This document shows positions 1 to 64,000 of a stretch of DNA of 64,000 bases, one piece after another; the stretch's first letter is position 1, and every line of letters begins with the position of its first letter. Origin of the DNA: Alphaproteobacteria bacterium. GTDB taxonomy: Bacteria; Pseudomonadota; Alphaproteobacteria; Sphingomonadales; Kordiimonadaceae. The notes under the pieces were generated by a model that ran no database searches, was not told where the DNA came from, and was given only the letters and a program-made list of their open reading frames with translations. The position numbers were made by a program, and so were the translations under genes. The stretch covers positions 1-64,000 of the forward strand of contig JAJFIU010000048.1 in the NCBI GenBank assembly GCA_021774695.1, in the 5' to 3' direction.

Positions 1-357
1 TATGCAGGTGAAAAGGCTTCAATTTCTGTAGACTGGTTTGTCGACGAGGCAGGCTTTGGCATTTTGCAAGTGGCTGACACAGGGAGCGGCATCCCGGCCA
101 TGCAACTTAAGAAAGTAATTGAACCCTTTGTTCAGGGCGGGGCTTTAGTGTCGTCCAACCCACATATTGCCCGTGTCGGCGAAGGAGTAGGGCTAGGATT
201 GCATATCGTTAACAAATTGTCAGACATACTAGATGCGAAATTTACACTTGAAAGCGCAGAAGGTCATGGCACTAAAGCAAGGTTGCGTTTTCCGCCAGAG
301 GCCTGTTGCACACCCTTGAAGGAGCGTATAGAGGAGCTTCATTTCCAAGACTCTTAA
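1..357 (+). CDS. Sensor histidine kinase, C-terminal ATPase fragment (5' truncated by window edge)
   Basis: The reading frame is open from base 1 and stops at 357, so only the last ~118 residues are present. They form the end of a HATPase_c (GHKL) domain: G1 box DTGSGIP, F box EPFVQG and G2 box GVGLGLHIVNKL. The following GHGTKARLRF is the usual closing strand. The protein ends soon after this domain, so this kinase has no C-terminal receiver. The dimerisation/His domain and sensor lie outside the window, so the stimulus is unknown. Family assignment is secure; partner regulator unknown. Confidence 0.9.
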   Translation, partial: YAGEKASISVDWFVDEAGFGILQVADTGSGIPAMQLKKVIEPFVQGGALVSSNPHIARVGEGVGLGLHIVNKLSDILDAKFTLESAEGHGTKARLRFPPEACCTPLKERIEELHFQDS

Positions 358-386
358 GGTGATGATGGCGACTGTTGACAGCCATA

Positions 387-581
387 TCAGTTGCCAGAAT
401 GAGTGGCCAGAATGAATGAATTTTTTTGCCGATGACTTATATCACCCAACGCCACTGCAGCGAAGGACAGGTTATAACCATCCCGCATTTCTCGGAAATA
501 TATCAAAGACGCAACGGCCACGGCCAACACAACCAAAAATACGGCAAATTGGCACAAAAAATGTGACGGCTCCGGTGTCAT
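387..581 (-). CDS. Possible small single-pass membrane protein (64 aa)
   Basis: This short minus-strand ORF lies in the 400-base gap between the kinase fragment and the TPR gene. The ATG at 581 is preceded by a strong Shine-Dalgarno GGAGGG with about 9 bases spacing. The product has one hydrophobic stretch (about residues 7-26, CQFAVFLVVLAVAVASLIYF) flanked by charged residues, so it could be an inner-membrane microprotein. I recognise no family. Frame extension to an upstream start at 641 is possible but lacks a better ribosome site. It could still be a chance ORF. Confidence 0.4.
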   Translation of the reverse strand: MTPEPSHFLCQFAVFLVVLAVAVASLIYFREMRDGYNLSFAAVALGDISHRQKNSFILATHSGN

Positions 582-757
582 CTCGGGGCTCCCTCCGGTT
601 ATATAGGAACCAAACAATAGAGGGCTTGCCGGGTACAGCAAACGCTACTGTCTTAGGACCGCACTTCCTTATCACCTCAATTGGCATTTCCCCAATTGCC
701 AAATATTCTGGCGTCGTTATGGTGCGGACACAATACAGACGATAAACGGGGTGACGC

Positions 758-2464
758 GTGGCACAGAATTTTGACGGTAATTTTTCAGAAGGTTGCCAGC
801 GTATGCTGCATGCTGTTGGCCATGGCCGCGAAGCGGAAGCCATAGCCACTTTCCAGCAAGGCACATACAGGCCTGAACCGGTCGAGCATAAAGCCTTCAT
901 TCAAATGCTAATCGACATTAAGGCTTACGACCTAGCGTCAGCCGTCGCACTCACAGTTTACAGCCAGAACAAACGCTCGCTTGACAACATCATCTCAGCT
1001 GCCCGCGCCGAACTATATTGCCAGCGCCCGGACAACGCGATCCAAATCGCGAGCGACGGCGCGGCAGCTCTGGGCCCCAATCCGCACCTACATTTTATTG
1101 TCGGCCTGGCGATGATGTCTGTTGGTTCGCTGGACAAGGCAGGCTCCGTTATCCAAGCCGCCCTGCAGATGCAGGAAGTGCCAATTGGTTTTGCTTATCT
1201 GGGTGAAGTGTTGCGCCTTATGGGGCGCATTGACGAGGCGACGGCATGCCATGAACGCTGTTTTAAGGCAGGCTGCATCGACGCCGAAGCATATCTGCTC
1301 GCAGGCAATACCTATTATGATGCGGGCCACATCGGCAAGGCCATCAGCCACTATGAAAAAGCAGTGCTCACAAAACGACATTATATCGACGCACATGACA
1401 CGTTGAATAAAGCTCTGTGGGAACACGGCGAGCACACAAATTTCCTCAAGAGCTTTGATGTTGCAATAAAAAAGCTGCCAAGCTTGCTTGATCTGCGCTT
1501 GCGGCAGGTCTATTTCCGCATTCTGGCGGGCAAGCTCGACGATGCAGCGAAGCAATTGGAAGACTGCCTTAGCGCATTTGGCCCCAATGCGCGCATATAC
1601 GCCGAACTCGCTGGCGTAAAAAAACAACTGGACAAAAACTTTGATGCTTTGCCGCTTTACGCAAAGGCATATGAGTTGAATGCCAAAGACGTAGGCATGC
1701 TGAAGGCATACGGCCGCACCTTAATCGGCGCAGAGCAATATGGGCGTGCCGCCGAGATATTGACCGAATGCAAGGCTATCGGCGATTTTGATCAGGAATG
1801 CCTGGCATTTCTTGCCGCGGCCAACACCCATGTCAACGCCGGCGCTGCCGAAAGGGTTAACGATTACGACGAATTGGTACAAATATTTGAGCTGGATCCG
1901 CCTGCCGGACATAACACGCTAGCAGATTTCAATGCCGCTTTGCTGCGCGCGCTGCAACCGCACCACCTAAGCGAAGCTGCGCCCATTGACCAAACGCTTG
2001 TGCTCGGCACTCAGACCCACGGCATGTTATTCAACAAGGCCGACGCCGAAATTAAACAGCTTGAAACACAGCTTCGCGGTTGCATAGCCCAGTATATCCA
2101 GCATCTGCAAAAGGTTGGACCCAATGAAATAAAAGACCGAATTTCCGAAAGCTTTGATTTTTCAGGTGCCTGGAGTGTTCAGCTTAGCGACGGCGGTTAC
2201 CACCGCGACCATGTGCATTCGGCTGGCTGGATAAGTTCGGTTTATTATGTTGAAGTGCCCGCCGACCTGGACGAAGGCGCCCATGAAGGTTGGCTCAAAT
2301 TTGGTGACGCCCATTTTGACCCGAAAAATACCGGCCCACACCGATTTGTAAAACCAGTTCCAGGGCGGCTTGTATTGTTCCCGTCTTATATGTTGCATGG
2401 CACTGTTCCCATCGAAGCGGGAAAACGGCGCACAACGGTAGCCTTTGACGTTGTGCCGCACTAA
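758..2464 (+). CDS. TPR-repeat protein with C-terminal 2OG-Fe(II) oxygenase-like domain
   Basis: The product has 568 residues from the GTG at 758; an internal ATG at 803 is an alternative start. Roughly residues 30-350 are helical repeats of TPR type (for example YLLAGNTYYDAGHIGKAISHYEKA). The last ~110 residues match the pattern of the putative 2OG-Fe(II) oxygenase family found on TPR proteins: an H-rich HRDHVH segment (about 482-487), then WISSVYYVEVP, LVLFPSYMLHGTVP (H547) and a final RR (557-558) before a closing strand. By family, such proteins may hydroxylate a protein or small-molecule substrate held by the TPRs; the substrate is unknown. No signal peptide is seen, so it is probably cytoplasmic. 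It appears monocistronic. Confidence 0.8.
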   Translation: MAQNFDGNFSEGCQRMLHAVGHGREAEAIATFQQGTYRPEPVEHKAFIQMLIDIKAYDLASAVALTVYSQNKRSLDNIISAARAELYCQRPDNAIQIASDGAAALGPNPHLHFIVGLAMMSVGSLDKAGSVIQAALQMQEVPIGFAYLGEVLRLMGRIDEATACHERCFKAGCIDAEAYLLAGNTYYDAGHIGKAISHYEKAVLTKRHYIDAHDTLNKALWEHGEHTNFLKSFDVAIKKLPSLLDLRLRQVYFRILAGKLDDAAKQLEDCLSAFGPNARIYAELAGVKKQLDKNFDALPLYAKAYELNAKDVGMLKAYGRTLIGAEQYGRAAEILTECKAIGDFDQECLAFLAAANTHVNAGAAERVNDYDELVQIFELDPPAGHNTLADFNAALLRALQPHHLSEAAPIDQTLVLGTQTHGMLFNKADAEIKQLETQLRGCIAQYIQHLQKVGPNEIKDRISESFDFSGAWSVQLSDGGYHRDHVHSAGWISSVYYVEVPADLDEGAHEGWLKFGDAHFDPKNTGPHRFVKPVPGRLVLFPSYMLHGTVPIEAGKRRTTVAFDVVPH

Positions 2465-2565
2465 CGTCGCAGACGATCATTCCGGCACTAGAACGAACGC
2501 GCCCGAATCAAAGCCCGTGTTAGAATATTGACCATCATTCGCCACCATCCGCAAGGACATGAACC

Positions 2566-3801
2566 ATGGCCTCTAGAAGTGAAAAAATTACTTTCCCCGG
2601 CTCTGACGGCAACTTGCTGGCAGGCAAGCTAGACAGCCCAGTTGGGCCGCCGCTCGCTTACGCTTTGTGGGCCCATTGCTTCAGTTGCAGCAAGGATGTA
2701 TTTGCCGCATCAAGGGTCGCCAAAAGTCTGACAGAACGCGGCATTGCAGTCCTCAGGTTTGACTTTACCGGCCTTGGAACAAGCGAAGGTGATTTCGCTA
2801 ACACCAACTTTTCTTCCAACGTGCAAGATCTGATCGCAGCGACAAATTATTTGCGTGACAATTTTGAAGCGCCCAAAATGCTCATCGGCCATTCTCTTGG
2901 CGGTGCGGCGGTATTAGCGGCGGCCCCGCACGTGCCAGAAGCATTGGCGATTTGCACCATTGGTGCGCCCGCAGACCCCGCCCACGTGGCCGACCAATTT
3001 AGCGGATCGCGCGCAGATATCGAACGGGACGGCAAAGCCGAGGTGTCACTTGCTGGAAGGCCCTTCACCATCAAGAAGCAGTTTCTCGATGACATCGAAG
3101 GTCAGAAATTGGAGCAATCAATTGGATCGATGAGAAAAGCACTGCTGGTGTTCCATTCGCCGATTGATGCCGTTGTCGGTATTGAAAATGCTGGGCGTAT
3201 TTTTCAGGCGGCAAAACACCCTAAAAGTTTTGTTACCCTCGATGCCGCCGACCATATGCTGACCGACAGGCAAGATGCGGTTTATGTGGCCGATGTGCTG
3301 GCGTCGTGGGCAGCGCGTTATATAGGCACGCAGTCTGCCGCGCAGGCCAATTCGGGAATTTCAGCAGAACCAGGCACAGTCCTAGTGGCAGAAACCGGCA
3401 ACGGCAAATTCGCCAATGCTGTTTCCATTGGCGGCAAGCATAGTTTCCTCGCTGACGAACCTATAAGCTACGGCGGTACCGATACCGGACCAACGCCGTA
3501 TGACTTGCTACTGGCTGGGCTGGGAGCCTGCAAAGCTATGACCATGCGCATGTACGCCGAACGCAAGGGATTCCCGATGGACCAGGCGCGGGTAACCCTA
3601 AGGCACGACAAAATTCATGCTGATGACTGTGAGGCCTGCGAAACCAAAAGCGGACGTATTGACCGCATCGTAGCAGAGATTGAAGTGGTCGGTGATATGG
3701 ACGCCGAGACCCGGCAGAAAATTATCGACATCGCCGACAAATGCCCGGTGCACAAAACCCTCCATTCCGAAGTGTTCATCGAAAGCCGACAGAAAAAATA
3801 A
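2566..3801 (+). CDS. Bifunctional alpha/beta hydrolase / OsmC-family protein
   Basis: This 411-residue fusion has an N-terminal alpha/beta hydrolase (about 1-255) with nucleophile elbow GHSLGG (S110), acid D201 (HSPIDAVVG) and histidine H230 (AADHM). The C-terminal half (about 270-408) is an OsmC/Ohr-like domain with both redox cysteines, C322 (GLGACKAMT) and C393 (DKCPVHKTL). OsmC domains reduce organic hydroperoxides by thiol chemistry; the hydrolase may release or process an esterified substrate. The fusion architecture is known in proteobacteria. No signal peptide is present, so it should be cytoplasmic. It stands alone and converges on the RidA gene. Confidence 0.9.
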   Translation: MASRSEKITFPGSDGNLLAGKLDSPVGPPLAYALWAHCFSCSKDVFAASRVAKSLTERGIAVLRFDFTGLGTSEGDFANTNFSSNVQDLIAATNYLRDNFEAPKMLIGHSLGGAAVLAAAPHVPEALAICTIGAPADPAHVADQFSGSRADIERDGKAEVSLAGRPFTIKKQFLDDIEGQKLEQSIGSMRKALLVFHSPIDAVVGIENAGRIFQAAKHPKSFVTLDAADHMLTDRQDAVYVADVLASWAARYIGTQSAAQANSGISAEPGTVLVAETGNGKFANAVSIGGKHSFLADEPISYGGTDTGPTPYDLLLAGLGACKAMTMRMYAERKGFPMDQARVTLRHDKIHADDCEACETKSGRIDRIVAEIEVVGDMDAETRQKIIDIADKCPVHKTLHSEVFIESRQKK

Positions 3802-3810
3802 ACTCCAGCG

Positions 3811-3836
3811 ACACCGTCAAGGTTCGTGGTGTTTTC
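3811..3836. terminator. Weak hairpin between convergent genes
   Basis: An ACACC / GGTGT stem with a 12-base loop is followed on the plus strand by TTT. It lies in the 35-base gap between the stop codons of the OsmC fusion and the RidA gene. The stem is only five pairs, so this is a tentative intrinsic terminator. Confidence 0.3.
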
Positions 3837-4349
3837 CTATTTCAGTTCAATTATCGCGCTGATCTCAACGGCGATACCGCTTGGCAAACTACTCATCCCT
3901 ACAGCCGCACGCGCGCCCTTGCCGCTGTCACCGAACGCAACAACAAACACATCTGAAAAGCCGTTAATCACTTGCGGCTGCTGAGTAAAATCAGGGCTCG
4001 CATTGACCATGCCCATGATTTGCAACACCTGCTTTACCCGCGACAAATCACCCACCGCATCTTTAATGGTCGCGAGCATACAAAGGCCCGTGCCCTGAGC
4101 AGCAAGATACCCCTGTTCAACAGTTAAATCCGCGCCCAGTTTACCAGTGGTGCGGTCGCCGCATTCGCCGTGGCCCGACAGGTATAAAATGTTGCCGGCC
4201 TGTCGCCACGTAACATAGTTGGCAACCGGCGTTGTAGGGGCTGGCAGGCTATATCCCGCCGCAACCAGACGTTGTTCCGGTGTATCGTCTTTAGCCTGAA
4301 CCAAAAACGCCGCCCCGAACGACATAAGCAAAAATAAAGCATATTTCAT
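3837..4349 (-). CDS. Exported RidA (YjgF/YER057c/UK114) family protein
   Basis: The product has 170 residues and an N-terminal signal peptide (MKYALFLLMSFGAAFLVQA). The mature part is a RidA-like domain, with ILYLSGHGECGD near its start and GARAAVGMSSLPSGIAVEI at its end; the latter carries the conserved arginine that binds the enamine/imine carboxylate in deaminating members. RidA proteins usually act in the cytoplasm on reactive 2-aminoacrylate, so a periplasmic location is atypical and its substrate is unknown. It lies 36 bases downstream of the S9 peptidase gene on the same strand and is probably cotranscribed. Confidence 0.85.
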   Translation of the reverse strand: MKYALFLLMSFGAAFLVQAKDDTPEQRLVAAGYSLPAPTTPVANYVTWRQAGNILYLSGHGECGDRTTGKLGADLTVEQGYLAAQGTGLCMLATIKDAVGDLSRVKQVLQIMGMVNASPDFTQQPQVINGFSDVFVVAFGDSGKGARAAVGMSSLPSGIAVEISAIIELK

Positions 4350-4385
4350 TGGTTTCTCCCGAGATTTACAAAGCTAAACTGAGTT

Positions 4386-6428
4386 TTACTCAGTCTTCAC
4401 ATATTTTTTGAACCAGTCCAGAAAACGATTGTAGCGGTCAACCTGAAAACTAGGGCGGCGGAACCCATGATGCTCTCCCGGATACACCACTAACTGGGTA
4501 TCAATGCCGCGCCGCTTGAGCACCTGATATAGCTGCTCAGAATTCTGGATCGGTACGTTCCAGTCTTCCTTGCCGCCCATCACCAGGGTCGGTGTTGTCA
4601 CGTTGCCCAGCTTGCTGAAAATATCGATAGCATCCAGGTCATCATTTTGTTCCCACGGAAGCCCAAACTCGGCCTCCCAGGTGTTTTGGTACATATCATG
4701 GCCGTAGTTGGCCAAATGGTTGACCACGCTGGCGCCGGTGACAGCACCGGCAAACCGGTTGGATTTGGTGATCATATAGTTGGTAAGAATGCCGCCGTAG
4801 GACCAACCGCCGACGCCGAGGCGCTTCGGGTCGCTCAAGCCCGCTTTCACCATATGATCAGCCACAGCGTCCACGTCAGCGAAGTCAGGCACGCCCCACT
4901 GACGGTTAAGCGCGAAGGTGAAGGGTTGGCCATATCCGCTGGAGCCATGCGGGTTTGGCAGCACCGCAATATAACCGTTGGCGGCATAGAGCTGGCCCCA
5001 GGCATCGAAGCTGGCGTCATGCTGACCAACTGGCCCGCCGTGCAGCACAAAAATGGTTGGGTAGGCATTACCAGCTTTATAGTCTGGCGGGTAATAAACG
5101 AAGCTTTCAACCATATCGCCGTTCCAGCCCGCAACTTTCAACCGTTCCACGTTGCCCAGTGTAACACCGTCCAAAAGATCAGCGTTCAGTGAGGTTACGC
5201 GAACGGATTTTGAGCCTTTAATGAGGGTAATATCAACGGGCGCATGATGGCTGCTTTGCACCGTGGCGATCAAATTTTTGCCAAGCGTATCAAAGCCGCG
5301 CACGGACACATCACCCTCAGTGATTGTCTCCAATTTTCCGCTGCGAACATTGGCTTTCATCAAGGGTCGGTTACCCCCGTCGGCAGCAGTGAAGTAAATC
5401 GACTTACCGTCACTGGAAAATTCTGGGTTCGATATCATCCGGTCATAATCCCGCGTCAGCAGGCGAGCCGTGCCCCCGCCCGACGCATCGATTACCGCCA
5501 GATGGTCAGTGGCATACCAGAATTTCTCCGGCTCAATTGTCGTCGTGTAAGCAATGGTTTTACCGTCCGGTGACCATGCTGGGTTGTCGTCACTGCCTTT
5601 GTTGGTTGTCACCTGGGTTAGGGGGTGGTCATCAGCACTTGCATCCGCGCTGACCAGCCAGATATCGCTGTTGGTATTGGCGTCGGGATCACCGTCGCGC
5701 TTGGAGGTGAAGGCAATGCGGGTGCCGTCCGGGCTCCACTGCGGGTCGCGGTCATCATAGTCGCCTGATGTAATTTGGACAGGGTCACCCTCGCCGTCAT
5801 ACAAATACAAGTGGCTGCGCCGACGGTCCAGATAGCCCACATAATCTTGCTTGAATTGCAGGCGGTCGATAACCCAAGGCTTGGGCTTATCTTTGTCGGG
5901 TTTACCTTTCCCCTCGCCGTCTTCGGCTTCAGGCTTGGGGTCGCGGATCGTGAGCAGCATGCGCGTACCGTCTTGCGACCAGGCAAAACCAGACACCCCT
6001 TGTTTCACGTGCGTATATTGCTGCGCCTCACCGCCCATCCGGTTCAGGAGCCATACCTGAGATTTAGCGTCTTTGTCACTGCCCCGTGTGCCAACAAAAG
6101 CAAGCGTACTACCGTCCGGGTTCCAGCGCGGGCTTGATGCACTGGCATAAGAAGCTGTCATCGGCAGGGTGGTCTTACCGTCGGTCGACGTCATCCAAAT
6201 TTGGTTAAAGCCCCGGTCTTTTTCCATGTCATTTCTACTGACCACATAGGCAACCCAGTTGCCTTCCGGGCTAAGCTGCACATCACGCGGCGCTTGCATA
6301 CCCACCAGATGATCTACCGTCAGCACAGTTGACTTATTGTCGTCAGCCAATGCAGTGCTGTTGCCGCTCAGCATGAACGCCGTCGCACTTGCTGCAATGA
6401 TTGAATGAATTTTGAACCACTTTTTCAT
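4386..6428 (-). CDS. Secreted S9 (prolyl oligopeptidase) family peptidase, DPP/acyl-aminoacyl type
   Basis: The protein has 680 residues counted from the ATG at 6428. That start is chosen because AGGGGG lies about 9 bases upstream and a clean signal peptide follows (KKWFKIHSIIAASATAFML, then NSTALA). Residues ~35-420 are WD40/PD40-like propeller repeats (several SPDGTRIAFTS-type motifs). The catalytic domain has GWSYGG (S543), KEDWNVP (D622) and GEHHGF (H654). Family members trim N-terminal dipeptides or acyl-amino acids from oligopeptides, here in the periplasm. It leads a probable two-gene unit with ridA and faces the TetR gene across a palindrome-rich promoter region. Confidence 0.93.
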   Translation of the reverse strand: MKKWFKIHSIIAASATAFMLSGNSTALADDNKSTVLTVDHLVGMQAPRDVQLSPEGNWVAYVVSRNDMEKDRGFNQIWMTSTDGKTTLPMTASYASASSPRWNPDGSTLAFVGTRGSDKDAKSQVWLLNRMGGEAQQYTHVKQGVSGFAWSQDGTRMLLTIRDPKPEAEDGEGKGKPDKDKPKPWVIDRLQFKQDYVGYLDRRRSHLYLYDGEGDPVQITSGDYDDRDPQWSPDGTRIAFTSKRDGDPDANTNSDIWLVSADASADDHPLTQVTTNKGSDDNPAWSPDGKTIAYTTTIEPEKFWYATDHLAVIDASGGGTARLLTRDYDRMISNPEFSSDGKSIYFTAADGGNRPLMKANVRSGKLETITEGDVSVRGFDTLGKNLIATVQSSHHAPVDITLIKGSKSVRVTSLNADLLDGVTLGNVERLKVAGWNGDMVESFVYYPPDYKAGNAYPTIFVLHGGPVGQHDASFDAWGQLYAANGYIAVLPNPHGSSGYGQPFTFALNRQWGVPDFADVDAVADHMVKAGLSDPKRLGVGGWSYGGILTNYMITKSNRFAGAVTGASVVNHLANYGHDMYQNTWEAEFGLPWEQNDDLDAIDIFSKLGNVTTPTLVMGGKEDWNVPIQNSEQLYQVLKRRGIDTQLVVYPGEHHGFRRPSFQVDRYNRFLDWFKKYVKTE

Positions 6429-6527
6429 CTCTAGAGCCCCCTGATGTTCAGTACCCACTTATTTCGGTGAGCCTATCCCTAATAGCCAAAGTTGGCAATG
6501 GATGCAGCTAGGCCTTGACACGGGGGG

Positions 6528-6585
6528 GTTAGTGTTTTATTTGACTTTAATTGACTGACCAGTCAGTCATTACTTAAACACTAAC
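6528..6585. promoter_or_regulatory. Nested inverted repeats: likely TetR operator region
   Basis: An inner perfect dyad, TGACTGAC-CA-GTCAGTCA (6552-6569), lies inside an outer perfect 10-bp dyad, GTTAGTGTTT (6528-6537) and AAACACTAAC (6576-6585). The element sits between the divergent S9 peptidase and TetR genes, ending about 20 bases before the tetR ATG. An 18-bp dyad next to a TetR gene is the standard arrangement for an autoregulatory operator. Control of both promoters is inferred. Confidence 0.75.
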
Positions 6586-6604
6586 ACCAAAGTGATCCAG
6601 CAGC

Positions 6605-7174
6605 ATGCGACCACAAGACGGAAAAGATAAAATTCTGGAAGCCGGGCTGACCCTGTTTGCAAAAAACGGGTTTCACGCCACATCAATCAGCCAAATCGCC
6701 GCAGCTGCCAAAGTATCAAAAGGGCTGACCTATAACTATTTCGATAGTAAAGAAGCGCTGTTACTGGCGATCTTCGAACGGGCAAGCGAAACAATTATGG
6801 CTGTGGCCAGCGAAATGGCACCTGATATTGTTATAAGCAGTGGCTACCAGATAACGCTGCGCGACTTTCTGGCACGCTACGGCAAATCGCTTAGGGCCAA
6901 TGAGCAGTTTCTAACCTTCCAGCTAAGCCTGATGTTCCAGCCTGACCTGAAAACAATTGTACAGGGCCCGATGCAAGCGCGCGCGAAACAATTGCTGGCC
7001 ATGACACAGGCCATGTTCAAACAAGCAGGCGCTCGGGAACCGTTGGTCATCGCGCGCCGTTTTATCAGTGAATTGGACGGTATCAGCCTGCATTATCTGT
7101 CAATTTTTAAAGACTATCCGCTCGACGAAATGCTGGTACAGCTATATCAAAATTACAAGGATCCCCTCCGATGA
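6605..7174 (+). CDS. TetR/AcrR family transcriptional regulator
   Basis: This is a 189-residue protein. The N-terminal ~55 residues are a typical TetR helix-turn-helix (ILEAGLTLFAKNGFHATSI, then AKVSKGLTYNYFDSKEALL). The C-terminal two thirds are helical and should bind a ligand that I cannot predict. It is divergent from the S9 peptidase/ridA unit and overlaps the downstream GNAT gene by four bases (ATGA), so the two are translationally coupled. The adjacent nested dyad is the probable operator. Confidence 0.92.
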   Translation: MRPQDGKDKILEAGLTLFAKNGFHATSISQIAAAAKVSKGLTYNYFDSKEALLLAIFERASETIMAVASEMAPDIVISSGYQITLRDFLARYGKSLRANEQFLTFQLSLMFQPDLKTIVQGPMQARAKQLLAMTQAMFKQAGAREPLVIARRFISELDGISLHYLSIFKDYPLDEMLVQLYQNYKDPLR

Positions 7175-7968
7175 GTATGTTTACCTTCCTGCCTACCAGC
7201 CCTGAAAGCCTGGCTGACCTGAAGGCAAAGTACCGCGCCACCGCAATTGTGCCGCTGGACGGCATGTGGGAAGCCTTCACTGGCATGGCCAATCAATTTT
7301 CCATCAATGACAACAAGGGTGCCATTGGCTACTGCGCCGTGGACGACGAGCAAAAAATATTGCAATTTTTTGTATCAGCACCGGCAAATGCACCCGCCGC
7401 TTTCAATCAGGCGATAGAATGGCTGGACGTTGCCAGTGCTGTGGTTTCCACCGCTGAACCCGCCTTCCTTGGCTTGTGTATGGACCACCAAAAATCTGTT
7501 GCAGAGCACGCAATTATGTATCACCTGGCCGACGATATGGTCTGCGCTGCCGCCGAGTTTCCGCGTGGCATGGCCATACGGTCAATGGACAAACCTGACC
7601 TGAAAACGGTTGTAAGTTTTGCCGCAGATACCATCGGCGCCGATGCGGGATGGCTGGAAAGCTATTTCAGCGGACTGATTAGTCGCGGCGAACTATACGG
7701 CCTTTGGCAGGGAAGTACCCTTGTTGCCACCGGCGAGTGCCGCCCGAGCACAACCCAACCTGAATTTGCCGACGTGGGCATGATCGTTGGCACAGGCCAC
7801 CGGGGCAAGGGCATTGCAACCAATATACTGCGCCAACTTATCAGTGAGAGCGCAGCACTTGGCCTGAAGCCGATCTGCTCCACAGAATGCAGTAATATTG
7901 CCGCACAAAAGGCGATCGCTAAGGCCGGGTTTACCGCCTATCACCGCATTCTTGAGATAGCGTTTTAG
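7171..7968 (+). CDS. GNAT family N-acetyltransferase
   Basis: The product has 265 residues. The C-terminal half carries GNAT motif A (VGTGHRGKGIATNILRQL, acetyl-CoA pyrophosphate loop RGKGIA) followed by CSNIAAQKAIAKAGF, the usual motif B. The N-terminal half is a second, degenerate region without clear motifs, as in two-domain GNATs. The start codon overlaps the tetR stop (ATGA). The substrate is unknown; coupling to a TetR regulator suggests detoxification or modification of a small amine. The 3' end overlaps the convergent serine hydrolase by four bases. Confidence 0.85.
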   Translation: MSMFTFLPTSPESLADLKAKYRATAIVPLDGMWEAFTGMANQFSINDNKGAIGYCAVDDEQKILQFFVSAPANAPAAFNQAIEWLDVASAVVSTAEPAFLGLCMDHQKSVAEHAIMYHLADDMVCAAAEFPRGMAIRSMDKPDLKTVVSFAADTIGADAGWLESYFSGLISRGELYGLWQGSTLVATGECRPSTTQPEFADVGMIVGTGHRGKGIATNILRQLISESAALGLKPICSTECSNIAAQKAIAKAGFTAYHRILEIAF

Positions 7969-9062
7969 TCGTCAGCCGACGCACCGGTTAAAAAGGTATC
8001 AAGCACTGCACCCTTTATGCGGCCTCGAATAAGGTAACGGTTCAAAAACACAATGATCGCAACTTCCTGATCAGGGAACCGATCAAAAAATGCGGTAAAG
8101 CCTGCTACTTGGCCACTGTGGTGCTGGCTGGCAAGCCCCTTGTAGGGCGTAACGCTCCAGCCAAAGCCGTAGCCTGTGTTCTCACCGCTAGGCAAAATTG
8201 TAGGTGACCACATCGCAGCCTTGGACGCAGCAGATAAGAAATCATCTCTGTATAGGGCTGCGTCCCACTTGGCCAAATCGCCTGCATTGGAAAGAAGCCC
8301 ACCAGCACCAAGCGTCGAGGAAGTTTCGGTGGGGTTGCGGTTGATCAGCACGTTTACTTTATTGACCCAATACCCAGCGGCGCGGCCCGGAATAATCGCC
8401 TCTGGGTCCGCAAGCCGCGTGTGGATCATGCCAAGCGGCCCGAAGATCCGGTCTTGCAACACCCGGCCCAGCGGTTTGCCCTCAATGCGCTCCAGCACCA
8501 TGCTGGCCAGATAATAGCCGGTATTGCTATAGTACCAGCCTTGTCCGGGGGCAAAATCAACCGGCCGCGACTGAGCTATTTTGATAATCTCTTCAGGCGT
8601 CATCCGAAAACGGTAGGCGTCGTAACTGCGAATTTCTTCATAGTCAGGGATGCCCGAGGTGTGATTGAGCAACTGGCCCATGGTCACGCCTATCCACTCG
8701 CTGGGCAGGTAGGGCAGAATTGTGTGGATGGAGTCATCCAGCTTCAGTTTGCCCTCTTCGACCAGAAGCATGGCTGCCGCCGAGACAAATTGCTTGCTGA
8801 TCGAGCCAATCTCAAACACGGTTTTCTCGGACACCGGAACCGCTAGTTCAACATTGGCCATACCGTAAGACTTCAGATGAAGAATTTTACCCCTGGACGC
8901 AACTGCCACTAGACCGCCGGGGATGTTGTGCGTTGCCAGAAATTCCTGCATCCGCGTATCCAGCGCCTCGAGTTTTTCTTGTGGCGGCAGAGTTGGTTGC
9001 GCTGCAGCACCAGTCGCGCCAACGCCAAGTACCAATAGGAAAACCATTTTAAATAAGCGCAT
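7965..9062 (-). CDS. Exported serine hydrolase (class C beta-lactamase/DD-peptidase fold)
   Basis: The 365-residue product has a signal peptide (MRLFKMVFLLVLGVGATGAAA). The catalytic motifs are S87-I-S-K90 and Y178-S-N180, and a later HHSGQVAGF replaces the KTG triad with an H-x-G-like motif. This pattern fits the broad beta-lactamase family that includes D-aminopeptidases, esterases and DD-peptidases; true beta-lactamase activity is not implied. GGAGGG precedes the ATG. It is the last gene of the five-gene minus-strand operon, 36 bases after the TonB_C-like gene. Confidence 0.88.
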   Translation of the reverse strand: MRLFKMVFLLVLGVGATGAAAQPTLPPQEKLEALDTRMQEFLATHNIPGGLVAVASRGKILHLKSYGMANVELAVPVSEKTVFEIGSISKQFVSAAAMLLVEEGKLKLDDSIHTILPYLPSEWIGVTMGQLLNHTSGIPDYEEIRSYDAYRFRMTPEEIIKIAQSRPVDFAPGQGWYYSNTGYYLASMVLERIEGKPLGRVLQDRIFGPLGMIHTRLADPEAIIPGRAAGYWVNKVNVLINRNPTETSSTLGAGGLLSNAGDLAKWDAALYRDDFLSAASKAAMWSPTILPSGENTGYGFGWSVTPYKGLASQHHSGQVAGFTAFFDRFPDQEVAIIVFLNRYLIRGRIKGAVLDTFLTGASADD

Positions 9063-9098
9063 TACCTGCCCTCCTTCGTATATAGTTTGCAGTATAAA

Positions 9099-9983
9099 TC
9101 AGTCCTTTTGATAACACGCCTTGCTGGGCACAGGCACGCCGTTATTAAACCGTATCTCGCACCGCTTCGATGTACCAGTAACGCCCAATTTTCTGCTGCT
9201 GCCAAATGCAGCGTGGTTGCAGGCAAGCTTGCCCAGCCCCTCAACTTGATCGCCGAAAGTAAAGTCCAGCGCCAGGTTTGTGCGCTCAATCGGGGTGCCC
9301 ACATTCAAGAAAGGATTGTACCGCCACCTTTTTAAAGCCCGCAACGCTTCCTTGGAAAAGCTATCTTCTTGCCGGTCCGGCGCCAGCGAAACATTGTTTA
9401 GTTTTCCTTCTTCGGTCACGTCAAATGTCACTGAAACCTGAGATGAAAGTTTTTCCCTATCTGCACGGGCGGGCATGCTAGGCGGTTGGCAACGGGCCAA
9501 ATTCACCAGTGGGTCATTCGGATCACCCGCATGCGACGGCGGCTCGGGCAAAAGACTGGTAACACAGCGTTGTTCACCGTCGAGTGCGTCCACATTCGTA
9601 CCATGTTCAACATAGTTGAACGTTAGCGGCACATCAAATCGCGGCGCTTCGACACCCTCGCTGATATAGGCGAAATACTCCCAGCGCTTCAGCCCTCTTT
9701 CCACGCTTTTTGCAAACGCATTGGCAAACCGCTCATCGCCGTTAGCGGCCTTTGCGCTTGTAACTCGAAAATTTCCGGGTTTTCCTGCGGCCGAAATATC
9801 GAAAAGAACAGCTACCTCCCCTTCCGTTGGAGCACGGCGCACAATGTAAGGAACAGAGGGGTTGATACAATATGCATTTTGCCAGAACGCGTTCGCGGGT
9901 TCTACATTCTGCTGACTAGTTGCTGACGGTGTCACCGCCACAGCAAACATGACGCTTATATATAGTAGCGAAGTCCGTATCAC
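9099..9983 (-). CDS. Exported protein with two TonB_C-like domains
   Basis: The 294-residue product begins with a signal-type hydrophobic segment (SLLYISVMFAVAVTPSAT). Two regions resemble the TonB C-terminal/AgmX-type fold: about 50-120 (GEVAVLFDISAAGKPGNFRV through LKRWEYF) and about 180-240 (QVSVTFDVTEEGKLNNV through LKRWRYNPF). Each has the V-x-F-D-x-x-x-x-G-K core and the ALRALKRWRY helix. It lacks the long N-terminal anchor plus proline-rich linker of a true TonB, so energy transduction is doubtful. It overlaps the upstream deacylase gene by four bases. It may be a periplasmic binding or scaffold partner of the operon's enzymes. Confidence 0.75.
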   Translation of the reverse strand: MIRTSLLYISVMFAVAVTPSATSQQNVEPANAFWQNAYCINPSVPYIVRRAPTEGEVAVLFDISAAGKPGNFRVTSAKAANGDERFANAFAKSVERGLKRWEYFAYISEGVEAPRFDVPLTFNYVEHGTNVDALDGEQRCVTSLLPEPPSHAGDPNDPLVNLARCQPPSMPARADREKLSSQVSVTFDVTEEGKLNNVSLAPDRQEDSFSKEALRALKRWRYNPFLNVGTPIERTNLALDFTFGDQVEGLGKLACNHAAFGSSRKLGVTGTSKRCEIRFNNGVPVPSKACYQKD

Positions 9984-11029
9984 TCTTCGGCAACGATCTT
10001 GCTGACCATGGCAACCGGCTCGCCTTTGCGCATTGGCGGCGTGGCGATCACATAGTTAACCATGCCAGCGAAGGGCGCACGGATCGTCTCGATCGGCTCG
10101 CCGAAAAAGTCAAACAACTGGCCCAATACACCGCCTTTGGCAACCGTATGCCCGCCGCGGACGCTAGCGATAAACATGCCGTCGGCCGGACTGGTGATAA
10201 CACTAAACTCACCCAGCCAAACGGTTGGCTGGGGTGGTCGTTCCTCGCCGGGCAGCATTTTCAGGTGCCGCAGCAGGTTCATGACACCTTCTGCGTTTTT
10301 GCGCACCAGATCGGGCGCGGTTGAGCCAACACGGCCAACTTCGGTGGTCATCGACGGGATGCCGCGGGTCAGCCCGGTCATGTCGGTATAGAGCGACGCA
10401 TCAGCAGGCAGGTTCTCGCGCCGGTCGATCACAATATGGTCCAGCCCAAACGCCAGTGCCATACCCTTGATTTTGGCGTCAAACTCATCATCGCCCGTTA
10501 CCGGCATATAAATATAAGACCGTAAATCTTCATTGCCGTCGCCGCTATGCATATCCACCAGATAGTCCGATTGCTCGATCACCTGGGTTGTGATGGCATG
10601 GGCGATGCGCTGACTTAGGCTGCCGTCGGCCTTGCCCGGATACACCCGGTTCAGGTTGGCGCCGTCCGCCGGACTGTAATAAATAGTGCGCCCAAGAAAA
10701 GACGGCATGTTGGCCACATGTACGATAATAACCGTTCCAGTAAGTTCAGCCGGGTTTACGCGCTTCGCGGCCATTTGCAGCCCCATCACTGGCGCATATT
10801 CATAGCCGTGGGTGCCACCAACCAGCGCAAGTGTGGGGCCTGCTTTCACGCCTGCAATGATAGAAACCGGAATACGGCTTGCGCCGTCGCCGGTGTCGGC
10901 AATTTCAATGAAGCCTGTAGTGCGCGCGCCCTGCACCGCCTTCACGCCGCCCACGTCAATTTGTGCTTGCACTTGTGCTGCCCCTAGCGCCAGCACAGCA
11001 ACGGCAATAGTCTTTGAAAGAATGTTCAT
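9980..11029 (-). CDS. Exported succinylglutamate desuccinylase/aspartoacylase-type deacylase (M14 fold)
   Basis: The start at 11029 (ATG) is chosen because GGAG lies 8 bases upstream and it gives a signal peptide (NILSKTIAVAVLALGAAQVQA); a GTG nine bases earlier is the alternative. The mature protein has the AstE/AspA carboxypeptidase-like zinc motifs: GGTHGYEYAP (H plus E), NLNRVYPG and YLVDMHSGDGNED (H). A barrel-like C-terminal domain follows. Family members remove acyl groups from N-acyl amino acids, which needs further experimental definition here only as to substrate. It lies 15 bases after the P1 peptidase gene. Export is unusual for this normally cytoplasmic family. Confidence 0.85.
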   Translation of the reverse strand: MNILSKTIAVAVLALGAAQVQAQIDVGGVKAVQGARTTGFIEIADTGDGASRIPVSIIAGVKAGPTLALVGGTHGYEYAPVMGLQMAAKRVNPAELTGTVIIVHVANMPSFLGRTIYYSPADGANLNRVYPGKADGSLSQRIAHAITTQVIEQSDYLVDMHSGDGNEDLRSYIYMPVTGDDEFDAKIKGMALAFGLDHIVIDRRENLPADASLYTDMTGLTRGIPSMTTEVGRVGSTAPDLVRKNAEGVMNLLRHLKMLPGEERPPQPTVWLGEFSVITSPADGMFIASVRGGHTVAKGGVLGQLFDFFGEPIETIRAPFAGMVNYVIATPPMRKGEPVAMVSKIVAEE

Positions 11030-11044
11030 CTGGATCACTCCAAT

Positions 11045-12265
11045 CTATTTACGCATCATAATCTGTTTTACTTGGTCTTCCGGCAATTCCGGCACACGAA
11101 TGCCGCCGATACCAACTGTCGTTTCCGCCGCCACCATAGCGTTAACAATCGCCTCTTCTGTTGCATTTGCGACAACCCTGAAAATTACTGACAAATGATT
11201 GTTGGCCACCATCTTAACACTGGACATCGCATTTTCATCGATATCACCGTCACCAGCCGTGGAAAAAGCGATGAATATGTCGCCGGATCCATCGCCGCTT
11301 GTTGCCCCGAGCCGGCCTAACGCCAACGAAGGGCGCTTGGCCACACGTTTTAGCTGATGCGGCAACAACGGCATGTCTGTGGCAACAATGATGATGATGG
11401 AACCATCCCGGGTTTTTTCGGAGATCATCTCGTTCGCGGTTGCCTTACTACAGTAGGGAAACCACGTATTGTGCCGCGGTATAGCCCGATCAGAATAGCA
11501 TATAGGCGCCGCGGCCAATTTGTCGTCCATGGTAATGCCATCAAGGCGCAACTCGCTCCGGCGTCCATAATTGCACTGCACCAAAACACCCACTGTGTAG
11601 GTTTTGCCGCCTTGCTTGAAAACCCGGGAAGCTGTACCAATACCGCCCTTAAATCCGTTGCACACCATGCCGGTGCCGCCGCCGACTACGCCCTCTTCGA
11701 CTGGGCCATCATCAGCAATTGCCATGGCCTCAAGCGCATGGGCCTTTGTCACGTGAAATCCGTTGATGTCGTTGAGAACACCGTCGTAAGTTTCGGCAAC
11801 AACAGGCGCGTGCCAAATGGCAGGCCAGCCATGGTCAACCATCCAGCCAACGGCGGCATCGCGCACAACGCCGACGCTGTGGGTATTGGTAATCAATATG
11901 GGGCCGTCAACAATACCGCGCTCTTCAAGCCATGTTGTGCCAGTCATCTCACCGGACGCATTCAGCGTAAACCATGCGCCGAACACCGGGCTGGTTGAAT
12001 TTTTCCCGCGCGGATGCACGGCAGTAACGCCGGTTCGCACTGGGCCTTCGCCTACTTTTAACACCCCGTCGCCGCTGATCAGCGTGACATGGCCAACCTC
12101 AACACCGACAACATCGGTAATTGCATTAAGTGCACCCGGTGTCCCCTCAAAGGGAATACCCAGATCCCGTGCACGCACTTCGCTGCTGTCCTGCGCGGCC
12201 ACGCAGCCCTGTGCGGCCACAACCAAAACGACCACGGTAGCTAATGTGCTTTTGAAAACACTCAT
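11045..12265 (-). CDS. Exported P1 (S58, DmpA-type) peptidase
   Basis: The 406-residue protein has a signal peptide (SVFKSTLATVVVLVVAAQG) possibly with a lipobox-like LVVAAQGC. It contains the DmpA signatures GVTAVHPRG, NTHSVGVVRD, GGGTGMVCNGFKGGIGTASR and the autocleavage site RDGSIIIIVATD, where cleavage is expected between G288 and S289 to expose the Ser/Thr-type nucleophile. DmpA acts as an L-aminopeptidase/D-amino-acid esterase-amidase, and relatives cleave beta-peptides. Its ATG overlaps the stop of the upstream serine hydrolase by one base (TAATG), giving translational coupling. Confidence 0.92.
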   Translation of the reverse strand: MSVFKSTLATVVVLVVAAQGCVAAQDSSEVRARDLGIPFEGTPGALNAITDVVGVEVGHVTLISGDGVLKVGEGPVRTGVTAVHPRGKNSTSPVFGAWFTLNASGEMTGTTWLEERGIVDGPILITNTHSVGVVRDAAVGWMVDHGWPAIWHAPVVAETYDGVLNDINGFHVTKAHALEAMAIADDGPVEEGVVGGGTGMVCNGFKGGIGTASRVFKQGGKTYTVGVLVQCNYGRRSELRLDGITMDDKLAAAPICYSDRAIPRHNTWFPYCSKATANEMISEKTRDGSIIIIVATDMPLLPHQLKRVAKRPSLALGRLGATSGDGSGDIFIAFSTAGDGDIDENAMSSVKMVANNHLSVIFRVVANATEEAIVNAMVAAETTVGIGGIRVPELPEDQVKQIMMRK

Positions 12266-13719
12266 TAGTATTCAACCCTATCAGACCAGTTTACACCCAC
12301 ACGGATGCGCTGCGCATTACCATCTGCGCCCATTTCAAACGAAACAAGCTCACCAACTGCACGGCCACCGTTTTTACCCGTAAGGATGAAAGTGCCATCG
12401 CCGGCAGGCTGAAGTGTGAGTAAACCTTCTTTGGGATTAGACGCCGTTGGGTTTATCACAACTAGCTTGCCTTCAAGTGTCATGACATGACTATCCCCCC
12501 ATTGTGAGCGGTATGTCCCTTCATATTTGCGCCATTCCGGCTCGCCCGGCATGCCTTCCTCGCCTTTAACAGCTTTGGCTATCGCTGGTGCGATCCAATC
12601 AAAAGCCCGTGCGCGAACAGTGTAGGCAGGTCCGCCCAAAGCATTTGTGAAGACAACAACGCCCACTTTGGCTTTTGCGTCAATGCTGGTGTTGGTAATG
12701 TATCCTGGATACCCGCCACCGTGGCCAATCAGGTCTCTGCCTTTGTAGCGGTTAATGCCAAAGCCAAGCCCCCAACCGCCGTCCCAGTCAGGCAGAACCC
12801 ATTGCACCCGCTGCATCTCGCGCAGGGTGTTAGCGTTCAATATTTCGGTCTCGTTTCCGGCGCGCAGGCGAAACTGCCAGGAGATAAATTTTGCCATATC
12901 AGTAACCGAAGAAGACACGCCCGTGGCTGCTGCCATACCGCGCGCATCAATAAACGGCATCACCTCTCGTGTCCCATCCGGCATCCTGCGGCCGTAACCG
13001 GTTGCAAGGGCGGCGCCGTGGCCTGATGGAAACACCACACTTGTCTGTTCCATACCGAGCACGTTGATGATATTTTTCTGCACATAATCTGCAAACGGTT
13101 GCTTCGAAACAGTTGCCACTATTTCGCCAGCCAACGTGAGGGCAAAATTAGAATACTTCCAGCGGTTTTCTGTCGGGAAGGCGGTCTCAAGACCAAAAAC
13201 CCTTTTCTTCACTTCATCAATCGTGGGGAAGTTGAAATCCTGCCAGTAAGCTGAACCAATCTCGCGCGGCAAGCCGGATGTGTGCGTGATCAAATGCCGG
13301 ATGGTAATTGGCCGGTCGCCTGCGTGGTCGTCTTTGATATTAAACCAGGGCAAATATTTTACGATCGGATCGTCCAGATCAAGCTTGCCTGCCTCTTGCA
13401 GACGCATCAGCGCAATGGATGTGAATAATTTCGAATGGGAGGCAATTCGAAAAATGGTCCCCGATTCCATTGGCTTTTCTGCTGCAACGTCTGCGTATCC
13501 AAAGCCCTTGGCATAAACCAGTTCCTGATCATAAACGATGGCAATGCTTACGCCGGGCTGGCCGTCATATGCCATATGGGCTTCCAGCCATGCTTCTAAA
13601 AGGGCTATGTTGCTGGCGACGTCCGGGTGGTTTGCCAATTTGCTTTGTTGCGCCGATACGGCAATCGCCGTGCTCATGCACAACCCAACTACAATGATAA
13701 TACGCTTTAGAACTGACAT
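12265..13719 (-). CDS. Exported serine hydrolase (beta-lactamase fold) with C-terminal accessory domain
   Basis: The 484-residue product starts at the ATG at 13719, supported by GGGGGA just upstream and a signal peptide (SVLKRIIIVVGLCMSTAIAVSAQ). Catalytic motifs are S94-H-S-K97 and Y189-S-N191, with GHGGGYPGY standing in for the KTG motif. Residues ~380-484 form a beta-rich lipocalin-like tail common in this family. Relatives include D-amino-acid peptidases and esterases. It is the first gene of the five-gene operon. Confidence 0.88.
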   Translation of the reverse strand: MSVLKRIIIVVGLCMSTAIAVSAQQSKLANHPDVASNIALLEAWLEAHMAYDGQPGVSIAIVYDQELVYAKGFGYADVAAEKPMESGTIFRIASHSKLFTSIALMRLQEAGKLDLDDPIVKYLPWFNIKDDHAGDRPITIRHLITHTSGLPREIGSAYWQDFNFPTIDEVKKRVFGLETAFPTENRWKYSNFALTLAGEIVATVSKQPFADYVQKNIINVLGMEQTSVVFPSGHGAALATGYGRRMPDGTREVMPFIDARGMAAATGVSSSVTDMAKFISWQFRLRAGNETEILNANTLREMQRVQWVLPDWDGGWGLGFGINRYKGRDLIGHGGGYPGYITNTSIDAKAKVGVVVFTNALGGPAYTVRARAFDWIAPAIAKAVKGEEGMPGEPEWRKYEGTYRSQWGDSHVMTLEGKLVVINPTASNPKEGLLTLQPAGDGTFILTGKNGGRAVGELVSFEMGADGNAQRIRVGVNWSDRVEY

Positions 13720-14045
13720 AAAATCCCCCTTTATTCTGTTCCATATGCCCCATATTCGGACCTGCACGCTGTGTTGTAAAACCAGCCACTGACTTGCTCG
13801 CCGCAGATACCGCCAACCAAGATGCCATATTTTGGGCCCAACACAGGAAATATTTTCTACGCTCCCCATGCAAATACTAAAAGACTACTGTTCGATTTTG
13901 AACATTTTTCAGATATGCGTTTTTGCTAGCCTGGCTTGCTGCTGCCTCCAGCACATTAAGCCATTGTTGTTTAATGATATTTATGTGACGACCTTTTGGC
14001 GCACGCCTTGCTTAGTTTATTAAAACGCAAATGCAGGAGGATTGT
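13720..14045. other. Divergent promoter region, no gene seen
   Basis: This gap separates the five-gene operon (leftward) from the FtsX-type permease (rightward). I see no convincing ORF. A small hairpin, TGTTC / GAACA followed by TTTTT (about 13889-13909), could be a weak terminator or operator. The AGGAGG Shine-Dalgarno of the permease lies at its right end (14035-14040). Confidence 0.4.
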
Positions 14046-16505
14046 ATGTTTGGCAGTTATGTGAAGGTGGCGATGCGGGTATTTATGCGCAACAAGCTTT
14101 TTAGCCTGATCAATATTGGCGGATTAACTATCGGCTTGGCCGCTGCCTTTTTCATCATCCTGTTTGTCAAAAGCGAAGTTGGTTACGATACATGGCTACC
14201 GGCCGCCGACCGCACCTTCACCATAGAAACAACCTATGCACCGCCCGGACGCGCGCCTAAAACGCTGGCCAGAACACCGCTTGAACTAAAAGCTTCGATG
14301 AGCAAAGATTTTCCTGAAATCGAGAATTTTACACGCTTGTATGCGGGCACTGCGCCGATCAAAATCGGCGATAATCAATTCGCTGAACCTGCATTTCGGA
14401 TCGAAGAAACATTCTTCGATGTATTTGACCTTTCGTTCAAAGAAGGCAACGCCGCAAGTGCGCTGGCTGCAGCTGGGTCCGTGGTTATCACCGAAGAAGC
14501 TGCGGCTAAATATTTTACCGGCAAAAACGCAGTCGATCAGGTGATCACCATCGGCGGCACCGATTACCGTGTCTCGGGCGTTCTTGCCTCCGTGCCCGGC
14601 AAAACCCATCTGGACTTCCAAATACTACTGTTTGATGGCCCCGGCTCACTTGATATCGACTTCATCGATTGGACATCAGCCCGCGTATACAGCTATTTTA
14701 CGCTCGCTGACGGTGCCTCCGTTTCTGCATTAGAGAACAGCACGGCGGCATTTCTGGACGCCAACGCATTCTTCTCACCGGACAGCTGGCGCGAGTTGAC
14801 CGCAAGCTCGGTGATGGCGCTGGGTTTTTTACCAGTGGGCGATATCCATTTGTATCAGCAAGGCGAAAACCCAATTGCGCCGGGCGGAAGCTCAACTTTA
14901 GTGTTTGGTTTTATCGGTATTGCGGCACTTATTTTGGCGATGGCGGGGATCAATTTTGTCAACTTGTCCACCGCGCATGCAACGACGCGCGAGAAAGAGA
15001 CAGCGCTGCGCAAACTATCCGGTGCCAGCCGCAGCCAACTCATTGCTCGTCAACTCTTGGAGGCAACCCTGCTGGTTAGTGTCGCCTGCCTTATTGCGCT
15101 TTCCCTCACCGAAATATTTGCACCAATCGTATTTAACTGGATTGGCATGAACGGCTTTGAAAATGTTGAGTTTGATGGTTCCTTCTTGATGATAGCCGCC
15201 GCTTCCAGCCTGTCCACAGCCCTGTTGGCAGCGCTTTACCCGGCGATACAGCTATCGTCAAAATCGCTTTCTTCGGTTTTTTCCGGTGGACGCTCAGCAT
15301 CACCGAAGACTGCCCGGTTCCGGCTTGGTCTTATATTGGCTCAGTATATCATCTCGATAGCATTGGTGATTGTCGCGGGCCATTTTTACCTGCAAACCCG
15401 GTTTGCCACATCGATGGACCTGGGCTTTAGCGCTGATAATGTTGTGACTTATTGGGGCCTTCGAGGCGCGCCAGACGCGCAGGCGCAGCAGGCGTTGCTG
15501 GCGAACGTCAAAACGCTGCCCGGCGTTACCTCTGCAACCCGCATGGCGCAGCTTCCCGGTGGCGGGGGGCAAAATAATGTTGGCATGACGCCGGTGGGTG
15601 CAGGCTCTGCTGCTGACGCTGTATCAGTGCAGGCAGTTGCGAGCGACATTGGCTTCGATACCACGCTCGATATGACGCTGCTGGCAGGGCGCGCTTTTTC
15701 AGCTGAACGAAATGTGGACACACTGGCAATCAATGTTGAGACCCGCGCTGCGTTGAACGACTATTCAACGTCAATTATCATCAACCAACTTGCGGCACAG
15801 GCACTTGGCTTCAATAACCCCGCCGATGCACTGGGGAAAACTTTCCAGATGCAGGACTATCTGGACGGCACCGTTTTGGTGGAAGTTGTCGGCGTGGCTA
15901 AAGATGCCCATTTCCAGACCATTCACAGCCCGCTGGTGCCGATGTTGTTCATCAATGCTGAGCCTTTTTACAATGCCCTCACGATCAAATTGACACCAGA
16001 AAACCGCCAGAAAACCCTCGCCGCGCTTGATGCGCTGTGGGAAAATTATGTGCCGGCGGTGCCTGTATTAAAAACCTATCTGCGCGAAGACCTGGCCGAG
16101 CAATATGCCCTTGAGGACCGCCTAACCCAGGTGTTCAGCGTGTTTGCAGCCCTTGCTGTCGTCATTGCCTTTATGGGTATCTTTGGCCTTGCGGCTTTCA
16201 ATGTTGAGCGCCGCACCAAAGAAGTGGGCATTAGAAAAATACTGGGGGCGACGGTGACAGAAATTATCCAGCTGTTCGTGTGGCAGTTTTCCAAGCCGGT
16301 TCTGTGGGCCAGCATTGTCGCCTGGCCGATTGCGGGCCTGTTGGTTCAAAATTGGCTGGAGGGTTTCGCCTACCGCATTGATTTGATACCACTGGTGTTC
16401 ATAAGTGCAGGCGGCACGGTTTTACTGATTGCCGCCCTTACGGTTGCCAGCCACGCCGCCCGCGCCGCGATGGTCAACCCGATTTTAGCCCTTCGTCACG
16501 AATGA
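14046..16505 (+). CDS. ABC transporter permease, MacB/FtsX type (no adjacent ATPase)
   Basis: The start is placed at the ATG at 14046, five bases after a perfect AGGAGG; an upstream ATG at 14031 lies inside that site's leader. The 819-residue protein has an N-terminal membrane helix (NKLFSLINIGGLTIGLAAAFFIILFV), a MacB_PCD periplasmic domain (about 45-240), an FtsX domain with three helices (about 280-400), a second periplasmic domain, and a final FtsX domain (about 670-815, ending NPILALRHE). Relatives pair with a LolD/MacB-like ATPase for lipoprotein or peptide export. No ATPase or membrane-fusion gene is adjacent, so the partner must be elsewhere. Confidence 0.9.
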   Translation: MFGSYVKVAMRVFMRNKLFSLINIGGLTIGLAAAFFIILFVKSEVGYDTWLPAADRTFTIETTYAPPGRAPKTLARTPLELKASMSKDFPEIENFTRLYAGTAPIKIGDNQFAEPAFRIEETFFDVFDLSFKEGNAASALAAAGSVVITEEAAAKYFTGKNAVDQVITIGGTDYRVSGVLASVPGKTHLDFQILLFDGPGSLDIDFIDWTSARVYSYFTLADGASVSALENSTAAFLDANAFFSPDSWRELTASSVMALGFLPVGDIHLYQQGENPIAPGGSSTLVFGFIGIAALILAMAGINFVNLSTAHATTREKETALRKLSGASRSQLIARQLLEATLLVSVACLIALSLTEIFAPIVFNWIGMNGFENVEFDGSFLMIAAASSLSTALLAALYPAIQLSSKSLSSVFSGGRSASPKTARFRLGLILAQYIISIALVIVAGHFYLQTRFATSMDLGFSADNVVTYWGLRGAPDAQAQQALLANVKTLPGVTSATRMAQLPGGGGQNNVGMTPVGAGSAADAVSVQAVASDIGFDTTLDMTLLAGRAFSAERNVDTLAINVETRAALNDYSTSIIINQLAAQALGFNNPADALGKTFQMQDYLDGTVLVEVVGVAKDAHFQTIHSPLVPMLFINAEPFYNALTIKLTPENRQKTLAALDALWENYVPAVPVLKTYLREDLAEQYALEDRLTQVFSVFAALAVVIAFMGIFGLAAFNVERRTKEVGIRKILGATVTEIIQLFVWQFSKPVLWASIVAWPIAGLLVQNWLEGFAYRIDLIPLVFISAGGTVLLIAALTVASHAARAAMVNPILALRHE

Positions 16506-16521
16506 GGCTAGTTCGAAAAAG

Positions 16522-16555
16522 CCATATACTTGTAACTACGTGAACCATATACTTG
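16522..16555. promoter_or_regulatory. Direct repeat CCATATACTTG x2 upstream of serine hydrolase
   Basis: The 11-base unit CCATATACTTG occurs at 16522-16532 and again at 16545-16555, 23 bases apart start to start, about two helical turns. It lies between the permease stop and the serine hydrolase start. Such phased repeats often bind an activator, but no regulator is known here. Confidence 0.5.
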
Positions 16556-16585
16556 CTCCGACCTATTAAAACAGACGGGGCGACG

Positions 16586-17851
16586 ATGATAAAAAAAACT
16601 TTAGTTGGTGTAGCACTCCTAACGGCTCTTGTGGTCACCCCAGCGGGCACCAGCGCACAGGACGCTGATGACAATTCTCTTGAAAAAAAGCGTGAAATTT
16701 ACCGCGAATATACCCCGGATAACTTTGATGACGGTGGCCCTATCAGCCATTATGTCTGGAAAAATTTCCCCGCTTTTTTCCCACATGCGGTTATTGCCCG
16801 TACCGCGCCAGAACGACCGCTGGTAAACGAACTCCGGCAGTCTGTCGCAAGCTTTCCTGTAACAGTTGACGGCGCCGAAACTACACTGGATGCCTATGTT
16901 CACGCCAGCGCACTGATCGACGGCATGATTGTGCTGTCTGGCGGCAAAGTAGTTTATGAAGCATACCCCCGCATGAAGGCCCATGATCGGCATTTGGGTT
17001 GGTCGGTGACCAAAGTGTATATCTCCACCGCGCTCGCCGCGCTTGAGATGCAAGGCAAAGTCGACGTTGATCTGCCTGTAGAAACCTATGTTAAGGCGCT
17101 TGCCCGTACCGACTGGGCGGGCATTAGCGTTCGCAACATCGTTAACATGGCCTCAGGCATCGCCTGCCTCGATAGCGACGGTTACCAAAACACCAGTTCA
17201 TGCATCTACCAATATGAGGAGACGCTGGGATTAACCGCACCGCATAACCCGCCAGTGGATACCCTTGATCTGATCAAATCGATGAAGCGATACCGAACAC
17301 CTAATACAAAGTACGAGTATGTATCACCTGACACGTTTGTGTCCGGATTAGTGATCGAAAATGTTACCGGCCAACCCTTAACCGCCGCCCTGCAAAGCCT
17401 GATCTGGGACCATGTTGGTGCTGAGGCAGACGGCCTGATGATGATCAGCCCCAAAGGCAACGCTGCGGCGCATGCGGGCCTATCAGCGCGGTTGCGTGAT
17501 GTGGCACGGTTTGGGCAAATTTTCACCGGCAGCGGCTTCGGCGTTATCGACAAAAACCATTTGAGTGACCTGCGCAGCAAAAACGGCATCGAATTTGGCC
17601 CCGAGCAACTGTTCCAGCTCAAGGAAGCATGGAGCGGGGATGCCCCAACCCACGCTGCATGGCAGTGGGACATGATCTGGCCCGACGGCATGATGTTTAA
17701 AGGCGGCTATTCCGGACAAGGTATTTTTGTTGCTCCCGAACAGGATATCGCCATCGCGTTTTTCGGCACTTCCGACACGAAAGGCAATAGGCACGACCTG
17801 CTGAAAATCTCGCGCCAACTGTCAACATCCGGGGTTCTCGACCCAAAATGA
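16586..17851 (+). CDS. Exported serine hydrolase (6-aminohexanoate-dimer hydrolase-like beta-lactamase fold)
   Basis: The start at 16586 gives a signal peptide (IKKTLVGVALLTALVVTPAGTSA); a TTG-type extension to 16553 lacks this advantage. The 421-residue product has S140-V-T-K143 (SVTKVYISTALAALEMQGKV) and a Y245-V-S motif where most relatives have Y-x-N. The layout of the N-terminal region and GWSVTK resemble NylB-type amidases and esterases. Physiological substrate unknown. It is downstream of the permease by 80 bases and may form its own transcript from the repeat-bearing promoter. Confidence 0.85.
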   Translation: MIKKTLVGVALLTALVVTPAGTSAQDADDNSLEKKREIYREYTPDNFDDGGPISHYVWKNFPAFFPHAVIARTAPERPLVNELRQSVASFPVTVDGAETTLDAYVHASALIDGMIVLSGGKVVYEAYPRMKAHDRHLGWSVTKVYISTALAALEMQGKVDVDLPVETYVKALARTDWAGISVRNIVNMASGIACLDSDGYQNTSSCIYQYEETLGLTAPHNPPVDTLDLIKSMKRYRTPNTKYEYVSPDTFVSGLVIENVTGQPLTAALQSLIWDHVGAEADGLMMISPKGNAAAHAGLSARLRDVARFGQIFTGSGFGVIDKNHLSDLRSKNGIEFGPEQLFQLKEAWSGDAPTHAAWQWDMIWPDGMMFKGGYSGQGIFVAPEQDIAIAFFGTSDTKGNRHDLLKISRQLSTSGVLDPK

Positions 17852-17921
17852 TCTGTGTGATCTTGCTGAGCTTGAAAAGTTGGATTATTTTGCGGCACGG
17901 CAAGAACATTATCACCGATCA

Positions 17922-17941
17922 GTCTTGATACATATCAAGAC
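17922..17941. promoter_or_regulatory. Perfect 9-bp dyad upstream of PPK2
   Basis: The sequence GTCTTGATA-CA-TATCAAGAC is a perfect inverted repeat with a two-base spacer, 56 bases before the PPK2 start. There is no T-run after it, so it looks like an operator rather than a terminator. Confidence 0.6.
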
Positions 17942-17997
17942 CGAATAATGGTAAATTGTTCTATTCTTCGCCTCACCATAAAAAAGAGGGAACACTG

Positions 17998-18927
17998 ATG
18001 GCTAACGAAAATACTGCCGAACTGGAAACTGAAACTAAAGCCGCAAACAGCTCGGTTTTTCCTGTTGTAACGCCAGACAAAGTTCGTTTAGCCTTCGAAA
18101 CTGGCCAGTATCCTTACGATACAAAGATATCACGTACAAAATATGAAAATCAAAAAGCCAAATTGCAGGCGGAACTCTTAAAAGTACAACACTGGGCGCT
18201 GGAAACCGATCAGCGATTTGTTCTGCTTTTTGAAGGCCGGGACGCTGCTGGCAAGGGCGGCACGATCAAGCGCTTCACTGAACATTTAAACCCCCGACAT
18301 ACCAGGGTTGTAGCACTTAACAAACCCTCCGAGCGGGAACTGGGACAGTGGTTTTTTCAGCGTTATATCGAACATCTTCCCACCGCCGGAGAAATCGTTT
18401 TTTATGACCGGTCTTGGTATAACCGAGCGGGCGTGGAGCGGGTTATGGACTTTTGCTCCCCTGGTGATTACCTGGAATTTATGCGCCAAGCTCCCGACCT
18501 GGAACGCATGCTGGTGCGGTCAGGTACCCAGCTCTATAAATATTGGTTTTCAGTGACACAGGACGAACAGAAACGCCGATTTGATGCTCGGACGACGGAC
18601 CCGCTAAAACGCTGGAAACTCAGCCCCATTGACCAAGCAAGCCTCTCCAAATGGGATGATTATACCGAGGCAAAAGAAGCGATGTTTTTTTACACCAACA
18701 CCGCAGATGCGCCGTGGACCATTGTTAAATCAAACGACAAAAAACGCGCGCGCTTGAACTGTATGCTGCATTTTTTAAACTCCCTTGATTACCCCGGCAA
18801 AGACACCGCCCTTGTCAAGGCGCCAGACCCGCTTATTGTCGGCCATGCCGGGCATGTTGTTCACCGGTCCGAGCATATATTGGGCAAGTCGCTGCACCCG
18901 AACTCAAGGCATAGTAAAACGGATTAG
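17998..18927 (+). CDS. ppk2: Polyphosphate kinase 2 (PPK2)
   Basis: The start at 17998 is chosen for GAGGG about 9 bases upstream; an in-frame ATG at 17956 is less likely. The 309-residue protein has the PPK2 core: Walker A GRDAAGKGG (80-88), Walker B FYDRSWYNRAGVERV (D137, R138) and lid-region residues DPLKRWKLS. Length and single domain fit class I PPK2, which uses polyphosphate to phosphorylate nucleoside diphosphates, or the reverse. Cytoplasmic. It is monocistronic, with a perfect dyad in its promoter region. The class (ADP versus GDP/AMP preference) cannot be fixed by eye. Confidence 0.95.
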   Translation: MANENTAELETETKAANSSVFPVVTPDKVRLAFETGQYPYDTKISRTKYENQKAKLQAELLKVQHWALETDQRFVLLFEGRDAAGKGGTIKRFTEHLNPRHTRVVALNKPSERELGQWFFQRYIEHLPTAGEIVFYDRSWYNRAGVERVMDFCSPGDYLEFMRQAPDLERMLVRSGTQLYKYWFSVTQDEQKRRFDARTTDPLKRWKLSPIDQASLSKWDDYTEAKEAMFFYTNTADAPWTIVKSNDKKRARLNCMLHFLNSLDYPGKDTALVKAPDPLIVGHAGHVVHRSEHILGKSLHPNSRHSKTD

Positions 18928-18981
18928 TGTCGGGCATTAATGACTATATCGAAATGCGCGGCACTATAGACCAGATCCGCT

Positions 18982-20643
18982 TCAGGCGGTAAGCCGCAGT
19001 ATGGTTTTGATCAGTTCAACTGAGTCAATTGGCTTTGAAACATATCCGTCCATGCCGGCCTCCAAGTATTTTTCGCGGTCACCGGTCATCGTGTTAGCCG
19101 TCAGGGCAATGATTGGTGTTTTGGCGGCTTCGCCGTCCAATTGCCTTATCTTGTTCGTAGCAGTTACGCCGTCCATTTTGGGCATCTGCGCGTCCATCAA
19201 AATGATATCCCACTGTTGCTGTCGCACGGCCTCAACCGCCTGTTCGCCGTCCACCACAATTTCCGGAAGGCAGCCATATCGACCCAGAACAATCGAAAAC
19301 AGTTTTTGGTTCACAGGTTGGTCTTCAGCCAGCAAAATGCGCAGGCCTTTCAAACAATTTTTTTCGATCACGGAGGTCACAATTTGCGGGCTTGAAGGGT
19401 TTGCATTGTAGCTCGAAACGGGCACCGTAATCATGAAGGAAAACGTGCTGCCCACCCCTTCTTCACTGGTTAGTTCAATGCTGCCACCCATCAGTTCGGC
19501 CAACTTTCTTGAGATAGCCAGCCCAAGCCCGGTTCCGCCGAACTGCCGGGTAATACTTGTATCGGCCTGAGAAAAAGGTTTGAACAATTGGCTTTGCACG
19601 TCAGAGGATATGCCTACCCCGGTGTCCTGAACGTCAATCTTGATCTCAGCCAGATCATTTTCCAAAAGAATGTAGGTGGCATGAACATCAACCGACCCTT
19701 GGTCGGTGAATTTGATCGCATTACCAATCAAATTAAACAGTATCTGTTTTATTCTTAATGGATCACTAATCACAACGTCGGGCAAGTTCGCGGCAAAATG
19801 GACCATAAGGTTCAGGTTTTTTGCCTGCGCGCCGGTGCGAAGTGTTGCCACAACTTCGCTCAAAATCTGGTGCGGGCTGCATTCAATGGTTTCCAACGGC
19901 ATTCGCTCAGCGTCGAGTTTCGACAGGTCAAGAATATCATTGAGTATCCGCAACAGGTCTTTTGCTGAACCAAGCGCTGTTTGAGCCAAGTCGCGCTGCC
20001 CGTCCGTAAGCGGTTCGTAGTTCAGCAGCTCTAGCGTGCCCATAACACCGGTCATGGGCGTACGAATTTCATGGCTCATCATAGCAAGGAATTCAGATTT
20101 CGTCTGATCAGCCTTTTCAGCTGCCGCACGAGCTTGGATGGCTTCTTTGGTGGCGAGTTTCAGCTCCAGTTCGTCTACCACAACCGCCGCTAGCTGCTGA
20201 AGGCGTATAAATTTACTTTCCGGAACGTCGGTCACTTCCGAATATATCACGCATAAGGTACCCAACAAAAAACCATCGCAGGTGATCAGCGGTGCGCCCA
20301 GGTATGTGCGGATATTGGGCGGACCGATGACCAAGGGGCTGTCATGAAAACGCTCGTCTTTGGTGGCATCCGGTATATAAAAAACCTTATCCTCAAGAAT
20401 TGCGTGGGCACAGAATGCCAGGTCTCTGTGAGTTTCCCGCGCCTCAAGCCCCTGATGTGACTTGAACCATTGCCGTTTTTTGTCAACAAGTGAGACAAGG
20501 CAAATCGGTGCTTCGAAAATATCCGCAGTCAGCGCGGTGATCCGGTCAAACTCCACTTCGGCGGGCGTATCCAGCACACCGTAGCGGTTGAGCGCCAACA
20601 GGCGTTCGGCTTCATTAGCCGCTATTGTTGCAGCTATTGGCAT
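18982..20643 (-). CDS. Cytoplasmic hybrid sensor histidine kinase (GAF-HisKA-HATPase-REC)
   Basis: The 553-residue protein has no membrane segment. Residues ~22-160 are a GAF domain of the type with FEAPICLVSLVDKKRQWFKS and FCAHAI. HisKA has SHEIRTPMTG (H191). HATPase has DTGVGIS and GGTGLGLAIS. The C-terminal receiver (about 433-553) has the phospho-acceptor D484 (ILMDAQMP) and lysine in YVSKPI. It lacks an HPt domain, so phosphate must pass to a separate Hpt protein. It is convergent with PPK2. The signal is unknown, presumably a cytosolic small molecule. Confidence 0.94.
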   Translation of the reverse strand: MPIAATIAANEAERLLALNRYGVLDTPAEVEFDRITALTADIFEAPICLVSLVDKKRQWFKSHQGLEARETHRDLAFCAHAILEDKVFYIPDATKDERFHDSPLVIGPPNIRTYLGAPLITCDGFLLGTLCVIYSEVTDVPESKFIRLQQLAAVVVDELELKLATKEAIQARAAAEKADQTKSEFLAMMSHEIRTPMTGVMGTLELLNYEPLTDGQRDLAQTALGSAKDLLRILNDILDLSKLDAERMPLETIECSPHQILSEVVATLRTGAQAKNLNLMVHFAANLPDVVISDPLRIKQILFNLIGNAIKFTDQGSVDVHATYILLENDLAEIKIDVQDTGVGISSDVQSQLFKPFSQADTSITRQFGGTGLGLAISRKLAELMGGSIELTSEEGVGSTFSFMITVPVSSYNANPSSPQIVTSVIEKNCLKGLRILLAEDQPVNQKLFSIVLGRYGCLPEIVVDGEQAVEAVRQQQWDIILMDAQMPKMDGVTATNKIRQLDGEAAKTPIIALTANTMTGDREKYLEAGMDGYVSKPIDSVELIKTILRLTA

Positions 20644-21114
20644 TTTTTAATTCGAAACAAAATAATATCCTTAAGCCGTATATATAACACACCCATTAAT
20701 TTACACTGGCACAAATTAATATTGTTTAAACCTCCGCCGATCAGGCTGTTGAACTGCAAAAGCTAAGATAAATCAAAATACTCATTTTTGGTGACACCCT
20801 GCTTTGTGACGCTGGCGGTGCAACAAACAAAAGAGATGCCGCCATAAAGCCCATAGTGGTTGCAGCATTCGCCGCGTTCGTTGAAGCACGCCAACAGTCG
20901 CTGCAACGCTTAAAAACCGCTTGAAACTGCAGGCCCACGCAGATATAGACCGCTCAACTATACATCGGCGCGCGCCAACTGTTACTAACGGTCTTCATGC
21001 GCGCCCAAAAATCCCCACCCATCGGTTGGGGTTTGTATTTTAAACGACAACGACCGCTATTCTACCGGGCATTCCTGCTGGGTCACCTGGCGTTCACAAC
21101 AAACGGACAAGACC
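20644..21114. other. Long intergenic region between hybrid kinase and SulP gene
   Basis: This 471-base divergent gap has no convincing gene. The left third is AT-rich and probably holds the kinase promoter. A possible degraded coding fragment is at 20772-20924. A hairpin with CCCCA / TGGGG arms followed by TTTGTATTTT lies at about 21009-21045 and could terminate a short transcript made upstream of SulP. I see no recognised RNA family. Confidence 0.35.
20772..20924 (+). pseudogene. Possible gene remnant (about 50 codons, no start)
   Basis: The plus frame is open for 51 codons and ends in TGA at 20922-20924. The translation (for example GGATNKRDAAIKPIVVAAF, then VEARQQSLQRLKTA) has protein-like composition, ending in an amphipathic helix. 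No start codon or ribosome site precedes it, and a stop lies directly upstream. I do not recognise a family. Chance is a real alternative. Confidence 0.2.
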
Positions 21115-22596
21115 ATGTCTTTATCTCAATTGCGTACCGAATGGTTCGGCAACATTCGAAACGACCTGCTTGCAGGCATGGTGGTTGCGCTTGCGTTGAT
21201 CCCCGAAGCAATTGCTTTTTCCATCATTGCGGGGGTTGACCCGAAGGTGGGGCTTTACGCGTCCTTCTGCATCGCGGTGGTTATTGCTATTGTTGGTGGT
21301 CGTCCGGGCATGATCTCGGCAGCAACCGGCGCAATGGCGCTGGTGATGGTTTTGCTGGTCAAGCAGCACGGGCTTGAGTATCTTTTGGCGGCAACGGTTC
21401 TTACCGGTATTCTGCAAATAATTGCCGGTTATCTCAAACTTGGCTCGCTTCTGCGCTTTGTCTCCAGTTCGGTGATGACAGGCTTTGTTAACGCGCTGGC
21501 GATCCTGATTTTCATGGCACAACTGCCTGAATTTGTCGGCGCCAACTGGCAAATGTATGCGATGGTCGCAGTTGGACTTGGCATCATTTACCTATTCCCC
21601 TATGTGACCAAAACCGTTCCGTCGCCGCTGATTGCAATCGTTGTGCTCACAGTATTCAGCATGTTTGTCGGCCTTGATATACGCACCGTAGGCGACATGG
21701 GTGATCTGCCCGATACTCTGCCGATGTTCCTGATCCCGGATATTCCGCTAACGCTGGAAACACTGGAAATTATTTTCCCCTATTCAGTGACCTTGATGGC
21801 GGTGGGATTGCTGGAATCACTAATGACCGCAGTTATTGTGGATGATCTGACCGACACCCCCAGCGACAAAAACCGTGAATGTAAAGGCCAGGGCCTTGCC
21901 AACATTATCGCGGGCTTCTTCGGCGGCATGGCGGGCTGCGCCATGATTGGCCAGTCTGTGATCAATGTGAAGTCGGGCGGACGCGGCAGGCTATCAACTT
22001 TCTTCGCTGGCGGGTTTTTATTGTTTCTAATTCTGGTGCTCGGTGACTGGGTCCGTCAAATACCGATGGCCGCACTGGTGGCAGTGATGATCATGGTTGC
22101 AATCGGTACCTTCAGCTGGACATCGGTGAAAAACCTGCGCACGCACCCAAAATCATCCAGTCTGGTGATGCTATCGACCGTTGCCGTTGTTGTGGCGACC
22201 CATGATTTGGCGCAGGGCGTTTTTGTTGGTGTGCTGATGAGTGCACTGTTTTTTGCTCGCAAAGTATCGCACCTTCTGGTTATCGAGTCCGAACTGGCGA
22301 AAGACGGCAATGCGCGCACCTACCAAATATTCGGACAGGTGTTTTTCGCTTCAGCCAGCCAGTTTTCGAACGCATTTGACTATAAAGAAGTGGTTGAAAA
22401 AGTTGTCATCGACCTCACCCAAGCCCATTTCTGGGACTTGTCCGGCGTTGCCGCTCTGGACAAAACTGTCCTGAAGTATCGCCGCGAGGGTACCGATGTG
22501 GAAATTCTCGGTCTAAACGAAGCCAGTGCCACCATTGTTGAGCGTCTGGGGGTCCATGATAAACCGGACGCCATAGACCTGATGCCAGAACATTGA
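21115..22596 (+). CDS. SulP (SLC26-like) family anion transporter with STAS domain
   Basis: The 493-residue protein begins with the SulP pattern [20 protein letters not shown] and contains about 10-12 membrane helices up to residue ~400 ([24 protein letters not shown]). A short STAS domain follows ([24 protein letters not shown]). Family members carry sulfate, bicarbonate or dicarboxylates. A usp gene starts 14 bases after the stop, so the two are one operon. This SulP-USP pairing is seen in other bacteria and suggests nucleotide-linked control of transport. The anion is not predictable by eye. Confidence 0.92.
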
Positions 22597-22610
22597 TAGG
22601 GATTAAAGAT

Positions 22611-23468
22611 ATGAAAACCATCATCGCATGTCTGGACGGGTCAGCGCACGCAGACGACGTCATTACCATGGCGGCGTGGGCGTCTGGGCAGACCGGCGCC
22701 AATGTATCGCTATTGCATATGGTACCGCCGCACTCTGAAGCCCCGGTGTCGGGTGACCTGTCGGGTCAAATCGGCCTGGGAGCCAAAGGCCACCTGCTTG
22801 AGGAGCTCACCAAGATCGAGCAGGAACACGGCAAGCTGGAGCAGAAAAAAGGCCAGCTGATCCTCGATCACGCCAAACAGGCACTGGCTGCTAAGAGTTC
22901 AGCGACGGTTGAGTTGCTACACCGGCGCGGCGCACTTGTTGATGAAATTCAACAAATGGAGGCAAGTGTTGATCTGGTGATTATTGGTAAACGCGGCGAG
23001 ACCAAAACCGATATGCAAGGCCATGTGGGCGCAAACTTGGAGCGCGTATCGCGCGGTGTTCATAAGCCAGTGTTGATTGCCACCCACCAGGCTAAGCCGG
23101 TTGAACGTTTTTTGATCGCCTACGACGGTCGCGCCAGCAGCGAAAAAGCAGTCGAGTTCGCGGCGGCCAGCCCGCTACTAAAAGGGCTTGAATGTCACCT
23201 GCTGAAAGTGGGCACCGACAACAGCTTGTCCGATGCCATTTTACGCAAGGCAAAAACCAAGCTGGAGGAAGCCGGTTACAGCGTTAAAGCAACTGTCGCA
23301 GATGCGCCGTCGGTGGACCAGGCAATGACAGACTATGTAGCAAACAACGGTATCGATCTACTCTTGATGGGAGCTTACGGTCACTCGCCGCTTCGACGCT
23401 TTTTCCTCGGCAGCACCACAATGGCGCAAATCAGCCAGTCCAAGGTACCGGTTTTATTGTTCAGGTAG
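22611..23468 (+). CDS. Tandem universal stress protein (UspA family)
   Basis: The ATG at 22611 follows AGGGA at suitable spacing; the TTG at 22593 would overlap the SulP stop and is less likely. The 285-residue protein has two USP domains. The second carries the ATP-binding signature G-AY-G-HSPLRRFFL-GS (GAYGHSPLRRFFLGST). The first ends in a degenerate version (GKRGETKTDMQGHVGANLE). It is cotranscribed with SulP and may sense ATP and modulate its STAS domain; that link is inference. Confidence 0.92.
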   Translation: MKTIIACLDGSAHADDVITMAAWASGQTGANVSLLHMVPPHSEAPVSGDLSGQIGLGAKGHLLEELTKIEQEHGKLEQKKGQLILDHAKQALAAKSSATVELLHRRGALVDEIQQMEASVDLVIIGKRGETKTDMQGHVGANLERVSRGVHKPVLIATHQAKPVERFLIAYDGRASSEKAVEFAAASPLLKGLECHLLKVGTDNSLSDAILRKAKTKLEEAGYSVKATVADAPSVDQAMTDYVANNGIDLLLMGAYGHSPLRRFFLGSTTMAQISQSKVPVLLFR

Positions 23469-23550
23469 GACTGCACAAAACATTGGACTTTTCTGGGCGG
23501 GCATATTTGCCAGCCTGCATTCAAACCTTAAAGCTCCATTTTTGCTAGTT

Positions 23551-24414
23551 CTAGAAGCTGTGAAACAACGGAACCAACCAATCGATAACGGCGCGCACTG
23601 CGGGAGCCCGTTTTAGATCTTCGTGAATTACCAGCCAAATTTCGCTGTTGTTCAGCAAGATAGGATCAGAAACCTGCTCCAACAAAGGCTCTCGGTCGCC
23701 AACCATTTTGGGTAATATGGTTAACCCGATGCCTGATTTTATCGCGTCAAGAAACTGAAGGGTTTGCGAACATCGCAGTATCGGATCTTTGTTCAGTTTG
23801 CCGTTAAGCCAAATTTGAGACGCAAGGCCTTCAAGGGCGCGGGACCCACAGACCCAGTCGCAGTGGTCATACCGTGTTTCATCTCTGGCCGCAGGATTCG
23901 CCTCGACATATTGCCTGGAGCCGTAAACAGCATAAGGAGCTTCCCCTAGTTTGCGCATGACCAGATCACCGCCGGACGGTCGCATATTACGAATGGAAAT
24001 ATCTGCATCGCCGCGGTCAAGATCGGCCAGCGCATGCCCGGTAATCAACTCAATCTCTATCGACGGGTTCGATACGTGAAAGCTTGGTATTTGTTCGGTG
24101 ATAAAACGTGAAAACCAATACCCTGATGCAACGCGAACCAGGCTGTTGCTTGCTTCACCCAGCGCATTTGCCTGACGCGAGAAATTCTGCGCCGCCTGTT
24201 CCATTTTTTCAGCGGCCGAGACCAACTCCCTGCCCGCAGGGGTAACAAAATAGCCATCATGCCGACTATTAAAAAGCTTGACCCCGAGGGTTTGCTCTAG
24301 CCGGGCAATACGGCGCGCAATTGTCGGCGGGCTGATGCCGAGCAAAGGTGCGGCAGCCGATAAGCTTCCCGCATCTGCTACGGTCAAAAATATTTTAACC
24401 TGATCCCAATTCAT
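23551..24414 (-). CDS. LysR family transcriptional regulator
   Basis: The start at 24414 has GGAGG five bases upstream. The 287-residue protein has an N-terminal winged helix (KIFLTVADAGSLSAAAPLL, then ISPPTIARRIARLEQTLGV) and a PBP-like effector domain from ~90. It is divergent from the NTF2-like/dehydrogenase pair and probably controls it. ATTAG-T-CTAAT (about 24432-24442) in the gap is a candidate LysR half-site dyad. Confidence 0.92.
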   Translation of the reverse strand: MNWDQVKIFLTVADAGSLSAAAPLLGISPPTIARRIARLEQTLGVKLFNSRHDGYFVTPAGRELVSAAEKMEQAAQNFSRQANALGEASNSLVRVASGYWFSRFITEQIPSFHVSNPSIEIELITGHALADLDRGDADISIRNMRPSGGDLVMRKLGEAPYAVYGSRQYVEANPAARDETRYDHCDWVCGSRALEGLASQIWLNGKLNKDPILRCSQTLQFLDAIKSGIGLTILPKMVGDREPLLEQVSDPILLNNSEIWLVIHEDLKRAPAVRAVIDWLVPLFHSF

Positions 24415-24563
24415 CGCGGCCTCCGGCAATTAGTCTAATCAATCAGCGATTATCACTCAATATAGGCTTTTCACTTTTGAAAAACCGCTGAAACCCCTTG
24501 CCTCTGCCCATTTAAGCAAAGATGGACCAGACTACGGCCTAAGTTATGAAAGGAAACCACTTT

Positions 24564-25004
24564 ATGAAATCAACATCAGAAACCCACAATCAAGGCGATT
24601 ATGACGGCGTCATCAAAACTGTGTTCGACTATGTATTCGGCGTGGCGACTAATGATTGGGAACGGATTCAACAGGCCTTTGATACGCCCAAAGCTCAGAT
24701 GAAGCTGATCACTGGCGAGCCCGATGCAGAAAATGTCTTTGTTATTCCCGTTCAGCAGGTCTGGGAGAAGATTTGGAGCAAGTTACCGCCAAACCCCAAC
24801 CACACAGCTGAAATCATCAGCATTTCCATTCACGAATGCCGAATTGCGATCGTTACCCTCAACAACAACGGCCGGTATTTTGATCAGCTGTCACTGTACA
24901 AAGTGAACAACCGCTGGAAGATCTATGACAAACTTTCGAGAATATTGGGAGGCGGCCACATTCCGGAAGCAGACCTAATCGCCGCGTTCGGGCCACAACC
25001 GTGA
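24564..25004 (+). CDS. NTF2-like (lumazine-binding/SnoaL-type) protein
   Basis: The ATG at 24564 follows AAAGGA with 9 bases spacing; the ATG at 24546 is inside its leader. The 146-residue protein fits the cone-shaped NTF2 fold of the putative lumazine-binding group: an N-terminal helix (YDGVIKTVFDYVFGVATNDW), a central PVQQVWEKIW and a closing strand pair (FDQLSLYKVNNRWKIYDKLS). Such proteins often bind or isomerise small cyclic compounds. It overlaps the next gene by four bases (GTGA), so it may act with that dehydrogenase. Substrate unknown. Confidence 0.8.
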   Translation: MKSTSETHNQGDYDGVIKTVFDYVFGVATNDWERIQQAFDTPKAQMKLITGEPDAENVFVIPVQQVWEKIWSKLPPNPNHTAEIISISIHECRIAIVTLNNNGRYFDQLSLYKVNNRWKIYDKLSRILGGGHIPEADLIAAFGPQP

Positions 25005-25873
25005 GTACGGCATCCATGCCCCCTATTGGGCTAATTGGATTGGGTGCGCTGGGGTCCGCCATCGCAGAAAAATTGAGCGCCGAGGGCGTGCCTCTAGGGA
25101 TTTGGAACCGCTCGCCTGAAAAGACAAAATCAATGGCCACAAACGGTGCAACCGCTTATCAAACCATTGAGAAATTGTGTCAGGAAAGCGCTTGGGTTCT
25201 TTCCTGTGTATCGGATGACGGCGCAATGCTGCAGGTAAACCGTTCCATTGCAAACTGTGGAAACAAACCTGAAATACATATTTCGTTCAGCAGCTGTTCT
25301 CCCGCTGCCGTACGCGAAGCCGCAAAATTGGCAGGCGACAATGGTGTGCAGTTTTTGAACTGCCCTATACTCGGGCGCCCTGATGTAGTTTTGGCTGGCA
25401 AGGCGGGATATCTTATGGCCGGCGAGGCATCAGCAGCAACATCCGTCGAGCCCCTGTTTGAGAAGTTGGGTGGGTCGCTTTCCAATTTGGGTACCGCGCC
25501 GGACCAATCTGCTATTATTAAATTAGCGATGAATTACTTTATCGCCCTTACCATTGGTGGCCTAACGGAAATAATATCGACGCTGGAACACAGTCCAACC
25601 AGCGCTGATGCTTTTTTGAATGTGATCAGCAAAAGCCCGGCCGGAAGCCCCTTAATCTCGTTGTTCGGCGGATTAATTACAAACAAGGCGTTTTCGCCGC
25701 CTTTGTTTGGCCTGCAATTGGCACACAAAGACATTGGCTATTTCGCAGACCTAACGATGAATAACACCGACTATTTCCTATGTTCCGCTATAAAAAGCCA
25801 TATGGCGGCAACAAATAAATCACGCAATCAACCCACAGATTGGTCAGGGTTGGCTTCGCATTTGTTCAACTAG
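25001..25873 (+). CDS. NAD(P)-dependent beta-hydroxyacid dehydrogenase / imine-reductase-like oxidoreductase
   Basis: The GTG start at 25001 overlaps the preceding stop. The 290-residue product has an N-terminal Rossmann motif GLGALG (13-18) and NRSPEK after the second strand (R37), favouring NADPH. The usual GlyxxxGly loop is replaced by NCPILGRPD. The catalytic-position lysine is K174 (AIIKLAMNYF) followed by a helical C-terminal domain. This set is closer to the glyoxylate-reductase/imine-reductase side of the 6PGDH superfamily than to classical hydroxyisobutyrate dehydrogenase. It is cytoplasmic and under the probable control of the divergent LysR protein. Confidence 0.85.
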   Translation: MSTASMPPIGLIGLGALGSAIAEKLSAEGVPLGIWNRSPEKTKSMATNGATAYQTIEKLCQESAWVLSCVSDDGAMLQVNRSIANCGNKPEIHISFSSCSPAAVREAAKLAGDNGVQFLNCPILGRPDVVLAGKAGYLMAGEASAATSVEPLFEKLGGSLSNLGTAPDQSAIIKLAMNYFIALTIGGLTEIISTLEHSPTSADAFLNVISKSPAGSPLISLFGGLITNKAFSPPLFGLQLAHKDIGYFADLTMNNTDYFLCSAIKSHMAATNKSRNQPTDWSGLASHLFN

Positions 25874-25893
25874 CCCATATGAACCAGCGTCGG

Positions 25894-26748
25894 CTAGCTA
25901 TCTGGCAAATTCTGGAAATGTGTGGTTATGGCCCTCACCGCATAGTCCAGCCGCGGTGACGACCGAAAAGCTTCATGGGTTAATAGCCACAACCCCCACC
26001 CAGCATCCGGCAACAGGTCCGACACTCTTTTCAATCGTGGGTCGGCATCGCCCATAAATATCGGCAACCGGCCCACCCCGCCCGCGGCCATCAGTTCTTG
26101 TTTGGTGATGATTTCGTCGGTGTGAATAACCACCGAACTCCGGCTCCATTGCTGATATCCCTGCGGAGTGTCAACTTCGCCGTGCCGGATAATATGTATT
26201 GGATGCTCTGTAACAAGTGAAACAGCAGAATAGACCGCGCCAGCCAGTTTTTTTACCCGCTTGCCCACCAACGGATACTCTGGGTCTGACCGCAAAACCC
26301 GTAGCGCTATATCAGCCTCACGCGCTTCAACTTGCTGCAATGCGTATGTGGAACAGATTTCCAGCTTGAGCGACGGCATATTAACGGCGATTTCAAGCAG
26401 GGCAGGAGCCACTAGTGCAGCAACATGCGGCGCTATGGTTATTTTAATTGGGCCGCCAATATCTTGCGCGCCGCGCGGCAGTATCGCCTCCACCTGCGCC
26501 AACTTGCCTTCGGCTGCTTCCGCCGCAGCAAGTAATTCGCGCCCAAGCGGCGTGAGGCTGTAAGCACCGTCTGCACGGGTGAATAACAATCCACCAACGA
26601 TTTCCTCCAACATGCGAAGGCGGCGAGCGACAGTGGTTCTGTTCACGCTTAAGTGTTCTGCTGCACGGTCCAGCGTGCCTAGCCGCGAAAGCGCCAGCAA
26701 CACTGGCATTTTTCCCCACATATCCTCTATCTGTGCATTTTTGCCCAT
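25894..26748 (-). CDS. LysR family transcriptional regulator
   Basis: The start is uncertain: ATG at 26748 (GGAG directly adjacent) or ATG at 26721 (GAGG two bases away). The helix-turn-helix is LSRLGTLDRAAEHLSVNRTTVARRL, followed by a substrate-binding domain from ~85. It is divergent from the haloalkane dehalogenase with about 85 bases between starts, so regulation of that gene is the obvious inference. The effector is unknown; a halogenated compound or its product alcohol is conceivable. Confidence 0.88.
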   Translation of the reverse strand: MGKNAQIEDMWGKMPVLLALSRLGTLDRAAEHLSVNRTTVARRLRMLEEIVGGLLFTRADGAYSLTPLGRELLAAAEAAEGKLAQVEAILPRGAQDIGGPIKITIAPHVAALVAPALLEIAVNMPSLKLEICSTYALQQVEAREADIALRVLRSDPEYPLVGKRVKKLAGAVYSAVSLVTEHPIHIIRHGEVDTPQGYQQWSRSSVVIHTDEIITKQELMAAGGVGRLPIFMGDADPRLKRVSDLLPDAGWGLWLLTHEAFRSSPRLDYAVRAITTHFQNLPDS

Positions 26749-26832
26749 CTCCGTGCAATAACACATATTGACGCCAACGCACAGCAGTGAGCATTCGGTC
26801 CCCAGACAGCACACCACAAAAAGAGAAAAAAC

Positions 26833-27885
26833 ATGAAAGAAATGACATACTTGAAGCCACTTTTGATTGGATTGAGCCTAATCCTTGCGTCCGCATCAGC
26901 ATCTGTTGCGCCGGTCAAAGCAGCGGACTCTGCAAAAAATGCCGACGGCGTAGAACTAGCCCGCCACGACTTTCCCTACGCGTCGAACTATGTGGAAGTT
27001 CTAGGGTCTAAAATGCATTATGTGGACACCGGCGGTGACGGTTCGGTCGTAGTGATGATCCACGGCCAACCAACCTGGTCCTACCTGTGGCGAAATGTGA
27101 TCCCCCACGTTGAGAAAGACCACCGGGTGATCGCGCTGGACCTGATCGGGTTTGGCAAGTCTGACAAACCAGACATCGAATATCGGTCCACCGATCATGC
27201 ACGGTATTTGCAGGGCTTTATGGACGCACTGGCGCTCAACGATGTCACGTTGGTGATCCATGACTGGGGTTCAATATTAGGTTTCAATTTTGCCGCCAAT
27301 AATCCGGACAGGGTCAAAGCAATTGCTTTCATGGAAGCAGCGGTTATTACACCCCCTGCAGAACCGCCCTACGGCCCTGTTAAGGCACCGCTGGACGGCG
27401 CAAAACCAAATGTTATGGAAGGCTTCGCAGGCCTCTTGAAAAAGATAAAAACCCCGGGCGTCGGCGAAGAAATGATCCTCAAAAACAACTTCTTTCTAGA
27501 AGGCCTTGTTCTGCCCAGTTTTGACGGCTTGCTGACCGACGATGAGAAAAACGCTTACCGTGAACCCTTTCCTGAAGGCAGTAACAGACGCCCCATGCTG
27601 CAATTTCCGCGCGATGTACCAATCGGTGTTGCAGAGCCCGCCTATACTGTCGCAATGATGGATAAATATAGCCGGTATCTGCTGGAACAGCCCAAACTGC
27701 CAAAGCTTCTTTTGCACCTGAGTGAAGGGTTTTTAATTCAGCGCTGGGACGTGGAATGGATGCGCCGCAATTTCACCGACCTAACCATCCACAACATGGG
27801 ACCAGGCGGTCATTTCATACAGGAGTTTAATCCCGACGGTATCGGCCAGGCAATTGCCATCTGGATGGAAGATAACGACTTATAG
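26833..27885 (+). CDS. Exported haloalkane dehalogenase (HLD-II-like) with altered halide-binding residue
   Basis: The 350-residue alpha/beta hydrolase follows the DhaA pattern along its length: WRNVIPHVEKDHRVIALDL, IGFGKSDKPDIEYRSTDHARY, nucleophile D144 in VIHDWGSILGF, acid E168 (FMEAA) and base H327 (GPGGHFIQE). W145 is the usual halide-binding tryptophan. The second halide ligand, normally N in HGNPTSS, is Q79 (HGQPTWS). A signal peptide (LLIGLSLILASASASVAPVKA) implies a periplasmic enzyme. Haloalkane dehalogenases split carbon-halogen bonds to alcohol plus halide. It is divergent from a LysR gene. Other alpha/beta hydrolase roles such as epoxide hydrolysis remain possible. Confidence 0.82.
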   Translation: MKEMTYLKPLLIGLSLILASASASVAPVKAADSAKNADGVELARHDFPYASNYVEVLGSKMHYVDTGGDGSVVVMIHGQPTWSYLWRNVIPHVEKDHRVIALDLIGFGKSDKPDIEYRSTDHARYLQGFMDALALNDVTLVIHDWGSILGFNFAANNPDRVKAIAFMEAAVITPPAEPPYGPVKAPLDGAKPNVMEGFAGLLKKIKTPGVGEEMILKNNFFLEGLVLPSFDGLLTDDEKNAYREPFPEGSNRRPMLQFPRDVPIGVAEPAYTVAMMDKYSRYLLEQPKLPKLLLHLSEGFLIQRWDVEWMRRNFTDLTIHNMGPGGHFIQEFNPDGIGQAIAIWMEDNDL

Positions 27886-27898
27886 CCCAACCTATAAA

Positions 27899-27947
27899 CT
27901 GATTGGCCCGCGTAAAGCTTCGATTTTAAGCTGCGCGGGCCAGTCTG
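27899..27947. terminator. Strong hairpin between convergent genes, probable bidirectional terminator
   Basis: Perfect 9-bp arms TGGCCCGCG (27904-27912) and CGCGGGCCA (27934-27942) enclose a second stem, AGCTT / AAGCT. It lies between the stop codons of the dehalogenase and the SnoaL-like gene. No long T-run follows, so termination may be imperfect or the stem may protect mRNA ends. Confidence 0.55.
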
Positions 27948-27967
27948 TTCACCCCGGCGTATACTCG

Positions 27968-28444
27968 CTAGGTTGCCCCTGCCCCGTATCCCGGTATTTG
28001 GCGCTGCAGGCTATTATAGTCAAACATGTCAAGTTGACGAACGATTTTACCGTCTTTGAAATCAAGCCATGTGATGAAATGTATCGTCGCTTTTTGCTCG
28101 TTCCACGTAAGCGAAAACAAGCCTTCCAGCACCGTTACGCTGCCTTGGGTGACCATCCGCTCAACGTCAAACTTGAAGTTGCCGCCGTAGCGCCTCTGCA
28201 TAATGCCAGTGTAGGTTTCCTCTAACTGTTTGCGCGAGCGAAGGTCTAACCGGGCTGTGGGATCAGTGAACTGCACCTCAGTGGCATAAAATTCAATGAA
28301 CCGCTCCAAGTCAAACTCCTCGTAAACCTTGAGCCAATTGGAAACCGTTGACCCTTCGGGCACCGTTCCCGTTCCAGCACCGGCCAAGGCAGGAGACGGC
28401 ATTAGAAGCCAACTGGCTATGATGACCGTCAGAAATTTTCTCAT
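27968..28444 (-). CDS. Exported SnoaL-like (NTF2 fold) protein
   Basis: The 158-residue product has a signal peptide (MRKFLTVIIASWLLMPSPALA). The rest is NTF2/SnoaL-like: a helix with VYEEFDLERFIEFYATEVQFTDP, then strands ending in WLDFKDGKIVRQLDMFDY. The F-x-D-P followed by the terminal K-I-V-x-x-x-D-x-x-D pattern is common to SnoaL polyketide-cyclase relatives. Ligand unknown. It is convergent with the dehalogenase and seems to be monocistronic. Confidence 0.8.
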   Translation of the reverse strand: MRKFLTVIIASWLLMPSPALAGAGTGTVPEGSTVSNWLKVYEEFDLERFIEFYATEVQFTDPTARLDLRSRKQLEETYTGIMQRRYGGNFKFDVERMVTQGSVTVLEGLFSLTWNEQKATIHFITWLDFKDGKIVRQLDMFDYNSLQRQIPGYGAGAT

Positions 28445-28658
28445 GCAATTTCACCCTTCTGTTGCTAGTGCCTAATTCTGAATTTCATATCGGGATTGTC
28501 AATGCTCCAGCTGGCCTGTGGGACCAGCAATTATTGGCGTGTGCTCAACATAAGTAACCATGTATGATAAACAGTCAGCAACGGGCATTTGGCCAACTGT
28601 TCTTAAATATTGATTAACCCCTAACCACTACAAACAACGTGTGGGGCTGGAGATAGGC

Positions 28659-30206
28659 ATGCAAATTAATATCCGCCGTTGCCGAACGTATATTCTGTGG
28701 GTTTTGGTGGCGTTATCGGTTGCTGTAAATGCGTCTGCTGCGCCTGTCAAAACCCGCGTGCTATATTTTTCTTCTTTCCCCGAAATTATGCAACCAGAAG
28801 GCAAGCCTGGACTCGCCGAACTTGCGACCGCCATACACCTGGAGACTGCAAAAAACCCCAACACTTTTTTCGTCCACGGCGGGGCATCGCTGGGGCCATC
28901 TGTTTTTGGTGCGATGGACAACGGCGCCCATATGGTTGACATACTCAACGCGCTCAACCCTAGTGTGATGGCGATCGGAAAACGTGAATTCTCCTACGGC
29001 TATGATAATTTTATCCTTAATGCCCTGTCTGCTTCGTTTCCGCTGGTAACCAGCAACCTGACGGATGCCCAGTCAAACGGACCTATTGACGCCACTTATC
29101 CAACATACTTGATGCAAGCCGGTGACTTATCAATCGGCGTCATCGCCCTCACGTCCGCCAATGCAATCGTCGAGTACGGCTCCACGCAGGCGAAATTTTC
29201 AGACCCCGACACCGCCGCCACAGACGCTGCCCGCCAATTGCGGTTGGAGGGTGCCGACACCGTCATACTCTTGGCCGACACGGATTATGATGATTTGAGC
29301 GGCCTGCGCGCGGACGGCACTGTTGACGTTATTTTCTACACTCACAATTTTGACAACCCGCAGTCGCTTGACCGCCAGGGTAATTTGCTAACCGAAGGCG
29401 CGATGGACGGCATGATAATCGCGGTAGATTTTTGGTTTGAGGATGGCGCTGACGGCCTGCCTAATTTAATAACGAGCGTCGAATTGCTGCCCCTGTCCAA
29501 GTTTGAGCCAGACCCACTTGTTGCTGAGATAATCGGCGACTACCAACAACGATTGGAACAACTGCTTGGCCCTGGAATCGCAACAGTAACCAAGTCTTTT
29601 GACACGCTTCGCAGTAATATTCGCAGCAGGGAAAATGCTTTTGCCAACTTGATAGTCGATGCCTTGCGAGAGCAGGTATCTGCCGATATCGCGTTGCTTA
29701 ACGGCGGCACTATCCGGGGCAATGTTGAATATCCCTTTGGCCATAAAATCAGTCGCGGCGACATTCAGCGCGAGCTACCCTTCGGCGGCCGTACCGCAAT
29801 GGTGCGTATGAGCGGTGCTGACATCCGGCAAACACTGGAACACGGCGTCGACTGCGGCCTGCGCGTCGATGGCTGTTTTACCCATGTGGGAAACCTCAAG
29901 GTCACCTTAGACAGCCGCAAGTCCAAAGGTGATCGAATAATCAGTATATCAGTCGGCGGTGAGCCGGTAGAGCCCGACACATATTACCGGGTTGCGACCA
30001 GCGACTTTATGGCGCGGGGCAATGATGGCTTTGAGCATTTGGGCAAAGCGGAAAAAATATTCGACGCAGGCACCAACCGGGTAATATGGAATGTGGTTGT
30101 CGAATATATTATGCGTTCGGGCGAGGTGGCTCCAACCTTGGAAGGGCGAATTCAAGATATCGCCCCCCAAAATAAAGCGCCTGAAAACGGGGTGAGCAAT
30201 GAATAG
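28659..30206 (+). CDS. Exported UshA/5'-nucleotidase-like protein with degenerate metal site
   Basis: The ATG at 28659 has GGAG six bases upstream and gives a signal peptide cleaved near residue 27 (ILWVLVALSVAVNASA). The 515-residue layout is that of UshA. The C-terminal substrate-binding domain is well kept: RSRENAFANLIVDALREQ, IALLNGGTIRGN, RGDIQRELPFGG and MVRMSGADIRQTLE. The N-terminal metallophosphatase motifs are not: D-x-H becomes FSSF (37-40), the G-D motif becomes HGGAS (73-77), GNHE becomes GKRE (107-110), and only one histidine remains in YTHN (227-230). It is therefore probably a non-catalytic binding protein. Its stop overlaps the start of a hybrid kinase by eight bases. Confidence 0.85.
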   Translation: MQINIRRCRTYILWVLVALSVAVNASAAPVKTRVLYFSSFPEIMQPEGKPGLAELATAIHLETAKNPNTFFVHGGASLGPSVFGAMDNGAHMVDILNALNPSVMAIGKREFSYGYDNFILNALSASFPLVTSNLTDAQSNGPIDATYPTYLMQAGDLSIGVIALTSANAIVEYGSTQAKFSDPDTAATDAARQLRLEGADTVILLADTDYDDLSGLRADGTVDVIFYTHNFDNPQSLDRQGNLLTEGAMDGMIIAVDFWFEDGADGLPNLITSVELLPLSKFEPDPLVAEIIGDYQQRLEQLLGPGIATVTKSFDTLRSNIRSRENAFANLIVDALREQVSADIALLNGGTIRGNVEYPFGHKISRGDIQRELPFGGRTAMVRMSGADIRQTLEHGVDCGLRVDGCFTHVGNLKVTLDSRKSKGDRIISISVGGEPVEPDTYYRVATSDFMARGNDGFEHLGKAEKIFDAGTNRVIWNVVVEYIMRSGEVAPTLEGRIQDIAPQNKAPENGVSNE

Positions 30207-32847
30207 TCCTGCGTCAAAAACGAGGAAAGCCCACTTTGGTCTTGGCTTTAAGATCAAAGTGGTTGTTGTGGCGCTAGTGGCGTTAATGGTCACGGTTGCG
30301 GGGCTGTCTTATTATACCCTGCAACAATTCAGCGACCAGATTACTGACTATTCGAATCAAACCCTGCCGGCACTGGCAGCGTCGATTGACCTCAAAACAT
30401 CGCTTGAAAAAATAGTTCAAAACACTGAACAGTTGGTCAACAGCGACGTGCAAGCCAAAAGGCGTATTGCCTTTACGGCAACACAGGATTCGGTTGCCGG
30501 GATCAACAACCTGCTTGCGTCACGCGAGACACTTATAGATTTGGAAGAAATCCGAACAGTTCTCGCCATTTTGTCCGAAACAACAAGCGACCTGAATAGG
30601 CTGATCGAAAATAAAATCAATATTATCAACCATCTCGATGGCCTGGACCGCGAGCTAGGTGCCTGGATTATAAGTGAGTTATCCCTCAAACAACAAAACG
30701 CCTTGCCGGACCAAAGTGCAGCCTATGCTGATTGGCTTATTCTGGAGCGCAAGCTGATCAGCCAAGTAGCCGATTTGTCCACCAGCAATGACGCGCGTAC
30801 CCAGCAAAGGCAAATCCCAAATATTATTCGCGCTTTGCGCGCCTTGTCCGCAAAGGCCAACGTCCTTCCGCCACAGGCCAAGGAAGTTGCAAGCAGGCAA
30901 ATCGCGAGTTTGGGTGCAAAACTGAACGGTGAAGACGGTGTTATTTTAACCCTGCGAGACTTGACCCGTGCCGACGCCCGCGCCAATGCGCTGGAGCGGC
31001 AAATGCGGGTTCTAGTTTCAGAGCTATTGAGGAAAACCGACAACCTCGCCACCCAAAAAAGCGATGAAGCGCAAGCCACAGCGCAGAATTTAGTGCGCCA
31101 AAGCCAGCAACAACTGGTAGCTCTGGTTATCAGTGTAGCGGTTGCGCTTGCTATTGCAATTGCTGGCTTTTTCTTTATCGAAAGAAGGGTGGTAGCGCGA
31201 CTTATTTCCTTGCGTGATGTTGTCATTGGCCGCGCAGCCGGCGGCCAGCACTCGGTACAGGTTGGCGGCAGCGATGAAGTTACTGAAATCGGGAATGCTG
31301 TGCAGGTCTTCATCGACGAAATTGATGTCCGGCAAAAGCAGATTATTAACAGCGCCGAACAAACCAACGCAATTATACGGCTGTCGCCGCAGGCAATGTG
31401 TATTGCCGCAGGGTCGGAAATTCTGTACCACAATGACGCCTTCGAATTAATGTGGCCGGGTGCAGGTTCGCCAGATAGCCACACGTCAATTTTGGCACTA
31501 TTCCCCCCCATGCTCCTCAGCGACTCTGGTCCCACCGGGGTTCGCTCAGTAGCTCGCCATGCAATCATCGATAAGTACAATAGTGTGCGCTGGTTCAATA
31601 TGACGAGCAATAGCGTTGAATGGCACGGTGCCAAAGCCCGTCAGTTGATCGCTGTTGACACCACCAAACAAGTGCAGGTTGAACATACGCTGGAGGAAGC
31701 GCGGCGCAAAGCAGAGACCGCCGCTCAGACGAAATCCAACTTCCTTGCCATGATGAGCCACGAGATAAGGTCACCCATGAACGGCATTATTTCCGTCGGC
31801 GAAATGTTGGAAAAAAGTGATTTGGACACCGAGCAAAACCAGCTGGTTTCCATTATTAATCAATCCGCTGAAACACTGTTAACAATCCTCGACGATGTCC
31901 TTGACCTGTCCAAAATCGAAGCTGGCAAGCTTCAGATTAACAACCATCATTTTGATCTCCGCGCCATATTGGAGGGAATTGCCAACCTGCTTAAACAGGG
32001 CTTCCAGCAGAAAAATGTAACTTTCAAGGTTGATCTATCTGATGACTTGCCGCAATTCGTTATTGGCGATTCTAACCGGATTCGCCAAATCATGTATAAT
32101 TTGATCAGTAATGCACTGAAATTTACTGAAAACGGTTCGGTTCAATTGATTGCCTCACGAGAAAAAACGTCTGGCGACCGCGGCTGTACCGTTCGAATTG
32201 CGGTTAAGGACACCGGGATTGGTATCAACCCAAAAATAATGAACCGCCTATTTCAACCTTTTGAACAAGCCGATAGTTCGGTTGCGCGCCAATACGGCGG
32301 AACCGGCCTGGGGCTAACAATATGCCGCCGGTTGGCAAGCATAATGGGCGGCGAAATCACCGTTAACAGCACCGAGGGCCGCGGCTCAACTTTCGCTCTC
32401 ATGGTACCTTTAAAGATCGCCGACGACGACGCGTTAGAGCCCGCGCAGCCCCCCAAAGCGCCGTCAGCGCGCCTCGCCAACAAAGACGCTCACATACTAG
32501 TGGTAGAAGACAATAAGATTAACCAATTGGTTATAGGTAAGATATTGAAATCATTAGGGTATAAGTGGGATACGGCTAATGACGGCGTCGATGCTATGGA
32601 GATATTCAATCCAGATATTCACACCCTTGTTTTAACCGATTTACGTATGCCGCGCATGGATGGGTTTACCTTGGCTTCCAACATCCGCGCAATGGACGGC
32701 CACGGCGCAGACGTGCCAATCATTGCACTCTCGGCTGATGCGATGGAAGAAACAAAAGAGAAAAGCGAACAGTCTGGCATTAACGTGTTTTTGACCAAAC
32801 CTGTGAAGATTGACGAAGTACAGAAATGTCTTCAGTCATTTACCTAA
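30199..32847 (+). CDS. TorS-like membrane hybrid sensor histidine kinase
   Basis: The 882-residue protein has membrane helices at about 18-40 and 304-327, with a ~260-residue helical periplasmic sensor between them like that of TorS. A HAMP region (about 328-380) and a PAS-like segment (about 385-490) follow. HisKA has SHEIRSPMNG (H521). HATPase has DTGIGIN and GGTGLGLTICRR. The receiver (about 765-882) has D814 (VLTDLRMP) and K in LTKPV. It lacks an HPt. The start ATG lies inside the end of the UshA-like gene (ATGAATAG), so the two are translationally coupled and probably form a binding-protein/kinase pair. Confidence 0.94.
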   Translation: MNSPASKTRKAHFGLGFKIKVVVVALVALMVTVAGLSYYTLQQFSDQITDYSNQTLPALAASIDLKTSLEKIVQNTEQLVNSDVQAKRRIAFTATQDSVAGINNLLASRETLIDLEEIRTVLAILSETTSDLNRLIENKINIINHLDGLDRELGAWIISELSLKQQNALPDQSAAYADWLILERKLISQVADLSTSNDARTQQRQIPNIIRALRALSAKANVLPPQAKEVASRQIASLGAKLNGEDGVILTLRDLTRADARANALERQMRVLVSELLRKTDNLATQKSDEAQATAQNLVRQSQQQLVALVISVAVALAIAIAGFFFIERRVVARLISLRDVVIGRAAGGQHSVQVGGSDEVTEIGNAVQVFIDEIDVRQKQIINSAEQTNAIIRLSPQAMCIAAGSEILYHNDAFELMWPGAGSPDSHTSILALFPPMLLSDSGPTGVRSVARHAIIDKYNSVRWFNMTSNSVEWHGAKARQLIAVDTTKQVQVEHTLEEARRKAETAAQTKSNFLAMMSHEIRSPMNGIISVGEMLEKSDLDTEQNQLVSIINQSAETLLTILDDVLDLSKIEAGKLQINNHHFDLRAILEGIANLLKQGFQQKNVTFKVDLSDDLPQFVIGDSNRIRQIMYNLISNALKFTENGSVQLIASREKTSGDRGCTVRIAVKDTGIGINPKIMNRLFQPFEQADSSVARQYGGTGLGLTICRRLASIMGGEITVNSTEGRGSTFALMVPLKIADDDALEPAQPPKAPSARLANKDAHILVVEDNKINQLVIGKILKSLGYKWDTANDGVDAMEIFNPDIHTLVLTDLRMPRMDGFTLASNIRAMDGHGADVPIIALSADAMEETKEKSEQSGINVFLTKPVKIDEVQKCLQSFT

Positions 32848-33132
32848 CGACTGTCGAAAAAACGCGTGGAAACCCAGTGTTGCGCGAAAACACACCCTCT
32901 TTCGAGAAAAATACAACCGCTGTATATCCGTGTCGAATTATTTTCCAATTGCAACAAAAGGCTGATAACAGTCGCCCTACTGCAACCCGGCCACTCATGC
33001 GGCTGGCACTAAATATGCAGGTTAAGGGACCCAATTTTGGGTTCATAATTTTTGACCCTGCGACTGCTCTGATTTGGCTTTTGCGCGAATACCACCGCAC
33101 CACATCTGACATCGCGCGAAAGGAACTACAAC
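32848..33132. other. Long leader region of the cold-shock gene
   Basis: No credible gene is seen in these 285 bases. The distance between the kinase stop and the csp start is what a promoter plus a structured cold-shock 5' leader would need. A reading frame that crosses it (32826-33140) has no ribosome site and overlaps the csp start, so it is rejected. The csp Shine-Dalgarno AAAGGA lies at the right end. Confidence 0.4.
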
Positions 33133-33342
33133 ATGGCTAACGGTACAGTAAAATGGTTTAACGCCACCAAAGGTTTTGGCTTCATTCAACCTGAAGCAGG
33201 CGGAGACGATGTGTTCGTACACATCTCTGCTGTTGAAGCAGCTGGTATGCGCTCACTGGACGACAACCAAAAAGTATCATACGACATCGAGCCTGACCGT
33301 CGCGGTCGCTCTTCAGCTTCAAACCTGAAAACCATCGACTAG
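33133..33342 (+). CDS. cspA: Cold-shock domain protein (CspA family)
   Basis: The 69-residue protein is a single cold-shock domain with RNP1 KGFGFIQP and RNP2 DVFVHIS, beginning [10 protein letters not shown]. It binds single-stranded RNA/DNA and acts as an RNA chaperone. AAAGGA lies 8 bases before the ATG. It is monocistronic and followed by a strong intrinsic terminator. Cold induction cannot be read from sequence; several Csp paralogues are constitutive. Confidence 0.97.
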
Positions 33343-33378
33343 TATAACTTGTTGCTCTAATGGGCAAACTGAATACCG

Positions 33379-33410
33379 AAAAGCTCCGGCAAGCGCCGGG
33401 GCTTTTTTTG
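33379..33410 (+). terminator. Rho-independent terminator after cspA
   Basis: The arms AAGCTCCGGC (33381-33390) and GCCGGGGCTT (33395-33404) pair fully, with one G-U, around a four-base loop. A run of seven T follows. This is a textbook intrinsic terminator. Confidence 0.92.
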
Positions 33411-33432
33411 TGGAACACTCATTCGCCTGTTC

Positions 33433-33473
33433 ATCGGCTCTAACTAGGATATATATCTAGTCCGTTAGCCGAT
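33433..33473. promoter_or_regulatory. Interrupted hairpin upstream of the pseudouridine synthase
   Basis: ATCGGCT (33433-33439) pairs with AGCCGAT (33467-33473), and ACTAG (33443-33447) with CTAGT (33457-33461), separated by an AT loop. It lies 20 bases before the rluA-type start codon. Position suggests an operator or an mRNA structure that could affect initiation. Confidence 0.4.
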
Positions 33474-33492
33474 AGTTTCGTACACCGCCAGG

Positions 33493-34185
33493 ATGACCCA
33501 GCGAACCATGCCTCCAACCTTAAAAACATATGCTCCGCCAACAACGCCGCACCTTGATATTCTGTATCAAGACGATTGCTTGTTAGTGCTCAACAAACAA
33601 AGCGGACTTCTGTCAGTGCCAGGCAAACACCCAGAGCATGCAGACTGCCTGGAGGCGCGTGCGATCGGCACTGTGCCAGATGCTTTATTGGTGCACAGGC
33701 TGGACATGGAAACCTCGGGCGTTTTCATTATGGCGCGCACCAAGCAAGCGCAGCGCCACTTGGGGTTTCAGTTTGAAAAACGGCGCACCAAGAAAACCTA
33801 CATTGCCAGAGTATCTGGCCATATTATTGAACCATCTGGCACCGTTGACCTGCCTTTGATTTGCGATTGGCCAAATCGTCCAAAACAAATGATCGACCAC
33901 GACAACGGCCGGCAAGCCATTACCCACTGGACCGTGCTGGACCGGGAAACCGATCACCCAAGCCTGAATGTAACGCGCATAGAGCTGACACCTCAAACTG
34001 GCCGGTCCCATCAGCTGCGGGTGCATATGTTGGCGATTGGCCATGCCATTTTGGGTGATGGGTTATACGCCACGCCTGTCGAAATTAGCGCCGCACCCAG
34101 GCTGCAACTGCATGCTCAGTCGCTCACAGTTATGCATCCGGTAAAAAAAGAATTCATCACATTTACCTCTCCACCGCCCTTCTGA
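33493..34185 (+). CDS. rluA: RluA-family 23S rRNA/tRNA pseudouridine synthase
   Basis: The 230-residue protein has the RluA catalytic motif VHRLDMETSGV with the active-site aspartate, then TKKTYIARVSG and the late motif TPQTGRSHQLRVHM. No S4 domain is present, which favours RluA (23S U746 and tRNA position 32) over RluC/D. It converts uridine to pseudouridine in RNA. Start assignment at 33493 is moderately certain; ATG at 33508 is the alternative. It appears monocistronic. Confidence 0.92.
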   Translation: MTQRTMPPTLKTYAPPTTPHLDILYQDDCLLVLNKQSGLLSVPGKHPEHADCLEARAIGTVPDALLVHRLDMETSGVFIMARTKQAQRHLGFQFEKRRTKKTYIARVSGHIIEPSGTVDLPLICDWPNRPKQMIDHDNGRQAITHWTVLDRETDHPSLNVTRIELTPQTGRSHQLRVHMLAIGHAILGDGLYATPVEISAAPRLQLHAQSLTVMHPVKKEFITFTSPPPF

Positions 34186-34257
34186 CTGATGGCTCCAAGG
34201 CAGTATAACAGCTGAAACCCTAATCGGCGCCAAGCTGGGTAAGTATATCCACACTAG

Positions 34258-34383
34258 GGCATCAAATTCGGGGCGCATGCTGGCCAACTGTTTTAATTCA
34301 CCATCACGGCTGGGGATGATCAGATCAATGTCATGGTCGGCGCACACATCAAGCAGCTGATTGTAAAAACTATAGATAAAGGG
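34258..34383 (-). pseudogene. Fragment of an ATP-grasp (carbamoyl-phosphate-synthase-like) protein
   Basis: Reading the minus strand gives FYNQLLDVCADHDIDLIIPS, RDGEL, then KQLASMRPEFDALV. The I-D-L-x-I-P-S/T-R-D-G-E-L block is a hallmark of the N-terminal part of PylC/CarB-like ATP-grasp proteins, where it follows the first Rossmann-like strand. There is no start codon with a ribosome site, a stop lies just upstream, and similarity ends abruptly on the downstream side. It is therefore a ~40-codon relic of a lost gene. Confidence 0.5.
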
Positions 34384-34426
34384 TTAATTAATGGTCATAT
34401 TGCTCAGGAAGGCAGATCTGAGCAGT

Positions 34427-34714
34427 TCATGAAGGCGGGTTCTGTCCGTCGCCCAACGGGATGACGATGTCATTTTCGCCGGCTTCCAGGAAGAAAACGG
34501 TCGCAATGAGGGCGATTTTGCCCATGTCTTCGGTAACCGGCCCCACATCACGGGCATGCATGTAACCACTGAGCATTGAAGCCGCCTGAGCACGGGTTAT
34601 CTCAACCTCGCCCAACAAGGCTTTTACCGCCGAATAATTCTCCGGCGTAACATCAAAATTACCATCAAGAAAAGCGGTGCCGTCTTTGGTTACAGCTACT
34701 TTAAGTCTTTTCAT
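34427..34714 (-). CDS. Conserved-looking small protein of unknown function
   Basis: The ATG at 34714 (or TTG at 34717) gives a ~95-residue acidic protein without signal peptide. It contains an ALLGEVEITRAQAASMLSGYM helix and ends IVIPLGDGQNPPS. I recognise no family. It lies 33 bases downstream of the KefC-type gene on the same strand, so it may be a third gene of that operon. Confidence 0.6.
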   Translation of the reverse strand: MKRLKVAVTKDGTAFLDGNFDVTPENYSAVKALLGEVEITRAQAASMLSGYMHARDVGPVTEDMGKIALIATVFFLEAGENDIVIPLGDGQNPPS

Positions 34715-34747
34715 CAAACCATTTAGAACCGGTAACGCACAGGGCGC

Positions 34748-36538
34748 CTACCAGCCCTGATCCTTGCTAAATTGAGACGCAACGTCGTGACCCATCAGGT
34801 CTTCCAGCTCTTTGTGAGAGCGCTTGGCATAAGCTGCTGCCGCGGCTTCATCACCGTCAAAGTTAGCAACCTGTTCAATGGCAATTTCATCATAGCGCCT
34901 GAAACGCCCTGCAGTTCGGTGCGCTAGATGGGCCGGGTAGCCAAGTTCGCGCAGCGCCGCCTCGCCGATTTCAAGTGACGAACTGAAAGTTTCACGCCGA
35001 ACATGATGAACCCCAGCGGCTTTCAACTTGTTAACGTCGCCGCGAGTGCCTGCACGCGCCAATTTGGTAAGCTTCGGGAAATGCTTGGTTGCCAGTTCAG
35101 CGGCTTTCAGAACCGCAGCGGGATCATCCATTGCCAAAATCAGCAGCCGCGCATCTTTGGCACCGGCGGCCTCCAACAGATCAAGCCGGGTCACATCTCC
35201 ATAAAAAACCTTATAGCCAAACTTCCTCAACATCTCGATATGGTTTGGGTTGCTGTCTACAACGATTGTCGGAATTTTCAGTGACAACATCAGCCGGCCA
35301 ATTATCTGACCAAACCGACCAAATCCGGCGATAATTACATGGCCCTCGCTCGCCTCAACATCGCTTTCCAAGTGTACTACCTTGGTAAAGCGGCGCAGCA
35401 CAAGATCGCGCAGAAAACCCATCAACGGCGTCATCAACATTGATAGCGAGGCAACAACCAGCAGCTTCGCGCCCACGTCTGCGGGCATCATCGCCGACGC
35501 CGTCAAAACCGAGATCAGCACGAAGGCAAATTCACCTGCAGGTGCCAGCAAAACCGCAAAATATACTTGATCACTTCGGGTAAAACCTGCAATGCGACCC
35601 ACCAGTAGCAGCACAAGGGACTTTGCAACGATCAACCCTGCAACCATCAGGATAATTTCAATGGGGTCGGCGACAAACAAAGACAGATTTACCGACATGC
35701 CAACCGCGATGAAAAACAATCCCATCAAGAGCCCTTTGAACGGCTCGATATTCAACTCCATTTCATGGCGGTATTCCGAATCCGCCAGCAGCACCCCTGC
35801 CATAAAGGTGCCCAGCGCCATCGAGATGCCAACCTGCTCGGTTATCAACCCGCTACCTACCACCAACAAAAGCGCAAAACTGGTGAAAACCTCGCGCAGG
35901 CCAGTTAGCGCAATATAGCGAAACAAAGGCCGCAGTAAAAAACGGCTCGACAGAATGAAGAAGGCAAAAACCCCGACAATTTTCAGCTCCATCCACAGGG
36001 AAAAACCAGTCGAACTTGCCTCCATCGCCATAATAGGGATAACCGCCAATACAGGAATGATCGCCAAGTCCTGAAACAGCAACACTGAAAAAGTCGCGAT
36101 ACCAACGCCGGTTTTGTCCTGGCCGCCCTCCTCCAGTGTTTGCAGTGCAATGGGTGTTGACGACATCGCAAGCGCCAACCCGATCGCCAAAGCAAGCGGG
36201 ATAGGCACACCAAACGCTGCAACCAGCGCCGCAATAAGCAGTGTCGAGCCAATAACCTGTACACTGCCAAGGCCAATCAGTTGGCGTCGCAGTTGCCACA
36301 AAGTAGACGGTTTCAACTCCAGCCCAATCAGGAACATCAGCAAGGCAATCCCAATTTCTGAAAACTGTAAAATCGAGTCGATGTCGCCGATAACCCCTAT
36401 GCCGTATGGTCCGATCACCATGCCCGCAGCCAGATACCCAAGGATAGAACCCAGACCCAGGCGCTTGAACAGCGGCACCGCAATCACTGCGGCTGCAAGA
36501 AATATAAAGGCGCTATCCAGAAAATCAGGATCTTCCAT
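34748..36538 (-). CDS. kefC: KefB/KefC-type CPA2 cation:proton antiporter with RCK domain
   Basis: The 596-residue protein has about 12-13 membrane helices (SILGYLAAGMVIGPYGIGVI, SEIGIALLMFLIGLELKPSTLW) and a cytosolic TrkA-N/RCK domain beginning HVIIAGFGRFGQIIGRLM with the NAD-binding G-x-G-x-x-G and acidic V-V-D-S-N. KefC-type systems release K+ in exchange for protons when glutathione adducts bind the RCK domain, acidifying the cytoplasm against electrophiles. The KefF-type gene lies immediately upstream with only two bases between, supporting this role over a simple Na+/H+ antiporter. Confidence 0.93.
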   Translation of the reverse strand: MEDPDFLDSAFIFLAAAVIAVPLFKRLGLGSILGYLAAGMVIGPYGIGVIGDIDSILQFSEIGIALLMFLIGLELKPSTLWQLRRQLIGLGSVQVIGSTLLIAALVAAFGVPIPLALAIGLALAMSSTPIALQTLEEGGQDKTGVGIATFSVLLFQDLAIIPVLAVIPIMAMEASSTGFSLWMELKIVGVFAFFILSSRFLLRPLFRYIALTGLREVFTSFALLLVVGSGLITEQVGISMALGTFMAGVLLADSEYRHEMELNIEPFKGLLMGLFFIAVGMSVNLSLFVADPIEIILMVAGLIVAKSLVLLLVGRIAGFTRSDQVYFAVLLAPAGEFAFVLISVLTASAMMPADVGAKLLVVASLSMLMTPLMGFLRDLVLRRFTKVVHLESDVEASEGHVIIAGFGRFGQIIGRLMLSLKIPTIVVDSNPNHIEMLRKFGYKVFYGDVTRLDLLEAAGAKDARLLILAMDDPAAVLKAAELATKHFPKLTKLARAGTRGDVNKLKAAGVHHVRRETFSSSLEIGEAALRELGYPAHLAHRTAGRFRRYDEIAIEQVANFDGDEAAAAAYAKRSHKELEDLMGHDVASQFSKDQGW

Positions 36539-36540
36539 GT

Positions 36541-37083
36541 CTATGTCTCCTCAGACGAGGCAAGTCGCTCGATGGCTTCAACAAATGCTTCCGCACGGGC
36601 ATTGATTTCGCCGTATTCCATAGTGTGAGCACAATAGGTTACAAATGCTGGCCCCACCTCCATGCCACAAAATTCGGCGGTCATCCGAAACGGCAGTAAA
36701 AAATGTTCAATTTTGGCACCGTGCGTGGCCCCTTCCCGGTAGGACTCCATAGGCGCGCCGGTTGAAACCGCAAGCATGGTTTTTTTACCTTTAAGCGCCG
36801 TGCCGTCTTTACCGTGAGCAAAGCCATGTTGCAGGACCACATCCATCCATTCTTTAAGCAAAGCTGGCGCGCTGAACCAGTATATAGGAAATTGCAAAAC
36901 CAGCACATCAGCTTCAACAAGTGCCTTTTGCTCTGCCACTTCGTCCACATGCATCGAAGGATACAGGTCGTATAAGTCACGAATTTTCAAGCCGGGAACC
37001 ATGCGTGCCATTTCCTGCAAGCGCCGGTTATAACGCGATTTATGGGGCGACGGATGGCAATAAAGAAGAAGGATGTTTTTCAT
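36541..37083 (-). CDS. kefF: KefF-type NAD(P)H oxidoreductase (flavodoxin-like fold)
   Basis: The 180-residue protein has the family motifs ILLLYCHPSPHKSRYN (phosphate-binding loop), LVLQFPIYWFSAPALLKEWMD and AVSTGAPMESY. KefF proteins bind FMN, reduce quinones and are required ancillary activators of KefC. It is directly upstream of, and nearly overlaps, the antiporter gene, forming kefFC. An MdaB-type quinone reductase is the alternative label, but gene order favours KefF. Confidence 0.9.
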   Translation of the reverse strand: MKNILLLYCHPSPHKSRYNRRLQEMARMVPGLKIRDLYDLYPSMHVDEVAEQKALVEADVLVLQFPIYWFSAPALLKEWMDVVLQHGFAHGKDGTALKGKKTMLAVSTGAPMESYREGATHGAKIEHFLLPFRMTAEFCGMEVGPAFVTYCAHTMEYGEINARAEAFVEAIERLASSEET

Positions 37084-37158
37084 GAGTGTGACACTAGTGC
37101 TGTCATAGGGTCATGGCAAACCCAAAGCATCCATGAATTAGATAGATTTGCTAACCCG

Positions 37159-37674
37159 TCACTCAGCGAATTTTGATTTGACCTGATTATGCAGGAAAAT
37201 TCGGTCAACCAGCACACCATTGTCCGACATGGGAACATAGAGCACAGTAATGGCTAGATGGTTTTTCTGTTCAGACAAAGCATCGGCCGAAACCACAATA
37301 GGTTTGGCGATTTCTATACAGCGACGGCACGCTTGCAGAATACGGTCGCTAACGACCCGTATGCGATACTCTGAAATCAACTTGCCAGTCAGAGAACCAT
37401 AAAAATTATCCAGTTTGGTCCCTTCCAGCAGCCCCTTGGCATCAACGAATGATCCAGCTGCATCATAAATCGGCTCAAGCAAAGCAACTTCTGGAAGAAT
37501 CGAGGTCAAATCCTCAGGACTAAGATCGCCGCGCCGGGGCATACGGGTGCCACCGGTCTGCGCCTCAAAATACCGCAAATCTTTATCAACCACCGGATCA
37601 TGCAGACGCCATTGCTCGGCATCTTCAAGCCTGAAGCCTTCAAAAATCGGTTTGCTGTTTGAGGTTAAACTCAT
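37159..37674 (-). CDS. PAS_5-type domain protein
   Basis: The 171-residue protein matches the alphaproteobacterial PAS-domain family recognised by the segments LRYFEAQTGGTRMPRRGDLSPEDL, ILPEVALLEPIYD and TGKLISEYRIRVVSD. These proteins are stand-alone cytoplasmic PAS domains; some affect cell-cycle or stress regulation, but most are uncharacterised. It is 75 bases upstream of kefF on the same strand and may be cotranscribed. Ligand unknown. Confidence 0.8.
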   Translation of the reverse strand: MSLTSNSKPIFEGFRLEDAEQWRLHDPVVDKDLRYFEAQTGGTRMPRRGDLSPEDLTSILPEVALLEPIYDAAGSFVDAKGLLEGTKLDNFYGSLTGKLISEYRIRVVSDRILQACRRCIEIAKPIVVSADALSEQKNHLAITVLYVPMSDNGVLVDRIFLHNQVKSKFAE

Positions 37675-37796
37675 TAGCTATCCTGCCAGCTGATTTTATT
37701 CACTTAAGTTCAATTTAAGAAAAAACACTTATTTTGTCTGTCCACGAAACGACACTAAATTATAGGTTGATCTATATCCAATTTTAAATTGGGTTA

Positions 37797-39101
37797 TTAT
37801 GGTACTACACCCATCTGTCCAATGGGTTCATCAATGCTGGACGGCGGCACAGTGAACCAGGCAGGCCCAGTTTCGGTCATATAAAGGCAATCTTCCAGCC
37901 GAACCCCGAATTCGCCGTAAATATAAAGGCCAGGCTCGTTGGAAAAACACATGCCAGCGGCCAGCGGCATCGTCTGGCCGCGCACGAAATTAATCCGCTC
38001 GTGGCCGTCCATGCCAATACCGTGGCCGGTTCGGTGGCTAAGGCCCGGGGTTTGGTAGTCGGGGCCGTAGCCCAAGCTTTCATAGAAGATACGCACCGCA
38101 TCGTCCACGCCGCCTGCAGGCGCGCCGATGCCTGCAGCATCAAATGCAACCTCCTGGCCGCGCCGAACGGTTTGCCACACTTCACGCTGGCGCGCGCTAG
38201 CATCACCAAACACAAAAGTGCGCGAGATGTCCGACTGGTACCCTTCCACGTTGCAGCCGCAGTCCATCAACACCACATCGCCGTTTTTCAAGCTTTGCGG
38301 CGCGCCGGTGCCGTGCGGGTATGCGCTGGCCTCAGCCAGTAGCGCCATGGTCCAGATACCCTTGCCGCCCAACTTCGCCTGCGCCGACCGCATCCGGGCA
38401 TTGATATCAGCCGGTGTCATGCCCGCTTCCAGCGTATTCCACACATGGTGGTAAGCGCCCAGCGTGACCGCATTGGCCGTATGCATCAGCTGCAGTTCAT
38501 GGCGGGACTTGAACATGCGGCAACCATCGACCACCGCGCGGCCATTGCCGATTGGCACTGACTGCGCCTTCAGGCCTTCCACCACAAAATAGCGCACCGA
38601 ATCTTCAAGCCCGATAGGCATACCCGCAACGCCGCGGTCTTCAAGGATTTGCCTGACCCGCAAAAACGGGTCCTCGTGTTCGTGCCACGGGCGCACGTCA
38701 TCGCCGAAGCTCATGCGTTCGCGGGCGCGTGGTTCCTCAAAAAACGGGGTAACAACCGCCATGTCGCCCTCGGCTGGGATAACCACTGCGGTTAATCGCT
38801 CGCTGCGGCCCCAATTGATGCCAGTGAAATACCTCATCGACGAGCCGGGCTCCAGCAACAACGCACCGAGCCCTTGCTGGCGCAAAAGCTGCTGCGCTTT
38901 TGCGATGCGTTCCTTGCGCTCCGCCGCCGAGATTGGCACCGCACCAGCGGCAATATTTTGCAGCGCACCGCCAGTTTGCTTTGACGTTTCTGCCCGACCA
39001 GCCGCTTGCCCAATAGCAGGCAAAGTTGGAACCAGCGCGGTAACCGCCGCAACCCCGGTTAGCCCCTTAAGAAAAGACCGTTTAGATTGACTTGAACGCA
39101 C
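37797..39101 (-). CDS. Exported M24 family Xaa-Pro peptidase (Tat-type signal)
   Basis: The GTG start at 39101 is the only one that includes the export signal SKRSFLKGLTGVAAVTALVP, a twin-arginine-like motif with KR in place of RR. The C-terminal creatinase/aminopeptidase fold keeps all five metal ligands: D280 and D291 (MDCGCNVEGYQSD), H360 (HRTGHGIGMDGHE), E389 (SNEP) and E403 (RLED). It should cleave Xaa-Pro bonds in the periplasm. The amidohydrolase gene is 47 bases upstream in the same operon; the gap holds a 15-bp triplicate repeat. Confidence 0.92.
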   Translation of the reverse strand: MRSSQSKRSFLKGLTGVAAVTALVPTLPAIGQAAGRAETSKQTGGALQNIAAGAVPISAAERKERIAKAQQLLRQQGLGALLLEPGSSMRYFTGINWGRSERLTAVVIPAEGDMAVVTPFFEEPRARERMSFGDDVRPWHEHEDPFLRVRQILEDRGVAGMPIGLEDSVRYFVVEGLKAQSVPIGNGRAVVDGCRMFKSRHELQLMHTANAVTLGAYHHVWNTLEAGMTPADINARMRSAQAKLGGKGIWTMALLAEASAYPHGTGAPQSLKNGDVVLMDCGCNVEGYQSDISRTFVFGDASARQREVWQTVRRGQEVAFDAAGIGAPAGGVDDAVRIFYESLGYGPDYQTPGLSHRTGHGIGMDGHERINFVRGQTMPLAAGMCFSNEPGLYIYGEFGVRLEDCLYMTETGPAWFTVPPSSIDEPIGQMGVVP

Positions 39102-39111
39102 GCCTTCACCC

Positions 39112-39156
39112 CCGATTTCTATTTGGCCGATTTCTATTTGGTCAATTGCTATTTAG
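39112..39156. repeat. 15-bp tandem repeat, three units
   Basis: CCGATTTCTATTTGG occurs twice in tandem (39112-39126, 39127-39141), followed by a diverged third copy TCAATTGCTATTTAG (39142-39156). On the minus strand each unit contains AAATAG, so the amidohydrolase stop triplet is repeated. The array ends 11 bases before the M24 peptidase start codon. Confidence 0.85.
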
Positions 39157-40444
39157 CTGACTTAACGACCTTGCCGCCTTGCATAATAAAAGCAACATTT
39201 TCAGTGACCGAAATATCATCAAGCGGATTACCGCTAACGGCGACAATATCAGCCATGAAGCCCTCTTGCAGCGCACCGATATCATTTTCCATTTTCAGCA
39301 ATGTGGCTGCATTAATGGTAGCGGCTTGCAGGGCCTGCAAAGGGGTCATGCCGTATTTTACCATGCGCGAAAACTGCTTGGCGTTATCGCCGTGCGGGTA
39401 AATCGCCGCGTCGGAACCAAATACCATTTTCACGCCAGCCTTCACCGCGCGGCCAAAGGCATCGCGCTGGGCTTTGGATACCTGCTTTTCCTTGTTGATG
39501 TTTTCCTCCGGCACGCCGTTGGCCTCACCGAACGCCAGGGTATATTCCGTGTTGTAAATATCCATCGAAAAATAAGTGCCATATTCCTTGGCCAAGCTGA
39601 TCGCCTCGTCGTCGGCAAAGCTGGCGTGCTCGATGCTGTCAACACCGGCGACAATCGCGGCCTTGATACCGTCGATGCCGTGGGCGTGGGCGGCGATGGT
39701 CATGCCGCGCAGGTGCGCTTCTGCTACTGCTGATTTAAGCTCCTCAAGGGTTAGCTGTTGCACACCCACTTTGGTACCTTTGGAGAAAACACCGCCGGTG
39801 GCACATACCTTAATGGCGTTGGCACCGTATTTGATATTTTCGCGCACTTTGGCGCGGATGGCCCAAGGGCCGTCTGCAATGCCGCCGCCTTTTGCGCCCA
39901 TTTCAGGGGGGAAAAAATTATTATCGCAGTGGCCGCCAGTGATGCCGATGGCGTTGCCGACCGCAAAAATGCGTGGGCCATCAATATCGCCAGCATTAAT
40001 GCCGTCGCGCACCGCGATAACGCTGCCGCCGCCCGCGCCCACATCGCGCACGGTGGTAAAACCGGCCATCAGGGTTTTGCGCGCGTTTTTAACCGCAACA
40101 ACGGCCTGACGCGGCGCAGAGTAGCTAAGCCCGGCGAAGAAATTGCCGCCCGCATCGCCCGACAGATGCACATGCATGTCCATAAAACCGGGGGTGAGCG
40201 TCATGCCGTCCAGCGCAATCTCGGTGGCACCGTCTGGCACCGAAAGCTGGCCTGCCGTGCCAATGGCCGCAATGCGCCCGCCGCGGATAACCAGCGCCGG
40301 GTTTTCAACCAGCTTGCCGCCGATCACATCAACCATGGCCTTTGCCGACAGATAAATATCGCCCTCTTCCGCCAGTGTTGGCGCGGTGAATGACAACAAT
40401 AGTGCCGAAACGGCGGTGGTAACTTTAAAAACTGAACGACGCAT
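39149..40444 (-). CDS. Exported amidohydrolase (Xaa-Pro dipeptidase/imidazolonepropionase-like)
   Basis: The ATG at 40444 has GGGAGGG seven bases upstream and yields a signal peptide (RRSVFKVTTAVSALLLSFTAPTLA). The 431-residue TIM-barrel amidohydrolase shows H91-x-H93 (MDMHVHLSG), a carbamylated-lysine candidate K212 (AIKVCATGG), H253/H255 (AAHAHG), H273 (SIEHAS) and D345 (FGSDAAIYPHG). This matches the binuclear group that includes carboxypeptidases/prolidases acting on Xaa-Pro and Xaa-Arg dipeptides. Its pairing with an exported M24 Xaa-Pro peptidase supports a prolyl-peptide role. Confidence 0.9.
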   Translation of the reverse strand: MRRSVFKVTTAVSALLLSFTAPTLAEEGDIYLSAKAMVDVIGGKLVENPALVIRGGRIAAIGTAGQLSVPDGATEIALDGMTLTPGFMDMHVHLSGDAGGNFFAGLSYSAPRQAVVAVKNARKTLMAGFTTVRDVGAGGGSVIAVRDGINAGDIDGPRIFAVGNAIGITGGHCDNNFFPPEMGAKGGGIADGPWAIRAKVRENIKYGANAIKVCATGGVFSKGTKVGVQQLTLEELKSAVAEAHLRGMTIAAHAHGIDGIKAAIVAGVDSIEHASFADDEAISLAKEYGTYFSMDIYNTEYTLAFGEANGVPEENINKEKQVSKAQRDAFGRAVKAGVKMVFGSDAAIYPHGDNAKQFSRMVKYGMTPLQALQAATINAATLLKMENDIGALQEGFMADIVAVSGNPLDDISVTENVAFIMQGGKVVKSAK

Positions 40445-40744
40445 AGAAAACCCTCCCAAGGAAATAGTGAACCGAGAGCCTAAGGGGTTTGCAAACCGCT
40501 GTCTATCCGGATTGAAAAAGATGGTTCACGATGAGTTGAGAGACCGCAAACTGCGCCGCTTGTGGAGCTGTTATTCTTATCATGTGCAAATTAGGCGAGA
40601 ACTACCAAACTCGAAAGATTAATTTTATTCCGTCCCTATAGGTATGCGGCATCCTGATTTCCAATCGTATTGCTGAAATTCATGAAGGTATCAGGGGGCG
40701 TACCGCTAATTATATACAGCCCCAGATACAACTTCTTACAGTAT
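40445..40744. other. Intergenic region, no gene seen
   Basis: About 300 bases between the start of the amidohydrolase gene and the stop of the alkylsulfatase gene, both minus strand. It should contain the amidohydrolase promoter and the sulfatase terminator. I see no ORF with a ribosome site and no strong hairpin. Confidence 0.4.
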
Positions 40745-42742
40745 TTATGGTCTTACGATTTCGAACCAAAAAGGCGGTTCCTCAATAAGGTCAAAGAAAG
40801 CTTTTATCTCAAGCGGATTGCCTTCAATGGAAATTTCACCGCTTTTAGCTAATTCGGCAAAGCTCTTCTGCTTCATGTTGAGTTGGTTGAGACCTGATCT
40901 GGTGATGTTGATCGTCGATGCGCCTTCCTGAGCCTCTCCCATACGGTGATGTAGCGTTCCGTTGCTGACAAACAAATGGGCTCGCTGACCTGTATCACTT
41001 ATAACAAAATTTATATCTTGATCTTTTTTCGCGGCTTTAGGGCCGTTAAGACGAACGGCCAGCAAGTCAAAATAAAGCTCAAGAGGCACCGCTTTAACAA
41101 TATCGACGCTTGTGGTCCGCGGGGCGGGGAGGTCTAGAACACCTTTTCTAAGTTCTTGTGCACCTGTGAGGTAAAAGTTACGCCAAGTCCCGCTCTCCGA
41201 CTGGTAAGCCATTTGAGTGTAAACATTGGCCAAAAGAGTTGCAGCTTCATTATTGTCAGGTTGCGCAAAAACGAGATTGCTAAGCGCGGTTGCCGCGAAC
41301 CTGTACTCTCCGGCCTTATAATCAGCGCGCGCCTTTTCAAGAATGTTTTCGGCACCGCCCATATAGGCTACAAATTTCCTCCCGGACTCGACCGGAGGTA
41401 GCGGATCCAGGTTAGCCGGATTTCCATCAAAATATCCAAAATAGAGTTGATATTGAGCCTTGGAGTTATGGGACACAGTGCCGTAATAACCTCGGTTAGC
41501 AAAGGAATTGGCTATACCGAGTGGCAGGTCCAAACGCGCAGGTATCTCATGCATCGTATAGCCCATATTGGCAAGGCGCAAAGTTTGGTCATGAACATAA
41601 CGATATAGATCACGCTGCCCCTCCCATAATTCAACGATTTCGGGCTTGTTCCAAACTGGCCAATGGTGCGAACCAAATGAAACATCTGCTTTATCCCCGT
41701 AGAGGGTGATGGCTTGATCAATATATTTACTCCAAATTAAACCGTCACGAACTTTCGCTCCGCGTGGCGTTAGCAGGTTATGAAACGTGTGATTAATGAT
41801 CTCTGCCTGACAAAATGCTTTATATTTAGAAATATAAAACATGAACTCACTTGGAGCTTCGGCCCCCGAAGTCAGGATGAACTCCATTTCTATGCCGTCG
41901 ATGGTAACCTTTTGCCCTGTATGATCCACATTTATCGTAGGTTCCATCAATCCTAACGTTCCGCTTGATGTTCCCTGACCGAGGCCAACACCAACTTGAT
42001 GTTTTGGGTCTTTGGGTAACAAACTGCCAAATTGATACGTGGCTCGGCGGGTCATGGCGTTGCCTGCAAGAAGATTTTCGCTCACGGTTTCAAGAATAAA
42101 ATGATCGGGCGCAATTATCTCAACACCCGCTTCAACAGCTGCATCAGATATTATTCCTCTAACACCTCCAAAGTGGTCTGCGTGTGAATGTGTAAATATT
42201 ACTGCTTTAACAGGAAATACACCTAATTCCTGATCAACAAGGTCCTTGGCGCGCTCTGCAACTTCTTTGGTGATAAGGGGATCAACAACAATCCATCCCG
42301 TATCCCCTTTGATGAAGGTAATATTGGAAAGATCGAATCCTCTGATCTGATAAATACCCTCTGTCACTTCAAATAAACCATGCTTCGCCGTGAGTTGACT
42401 TTGACGCCATAAACTCGGGTTTACAGTTGAGGGAGCATCACCCTTTAGGAAGTCATATGCACCGAAGTCATAAACGGGAGCACCGTCTTTTGTTAGAACT
42501 TTAGTATCGCCAAAAGTTGCGATAAAACCACGGTTTGCGCGCTCAAAATCACGACTATCCTGAAAATCAAGGTTTGAAGTTTGGTCCTTGTTCGACTTCA
42601 TAACGGCCTGAGAGGCCTCAAGGGTCTTCGTGGACATTGCGTCACTCGACTGGTCAGCTTTATTGTTGCTGTTCACCAGCGCTGAGACGCTGCTGCTCAT
42701 AACAATCAATGATACGGCGAGTGCTGTTGCAATAAACTTCAT
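40745..42742 (-). CDS. Exported alkyl/aryl sulfatase, metallo-beta-lactamase fold (SdsA1-like)
   Basis: The 665-residue product starts at the ATG at 42742 (AGGAC upstream) with a signal peptide (KFIATALAVSLIVMSSSVSA). The MBL zinc motif is THSHADHFGG (H185, H187, D189, H190). Family-specific segments follow (GVGLGQGTSSGTLGLMEPT, GSHHWPVWN). A dimerisation domain (about 360-530) and a C-terminal SCP2-like domain end the protein, as in SdsA1, which hydrolyses alkyl sulfates to alcohols. The gene looks more AT-rich than its neighbours, with ATA and TTA codons common, suggesting later acquisition. Confidence 0.92.
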   Translation of the reverse strand: MKFIATALAVSLIVMSSSVSALVNSNNKADQSSDAMSTKTLEASQAVMKSNKDQTSNLDFQDSRDFERANRGFIATFGDTKVLTKDGAPVYDFGAYDFLKGDAPSTVNPSLWRQSQLTAKHGLFEVTEGIYQIRGFDLSNITFIKGDTGWIVVDPLITKEVAERAKDLVDQELGVFPVKAVIFTHSHADHFGGVRGIISDAAVEAGVEIIAPDHFILETVSENLLAGNAMTRRATYQFGSLLPKDPKHQVGVGLGQGTSSGTLGLMEPTINVDHTGQKVTIDGIEMEFILTSGAEAPSEFMFYISKYKAFCQAEIINHTFHNLLTPRGAKVRDGLIWSKYIDQAITLYGDKADVSFGSHHWPVWNKPEIVELWEGQRDLYRYVHDQTLRLANMGYTMHEIPARLDLPLGIANSFANRGYYGTVSHNSKAQYQLYFGYFDGNPANLDPLPPVESGRKFVAYMGGAENILEKARADYKAGEYRFAATALSNLVFAQPDNNEAATLLANVYTQMAYQSESGTWRNFYLTGAQELRKGVLDLPAPRTTSVDIVKAVPLELYFDLLAVRLNGPKAAKKDQDINFVISDTGQRAHLFVSNGTLHHRMGEAQEGASTINITRSGLNQLNMKQKSFAELAKSGEISIEGNPLEIKAFFDLIEEPPFWFEIVRP

Positions 42743-42799
42743 ATTAATCGTCCTAAACAATGTTGACTTCTTTGATCAGATCTGCGGCTTCTCTTGCAA

Positions 42800-43348
42800 T
42801 CACGCCGCAACAGGTGCCGCCATTGATGCCTTTTCAAACTCCTCGCGGGCGTGCTGGAACTGGGTCAGGGACTTCTCCACATACATCAGCACTTCGTCCA
42901 CATAGCCGTCGGTGGAGGCCGACCAAACGCGGTTGATATAGCGCTCTCCAGCCGCGAAGCTGGACATGATATCCGCGAAGGTTTGCAGACCGAAAATATG
43001 CTTCATGCTGTCGCGCGCATCGGCGAAATTATTCAGGTCCTCCCGGAACAGCTTATCAATCTCGAAGCGCATGTCATAAGTGGGCACGCTGTCTTTGCGG
43101 CCATTAAGCGCCTCCAGGTTTTTGACGATATTATCCAGGCTTTCGCCCATAACACGCCGATTATTGTGCAGCTTATCGCTGGATTTAGCTTCAGTGGCTT
43201 CCATCCGTTTGATCAAAACCACCCCGATGATGCCCGCTAGGATAACCGGGATAAAGGTGACCCAATCAATATGGGTTTCATCAAGTGATGCTAAAAATGC
43301 CCCGCCAAGGAAAGCCGCTGCAACGATTAAATATGCGATGAGTTTCAT
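42800..43348 (-). CDS. Membrane protein of unknown function, two N-terminal helices
   Basis: The 182-residue protein begins with two hydrophobic segments (LIAYLIVAAAFLGGAFLASL and VTFIPVILAGIIGVVLIKRM), then a long charged helical region (LHNNRRVMGESLDNIVKNLEAL to the C-terminus). I recognise no family. It starts 11 bases after the OPT transporter gene ends and is surely cotranscribed, so it may be an accessory or regulatory subunit of that transporter. Confidence 0.8.
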   Translation of the reverse strand: MKLIAYLIVAAAFLGGAFLASLDETHIDWVTFIPVILAGIIGVVLIKRMEATEAKSSDKLHNNRRVMGESLDNIVKNLEALNGRKDSVPTYDMRFEIDKLFREDLNNFADARDSMKHIFGLQTFADIMSSFAAGERYINRVWSASTDGYVDEVLMYVEKSLTQFQHAREEFEKASMAAPVAA

Positions 43349-43359
43349 GGCTTCTCTCC

Positions 43360-45129
43360 CTAGTTTGCGCTTGCGATAATATAAACGGCCCTGCCGACGC
43401 CCATAAGGGCCTCGCCGACAATCAAGCCCGCCGCGATGGGAATGCCTGTGTTGTCAGACCAGTGGGTGCCCTTCTTGCGGTCGCTAATTTCGCGGGCAAG
43501 CGTGCCAAGCGAATAGGTCAGCACGATATTGAACGGCAGGTAAAACCCAAGCCCCACCGTAATGCCTAGCCCGCCCATGAGACCAGAGAGCATGGCGCCG
43601 AGCGCTGCTCCCCCCAGATATTTCTCTATGGGCACATCGCCGCCGGTAATGCCTTGCACCATGGACGCAAGCGCTTGCCCCTGCGGTGCGGGCAGTTCGT
43701 CCGAACCCAACCCGTATGCTTCATGCAGCGCAAAAATCAGAATGATAATAACGATCGGCCCCAGCCACGCGCCGAAAAACTGTCCCATCTGCTGCATGCG
43801 CGGGGTCGCGCCCACCAGATAACCGGTTTTGAGGTCCAACATCAAATCAGTGGCCTGGCTCATGGCAACGCAGGTGGCGGCACCCACGGTCACGGAAGCG
43901 ACAATCGCCTGCCCGGTGTCCATGCCGCCGAAGGTTTGGGTAATCATGATAAGGATTGTCACCGCAACCAGCGTCATCCCCGACAAGGGTGACCAATTGG
44001 TGCGGCCAATGGCTTCCGAGAGGATAATTCCCGCCATCCAAATCCACAGCGTGCCAAGCACCGCCATCATCAGCCCGCGCACAATGCCGACCTCTTCAGC
44101 GGAGGTGACTGCCATCACGCCCAGCAAAATCGCTGCGCCGCCGATAGCAAAATACAACAGCTTGATCGGCATTTCATCGCGGCTCATGGCGCTTTCAACC
44201 TTCGACGATGACTGCATCGATTTGACGGCTGAGCGAATGAGCGGAAAGGCGAATATAACGCCGACAACCGCGCCGCCGATCAGCATGCCAATGCCGGTCG
44301 GCCGGAACAAAAGCGTGCGCAAGCTGCCCGGGTCGCTCATCACCACACCGTCGATCACCGGGAACAGGTCCGTAACGTCCAAGAGCGGTGCCAGCACCCA
44401 GTAACAAACATACCCACCGATAATGAAAGCCAGCCCACCGCGACCCGCGATGAACGCCACTGCCGCTGTCATCAGAGATAGATACCAAGTGCCGTTCAAA
44501 TAGTCAGGCAGGCCCAGCATGGAAAACAGCGGGAAATTTTCATAGTCAAAATAAATCGTCGCTATATGCACGACGGCCGAGACAATCATCGCGCCAATGA
44601 GCAGCTTGGCTTTTTCAATACCAGCGCCTGGGGATTTGAGTATTGAGGCCACCGCCACCCCGCCGGGGTAGGTCAAGCGCTCAAAATCAATCATTTGTTT
44701 GCGTAAGGGAATGATAAAGGCAATGCCCAGAAACGCGCCTGCAATAGCGCCGAAGGTCAGAACATAGGGGTTAAAATCGTTGCCGTAGCCAAGGATAAAT
44801 ATCGCCGGCACCGAAAACATCATACCCGACGACGCACCGTTTACCGCACTGGCCACCGTTTGCGTTACATTATTTTCAACGATAGACCTGCGGCGCAGGA
44901 TGCCGCGAAGGATACCAAAACCCAAAATCGCCGCCAGCTCCGAGCCTTCAATCGAAAAGCCCAATTTGAGCGACGCATAGCCAATAGAAATCGCTATAAT
45001 CACGCCGAGAAAATACCCGACCAAAACCGCTTGCTTGGTTAATTCCGGGTAGGCACCACGTGTTAGCGGGCCTGCCGGTGATGTTGGCAGCGATGATCCT
45101 GTGGGCGATGATGCTGTTGTTTCTGTCAC
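43360..45129 (-). CDS. OPT family oligopeptide transporter
   Basis: The GTG at 45129 is chosen for GGAAGGG seven bases upstream; a TTG at 45147 is possible. The ~589-residue protein has about 14-16 membrane helices with OPT features such as PELTKQAVLVGYFLGVIIAI, LTYPGGVAVASIL and a late GATPRMQQMGQFFG. The bacterial branch imports short peptides or metal-chelate complexes with protons. Its position in a window full of exported peptidases fits uptake of their products. It forms an operon with the downstream two-helix protein. Confidence 0.9.
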   Translation of the reverse strand: MTETTASSPTGSSLPTSPAGPLTRGAYPELTKQAVLVGYFLGVIIAISIGYASLKLGFSIEGSELAAILGFGILRGILRRRSIVENNVTQTVASAVNGASSGMMFSVPAIFILGYGNDFNPYVLTFGAIAGAFLGIAFIIPLRKQMIDFERLTYPGGVAVASILKSPGAGIEKAKLLIGAMIVSAVVHIATIYFDYENFPLFSMLGLPDYLNGTWYLSLMTAAVAFIAGRGGLAFIIGGYVCYWVLAPLLDVTDLFPVIDGVVMSDPGSLRTLLFRPTGIGMLIGGAVVGVIFAFPLIRSAVKSMQSSSKVESAMSRDEMPIKLLYFAIGGAAILLGVMAVTSAEEVGIVRGLMMAVLGTLWIWMAGIILSEAIGRTNWSPLSGMTLVAVTILIMITQTFGGMDTGQAIVASVTVGAATCVAMSQATDLMLDLKTGYLVGATPRMQQMGQFFGAWLGPIVIIILIFALHEAYGLGSDELPAPQGQALASMVQGITGGDVPIEKYLGGAALGAMLSGLMGGLGITVGLGFYLPFNIVLTYSLGTLAREISDRKKGTHWSDNTGIPIAAGLIVGEALMGVGRAVYIIASAN

Positions 45130-45213
45130 TGAAAATCCCTTCCCCAAGGCCTGACCGGCATTCGCCCGATCAATGTTCGATAAATTTAGTGTGGCAAGTG
45201 CCTAAAATCGGCT

Positions 45214-45235
45214 TGCCTGTTCCCCTAAACAGGCA
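45214..45235. promoter_or_regulatory. Perfect 8-bp dyad in OPT/MATE divergent promoter
   Basis: TGCCTGTT (45214-45221) and AACAGGCA (45228-45235) are perfect inverted repeats with a six-base spacer. They sit between the divergently transcribed OPT and MATE genes. No T-run follows, so an operator is more likely than a terminator. A second short dyad is found at 45283-45295. Confidence 0.5.
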
Positions 45236-45282
45236 TAGCACTATCATATCTAATTCAGATGCTCCAACCCCCCAAATAAAAA

Positions 45283-45295
45283 CTACCGGCGGTAG
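45283..45295. promoter_or_regulatory. Short perfect dyad CTACCG-G-CGGTAG
   Basis: A perfect 6-1-6 inverted repeat lies about 50 bases before the MATE start codon, in the same divergent region as the dyad at 45214. It could be a second operator half or part of the 5' leader. Confidence 0.4.
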
Positions 45296-45344
45296 CAGGA
45301 TGCATCTATCGGCATAACCTCAAGTGTTTAGGACCCCTAAGGCG

Positions 45345-46739
45345 ATGAGCAGCGCGCCAATAATCCCTGATCAGCATTGGCTGAAGGCCCGGCTCAAGCG
45401 CCATGTGCGCGAGCTGGTTCGCCTTGCCGTGCCTGCTGTGATGATGCGCGTTGGCCTGATGGCCGTGGCTATGGTTGATACTGCCATGGTGGGGCACTAT
45501 GCCACCCAGCATTTGGCGTGGCTCAACTTGGCCAATCAGTCGGTTATCATGTTCACACTGGTGATCGGGATCGGGCTTTTGTCTGGTATCGTCATCTATA
45601 CTGCCAATGCGTACGGGCAGGCCGATTTCCGCGGTGCGGGCAAAGTATGGCGGCGAACACTACCTTTTTCAGTTTTAACAGGTGGCATCTTGCTGGCCGT
45701 ATGCTGGCCCGCGGAATTTTGGCTAATCAAACTGGGGCAAACGCCTGAAAACGCGGCCGCTGGTGGCGATCTTGTGCGCATTCTTGCGCTTGGCTTGCCC
45801 GGACATTTGTTGTTCGTAAATTGCACCATGTTCCTGGAAGGCATTCGGCGCGGCAAAATCGGATTTTACCTGATGGTCGGCGCCAATATTGTCAATTTAG
45901 CGCTGAACTATGCGCTGATTTTTGGGCATTGGGGCGCACCCGAACTGGGCGCTGAAGGGTCAGCTTGGGCCTCTACCGGTGTGCGTTGGTTCATGGCGAT
46001 CTCAGCCCTGGCCTATGTCTGGAATGCAAAATCACTGCGCAAATTCAGGGTGCGCGACCCCCACAATCAGCGGCTCAGTGAATGGCGCGACCAGCGCCAG
46101 ATGGGCTATGCATCCGGCGTGTCGTTGGCGGCTGAGGTGCTCGCTTTTTCTGCGCTTGCGATTTTTGCTGGCTGGATCGGCACCATCCCCCTTGCAGCCT
46201 TCGGTGTTGTATACCAAGTGCTGGGCCTGCCCCTGATGATGTCTATAGGCATCGGTGTCGCCACCAGTGTGCGGGTCGGCATTGCCCTGTCCCGCCGCGA
46301 CGGCCGCGACGCGCAACTTGCGGGCTTCACTGGCATGGGTGTGACCTTTTTGATAGTCAGCCTTTTGGCCATTGCCATTTTTGGGTTCACCGAAACCTTG
46401 ATGAATATTTTCACCAACGATGCGCGCATTGTTGACCTGCTGGTGCCCTTAGCTGCTATCTACATAATCGGCATGATATTCGATGCCTTGCAGATGGTCG
46501 CCTCCATGGTTCTGCGCGGTTACAAAGAAACCTGGTGGCCAACGTATCTTCAGGGCGTGGCATTTGTTTTTGTCATGTTGCCCACCAGCTATTACCTCGG
46601 TATTCATCTTGAACGTGGCTTTAGAGGGCTAATGGAAGGTCTGTTAGCTGGCGTGATTGTGTCTTTCATACTGCAATTGTTGCGGTTTCTGTATTTGGCC
46701 AAACTGGAAATCAGCCTGCGCGCCGAGCGTGCCAAATAG
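45345..46739 (+). CDS. MATE family multidrug/sodium-or-proton antiporter
   Basis: From the ATG at 45345 (AAGG just upstream; GTG at 45324 is the alternative) the protein has 464 residues and about 12 membrane helices. MATE landmarks include ELVRLAVPAVMMRVGLMAVAMVDTAMVGH near the N-terminus, ALAWASTGVRW-like segments and a repeated N-/C-half architecture (VSLAAEVLAFSALAIFAGWIG). MATE pumps expel cationic drugs or metabolites. It is divergent from the OPT transporter. Confidence 0.9.
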   Translation: MSSAPIIPDQHWLKARLKRHVRELVRLAVPAVMMRVGLMAVAMVDTAMVGHYATQHLAWLNLANQSVIMFTLVIGIGLLSGIVIYTANAYGQADFRGAGKVWRRTLPFSVLTGGILLAVCWPAEFWLIKLGQTPENAAAGGDLVRILALGLPGHLLFVNCTMFLEGIRRGKIGFYLMVGANIVNLALNYALIFGHWGAPELGAEGSAWASTGVRWFMAISALAYVWNAKSLRKFRVRDPHNQRLSEWRDQRQMGYASGVSLAAEVLAFSALAIFAGWIGTIPLAAFGVVYQVLGLPLMMSIGIGVATSVRVGIALSRRDGRDAQLAGFTGMGVTFLIVSLLAIAIFGFTETLMNIFTNDARIVDLLVPLAAIYIIGMIFDALQMVASMVLRGYKETWWPTYLQGVAFVFVMLPTSYYLGIHLERGFRGLMEGLLAGVIVSFILQLLRFLYLAKLEISLRAERAK

Positions 46740-46844
46740 GTCACCGGTTAATATCGAAACGATTAAGCTCGTTTTTTAACCATTCTTTTGCCTTGCTTTT
46801 ACCATTTTGTGTTTCAAAATAGGGGAAAGGGAAAGGCACCATTT

Positions 46845-47723
46845 ATGAAGTGGGCTATAGGTACATACCGATCGATGCTAGGGCGAACTGCCGCCGGGTG
46901 CATCGCTGCGGCAGTCGTCACCTTACCTGCGTCAGCCCAATTTAATATTGGTGACCGGTTTGCCAATGCCATTGAGGCCATGCACAGCGGCATCGATAGC
47001 ATCTGGCCCGATGACTTGAAACTGGACGGCGTAACAGCGCGTGTTGGGTTCGGCATTGGCTTTACCCCCGATTATGTGGGATCTGATGATTACCGCCTAC
47101 GCGTACTTCCGGTTATTGATATCCGCTATAAGGAACGTTGGCGCCTAAATGGCAGCCTGCTCACATACGCCGCTGTCCACGAAGGGCCATGGCAGGCTGG
47201 TCCGCTAGTTAGCCTTGCCTTTGGCCGCTCCGAAAACCGTAACCAGGTTTTGGGTGGCCTTCGTGAAATTGAATCAACTCTCGAGGCCGGTGCTTTTGCC
47301 CGTTACCAGACCAAATCCGGCGTTGTCTCACTGGATTACCGGCATGCGCTTGGTAACGGGCTCGGCGGTTCTTTTCGCTTTACCGTCGGCCACGGCATCT
47401 ACAAAAGCGGTAATTTTGTCACCATTGTTGGTGCGCGGGCCCGCTGGCTTTCCGGCAAGGCGATGCAGCGTAATTTTGGACTGACCCCTCAAGATAGCCA
47501 AAATTCAGAATTCGGCCTACCCGCCTTCGCGGCCAGCAGCGGCATTTCAGAAGTTTCCGCCAACGTAATCGCCGCCTACCGGCTCAATGACCGGGTTCGG
47601 CTACTAAGTCTTCTATCGGTTGGCCATTTGCTCGGGGATGCTGAAAACAGCCCGTTGGTTCAGGGCGAAAACGGTTCGCCGGTACAAGTTATTTTCGGTG
47701 TCGGATTAACCACTCAATTCTAA
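46845..47723 (+). CDS. MipA/OmpV family outer-membrane beta-barrel protein
   Basis: The ATG at 46845 follows a run of AAAGG sites and gives a signal peptide (MLGRTAAGCIAAAVVTLPASA). The 292-residue mature region has alternating strands and the MipA/OmpV pattern: GFGIGFTPDYVGSDDYRLRVLPVIDIRYK near its start, then periodic beta segments, ending VQVIFGVGLTTQF with a terminal phenylalanine typical for outer-membrane insertion. Roles range from a murein-synthase scaffold to an antibiotic-linked porin; here undefined. Monocistronic. Confidence 0.88.
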   Translation: MKWAIGTYRSMLGRTAAGCIAAAVVTLPASAQFNIGDRFANAIEAMHSGIDSIWPDDLKLDGVTARVGFGIGFTPDYVGSDDYRLRVLPVIDIRYKERWRLNGSLLTYAAVHEGPWQAGPLVSLAFGRSENRNQVLGGLREIESTLEAGAFARYQTKSGVVSLDYRHALGNGLGGSFRFTVGHGIYKSGNFVTIVGARARWLSGKAMQRNFGLTPQDSQNSEFGLPAFAASSGISEVSANVIAAYRLNDRVRLLSLLSVGHLLGDAENSPLVQGENGSPVQVIFGVGLTTQF

Positions 47724-47749
47724 AAATATCAGTTCTAGAAATCTTTGGT

Positions 47750-48421
47750 CTAGTGCCAGCTTGAAAAATCTTCGAGCGGCTTTTTGCCGATGTCTGGTAT
47801 CATTACCTTTTCCGCCGGATAACCCGCTACCACCAACATGATTGCATGCTCGTTTTTGGGCCGGTCGCACAGCCTGTTGAGAAAACCCATCGGTGACGGT
47901 GTATGCGTCAGGGTCGCAAGCCCAGCATTATGCAAAGCGGCAATCAGGAAACCTGCGGCGAGCCCGGCGCTTTCTGGCACATAGTAATTCTTTGTCTTTT
48001 CGCCTGTGGTCGGGTCCAAGTCATAAGACTGCTTGAAGACAGCGATCAACCAGGGTGCAATTTCCAAAAACGGCTTATGTTCGTTGGTGCCAAAGGGCAC
48101 CAGATCCTCTAACCAATCATCTGAGGCTTTTCCGCCGTAGAAAGCACGCTCTTCTTCTTCAGCTTGTTCTCTTAGCCGGTGCTTAAGCGTCGCATCCGAG
48201 ATGACCGCAAAATGCCAGGGCTGTTTGTTGGCACCCGAAGGCGCCCGCCCCGCGGTTAAAATAGCATTTTCAATAACAGCGCGCGGCACCGGGCGATCAG
48301 AGAATTCCCGTACCGTCCGCCGCCGTTTCATCAACTCCAGAAATGCCGCTGACCGTTCAACCATTTCATCCGGCTCGCGCTCGATGAAATCGGCGTGCTC
48401 AATAAATTTTGCTGCATCCAT
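47750..48421 (-). CDS. Iodotyrosine deiodinase-like flavoprotein (nitroreductase superfamily)
   Basis: The ATG at 48421 has AGGGGG seven bases upstream. The 223-residue protein has the FMN-binding KRRRTVREFSDRPV and APSGANKQPWHF. It aligns along its length with iodotyrosine deiodinase (IYD), including ILIAVFKQ-like, NYYVPESAGLAAGFLIAALHNAGL and VAGYPAEKVMIPD segments. The three IYD residues that clamp the amino-acid zwitterion are in register: E91, Y95 and K116 (spacing 4 and 21). IYD reductively removes iodide or other halogens from halotyrosines. It is cytoplasmic and divergent from the gene at 48484. A generic nitroreductase is the fallback label. Confidence 0.85.
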   Translation of the reverse strand: MDAAKFIEHADFIEREPDEMVERSAAFLELMKRRRTVREFSDRPVPRAVIENAILTAGRAPSGANKQPWHFAVISDATLKHRLREQAEEEERAFYGGKASDDWLEDLVPFGTNEHKPFLEIAPWLIAVFKQSYDLDPTTGEKTKNYYVPESAGLAAGFLIAALHNAGLATLTHTPSPMGFLNRLCDRPKNEHAIMLVVAGYPAEKVMIPDIGKKPLEDFSSWH

Positions 48422-48483
48422 CAACTGCCCCCTATTGCCATATGGCTTTTTTACCAGTGATAAGGCTTAATACGCAATTAGAC

Positions 48484-50319
48484 ATGGGTTATGCAATCAG
48501 GAAAAGGGTTGGCGGTATAATTAAGGCACTAAAATCCATCTGGCTTGGCTGGCTATTTTCAGTAGCCATGGCTCTTGGCATTGTCGGCTCGCCCGCACTT
48601 GGGCAAGCAGTTGTGTTAAACCCGCAAGACGTGTTGCCCGAACTGCTTGCTGATGATACCGGCACCGCATTATTTTACATCAACGGAACGCTGACCCACG
48701 GCCTACCAAAGGGCGCAAACGGTGAGCTAGACGGCGCGCAGTTCTATAACTCCAGCATTGCCAGCAAGCTTATTATTTCGCTGGTTGCACTGCGGCTATC
48801 AGATATGGGACTGATTGCGCCCGAGGCACTGGTGTCAGACTATCTGCCCGATATAGTCCCGATCGATCCGTTCGAGGCACCAATAACTATCCGGCATCTG
48901 CTGCAGGAAACAGCAGGCTTTGCCTCACCGCCCTTGTCGCTAGAACCCCATAAGCTCGATGCGCCACTCAGCGGCGTCAAACTTCGGCGGTTTGCCATCA
49001 AACTTCGCAGCCCAGATCAAGCCAGTAGCCATGACCCGGTTGGATGGGCGGTGTTAGTTGCCCTGTTGGAAAAAGCCAGCGGAAAGCCCTTTACGCAGCT
49101 GGTTGCCGACCAAATTACAGCGCCCTTGGGGCTTGGGGCTAAAAATGTCATGGTTAGTTACCAAAGCCTCGGCGGTGACGCTGTACCGGTGGTTACCGAA
49201 GTGTCGCTTGCAGCCTTCGCAGAAATTGTCCGGCTGCTTATTCGCAACCGGGACCAGGCGGGTGGCAGGTATTTGGGGCGCATTACGCACAGCGCTCTGG
49301 TTCAGGGAACCGAAGGATTCAGGCTTCACCCCGCCGGCCCGACCGCATCGTCCGCTATTACCGTTCGGTCAACAGGTGGCTTGCGTTGGATCGAAGGGTT
49401 AAACACAGACTGTAGCGACCCGCTGGCCTTTGCTGCTTACAGCGAACAGGGCATCGCCTTCATCGGCGCTACGGGCAGCCCAGCCGGCACCGGCAGTTGC
49501 CCCGCCTCGACGGTGCGCGGTGCAAGCCTTGCACAAGCGGCAAAATATTTTCCTCCCAAGGCCAACGCCCGCACCAGTGCCTCGCAGATAGCCCGGCCCA
49601 GCAAGCTTGAAGGACGTTATATACCGGCACGCCGATCCCCGGCAGCACTGGCTGAGCGCCTTACGATTATGCAATCGGACTGGCTCACCATTTATGGCCA
49701 TTCCGGCGAACAATTGCAGGTAAGACGGCGAAATGGTGATCCGGCTATATTCACCGAAACCGCGCCTTACCAATACCGGAACACCGAAGAAAATGCCCCA
49801 ACCTCAACCATGATATTCAGCCCATTCCGGTTGGGCGGATATCTGTTGCTCGGAAGCAACGACAACGGCAATACGCTTTTCCGACGCATCGATATTTTGG
49901 GCAGAGGCGGACCACTGGCAAGCATAATACCCTGGACCTTGCTGATCATTGCATCCGCTGGCTTCTATGCGTTCAGGCAGCCTGAAAAGCCCTGGCGCAA
50001 CATGGGTAGGTTCGCGCTAGCTGGCGCTTTACTTGTCGGAGTCGGGCTATATTTAGAGGTCAACAGTTGGGCCAACCTTCTGTACGAACACCACCAACCT
50101 ACACTGATCACCTTGTGGCGAGCCGGGTTAAACATAGGCTTGATGCTTTTGTTGGCACTGCCCATGTTTGTGTTTTCTTTTTCCAGAAATAAAACGATCC
50201 CAACCGGCGGCGCGAAGACTTTAGTTGGTCCGCATCTGACATTGGTTGCGGCGGCGGCACTGTTGGTATTTATGACAATGATACTATGGGGTGTTGCTGG
50301 AACTTTCGCGCCTTACTAG
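48484..50319 (+). CDS. Membrane-anchored serine-hydrolase-fold protein, probably catalytically inactive
   Basis: Start is uncertain (ATG 48484 used; 48448 possible). After a hydrophobic leader (IWLGWLFSVAMALGIVGSPALG) a beta-lactamase/PBP-like domain spans ~45-330. The expected S-x-x-K is I92-A-S-K95 (context YNSSIASK) and the expected Y-x-N before the conserved helix is H184-D-P186 (HDPVGWAVLVALLEKASGKPF). The serine and tyrosine are thus replaced or displaced. The C-terminus has four membrane helices (IIPWTLLIIASAGFYAF to LVAAAALLVFMTMILWG). It may bind peptides or beta-lactams without cleavage. It is divergent from the IYD-like gene. Confidence 0.75.
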   Translation: MGYAIRKRVGGIIKALKSIWLGWLFSVAMALGIVGSPALGQAVVLNPQDVLPELLADDTGTALFYINGTLTHGLPKGANGELDGAQFYNSSIASKLIISLVALRLSDMGLIAPEALVSDYLPDIVPIDPFEAPITIRHLLQETAGFASPPLSLEPHKLDAPLSGVKLRRFAIKLRSPDQASSHDPVGWAVLVALLEKASGKPFTQLVADQITAPLGLGAKNVMVSYQSLGGDAVPVVTEVSLAAFAEIVRLLIRNRDQAGGRYLGRITHSALVQGTEGFRLHPAGPTASSAITVRSTGGLRWIEGLNTDCSDPLAFAAYSEQGIAFIGATGSPAGTGSCPASTVRGASLAQAAKYFPPKANARTSASQIARPSKLEGRYIPARRSPAALAERLTIMQSDWLTIYGHSGEQLQVRRRNGDPAIFTETAPYQYRNTEENAPTSTMIFSPFRLGGYLLLGSNDNGNTLFRRIDILGRGGPLASIIPWTLLIIASAGFYAFRQPEKPWRNMGRFALAGALLVGVGLYLEVNSWANLLYEHHQPTLITLWRAGLNIGLMLLLALPMFVFSFSRNKTIPTGGAKTLVGPHLTLVAAAALLVFMTMILWGVAGTFAPY

Positions 50320-50425
50320 GGCTAGGCCTATAATCGCTGTTTTCGGACTTTACTGCACAAGGCATGTTGGTCGGGTTAGTTGCCCGTGTTAATAAACCAA
50401 AGACTGAACACAAGGGGCCGAATTA

Positions 50426-51055
50426 GTGGAAAACTTTAATCTTTCAAACGATCACATTCGGGCCCAGCTAACTGAATTGGCGGCAAAAGACGCGCATATC
50501 AAAACAGCGCTCGATCTGGTCGATTTTCCTGCAGAACGCGTGAACGAGCAATCTTTCGCGGTTTTCCTACGAGTGATTGTCGGTCAACAACTTTCAGTCA
50601 AAGCGGCGACAACCATTTTTGGTCGGGTTGTTGATATTGTCGGCGAACGAGCGGAGCCCGGCGCGTTTGATTGCGTCACTGACGAGCAGTTGCGCGCGGC
50701 GGGCCTGTCGAGGCCGAAAGTAAACTATGTGCGCTCGCTGTGCCAAACCTTGACCGACGGTACGCTGGACATCAAAGCACTGCCGGACCAAGCAGACGAG
50801 GATGCGATTGCCTCAATCATCGCGGTCAAGGGCCTGGGTGTTTGGAGCGCGCATATATATCTGATGTTCTCGCTGGGGCGGCCCGACATATGGCCGGTGG
50901 GCGATTTGGCGGTGCGCGTGGGAGTGGGGCGGATCATCGGGCTTGAAGAGCGGCCAACCGAAAAAGAAGCGCAGGAAATCGGCGAGCGCTGGCGGCCTTA
51001 TCGCAGTGCGGTTGCATTACTTGCTTGGCACTATTACTCAAACGCGCCATTCTAA
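50426..51055 (+). CDS. AlkA-like DNA-3-methyladenine glycosylase (HhH-GPD)
   Basis: A GTG start follows AAGGGG with eight bases spacing. The 209-residue protein has the glycosylase core: VIVGQQLSVKAA, a helix-hairpin-helix VKGLGVWSAH (134-143) and the catalytic-loop WPVGDLAV (D160). It removes alkylated purines in base-excision repair. The length without an N-terminal beta domain fits the short AlkA2/MpgII-type. It is followed 38 bases later by the DUF442 gene and may be cotranscribed. Confidence 0.92.
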   Translation: MENFNLSNDHIRAQLTELAAKDAHIKTALDLVDFPAERVNEQSFAVFLRVIVGQQLSVKAATTIFGRVVDIVGERAEPGAFDCVTDEQLRAAGLSRPKVNYVRSLCQTLTDGTLDIKALPDQADEDAIASIIAVKGLGVWSAHIYLMFSLGRPDIWPVGDLAVRVGVGRIIGLEERPTEKEAQEIGERWRPYRSAVALLAWHYYSNAPF

Positions 51056-51093
51056 GCGCAGACAAATATACCAAGCCAACTTTGGAGGCCCAA

Positions 51094-51537
51094 ATGACCG
51101 ACTTTCTGCAAGTGACCGAAAATCTGTGTGTTGCACCTCAAATTAACGAAGATGATATCGCACGCGCAGCCGAGGGCGGATTTGGCATGATAATCAACAA
51201 CCGACCAGACGGCGAGGAGGCCAGCCAACCGGCCAATTCTGCGCTGGCGGAAGTTGCTGAAGCCAAGGGAATACGCTGGGTTCATATACCTGTTGTCGGC
51301 GGGCAACTGACCATGGAAGGCATCGAACAAATGGCAATGGCGCTAAGGGACAATGACACCAAAACCCTTGCGTTCTGCCGGTCTGGGACGCGGTCGTGCA
51401 CGCTTTGGGGGTTAGCTGAAGCTTTTTCTGGTGGTCTGGCAACCGATGAGATTTTAGCGGCGGGCACTAAAGCTGGATATGACCTTTCGGGCATGGCACC
51501 GACATTGGAGCATTTGAGCCAAAACGCCGGTGGTTAG
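51094..51537 (+). CDS. DUF442/TIGR01244-type sulfur transferase/phosphatase-like protein
   Basis: The ATG at 51094 has GGAGG six bases upstream. The 147-residue protein shows the DUF442 (beta-lactamase-hydrolase-like, dual-specificity-phosphatase fold) pattern: GFGMIINNRPDGE, WVHIPVVGGQLT and the active-site loop FCRSGTRSCTLWGLA (C95). Members are linked to sulfide oxidation (Blh) and to signalling phosphatases. No sulfide dioxygenase gene is adjacent, so function is open. Its stop overlaps the convergent oligopeptidase by four bases. Confidence 0.88.
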   Translation: MTDFLQVTENLCVAPQINEDDIARAAEGGFGMIINNRPDGEEASQPANSALAEVAEAKGIRWVHIPVVGGQLTMEGIEQMAMALRDNDTKTLAFCRSGTRSCTLWGLAEAFSGGLATDEILAAGTKAGYDLSGMAPTLEHLSQNAGG

Positions 51538-53711
51538 TCGTCTGAACCTACTTTACTGCAGTTAAGCAGGAACATATATTCCTCAGCCACTTCATAGTAG
51601 CGCTCGAACCGGCCTGACTTTCCGCCGTGGCCAGCGCCCATATTGATTTTCATCATCAGCAGATTGTCGTCGGTCTTGAGTGCGCGCGCCTTGGCGGTCC
51701 ATTTGGCTGGTTCCCAGTAAGTGACGCGCGGATCATTGAGGCCGCCTGTCACCAACATCGGCGGGTAAGCTTTGGCTTCCATGTTGGTGTAAGGGCAGTA
51801 ACCCTTAATGGTCTGGTAGGCACCGGCGTCCTCAATCGGGTTGCCCCACTCGGGCCATTCCAGCGGCGTGAGCGGCAGATCGGCGTCCAGCATGGTGTTG
51901 AGTACATCCACAAACGGCACATGCAATACGGCGCCGTTGAACAGGTCCGGTGCCTGGTTTAACACCGCGCCCATCAACTTACCGCCAGCGCTGCCGCCGG
52001 AGATACTAATGCCACCGTCCGCCGCATAGCCTTGGCCCACAAGGCTTTTTGCCACATCGACAAAATCGTTGAAGCTATTGGTGCGCGCAGCGAGCTTGCC
52101 GCTTTCGTACCAGCCCTTGCCCAGTTCGTCGCCGCCGCGCACATGGGCGATGGCATAAATAAAGCCTCGGTTCAGCAACGACAACCGCGGCGCCGAGAAG
52201 GACGGGCTCATGCCCAGGCCGTAGGCGCCGTATCCGTATAAGTGCATGGGAGCACTAGATTTTTTGTTCCAGTCGGCGCGGTAGACCAGGCTGACCGGCA
52301 CAAGCGCGCCGTCACGGGCGGTGACCATTAAGCGCTCAGAGCGATAGTTGCTGCGGTCATACCCTGACGGGATTTTTTGTATTTTTCGGACAATCGCTTC
52401 GCCGGAGCTGACTTTGCCGGAACCAAGGCTGACCGGGACATCCAACACAGTTGGCGGGGTGAGAAGGCTCGAAAAACCAAGCCGAATGAAGCTCTGGCTG
52501 GCTTCAGTATTGTTGGCTAAGCCAATTTCATACACTGCCTCATTCATCGGTATCTGACACGCCGATCCGTCTGGCGATAGCAGGGTAATTTGGTCCAATC
52601 CATCGATACGGTCTTCTACTGCTGCGAATGTATCAAAAGCCTCAACCCCCCGGATATAGCGAGTCTCGTCCCCAGAAAGTTGTTCTAGCCAACTTTCTTC
52701 AAGTACGTTTTTTGCAAAGAATACGCCGTAATTCATGTGGTTTTTATTGGACCGAATGACGAACCCATTGCCCGCATGGTCCACTGAATAATCATGATTT
52801 TCGCGGCGCGGGCTGGCACAAATCAGATTTTTACTGTCGAAAATGGGAACCGAACTGGCGTTTTTCTGAACCAAACCCGTGTTTTTTTGAATTAGATTGG
52901 GGTTTTTCAGATCGAGAATATGGTTTTCAGCGGTCACGTGGTCAGCAGCACGGATCACCAAATAGTCTTCCGAGGAGGTGCCGTGAATATGAATGAAAAA
53001 ACTGGGCGACGTTTCCTCGTAAATAATCGGATCATCTGCGCCGCTGGCGTGAGTACCCAAAATATGTGCGCGCACCTGATAGGGTCGCCATTCTTTCGAG
53101 ACCTTCACATAGAAAAATGTCTGGCTGTCATGCGCCCACACCAGCTCACCGGAAACCTCGGTTAGCGTGTCGGGCAACATTTCTCCGGTTTGCAGGTCTT
53201 TCACGGTGATGGTATAGCGCTCGGAACCGTTGGTATCAGCGCTTGTGGCCATAAAGCGTCCATCGGGGCTGATGGCAATGATGCCCAGCTTGAAATACTC
53301 AAGCCCGTTGGCTGCGGTATTTTCATCAAACAACACATCCCACTTGTCACCTATGAACGGGTCATCGGTGCGCGGGCGGTAATACCATGTGCGGTATTGC
53401 TTGCCCGGGGTGAAGGCCCAGCGGAAATCATAAAGCCCGTGCTGGTACGGCACGCCCTCGTCGTCTTCGCGCATCCGGCCTTTAATTTCTTCGAAAAGCG
53501 CATCGGTCTGCGGCTTGTCGGGTTTCGTTACGGTTTCGTAATAATCGTTCTCTGCCTTCAGATAGCCAAGAATGGCCTTGTCGGTCACTTCGGGGTAGCC
53601 CGGGTCTTTCAACCAAAAATAGGGGTCGGAAACCGTGTCGCCGTGATGGGTGAAACTGTGCGGCTTAGTGGGAGCAACTGGCGGCGTCAGGTTTTTCGGG
53701 GCTTTTAGCAT
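51534..53711 (-). CDS. ptrB: Oligopeptidase B (S9A family)
   Basis: The 725-residue protein has no signal peptide. Residues ~1-415 make the seven-bladed propeller (HGDTVSDPYFWLKD near the start is the S9A N-terminal motif). The catalytic domain has GGSAGG (S574), GLNDPRV (D660) and GAGHGG (H695). Oligopeptidase B cleaves after Arg or Lys in short peptides in the cytoplasm; acidic residues for P1 specificity could not be checked by eye, so prolyl-type specificity is not excluded. It is divergent from the PepP gene. Confidence 0.93.
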   Translation of the reverse strand: MLKAPKNLTPPVAPTKPHSFTHHGDTVSDPYFWLKDPGYPEVTDKAILGYLKAENDYYETVTKPDKPQTDALFEEIKGRMREDDEGVPYQHGLYDFRWAFTPGKQYRTWYYRPRTDDPFIGDKWDVLFDENTAANGLEYFKLGIIAISPDGRFMATSADTNGSERYTITVKDLQTGEMLPDTLTEVSGELVWAHDSQTFFYVKVSKEWRPYQVRAHILGTHASGADDPIIYEETSPSFFIHIHGTSSEDYLVIRAADHVTAENHILDLKNPNLIQKNTGLVQKNASSVPIFDSKNLICASPRRENHDYSVDHAGNGFVIRSNKNHMNYGVFFAKNVLEESWLEQLSGDETRYIRGVEAFDTFAAVEDRIDGLDQITLLSPDGSACQIPMNEAVYEIGLANNTEASQSFIRLGFSSLLTPPTVLDVPVSLGSGKVSSGEAIVRKIQKIPSGYDRSNYRSERLMVTARDGALVPVSLVYRADWNKKSSAPMHLYGYGAYGLGMSPSFSAPRLSLLNRGFIYAIAHVRGGDELGKGWYESGKLAARTNSFNDFVDVAKSLVGQGYAADGGISISGGSAGGKLMGAVLNQAPDLFNGAVLHVPFVDVLNTMLDADLPLTPLEWPEWGNPIEDAGAYQTIKGYCPYTNMEAKAYPPMLVTGGLNDPRVTYWEPAKWTAKARALKTDDNLLMMKINMGAGHGGKSGRFERYYEVAEEYMFLLNCSKVGSDD

Positions 53712-53855
53712 ATCTGTCCTTAAGGCAATTCAGCATCACCCCTAGAAGCTGCTGGCCTTTCTGTAAAGCAAAAGCATACTTGCATTCATACGTTTGGGCA
53801 GGCACAAGTTTTGCCAACCCTATATCAAGGCTGGAACAAATCCCGGGACAAATCC

Positions 53856-55655
53856 ATGACAACAAACCCTGACCATATCAAAGCCCTGCGCGCCGAGCTT
53901 GCCGCCCGTAATCTGGACGGTTTTATCGTGCCGCTAACCGACGAGCATATGAGCGAATATGTAGGGAGTTATGCGGAACGCCTTGGCTGGCTAACCGGCT
54001 TTGGTGGCAGTGCGGGAAACGCCGCTGTGTTGATGGACAAGGGCGCAATTTTTATCGATGGCCGCTATACCCTGCAGGTGGCTGACCAAGTAGACGGCAA
54101 CGTGTTCGAGCATCATCATTTTCAGGAAATGCCACTGCTGACCTGGCTGGCGGAAAACACCCCGGCTGGCGGCAGTGTGGGCTACGACCCAGAGCTTGCC
54201 ACCGTTACCTGGGTTGAAACCGCCGAGGCCGCGTTTGAGAAAGCAGGCCTGACGTTGGTGCCAACCACTGATAACCCCATCGATGCCGTATGGAGCGACC
54301 GCCCCGCAGAGCCAATAGCACCGGTTTTTGTGCTGGACGAAAAATACGCCGGGCGCACGGCAGCTGAAAAGCGCGCTGACATCGCCGAGGTTCTCGCCAG
54401 TGAAGGCGCAGACGCCGCCGTTGTCACCATGCTCGATAGTGTGGCTTGGGCCTTCAACATCCGCGCTGATGATGTGTGGAACACGCCAGTGGCGCACGCC
54501 TTTGCGGTGCTGCGTTCGGATGAAAGCGCAACGCTGTTTGTTAACTTGGAAAAGGTAGACGCTAGCGTACGCACAGCCCTCGGTAACAAAGTTTCCATCG
54601 AGCCACGCAGCGCCTTCTACGATCATCTGGCGGGCATGGGCGAAGCAGGCCAGCGGGTACTGGTGGACCGTGCAACCAATAACGCCAAAATATTTGATGT
54701 GCTGGGAGCATCGGGCGCGACCCTGCAGGAGGGGACAGACCCCTGCATCCTGCCCAAGGCGATTAAAAACCCCACCGAGCAGCAAGGCACCCGCGACGCC
54801 CATATCCGCGACGGCGCAGCGATCACCGAGTTTCTGCACTGGGTTTCAGTGGAAGCACCCAAGGGCACCGTCGACGAGCTGAAGGCAGTGGCCAAGCTGT
54901 GGTCGTTCCGGCAAAAGCGCGACCTGCTGCAAGACAACAGCTTTGATACCATCTCGGCCTCGGGGCCAAACGGCGCGCACTGCCACTATAGGGTAGACGA
55001 GACCAGCAATCGCCCCCTGGATATGGACAGCCTGTATCTGTGCGACAGCGGCGGCCAGTATTTTGACGGCACCACCGACATTACCCGCACGATGCCTGTG
55101 GGCACACCCAGCACAGAGATGCGCGAAAACTTCACCCGCGTGCTGCGCGGCCACATTGCGCTCGCCACCGCAAAGTTCCCCAAAGGTACCTCCGGCGCGG
55201 CGCTGGACAGCTTGGCCCGCCGCCCGCTGTGGGATGCAGGGCTGGACTATGACCACGGCACTGGCCACGGTGTTGGCTCGTATCTCGCGGTGCATGAAGG
55301 GCCGCAGCGGATCGCCAAAGGCAGTTCAGATGTGCCGCTGGAAGCGGGGATGATCCTATCCAACGAGCCCGGTTATTATAAAGCCGGGGAATACGGCATT
55401 CGCATCGAGAATTTGGTGCTGGTGCGCGCGCTTGAGGGCGCAGATGCCGGAGAGCCCGGCCGCCATATGATGGGCTTCGAGACCCTGACCCATGCGCCGA
55501 TCGAACGCAGCTTGGTGGAAACGGCTATGATGAGCGAGGCCGAGCTTGCATGGCTGAACAACTACCACGCCGACGTTTACGCCAAAATCAGCCCGCTGGT
55601 TGAAGGCGAGGCACTGGCTTGGCTTGAGGCTGCGACGGCTGAGATTTTCAAATGA
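53856..55655 (+). CDS. pepP: Aminopeptidase P (M24B, long form)
   Basis: From the ATG at 53856 (GGGA upstream) the protein has 599 residues and no signal. Two N-terminal creatinase-like domains (about 1-300) precede the pita-bread catalytic domain with all metal ligands: D397, D408 (LCDSGGQYFDGTTD), H471 (HGTGHGVG), E504 (SNEPGYYK) and E518 (IRIEN). The three-domain long form matches eukaryotic-type cytosolic aminopeptidase P, which removes N-terminal residues preceding proline. It is followed 13 bases later by a GNAT gene. Confidence 0.95.
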   Translation: MTTNPDHIKALRAELAARNLDGFIVPLTDEHMSEYVGSYAERLGWLTGFGGSAGNAAVLMDKGAIFIDGRYTLQVADQVDGNVFEHHHFQEMPLLTWLAENTPAGGSVGYDPELATVTWVETAEAAFEKAGLTLVPTTDNPIDAVWSDRPAEPIAPVFVLDEKYAGRTAAEKRADIAEVLASEGADAAVVTMLDSVAWAFNIRADDVWNTPVAHAFAVLRSDESATLFVNLEKVDASVRTALGNKVSIEPRSAFYDHLAGMGEAGQRVLVDRATNNAKIFDVLGASGATLQEGTDPCILPKAIKNPTEQQGTRDAHIRDGAAITEFLHWVSVEAPKGTVDELKAVAKLWSFRQKRDLLQDNSFDTISASGPNGAHCHYRVDETSNRPLDMDSLYLCDSGGQYFDGTTDITRTMPVGTPSTEMRENFTRVLRGHIALATAKFPKGTSGAALDSLARRPLWDAGLDYDHGTGHGVGSYLAVHEGPQRIAKGSSDVPLEAGMILSNEPGYYKAGEYGIRIENLVLVRALEGADAGEPGRHMMGFETLTHAPIERSLVETAMMSEAELAWLNNYHADVYAKISPLVEGEALAWLEAATAEIFK

Positions 55656-55668
55656 GGCATGGACGCTC

Positions 55669-56163
55669 ATGATTATCCGCGAAGCATTGGATGAAGACTT
55701 TCCAAAAATCTGGCCTACTTTCCGCACGGTTGTGCGCGCTGGCGAAACCTACACCATCCCGCGCGACATCGGTGAAGCAAGTGCGCGGGATATCTGGCTC
55801 AAGGCACCGCTCAAAACCTATGTCGCTGAAAAAGATGGTTCCATCCTCGGTACCTATAAACTGAACGTGAACCGCGGCGGTGGCGGTGGGCATGTGTGTA
55901 ACTGCGGTTATATGGTCACGCCCGAAGCCCGCGGGCACGGCGTTGCCTCCATGATGTGCGAGCATTCGCAAGGTGTGGCACTCGAACTTGGTTTTAAAGC
56001 AATGCAATTTAATATGGTGGTCTCCACCAACATAGGTGCGGTGCGACTATGGCAAAAGCTCGGCTTCGATATCGTCGGCACCCTGCCGGGCGCATTTCAT
56101 CATCCGCAAGAGGGATATGTGGATGCCTATGTGATGTATAAGTGGCTCGCCGAACAGACCTGA
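55669..56163 (+). CDS. GNAT family N-acetyltransferase
   Basis: The start at 55669 begins the domain correctly (IIREALDEDF). The 164-residue protein has acetyl-CoA motif A MVTPEARGHGVASMMCEHSQ and motif B VSTNIGAVRLWQKLGFDIVGTLPGAF. This is close to phosphinothricin/peptide-like acetyltransferases. It follows pepP by 13 bases and is probably cotranscribed; an amino-acid or peptide amine as acceptor is a reasonable guess only. Confidence 0.9.
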   Translation: MIIREALDEDFPKIWPTFRTVVRAGETYTIPRDIGEASARDIWLKAPLKTYVAEKDGSILGTYKLNVNRGGGGGHVCNCGYMVTPEARGHGVASMMCEHSQGVALELGFKAMQFNMVVSTNIGAVRLWQKLGFDIVGTLPGAFHHPQEGYVDAYVMYKWLAEQT

Positions 56164-56216
56164 CCGAACTTCAAGTTCAGTGATGATATCAGCCAGCCCG
56201 CCACGCTCACTGACTG

Positions 56217-56459
56217 TTAGTCTTTTTTGTTTTTTACTGATCTGCCGGTTATTGCATCCATAAACCGAACAAAAAACATCGCGAAACCAAACAGTACCAA
56301 CGATTTGAACAAACCGCCAATTGTTGCAGCACCATTGAACCATTGGTCGAGCAAAACGAGCACAACAATTAAGAGCGCCGCCTTACCAATCCATTTCAGG
56401 GCAGCATTGCGCTCTCGGGCTTTTTGCTCGTGATAATCGTCTGGTAATTCCGGGTTCAA
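56217..56459 (-). CDS. Small two-helix membrane protein (TTG start)
   Basis: The 80-residue product begins at TTG 56459, preceded by GGAGGGG within the end of the osmC gene; no ATG is available nearby. It has two hydrophobic helices (WIGKAALLIVVLVLLDQWF and LFKSLVLFGFAMFFVRFM) and basic ends. No family recognised. It lies six bases downstream of osmC, which supports a genuine, coexpressed gene. Confidence 0.65.
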   Translation of the reverse strand: MNPELPDDYHEQKARERNAALKWIGKAALLIVVLVLLDQWFNGAATIGGLFKSLVLFGFAMFFVRFMDAITGRSVKNKKD

Positions 56460-56465
56460 AACAGG

Positions 56466-56915
56466 CTACCCCTCCATCACTTCAAACTCTGTGGTGATTT
56501 CGGCCAGCGCGGCCATCTGCGCGGAGGCGGAGCAGTATTTGTCCATGGATAGCTGGATGGCGCGCTCCACATGTTTGGCATCGATGTTGGTGCCCTTGAC
56601 GAAGAACTTGGCGTGGATTTTGTTGAAATAACGCGGGTGATCATCGACGCGCTCACCGTCCAGCTCAACCCAGCAATCAAGCACGGCCTGCCGGGCTTTT
56701 TTCAGGATCAGGATCACATCAATACTGGCGCAGCCGCCCATGCCCAACAGCAGCATTTCCATGGGGCGGATGCCCATGTCGTTGCCGCCGCTTGTCTTTC
56801 CCGCATCCATGACCACGCTATTGCCCGACGGGCTTTCGCCGATGAAGGTCATGCCGCCTGCCCATTTTACCTTAGCCTTCTTGGGTGCATTTTTGGGTGC
56901 TGGTTCGTTTGCCAT
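56466..56915 (-). CDS. OsmC family peroxiredoxin-like protein
   Basis: The 149-residue protein has the OsmC fold with both redox cysteines in GMGGCASIDVI and MDKYCSASAQM. Early VKWAGGMTFIGESPSGNSVVMD is the typical first sheet. The type resembles the YhfA/OsmC-like branch rather than Ohr. It should reduce organic hydroperoxides using thiols. It is the first gene of a two-gene unit with the small membrane protein. Confidence 0.93.
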   Translation of the reverse strand: MANEPAPKNAPKKAKVKWAGGMTFIGESPSGNSVVMDAGKTSGGNDMGIRPMEMLLLGMGGCASIDVILILKKARQAVLDCWVELDGERVDDHPRYFNKIHAKFFVKGTNIDAKHVERAIQLSMDKYCSASAQMAALAEITTEFEVMEG

Positions 56916-57241
56916 GTGAAGTGTCCTTTTAGCTCTGGTAAATTCTGATTATCGCACGCCGCGCCAAATCTGTTTATCGCGTGCTTCGCACGGATCGGCG
57001 CAAGCGAGTTCCTGAAATCAGAATTAGCCCGTAGCAGAGAGGGACGCAAGGCTTGCAATTGACCTTGAGAATAAACCGGGCACGACAATACATATAAAAC
57101 GACCCGAGTCACGACACACGCGCCGACGCCATACCGCCTTTGGCAGAGATTGCCCGATCCCCAACCGTCATCATCCAGACGGGATGATTGACAGCCACAG
57201 AGGGAACAACGTCAAAAATTTCAGACGGGGGAAGGTAAAAT
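56916..57241. other. Structured divergent intergenic region
   Basis: No gene is evident. A perfect 10-bp inverted repeat, AATTCTGATT (56941-56950) and AATCAGAATT (57016-57025), brackets 65 bases that hold a second hairpin around GCGTGCTTCGCACG. The element lies between the divergent osmC and 57242 genes. It may be an RNA element or operator pair for osmC. Confidence 0.4.
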
Positions 57242-57970
57242 ATGAAATTCGCGAATGGGAAATTGCTGATATTTACCTTGATGGCTTTCGGTTGCCTCAA
57301 CCCTAGCTACAGCGCCTTTGCGCACGGTACAGAGGCAAACATGGCTGAAGTCGACAGCACCGCAGACAGCACGGCATGGCAAGCCGCTGAAAGGCTAGTC
57401 GAAAGCTTGGGCGGCGCAGAACGCTGGGCGGCAACAAAAATTCTGTATGTGAAAGAAAAGGCGTTCCCTGCATCGCTGAAACATCCGGTTACGGCGGAGT
57501 TTTGGCGGAACATGGAACGGCCTGCCTATCGTTCGGTGATTACGGGCCCCGGTCTGCGGCGTGAAACACAATGGTCGGAGGACGGCGGCTGGGTTATCCG
57601 CAACGGCGAGCACACAGAAATGACTGCTGAAGCGCTAGCGGAAGAAGTGTTCTACTGGCTACAGGAGCCGTATGTGATGTATCACAAATTGGCTGCCCGT
57701 GACCCCGCGCTCCATCCGGTGTTGAAAGAGGGAAACCGCCTTGAGGTATATTGGGGCGACGGCGGCAGGCTTCTTTGCTGGTTTGATCTCGACGCTAGCG
57801 GTGCTTTGTTACGCTGGGGAAATTTTTATCAGGGTGAAGTAAGCGAGCATGTTTATGGGCCGATCCGCGCGGTCGGCGATTTCAAAATGCCTGCGTGGGG
57901 GACGTCCACCAGCGGGTCATGGCGGTTCGAATATATTGACGCTCGTTCGGTCAGCAACATGTCGGAGTGA
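57242..57970 (+). CDS. Secreted protein of unknown function
   Basis: GGGGGAAGG lies six bases before the ATG. The 242-residue protein has a signal peptide (GKLLIFTLMAFGCLNPSYSAFA). The mature part has QAAERLVESLGGAERWAATK near the start and beta-strand-rich segments later (WVIRNGEHTEMT, RLLCWFDLDASGALLRWGN, WGTSTSGSWRFEYIDARSV). The pattern is reminiscent of LolA-like outer-membrane-associated folds, but I cannot assign a family. It converges on the GST gene. Confidence 0.8.
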   Translation: MKFANGKLLIFTLMAFGCLNPSYSAFAHGTEANMAEVDSTADSTAWQAAERLVESLGGAERWAATKILYVKEKAFPASLKHPVTAEFWRNMERPAYRSVITGPGLRRETQWSEDGGWVIRNGEHTEMTAEALAEEVFYWLQEPYVMYHKLAARDPALHPVLKEGNRLEVYWGDGGRLLCWFDLDASGALLRWGNFYQGEVSEHVYGPIRAVGDFKMPAWGTSTSGSWRFEYIDARSVSNMSE

Positions 57971-58019
57971 AAACTCAAGGCTAATAAAAATTGAAAGCGG
58001 ATAGGCAGGCCTTTTCAGA

Positions 58020-58664
58020 CTACTCGGGGAAATTAACGCCGGGTTGGCCCGGCTGCCACTGCGGGTATTTACCCATTACAGAGGCAAACAGCGGCGAGGC
58101 CACATGGTCTTTCAGCCAACGGTCCACGCCGGGGAAGCTGGCGGCGTCTGGACCGTCTTTGGCAGCATTCATAAACTGGCGCACAAAGGGAAAAATAGCC
58201 ACATCAGCGAGGCTGCGCTTCTCGCCCATCAGGTGCTTGGAGCCGAGCAAGCGCGCATCAAGCACAGCCAGATATTCCTCAGCCGCTGCGCGGTCGGTGT
58301 TAGGGTCGGCGTCCTCGTACCGCGTGGCATATTTAAACCGGTCCAGATGGTGTTTGAACGGGCCGTCGTTGTCGGCGATCAATTTATCCATCGCAACTGT
58401 GTCAGGAACGCGCCAGCCTTCCGGGTCCGACTGCACCAGCGCCCAGTGCATCACATCGATGCTCTCATCGATAATACGTCCATCTGGCAGCACCAGCACC
58501 GGCACTGTGCCTTTTGTGCTGGCGGCCAGCATCTCGGCGGGTTTATCACGCAGCACCACTTCGCGCAGCTCAACGCTGCGGCCTGCGATCACCAGCGCCA
58601 TACGCGCCCGCATGGCATAGGGGCAGCGACGGAAGCTATAGAGGATGGGCAGAAGTGCGCTCAT
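58020..58664 (-). CDS. Glutathione S-transferase family protein
   Basis: The 214-residue protein has a thioredoxin-like N-domain with CPYAMRAR (C14 to R21) where the glutaredoxin-like active site sits, GTVPVLVLPDGRIIDES (cis-proline and Glu-Ser glutathione contact) and a helical C-domain with RSLADVAIFPF. A catalytic cysteine suggests omega- or xi-like thiol-transferase activity rather than classical conjugation. It starts seven bases after the trhO stop and is cotranscribed with it. Confidence 0.9.
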   Translation of the reverse strand: MSALLPILYSFRRCPYAMRARMALVIAGRSVELREVVLRDKPAEMLAASTKGTVPVLVLPDGRIIDESIDVMHWALVQSDPEGWRVPDTVAMDKLIADNDGPFKHHLDRFKYATRYEDADPNTDRAAAEEYLAVLDARLLGSKHLMGEKRSLADVAIFPFVRQFMNAAKDGPDAASFPGVDRWLKDHVASPLFASVMGKYPQWQPGQPGVNFPE

Positions 58665-58670
58665 GGATGC

Positions 58671-59690
58671 TTATTCGCCTTCTAACTCTTGGTTCGTGTC
58701 CAGCTTCTCTCGGGGTGGTGCTGTCACGCCAATATGCAGTTCGCCGCGCTCGCGCGCGAGGGCAATCTGTTTTTGCCGCTCGGTAAAGCGGGCCTTTTGC
58801 GCGGCGCTGGTCTCACGGTGGCAATGGGGGCAGCTGATACCGTGCACATAATGCGCGGAGGCTTTGTCTTCGTCGCTGATTGGGCGGCGGCAGGCATGGC
58901 ACATGTCGTACGGGCCGGGCTTAAGGCCGTGGCCGACCGAAACCCGGTCATCAAACACGAAGCACTCGCCCTGCCACAGGCTTTCAGCCTCGGGCATTTC
59001 TTCCAGATATTTCAGGATGCCGCCTTCCAGATGGTAAACCTCGTCGTAGCCTTGCTCGCGCATATAAGCGGTGGATTTTTCGCAGCGGATGCCGCCGGTG
59101 CAGAACATGGCCATTTTTTTGGGCTTGGTAAGCTGGGCTTTGTTCACCTCTGCCCAGGCGGGAAATTCGCGGAAGGATTTGGTTTTTGGGTCCAGCGCGC
59201 CACGGAAGGTGCCGATGGCAACCTCGTAATCATTTCGGGTGTCCACCACCACAACATCCGGGTCGCTGATCAGGGCGTTCCAATCAGCGGGCTTAACGTA
59301 GGTGCCAACGATCTGGTTGGGGTCGATGCCCGGCACGCCCATGGTGACAATCTCTTTCTTCAGGCGCACTTTCATGCGCGGGAACGGGGCTTCCTCAGCC
59401 CAGCTTTCCTTATGGGTGATGCCTGACTGGTCGGCACCGGCAAACTCAGGCATCGCGCTCAGGAACGCCAGCACGGCGCGAATGCCCTGCTCCGGCCCGG
59501 CGATAGTGCCGTTGATGCCTTCACTGGCCAGCAGGATGGTGCCCTTTACCCCGTTTTCCACGCACGCGGCCTGAATAGGCGCCTGCAGGTCGGCGTAATG
59601 CGGGATCGCCACGAACTTATAGAGCGCGGCAACAAGATAGGGAGCCGTTTGGTCAGCTATTGTTTGGTCGGCTAGTGTTTGGTTAGGCAT
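58671..59690 (-). CDS. trhO: tRNA uridine(34) hydroxylase TrhO (YceA rhodanese)
   Basis: The 339-residue protein has an N-terminal acylphosphatase-like UPF0176 domain ([19 protein letters not shown]), a rhodanese domain with [14 protein letters not shown] and active loop [10 protein letters not shown] (C197, C203), and a C-terminal zinc-type pair CHAC/CPHC (264-290). TrhO forms 5-hydroxyuridine at the tRNA wobble base with oxygen. The first 15 residues are a repeat-encoded extension ([10 protein letters not shown]). It leads a two-gene unit with the GST. Confidence 0.95.
59647..59690. repeat. 15-bp tandem repeat, nearly three units, at the trhO start
   Basis: GTTTGGTCAGCTATT (59647-59661), GTTTGGTCGGCTAGT (59662-59676) and GTTTGGTTAGGCAT (59677-59690) lie head to tail. 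On the coding strand they form the first ~15 codons of trhO and encode a repeated A-D-Q-T motif. Confidence 0.85.
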
Positions 59691-59898
59691 AATCGGGTCT
59701 CTTACAAAATAATCTGCATATGGCGCGGGTTATAGCGGGGTGCAGCTTGCTTGTAAAATAGCCAAATGCCGCACCCAGAGAAAATAGGCTCTGGCAACCG
59801 GATGTTCTTCCATTCGAAGCTGGTGAGATATGCAGTTTATTGTTATGGTCGGAGCCAGCAAAATTCCACAATATGCGTCAGCGCGAAAGGACTGTATT

Positions 59899-60378
59899 AT
59901 GAAGGGCGACAAAGATGTTATCCGGCACCTGAATGTGATTTTGAAGAATGAGCTGACCGCCATCAACCAGTATTTCCTGCATTCGCGCATGCTGAAGGAC
60001 TGGGGCATGAGCAAACTGGCGGCGCAGGAATACGAAGAATCCATCGATGAGATGAAACATGCCGACCAGCTGATTGAGCGGATTTTATTCCTCGAAGGCC
60101 TGCCAAACCTGCAAGCGCTGGGCAAGCTGATGATCGGCGAGGATGTGGCTGAAATTCTGGCCTGCGACCTGAAAATGGAGCATATGGGCCACGCTGACCT
60201 GAAGGATGCCATTGAGCACTGCGAAAAAGTGCGCGATTATGCGTCGCGTGATTTGCTGTCTGGCATTTTAGAGAGCGAAGAAGAGCATGTGGACTGGTTG
60301 GAGACCCAGCTTTCGCTGCTGGATAAAATGGGCCTGCAGAATTATGTGCAGCTGCAATCCAGCCCGGAAGCCGGATGA
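59899..60378 (+). CDS. bfr: Bacterioferritin
   Basis: The ATG at 59899 has AAAGGA seven bases upstream and starts [12 protein letters not shown], as in E. coli Bfr. The 159-residue four-helix protein keeps the ferroxidase ligands in matching positions: E18 ([10 protein letters not shown]), E51 and H54 (DEMKHAD), E94, E127 and H130 (SEEEH), and haem-ligand M52. It stores iron as a mineral core in 24-mers. Its usual partner bfd lies ~2.3 kb away, beyond an AT-rich metallopeptidase gene. Confidence 0.97.
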
Positions 60379-60885
60379 CAGAAAGCATGTAAACGACGCA
60401 GGATAGTTGAAGCAGGATATTTGGGCCTGATATGTAGCTATAATAGCTCATACCTGAGCTGCAATAGTTCAGGCCTGAGCTAACAGTCAGGATCAAATAT
60501 TTCCCAAAGTGGCCGCTCATTCCCGCGAGGGCTACTTCCGCTCTCGGCCAAAAACTGGCGTTGTAACTCGATCAGTTAACTGTCCACAACTCGCCAATAG
60601 CGGAAGTTGAGGTTATCCGCAGCTATCATATATTGCTCAGTAAAGGGCGGGCAAAATCACCTGTTAAATCACCCCGCCATTTAGTGTTGTATTTTCAAGT
60701 AGCAGAAAACAAGCTGGTGATCAGTCGTATCTTGCATGACAGCCGTTATCTACGGCGTCATTTGCCAGATGCGCACCGCAGGGCTATGTAGCAAGCCAAA
60801 CCAGATCAAAAACCTAAGCCACCCAAGGGCAAGAGAACGTTAGCGGACGAGAGTTAGTCGTTGATATCTTCATCGTGTCATCGTG
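60379..60885. other. Hairpin-rich intergenic region with toxin relic
   Basis: The left part is a cluster of short inverted repeats: AGCTAT-A-ATAGCT (60436-60448), CCTGA/TCAGG (60453-60473), TCAGGCCTGA (60469-60478), bracketed by TATTTG (about 60419) and CAAATA (about 60494). This may terminate the bfr transcript. The right part contains the toxin-like fragment at 60666-60791. No intact gene is seen. Confidence 0.45.
60666..60791 (+). pseudogene. C-terminal remnant of a RelE/ParE-type toxin gene
   Basis: The plus frame reads KSPRHLVLYFQVAENKLVIS, then RILHDSRYLRRHLP and nine more residues before TAG. The order H-L-V/I-x-Y-x-V, K-L-x-I-x-R-I-L-H and S-R-x-x-x-R-H-L is characteristic of the final strands of ParE/RelE toxins. 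There is no matching N-terminal half, no start with a ribosome site and no antitoxin gene beside it. It is best read as a decayed toxin-antitoxin locus at the edge of an inserted AT-rich segment. Confidence 0.55.
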
Positions 60886-62235
60886 TCACCGCCCTAAGGC
60901 TGCCAGAATACGCTCTTTTGTAATAGCCGGATCACCAGTAATTATAAGTTCAGCAAAGTTACTCACTTCTTTTCCTGCTAGGTCAGTCATTATCATAAGG
61001 AATGTTTTTTCACTCCAAGGTTTTCCACCCCTGACAGCATTGAGAAAATTGCTCCATAGTGAATATAAATTGTTGTCGCTATTTTGGGCTTGAATGGCAC
61101 GGTGAGCCGCCAACTGTATGATCATGCCACAATTATAATATAGCCGAAACGCACCTCTGGATGCCGCACTTCTTAAGTCGCCTTCATTCAATCCACTTAG
61201 ACATTGATCAATGGCTCCTTCAATACGCCCGGAGATATAGTTATCAGGACTAACCTCAAGTTCCTTTAAGGCAAGGACAGCAAATGCATCTGCCCCGCCT
61301 TCATTAATCCAAGCATCCTGTTCACTGGAAGTATAATTTGCGCCGCGCTGATACATATGCCCCGCCTCGTGAGCAAAAAACCACGGCAAAGAATTGGCGA
61401 TTTGCTCGCCCCAGATATCAGGGTCCTCAAACCAGCCATCACCTGCTAGATGCATAAAAACCTGACCCGGCAACGTGCCCCCTTGGCGGGAGAAGTTATT
61501 GCTGTCAGGATTTCCATCGGCTTTAGAATATCGATCAAGCGCAGCAAACAAAGCTGGTTTTTGAACAAGCGGACCAAGCTTGTCTGCATAGTAATCCATC
61601 ATTTTGGGGAATTTATCTTTGAGTGCATCCTTGATTATGCTGGGAATTGCCGGATCAATTAATGCAATAACATTTTCAGTTTCTATAGGTGTTTCTGTTC
61701 CTACGTATATCATTGTACCGTCTTGCATATCCACCCATGAGGTATTTTTGTCTGTGATGTTCCCGTCGAGGATAAGATGCGCACTAGGCGGTACTTTGAT
61801 AGCCATTGGAAACCCGAAGGAAGGATGGTCATCTCCGCAAGTGTACACACACGACTGAAAACGGCCAGTGTGGATTAAAACACCCCCATCAGAATAAGGC
61901 ATAAAAGGCGCATATTCCTTTGGCAAGACAGTGTAAGTCATCGGGACATCAAATATAGCTTGTGTAAAATTTAGGCCATCTTTGCGTTCTATATAGTCAA
62001 CATCATCTTTATGGATAAGGTGAAGTCCATTTTGAGTAGACTGCCAACGAGCCAGACGCTGATCATCAGGAACACGATTGAGGGCCAGCCGTTTTACTGG
62101 TGTTACCGTAGAATAAGTAATTCTAAGTATCTTGTCGGATACCAATGCCAGCGTAACATTTGGAAAATTACTGTCAGCGTAGGCTGCAACAGTAAAAGCC
62201 ATGTACAAGCCTGATAATAGTATCGCAATTTTCAT
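60886..62235 (-). CDS. Secreted HEXXH metallopeptidase-like protein (gluzincin pattern)
   Basis: AAAGGA lies just before the ATG. The 449-residue protein has a signal peptide (KIAILLSGLYMAFTVAAYA). HEAGH (H289, E290, H293) is followed after 18 residues by E312 in INEGGADAF, which is the HEXXH-x18-E spacing of gluzincins such as M1 and M61. The upstream half is beta-rich (PMTYTVLPKEYAPFMPYSDGG), as in M61-like proteins with an N-terminal beta domain. The gene is clearly more AT-rich than bfr and bfd on either side. Substrate unknown. Confidence 0.8.
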   Translation of the reverse strand: MKIAILLSGLYMAFTVAAYADSNFPNVTLALVSDKILRITYSTVTPVKRLALNRVPDDQRLARWQSTQNGLHLIHKDDVDYIERKDGLNFTQAIFDVPMTYTVLPKEYAPFMPYSDGGVLIHTGRFQSCVYTCGDDHPSFGFPMAIKVPPSAHLILDGNITDKNTSWVDMQDGTMIYVGTETPIETENVIALIDPAIPSIIKDALKDKFPKMMDYYADKLGPLVQKPALFAALDRYSKADGNPDSNNFSRQGGTLPGQVFMHLAGDGWFEDPDIWGEQIANSLPWFFAHEAGHMYQRGANYTSSEQDAWINEGGADAFAVLALKELEVSPDNYISGRIEGAIDQCLSGLNEGDLRSAASRGAFRLYYNCGMIIQLAAHRAIQAQNSDNNLYSLWSNFLNAVRGGKPWSEKTFLMIMTDLAGKEVSNFAELIITGDPAITKERILAALGR

Positions 62236-62727
62236 GATTGTCCTTTTATCGATAAGGTAGATACTGTCTTTATAACTTTATCGACTAACCTATGTGTAAG
62301 GGCGAGTACTGTCTAGGGTAGACGCAAGCTCTGGATGCGCGGATAATATCATTTATGGAAATTATTCATGACTCTAAACATATACATAGTTTAGAAAAAG
62401 GGCCGTTCACTAGGATATGCAAATACCAAATAGCGATGGACTATAGACGAATGCCTCAATCGATGATTACGCAAAGTGAGCCAAGCATTTCTTAGACTAG
62501 CCATTTCATCTTTTGATAATTTTAGTTTTATCTTCAGCCAAGCGTCACCAAAGTCTGCCAGATCCATGATTGTGTCTTGCTCGATAAATGTGCTTCATGA
62601 AATTTTTGAAAATCTTCTTTGCTTGGCTCTATATAAACTAAGAGTATTCTACGCCAACGGATTGTAGGTCCCAAAAGGGTCAATAGGGGCCATATAGGGA
62701 TAAGGTCACTGACAGCTACTCTGGCGC
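62236..62727. other. AT-rich intergenic region, possible short ORF
   Basis: No clear gene. AT-rich like the metallopeptidase gene beside it, which suggests that both belong to one inserted segment. A 58-codon minus-strand ORF (62391-62567) is listed separately. No strong terminator is visible. Confidence 0.35.
62391..62567 (-). CDS. Doubtful short ORF (58 aa)
   Basis: ATG at 62567 to TAA at 62391. The first ~35 residues look like a charged amphipathic protein (LADFGDAWLKIKLKLSKDEM, ASLRNAWLTLRNH). There is no good ribosome site and no known family. It could be a remnant or chance. Confidence 0.2.
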   Translation of the reverse strand: MDLADFGDAWLKIKLKLSKDEMASLRNAWLTLRNHRLRHSSIVHRYLVFAYPSERPFF

Positions 62728-62919
62728 TTATTCTGCGGCCAGAACCCTTTGGAAGGGTAGCTCTGATGATACAATATCATTGGCGCAGTCGGCGCAAGTG
62801 CCGCAACAAAAGCCATTACCCAATGATAAATAAGCCTCTTCCGCCGTCTGCACGCCGTTTTCGCGCACTGCGGTTTTAATCTCTTTGTCGGTATAGCCGT
62901 TACACACGCATACATACAT
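62728..62919 (-). CDS. bfd: Bacterioferritin-associated ferredoxin Bfd
   Basis: The ATG at 62919 gives MYVCVCNGYTD, the canonical Bfd N-terminus; a GTG three codons earlier is less likely. The 63-residue protein has the [2Fe-2S] ligand set C-x-C (residues 4 and 6) and a later C-G-T-C within FCCGTCADC. Bfd donates electrons to Bfr to mobilise stored iron. A Fur-type dyad at 62999 and a triplicate repeat at 62935 lie upstream. It is separated from bfr by the AT-rich segment. Confidence 0.95.
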   Translation of the reverse strand: MYVCVCNGYTDKEIKTAVRENGVQTAEEAYLSLGNGFCCGTCADCANDIVSSELPFQRVLAAE

Positions 62920-62934
62920 GTTTGTCACTCGTCT

Positions 62935-62976
62935 TTTGCCAGTGGTCGTTTGCCAGTGGTCATTTGTCAGTGGTCG
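62935..62976. repeat. 14-bp tandem repeat, three units, upstream of bfd
   Basis: TTTGCCAGTGGTCG (62935-62948), TTTGCCAGTGGTCA (62949-62962) and TTTGTCAGTGGTCG (62963-62976) are head to tail in the bfd 5' leader. They begin 16 bases upstream of the start codon. Confidence 0.88.
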
Positions 62977-62998
62977 TTTTATGGCCGCCAGTTAAGAT

Positions 62999-63013
62999 TG
63001 CGAACAGTTCTCA
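62999..63013. promoter_or_regulatory. Possible Fur-family box upstream of bfd
   Basis: TGCGAAC-A-GTTCTCA is a 7-1-7 dyad with six of seven pairs matching, the geometry of a Fur box (TGATAAT-N-ATTATCA). It lies ~80 bases before bfd, a gene commonly induced under iron limitation. Recognition by Fur or Irr is inferred. Confidence 0.4.
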
Positions 63014-63016
63014 TTA

Positions 63017-63229
63017 TTAATAGGTATGGTGGATGGAGAAATCAAGGCCAATTCCGCGATATTTTGCCCCCGCATCGATAAAATTCCGCCTGAAGGGCGA
63101 TTTTTTGCAGTCTCCTTGCTTATAATCAACCCTTTGGTACGTCGTTGCGTGCATACAACACCCTGACGGATTTTTAGCTGCTATGTCACATCCCGAACAC
63201 CGGTTTGCCATTAAAATGTCAAAAATCAT
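63017..63229 (-). CDS. Possible small cysteine-rich protein (70 aa)
   Basis: From ATG 63229 (AGGG close upstream; 63268 also in frame) the product is ~70 residues with four or five clustered cysteines (NRCSGCDIAAKNPSGCCMH, then QGDCKK) and a basic C-terminal half. It could bind zinc or an Fe-S cluster. It lies in the 407-base gap between bfd and the glycosyltransferase, close to the iron-type dyad. No family recognised; a chance ORF is possible. Confidence 0.35.
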   Translation of the reverse strand: MIFDILMANRCSGCDIAAKNPSGCCMHATTYQRVDYKQGDCKKSPFRRNFIDAGAKYRGIGLDFSIHHTY

Positions 63230-63326
63230 CCCTATCTGGGAAGGGAAGTAGAATGGCAGCAACAGCATAACAAGTCGGGGCTGTCAGCCCGTTAAAACAA
63301 AAGCATACGACACAACAGGACCGTAA

Positions 63327-64000
63327 ATGCGGCATGATCAGATAAAACGCGAGCCCAAACGCATCGCTCTTTTCTCCGGCAATTACAATTATGTAATGGA
63401 TGGCCCCGTGCGAGCGCTTAACAAGCTTGTGGGCTACCTGGAGAGGCGCGGCATAGAGGTCATGGTTTTTGCCCCCACTGCAAAACAGCCCGCGTTTGAC
63501 CATGTGGGCACGCTAAAATCGGTGCCGTCCGTTTGCATTCCCGGTCGCAGCGATTACCGGCTGGCTTTGGGCATGCCTGCGGGTGTCCGCCGACAACTGG
63601 AAGATTTCAATCCCGATCTGGTTCATCTGGCTGCCCCCGACTGGCTTGGTCATGCAGCACTATCATGGGCCGAAGAGCACAGTGTGCCAGCAGTAGCCTC
63701 GTTCCACACCCGGTTCGACACTTACTTTCGCTATTACAAACTGAAATGGCTGGAAAAATATGTCACCGCCTTCATGCGGCGCTTTTATCATCGGTGTGCG
63801 CAAATTTATGTGCCGTCGTCCTGCATGGCGGACGAGCTGGCAGCTCAGAATATGTCGCCAAATATTGGCATCTGGAGCCGCGGTGTCGAGCATAGCCTGT
63901 TCAACCCTGCCCGCCGCGATACCGCATGGCGGCGCGAACAGGGCATCAACGAAGATGACATTGTCGTCGCCTTCGTTGGCAGGCTGGTTCTGGAAAAAGG
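63327..64000 (+). CDS. Glycosyltransferase family 4 (GT-B), 3' truncated by window edge
   Basis: The frame starts at ATG 63327 with AGGA six bases upstream and stays open to the window end (224 residues visible). The N-terminal GT-B Rossmann half is present: KRIALFSGNYNYVMDGPVRA, PDLVHLAAPDWLGHAAL, then SFHTRFDTYFRYYKL, IWSRGVEHSLFNP and VVAFVGRLVLEK, which enters the nucleotide-sugar-binding half. The pattern matches the sulfoquinovosyl/mannosyl-transferase-like group acting on lipids such as diacylglycerol. The sugar donor is not determinable here. Confidence 0.92.
   Translation, partial: MRHDQIKREPKRIALFSGNYNYVMDGPVRALNKLVGYLERRGIEVMVFAPTAKQPAFDHVGTLKSVPSVCIPGRSDYRLALGMPAGVRRQLEDFNPDLVHLAAPDWLGHAALSWAEEHSVPAVASFHTRFDTYFRYYKLKWLEKYVTAFMRRFYHRCAQIYVPSSCMADELAAQNMSPNIGIWSRGVEHSLFNPARRDTAWRREQGINEDDIVVAFVGRLVLEK

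Follow-up and report, generated by a model that had tools for sequence, protein, structure and literature searches.

A dead nucleotidase appears to serve as the extracellular arm of a two-gene receptor in the window, i.e., the whole stretch of 64,000 nucleotides analysed here. The aligned residues suggest that the catalytic metal site of this 5'-nucleotidase is gone and that its nucleotide pocket is retained. Its gene overlaps that of a hybrid sensor histidine kinase, and the nucleotidase-kinase pair is a conserved cassette. One receptor pair is common to two bacterial classes, in which it is joined to two different outputs. It is probable, in our judgement, that the dead nucleotidase plays the role of a binding protein and reports extracellular nucleoside or nucleotide via a TorS-type sensor to interchangeable outputs. 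The initial annotation of this DNA had read the dead nucleotidase as a receptor signalling through the kinase, and that reading is supported.

The pseudo-nucleotidase gene and its protein

The gene of the pseudo-5'-nucleotidase (28659..30206; all features described here lie on the forward strand) was delimited by the ORF list, Pfam and an AlphaFold2 model. It encodes a protein of 515 amino acids with the UshA/CD73 fold, a candidate periplasmic co-receptor, and a GTG at 28641 is a possible alternative start. Read from the sequence, residues 1-28 (28659..28742) form a probable Sec signal peptide with an RR pair, a hydrophobic stretch and an A-S-A site; a helix covers residues 4-23 in the model, and the protein is probably exported. 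The sole Pfam domain found was the C-terminal substrate-binding domain 5_nucleotid_C (PF02872; residues 308-461, 29580..30041; E 1.8e-34, 119.6 bits against a cut-off of 23.6), whose retention had already been claimed. Pfam gave no metallophosphatase domain at E 0.1 and no domain of a solute-binding protein (SBP) family. The AlphaFold2 model (pLDDT 90.1, pTM 0.83) has the overall two-domain nucleotidase fold. Its closest PDB structures were 3ive/3ivd, a putative 5'-nucleotidase with cytidine or uridine, and CD73, with TM of 0.71 for 3ivd and about 0.7 for closed CD73 forms; Foldseek matched the model to the 5'-nucleotidase fold at E of about 1e-38.

The gene is under purifying selection, as the two most closely related pairs show (dN/dS 0.037 and 0.104). 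Decay into a pseudogene was ruled out by these values together with a frame open to the end in 19/19 alphaproteobacterial loci; the TAA flagged in the match of one genome (G036) is the terminal stop, since the match and the frame finish on the same base. Two further nucleotidases with GNHE kept are encoded elsewhere in the genome of the window, so the dead copy is not the sole nucleotidase there.

Loss of the active site and retention of the pocket

The window protein was aligned with canonical relatives and, at most positions, with CD73; the relatives were the only reference for the D-x-H columns because the CD73 alignment begins further on. The residue numbers of UshA and CD73 and the catalytic roles assigned to the aligned columns are those that we take to apply. 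The former D-x-H metal motif is now S39-F40-P41 (28773..28781), with D replaced by S39 and H by P41. The D of the GD ligand has become A76 (28884..28886), the Asn and catalytic His of GNHE have become K108 and R109 (28980..28985), the catalytic Asp is S112, and the first downstream metal His is D207 (29277..29279). The second downstream His is kept as H229, and the third ligand is F231. The motifs FSSF, HGGAS and GKRE that had been quoted in support of a lost phosphatase site are exact in the sequence.

The two-metal site and the catalytic His/Asp of an active 5'-nucleotidase (D-x-H, GD, GNHE-D, H and GH) are thus not present in the window protein. It keeps 1 of 7 active-site letters, which bears out the claim that most metal-ligand motifs are gone. 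The corresponding figures were 0-2 of 7 in 61 degenerate homologues and 6-7 of 7 in 31 canonical relatives, where 31 of the 60 canonical loci were scored and the N and H of GNHE (two of the seven columns) had also served to define the degenerate loci. Column counts were made on 62 rows, reduced to 61 by removal of an empty row (L295), with identical rows merged. Among these degenerate homologues, Asn is replaced by Lys in 57/61 and the catalytic His by Arg in 57/61, and the first downstream metal His column holds Ser or Asp in 55/61. No alternative conserved ligand set was found at the columns examined in the 61 sequences, and an intact alternative metal site, which the initial annotation had named as a ground for giving up its proposal, did not emerge.

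With F and Y counted as one, the window protein keeps 8 of 8 pocket letters, as do the canonical relatives and 57 of the 61 degenerate homologues, the remaining four keeping 7 of 8. The retained positions include R322, N348, R353, F375, D456 and F458 in the C-terminal domain, and all of these except D456 are positions to which we attribute binding of the base and ribose in CD73/UshA. Because the pocket is retained, an extracellular nucleoside or nucleotide is the presumed ligand. A nucleoside pocket could also persist because folding requires it, or to accommodate a different ligand that contains a nucleotide-like moiety.

Gene overlap and conserved pairing

The stop codon of the pseudo-nucleotidase (TAG, 30204-30206) and the ATG of the kinase (30199-30201) give an overlap of eight bases (30199..30206), as had been reported for this pair. 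In 19 alphaproteobacterial loci, the start-to-stop distance ranged from -44 to +38 bases, with starts chosen mechanically. The pseudo-nucleotidase is carried by 19 of 147 related genomes, the identical 19 carry the kinase and the genes are adjacent in 19/19, while in one gammaproteobacterial family of 196 genomes the pseudo-nucleotidase and the partner that bears its sensor, here a diguanylate cyclase, occur in the identical 37 and are adjacent in 37/37; for both counts the E-value thresholds were set once the score gap was visible, and genomes of one family are non-independent. Within the genus, both genes are found in 14/19 genomes and neither in 5/19, two of these five being just 76-80% complete. 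The partner adjoining the kinase in 19/19 loci is the pseudo-nucleotidase and not a TorT-type binding protein. No gene other than these two is common to all 19 loci (the most frequent of the others is present in 8), and the neighbour genes gave no hint to the ligand or to a response regulator.

A collection scan of 80 loci, in which partners were sought by kinase-core, GGDEF and sensor profiles, placed a sensor-bearing protein downstream of 20/20 degenerate versus 0/60 canonical nucleotidases, where 4 of the 20 degenerate loci came from genomes already among the 19 and at least 1.5 kb of downstream DNA was available in 53/60 canonical loci. Signalling genes do lie elsewhere in three canonical loci (a kinase in L127 and L149, a GGDEF gene in L156), none of them downstream-adjacent. 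Chance adjacency was ruled out by the absence of such a partner from all 60 canonical relatives. The pair would have been abandoned had its homologues never been adjacent, and the counts of 19/19, 37/37 and 20/20 degenerate loci refute that.

In a tree of nucleotidases, the degenerate members form one side of a branch (32/63 rows, SH-aLRT 100); 31 of 60 canonical loci were included, and near-copies (G010, G014, G016, L089, L091, L093) and repeats were left out. In a tree of sensors, the partner sensors of degenerate nucleotidases likewise form one side of a branch (33/47 rows, SH-aLRT 100), after removal of the overlong-span matches S_L228 and S_L235, the near-copies G010, G016, L089, L091 and L093, and repeat genomes. 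These groupings are compatible with a single origin of the degenerate nucleotidase. Among 16 loci of more distant sensor relatives, a gene of solute-binding type adjoins the sensor gene in 10, and of the other six, three were scanned without a match and three lay outside the scan. The slot next to the sensor is thus often a binding-protein slot.

The hybrid kinase and its sensor domain

The hybrid sensor histidine kinase (30199..32847; ORF list, Pfam, NCBIfam) has 882 amino acids. By Pfam it carries a HisKA domain with the H-box SHEIRSPMN (31732..31926), a HATPase_c domain (32065..32415) and a receiver domain with VLTDLRMPRMDG (32494..32829). A C-terminal HPt domain was not found by Pfam in the window kinase; one is present in some kinase homologues, e.g., those of loci L044 and L046. 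The top NCBIfam score of the kinase core was that of TorS (TIGR02956), at 402.7 bits and under the cut-off of 676.5.

The Pfam TorS_sensor_domain (PF21689) had no match in the window kinase at E 0.1 and reached 17.7 bits, under its cut-off of 27, in the cyclase partner of L090; the sensor profile gave only chance-level matches against the PDB, and the window sensor region alone as query gave none. As modelled by AlphaFold2 (pLDDT 82.5, pTM 0.59), residues 57-290 of the kinase (30367..31068, about the TorS-matched range) are an all-helical, probably periplasmic domain with a TorS-like fold. Five TorS entries came top in the structure comparison (Z 16.6-18.8; 3i9y with Z 18.8, rmsd 3.1 over 224 residues), and the top five rows of Foldseek were all TorS (E 2.2e-4 to 6.1e-4). 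McpZ, McpS and PilJ scored Z 14.4-16.4, so that McpZ at 16.4 ties with the weakest TorS entry at 16.6, and unrelated helical proteins reached Z of about 12-13, as helical bundles match easily. With the NCBIfam core score and this modelled fold, the description of the kinase as TorS-like holds.

The diguanylate cyclase version

A diguanylate cyclase takes the place of the kinase output in Alteromonadaceae and Rheinheimera, whereas the kinase version occurs in Kordiimonas and relatives and in Azospirillum. The proposed pairing with a kinase captured half of this, since the receptor pair is found ahead of a cyclase as well. The sensors are homologous, with 329 columns aligned between the kinase-sensor and cyclase-sensor profiles (hhalign, E 5e-33). 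GGEEF and RxxD are present in 14/14 cyclases, and a 4-base gene overlap is possible in 9/14 cyclase loci. Intermediate scores (E 2.9e-42 to 2.2e-37) were obtained for four proteins from the gammaproteobacterial family of 196 genomes; two of these (G951, G878) keep GNHE and are without a GGDEF neighbour within 11-12 kb, and the check did not extend to the other two (G919, G979).

Proposed mechanism and alternative explanations

The computed basis of the proposed mechanism consists of the active-site loss, the pocket retention, the strict pairing, the TorS-like modelled fold, the homologous sensor on two outputs and a grouping compatible with a single origin. The periplasmic location, the ligand, the docking, the direction of the signal and the role of the Lys-Arg pair are steps that we infer. 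The two genes would encode a two-protein receptor, whose first protein would be exported to the periplasm. The pseudo-nucleotidase, having lost two metals and catalysis, would retain a pocket for base, ribose and phosphate, and the Lys-Arg pair in the former place of Asn and His may hold the phosphate. Binding of a nucleoside or nucleotide would close its two domains, and the closed protein would dock on, or be released from, the helical TorS-type periplasmic domain of the partner. The partner would then relay the change across the membrane and the HAMP domain to its output, a histidine kinase or a diguanylate cyclase depending on the lineage. Physical contact of two proteins is not demonstrable from genome linkage.

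The pseudo-nucleotidase might instead be a co-receptor for a compound that is neither nucleoside nor nucleotide, such as NAD, a nucleotide sugar or a different molecule bearing phosphate or sulfate, or a ligand-free scaffold that reports the state of the envelope. All of the pairing evidence is blind to the ligand, and substrates vary among UshA relatives such as NadN and SoxB; however, an unrelated ligand would not require the eight pocket letters that 57 of the 61 homologues keep in full and the other four keep in all but one, and we regard this explanation as unlikely. It seems very improbable that the protein retains enzymatic activity, through an altered metal site or in a different reaction, and that the kinase detects the product of that activity or controls the enzyme. 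S39, D207 and H229 are polar or acidic at ligand positions, and single ligands persist in some degenerate rows (D of D-x-H in 22, D of GD in 9, the second His in 13, N of GNHE in 3), many gammaproteobacterial members retaining the Asp at the first ligand position. Yet none of the 61 sequences has more than two of the seven catalytic letters, and the columns examined hold Lys and Arg where Asn and the catalytic His stood (57/61 each) and no other conserved ligand set.

The adjacency could also be mere operon housekeeping, with the genes held together by lineage and not by joint function, as gene order is common to related genomes and counts within a family are non-independent. Against this, no other gene is kept alongside across the 19 loci, presence and absence are joint even inside the genus (14/19 with both, 5 with neither), and a second class carries the pair with the same sensor and a different output domain, so that we give this account hardly any weight. 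A dead nucleotidase that reports an extracellular nucleoside or nucleotide to the TorS-type sensor is the reading that we retain.

Relation to known systems and significance

LuxP-LuxQ and NspS-MbaA are SBP-activated receptor systems, and CpxP, YfiR and RcsF are non-SBP periplasmic partners of receptors. To our knowledge none of the latter is a nucleotidase, and we know of no periplasmic regulator of a kinase or cyclase that is a dead nucleotidase. The window pair resembles TorT-TorS (PDB 3o1h, 3o1i, 3o1j) in its TorS-like helical sensor, its hybrid kinase core and the partner periplasmic protein encoded adjacent. It differs in that the partner is a dead 5'-nucleotidase and not a type-I binding protein, the kinase is under the TorS cut-off with no HPt found, and the receptor is also found ahead of a diguanylate cyclase. 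Compared with the 5'-nucleotidases UshA, CD73 and E. coli c4898, the fold, the C-terminal substrate domain and the pocket residues are shared, whereas the metal and catalytic residues are mostly gone and a conserved Lys-Arg replaces Asn-His.

The literature was drawn on in part (PMC8846402, PMC9602780, PMC11245519). SBP-activated receptors, in which a free periplasmic protein signals to the sensor domain of a kinase or c-di-GMP enzyme, are treated in PMC9602780, and the co-receptors in the literature consulted are solute-binding proteins. Here too, the gene of a putative periplasmic protein adjoins a receptor whose sensor family takes binding proteins, but that protein has a two-domain phosphatase fold and not the Venus-flytrap fold of an SBP; the word 'nucleotidase' has 0 occurrences in PMC9602780. 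The dCache_1PUR purine sensors likewise couple extracellular purine sensing to several outputs, including second-messenger turnover; their ligand is bound by the receptor's own dCache domain (PMC11245519), whereas in the present pair binding would fall to an exported pseudo-enzyme that is separate from the receptor, and 'nucleotidase' does not occur in PMC11245519. In literature on purine sensors and on nucleotidase, dead-enzyme or SBP-type co-receptors of a kinase or cyclase, taken as titles and abstract starts and mostly from outside subscription journals, this pairing was not described.

A broader proposal, to which we give an even chance, is that the pair represents a new co-receptor class, in which an ecto-nucleotidase of CD73/UshA type was turned once into a non-cutting nucleotide trap, with Lys-Arg replacing the metal site, and took the binding-protein place of a TorS-type sensor. 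The two-gene cassette would then have spread through Alpha- and Gammaproteobacteria and been linked to a kinase in one of the two groups and to c-di-GMP synthesis in the other. This would give bacteria an equivalent of purinergic sensing, carried out by a free protein outside the cell. The 61 sequences record the residues that were lost and those that were retained, which makes the idea of a pseudo-enzyme as co-receptor directly testable. A pseudo-enzyme in this role, conserved across two classes and coupled to two outputs, would constitute a receptor class of a new kind and clearly illustrate how an enzyme can become a sensor. It would also offer a testable candidate for how marine bacteria may notice extracellular nucleotides or nucleosides, e.g., from lysed cells or extracellular DNA, with a tie to c-di-GMP.

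The gene pair and the lost phosphatase site

The pseudo-nucleotidase gene (28659-30206, forward strand, 515 aa) and the hybrid kinase gene (30199-32847, forward strand, 882 aa) have eight bases in common, at the end of the former and the start of the latter, as the initial annotation had it. The N-terminus of the pseudo-nucleotidase resembles a signal peptide when read by eye, and its sole Pfam domain is 5_nucleotid_C (residues 308-461). Its N-terminal half scored no metallophosphatase family in Pfam and aligns with the phosphatase half of 5'-nucleotidases. Two more nucleotidases, both with the GNHE site kept, are encoded in the same genome.

Active-site columns were read from an alignment with canonical relatives (GNHE kept) and CD73, and the UshA/CD73 residue numbers and roles assigned to the scored positions are those we take to apply. 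In the window protein, the D-x-H motif is replaced by S39 and P41, the Asp of GD by A76, the Asn-His of GNHE by K108-R109, the catalytic Asp by S112, the first downstream His by D207 and the last ligand by F231; the second downstream His (H229) is retained. Seven columns were scored over 61 usable degenerate sequences (GNHE lost) and 31 canonical ones, from 31 of the 60 canonical loci. None of the seven letters was kept in 15 degenerate sequences, one in 45 and two in 1, and canonical sequences kept six (12 sequences) or all seven (19); two of the columns had also sorted the loci into these groups and depend on the grouping, the other five being independent. The Asn of GNHE is Lys in 57/61 degenerate sequences (Asn in 3, Gln in 1) and the His is Arg in 57/61 (Lys in 3, Gln in 1); judged from the alignment, this Lys-Arg replacement is itself conserved. 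Single ligands survive among the degenerate rows: the D-x-H Asp in 22, the GD Asp in 9 and the second His in 13. The His column of D-x-H is a weak criterion, because His stands there in only 4 of the 31 canonical relatives. Two divergent pseudo-nucleotidases, from an Azospirillum MAG (L099) and genome G566 (L222), read LNREF, with Asn kept and His changed to Arg; they branch apart from the other degenerate rows in the nucleotidase tree and have a downstream kinase, which in L099 is a HATPase kinase with no receiver match.

Eight pocket letters of the C-terminal domain were scored (R322, E325, N348, R353, F/Y375, D456, F/Y458 and R497). All eight were kept in 57/61 degenerate sequences, seven in the remaining 4, and all eight in 31/31 canonical sequences. 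Together with the 5_nucleotid_C match, this bears out the annotated retention of the substrate-binding domain, and the column readings likewise agree with the annotated loss of most metal-ligand motifs of the phosphatase domain. The AlphaFold2 model of the pseudo-nucleotidase (pLDDT 90.1, pTM 0.83) best matched a putative 5'-nucleotidase with cytidine or uridine (PDB entries 3ive and 3ivd), followed by CD73. For the two closest pairs, dN/dS was 0.037 and 0.104 for the pseudo-nucleotidases and 0.053 and 0.122 for the kinases; a third pair was near synonymous saturation and a fourth was saturated. A C-x6-C pair (C399 and C406 of the window protein), likely a disulfide, is invariant in 19/19 alphaproteobacterial pseudo-nucleotidases and is missing from the G478 homologue.

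Pairing across genomes

The pair proposed in the initial annotation was found to recur in other alphaproteobacteria. Among 147 related genomes, including the window's own, the pseudo-nucleotidase had any match in 38 and a full-length match in 19 (E 6.1e-82 or better; best match elsewhere 4.8e-24). The kinase sensor region matched in 30 genomes, with 19 long matches (E 2.7e-12 or better) and 11 short ones (E 7.9e-7 or worse). The two sets of 19 are identical, comprising 14 genomes of the window's genus, 4 of its family and 1 of another family. Both genes are absent from 5 of the 19 genomes of the genus, two of which are 76-80% complete. The kinase lies directly downstream on the same strand in 19/19 loci, with gene ends -44 to +38 bases apart (starts chosen mechanically). 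No further gene was common to all 19 loci, some of which are short contigs; the most widespread other gene occurred in 8. In the closest relative by nucleotidase identity (G015, contig C92), the kinase frame (L034:8967-11099) stops early, at 711 aa, its tail is altered, and another kinase-like segment lies behind it; either the assembly is wrong here or the gene is disrupted.

In a collection scan over one-genome-per-species contigs, the best 80 of 515 confirmed nucleotidase relatives were sorted on the GNHE column into 20 degenerate and 60 canonical loci. Directly downstream, 20/20 degenerate loci encode a protein that carries this sensor, a kinase in 6 and a GGDEF protein in 14, against 0/60 canonical loci among these 80, 53 of the 60 having 1.5 kb or more of downstream sequence. 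Four of the degenerate loci (L084, L085, L087 and L095) belong to genomes already among the 19.

The 14 cyclase-type loci came from Rheinheimera (4), Alteromonas (4), Paraglaciecola (3), Glaciecola, Marisediminitalea and one further Alteromonadaceae. The downstream gene there encodes a 532-575 aa membrane protein with a C-terminal GGDEF domain (Pfam on one of them), GGEEF and an upstream RxxD are present in 14/14, and a 4-base gene overlap is possible in 9/14. In family f45 (196 genomes, treated here as Alteromonadaceae as GTDB defines it), the sensor was found in 37 genomes and the pseudo-nucleotidase in the same 37 (E 1e-154 or better; next match 2.9e-42), adjacent and on the same strand in 37/37. 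Motifs were clear in 28 of the 30 read among these 37: KRE in 23, KRD in 2, and NRE, QRE and KKD in 1 each; the other two were an empty row and a misread one. Two loci of genus g505 in this family (L298 and L299) encode lipoprotein-like 5'-nucleotidases of intermediate similarity to the protein family, with GNHE kept and no GGDEF partner beside them.

A TorS-like sensor on two outputs

The window kinase has HisKA, HATPase_c and receiver domains, 4HB_MCP_1 and PAS matches under the Pfam cut-off, and no Pfam match to HPt or TorS_sensor_domain; the latter gave a sub-cut-off match in one cyclase partner. Residues 1-380 were modelled by AlphaFold2 as all-helical (pLDDT 82.5, pTM 0.59). The top five Foldseek rows were structures of the TorS sensor, in some cases bound to TorT (E 2.2e-4 to 6.1e-4). 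In VIA-align, five TorS entries scored Z 16.6-18.8, followed by McpZ, McpS and PilJ (14.4-16.4), the first of which ties with the weakest TorS; common helical bundles reach about 12-13.

By hhalign the cyclase and kinase sensors matched with probability 99.9 (E 5e-33, 329 columns), and the kinase-sensor HMM matched 14/14 cyclases in that 14-sequence set (E 1.1e-20 or better); at the profile level the two sensors are homologous along their whole length. Kinase outputs also vary, being hybrid without HPt in the window and hybrid with HPt in L044 and L046.

More distant relatives were found by searching the sensor profile in 398 phylum-wide and 385 class-wide genomes. The pseudo-nucleotidase adjoins the sensor gene in 7/7 genomes with the best matches (E below 1e-60), KKD standing in place of KRE in G478. 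Among 20 examined stretches of strong matches, 4 were nucleotidase pairs (L222, L239, L240, L241) and 16 were not (L223-L238). A gene of solute-binding protein (SBP) type adjoins the sensor gene in 10 of these 16: SBP_bac_3 in 8 (4 under the Pfam cut-off), Peripla_BP_6 in 1 and Phosphonate-bd in 1. It is oppositely transcribed in 2 (L230, L235), and some of the loci have several hundred bases between the two genes. No SBP match was found in the scanned neighbours of L224, L228 and L238 (10 positive among 13 scanned). The ten (L223, L225, L226, L229-L233, L235, L237) are alphaproteobacterial kinases, and L229, L231 and L233 have a largely common neighbourhood. Binding proteins therefore often adjoin this sensor family, and the pseudo-nucleotidase fills that place.

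Origin and proposed mechanism

In the nucleotidase tree (63 sequences), a branch with SH-aLRT 100 separates all 32 degenerate sequences from the rest, and the gammaproteobacterial members group together within them. In the sensor tree (47 sequences, some long outgroup branches), a branch with a support of 100 sets apart the 33 sensors that have a pseudo-nucleotidase as partner. Both trees were built quickly, with no bootstraps. Most simply, catalysis was lost once, the first partner was a kinase, and kinase output was exchanged once for cyclase output, the direction being only inferred because the trees leave the root unfixed.

Catalytic letters are lost, pocket letters are kept, pairing is strict, the modelled sensor fold is TorS-like, and one sensor serves two outputs. 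UshA is known for domain closure, and SBP-activated kinases and c-di-GMP enzymes are already known. We propose that the pseudo-nucleotidase would be exported and hold a nucleoside or nucleotide in its cleft, where Lys108-Arg109 may place positive charge at the old metal site. Binding would close the domains in an UshA-like manner, and the protein would dock on the helical sensor, following the example of TorT and TorS, changing kinase or cyclase activity. Purine sensing through dCache domains has been reported (PMC11245519); in titles and abstract openings of the literature searched, no description of a dead nucleotidase as co-receptor was found. The pair is accordingly classed neither as TorS nor as a 5'-nucleotidase; it is placed with the SBP-receptor systems, as a variant in which a dead nucleotidase would be the co-receptor.
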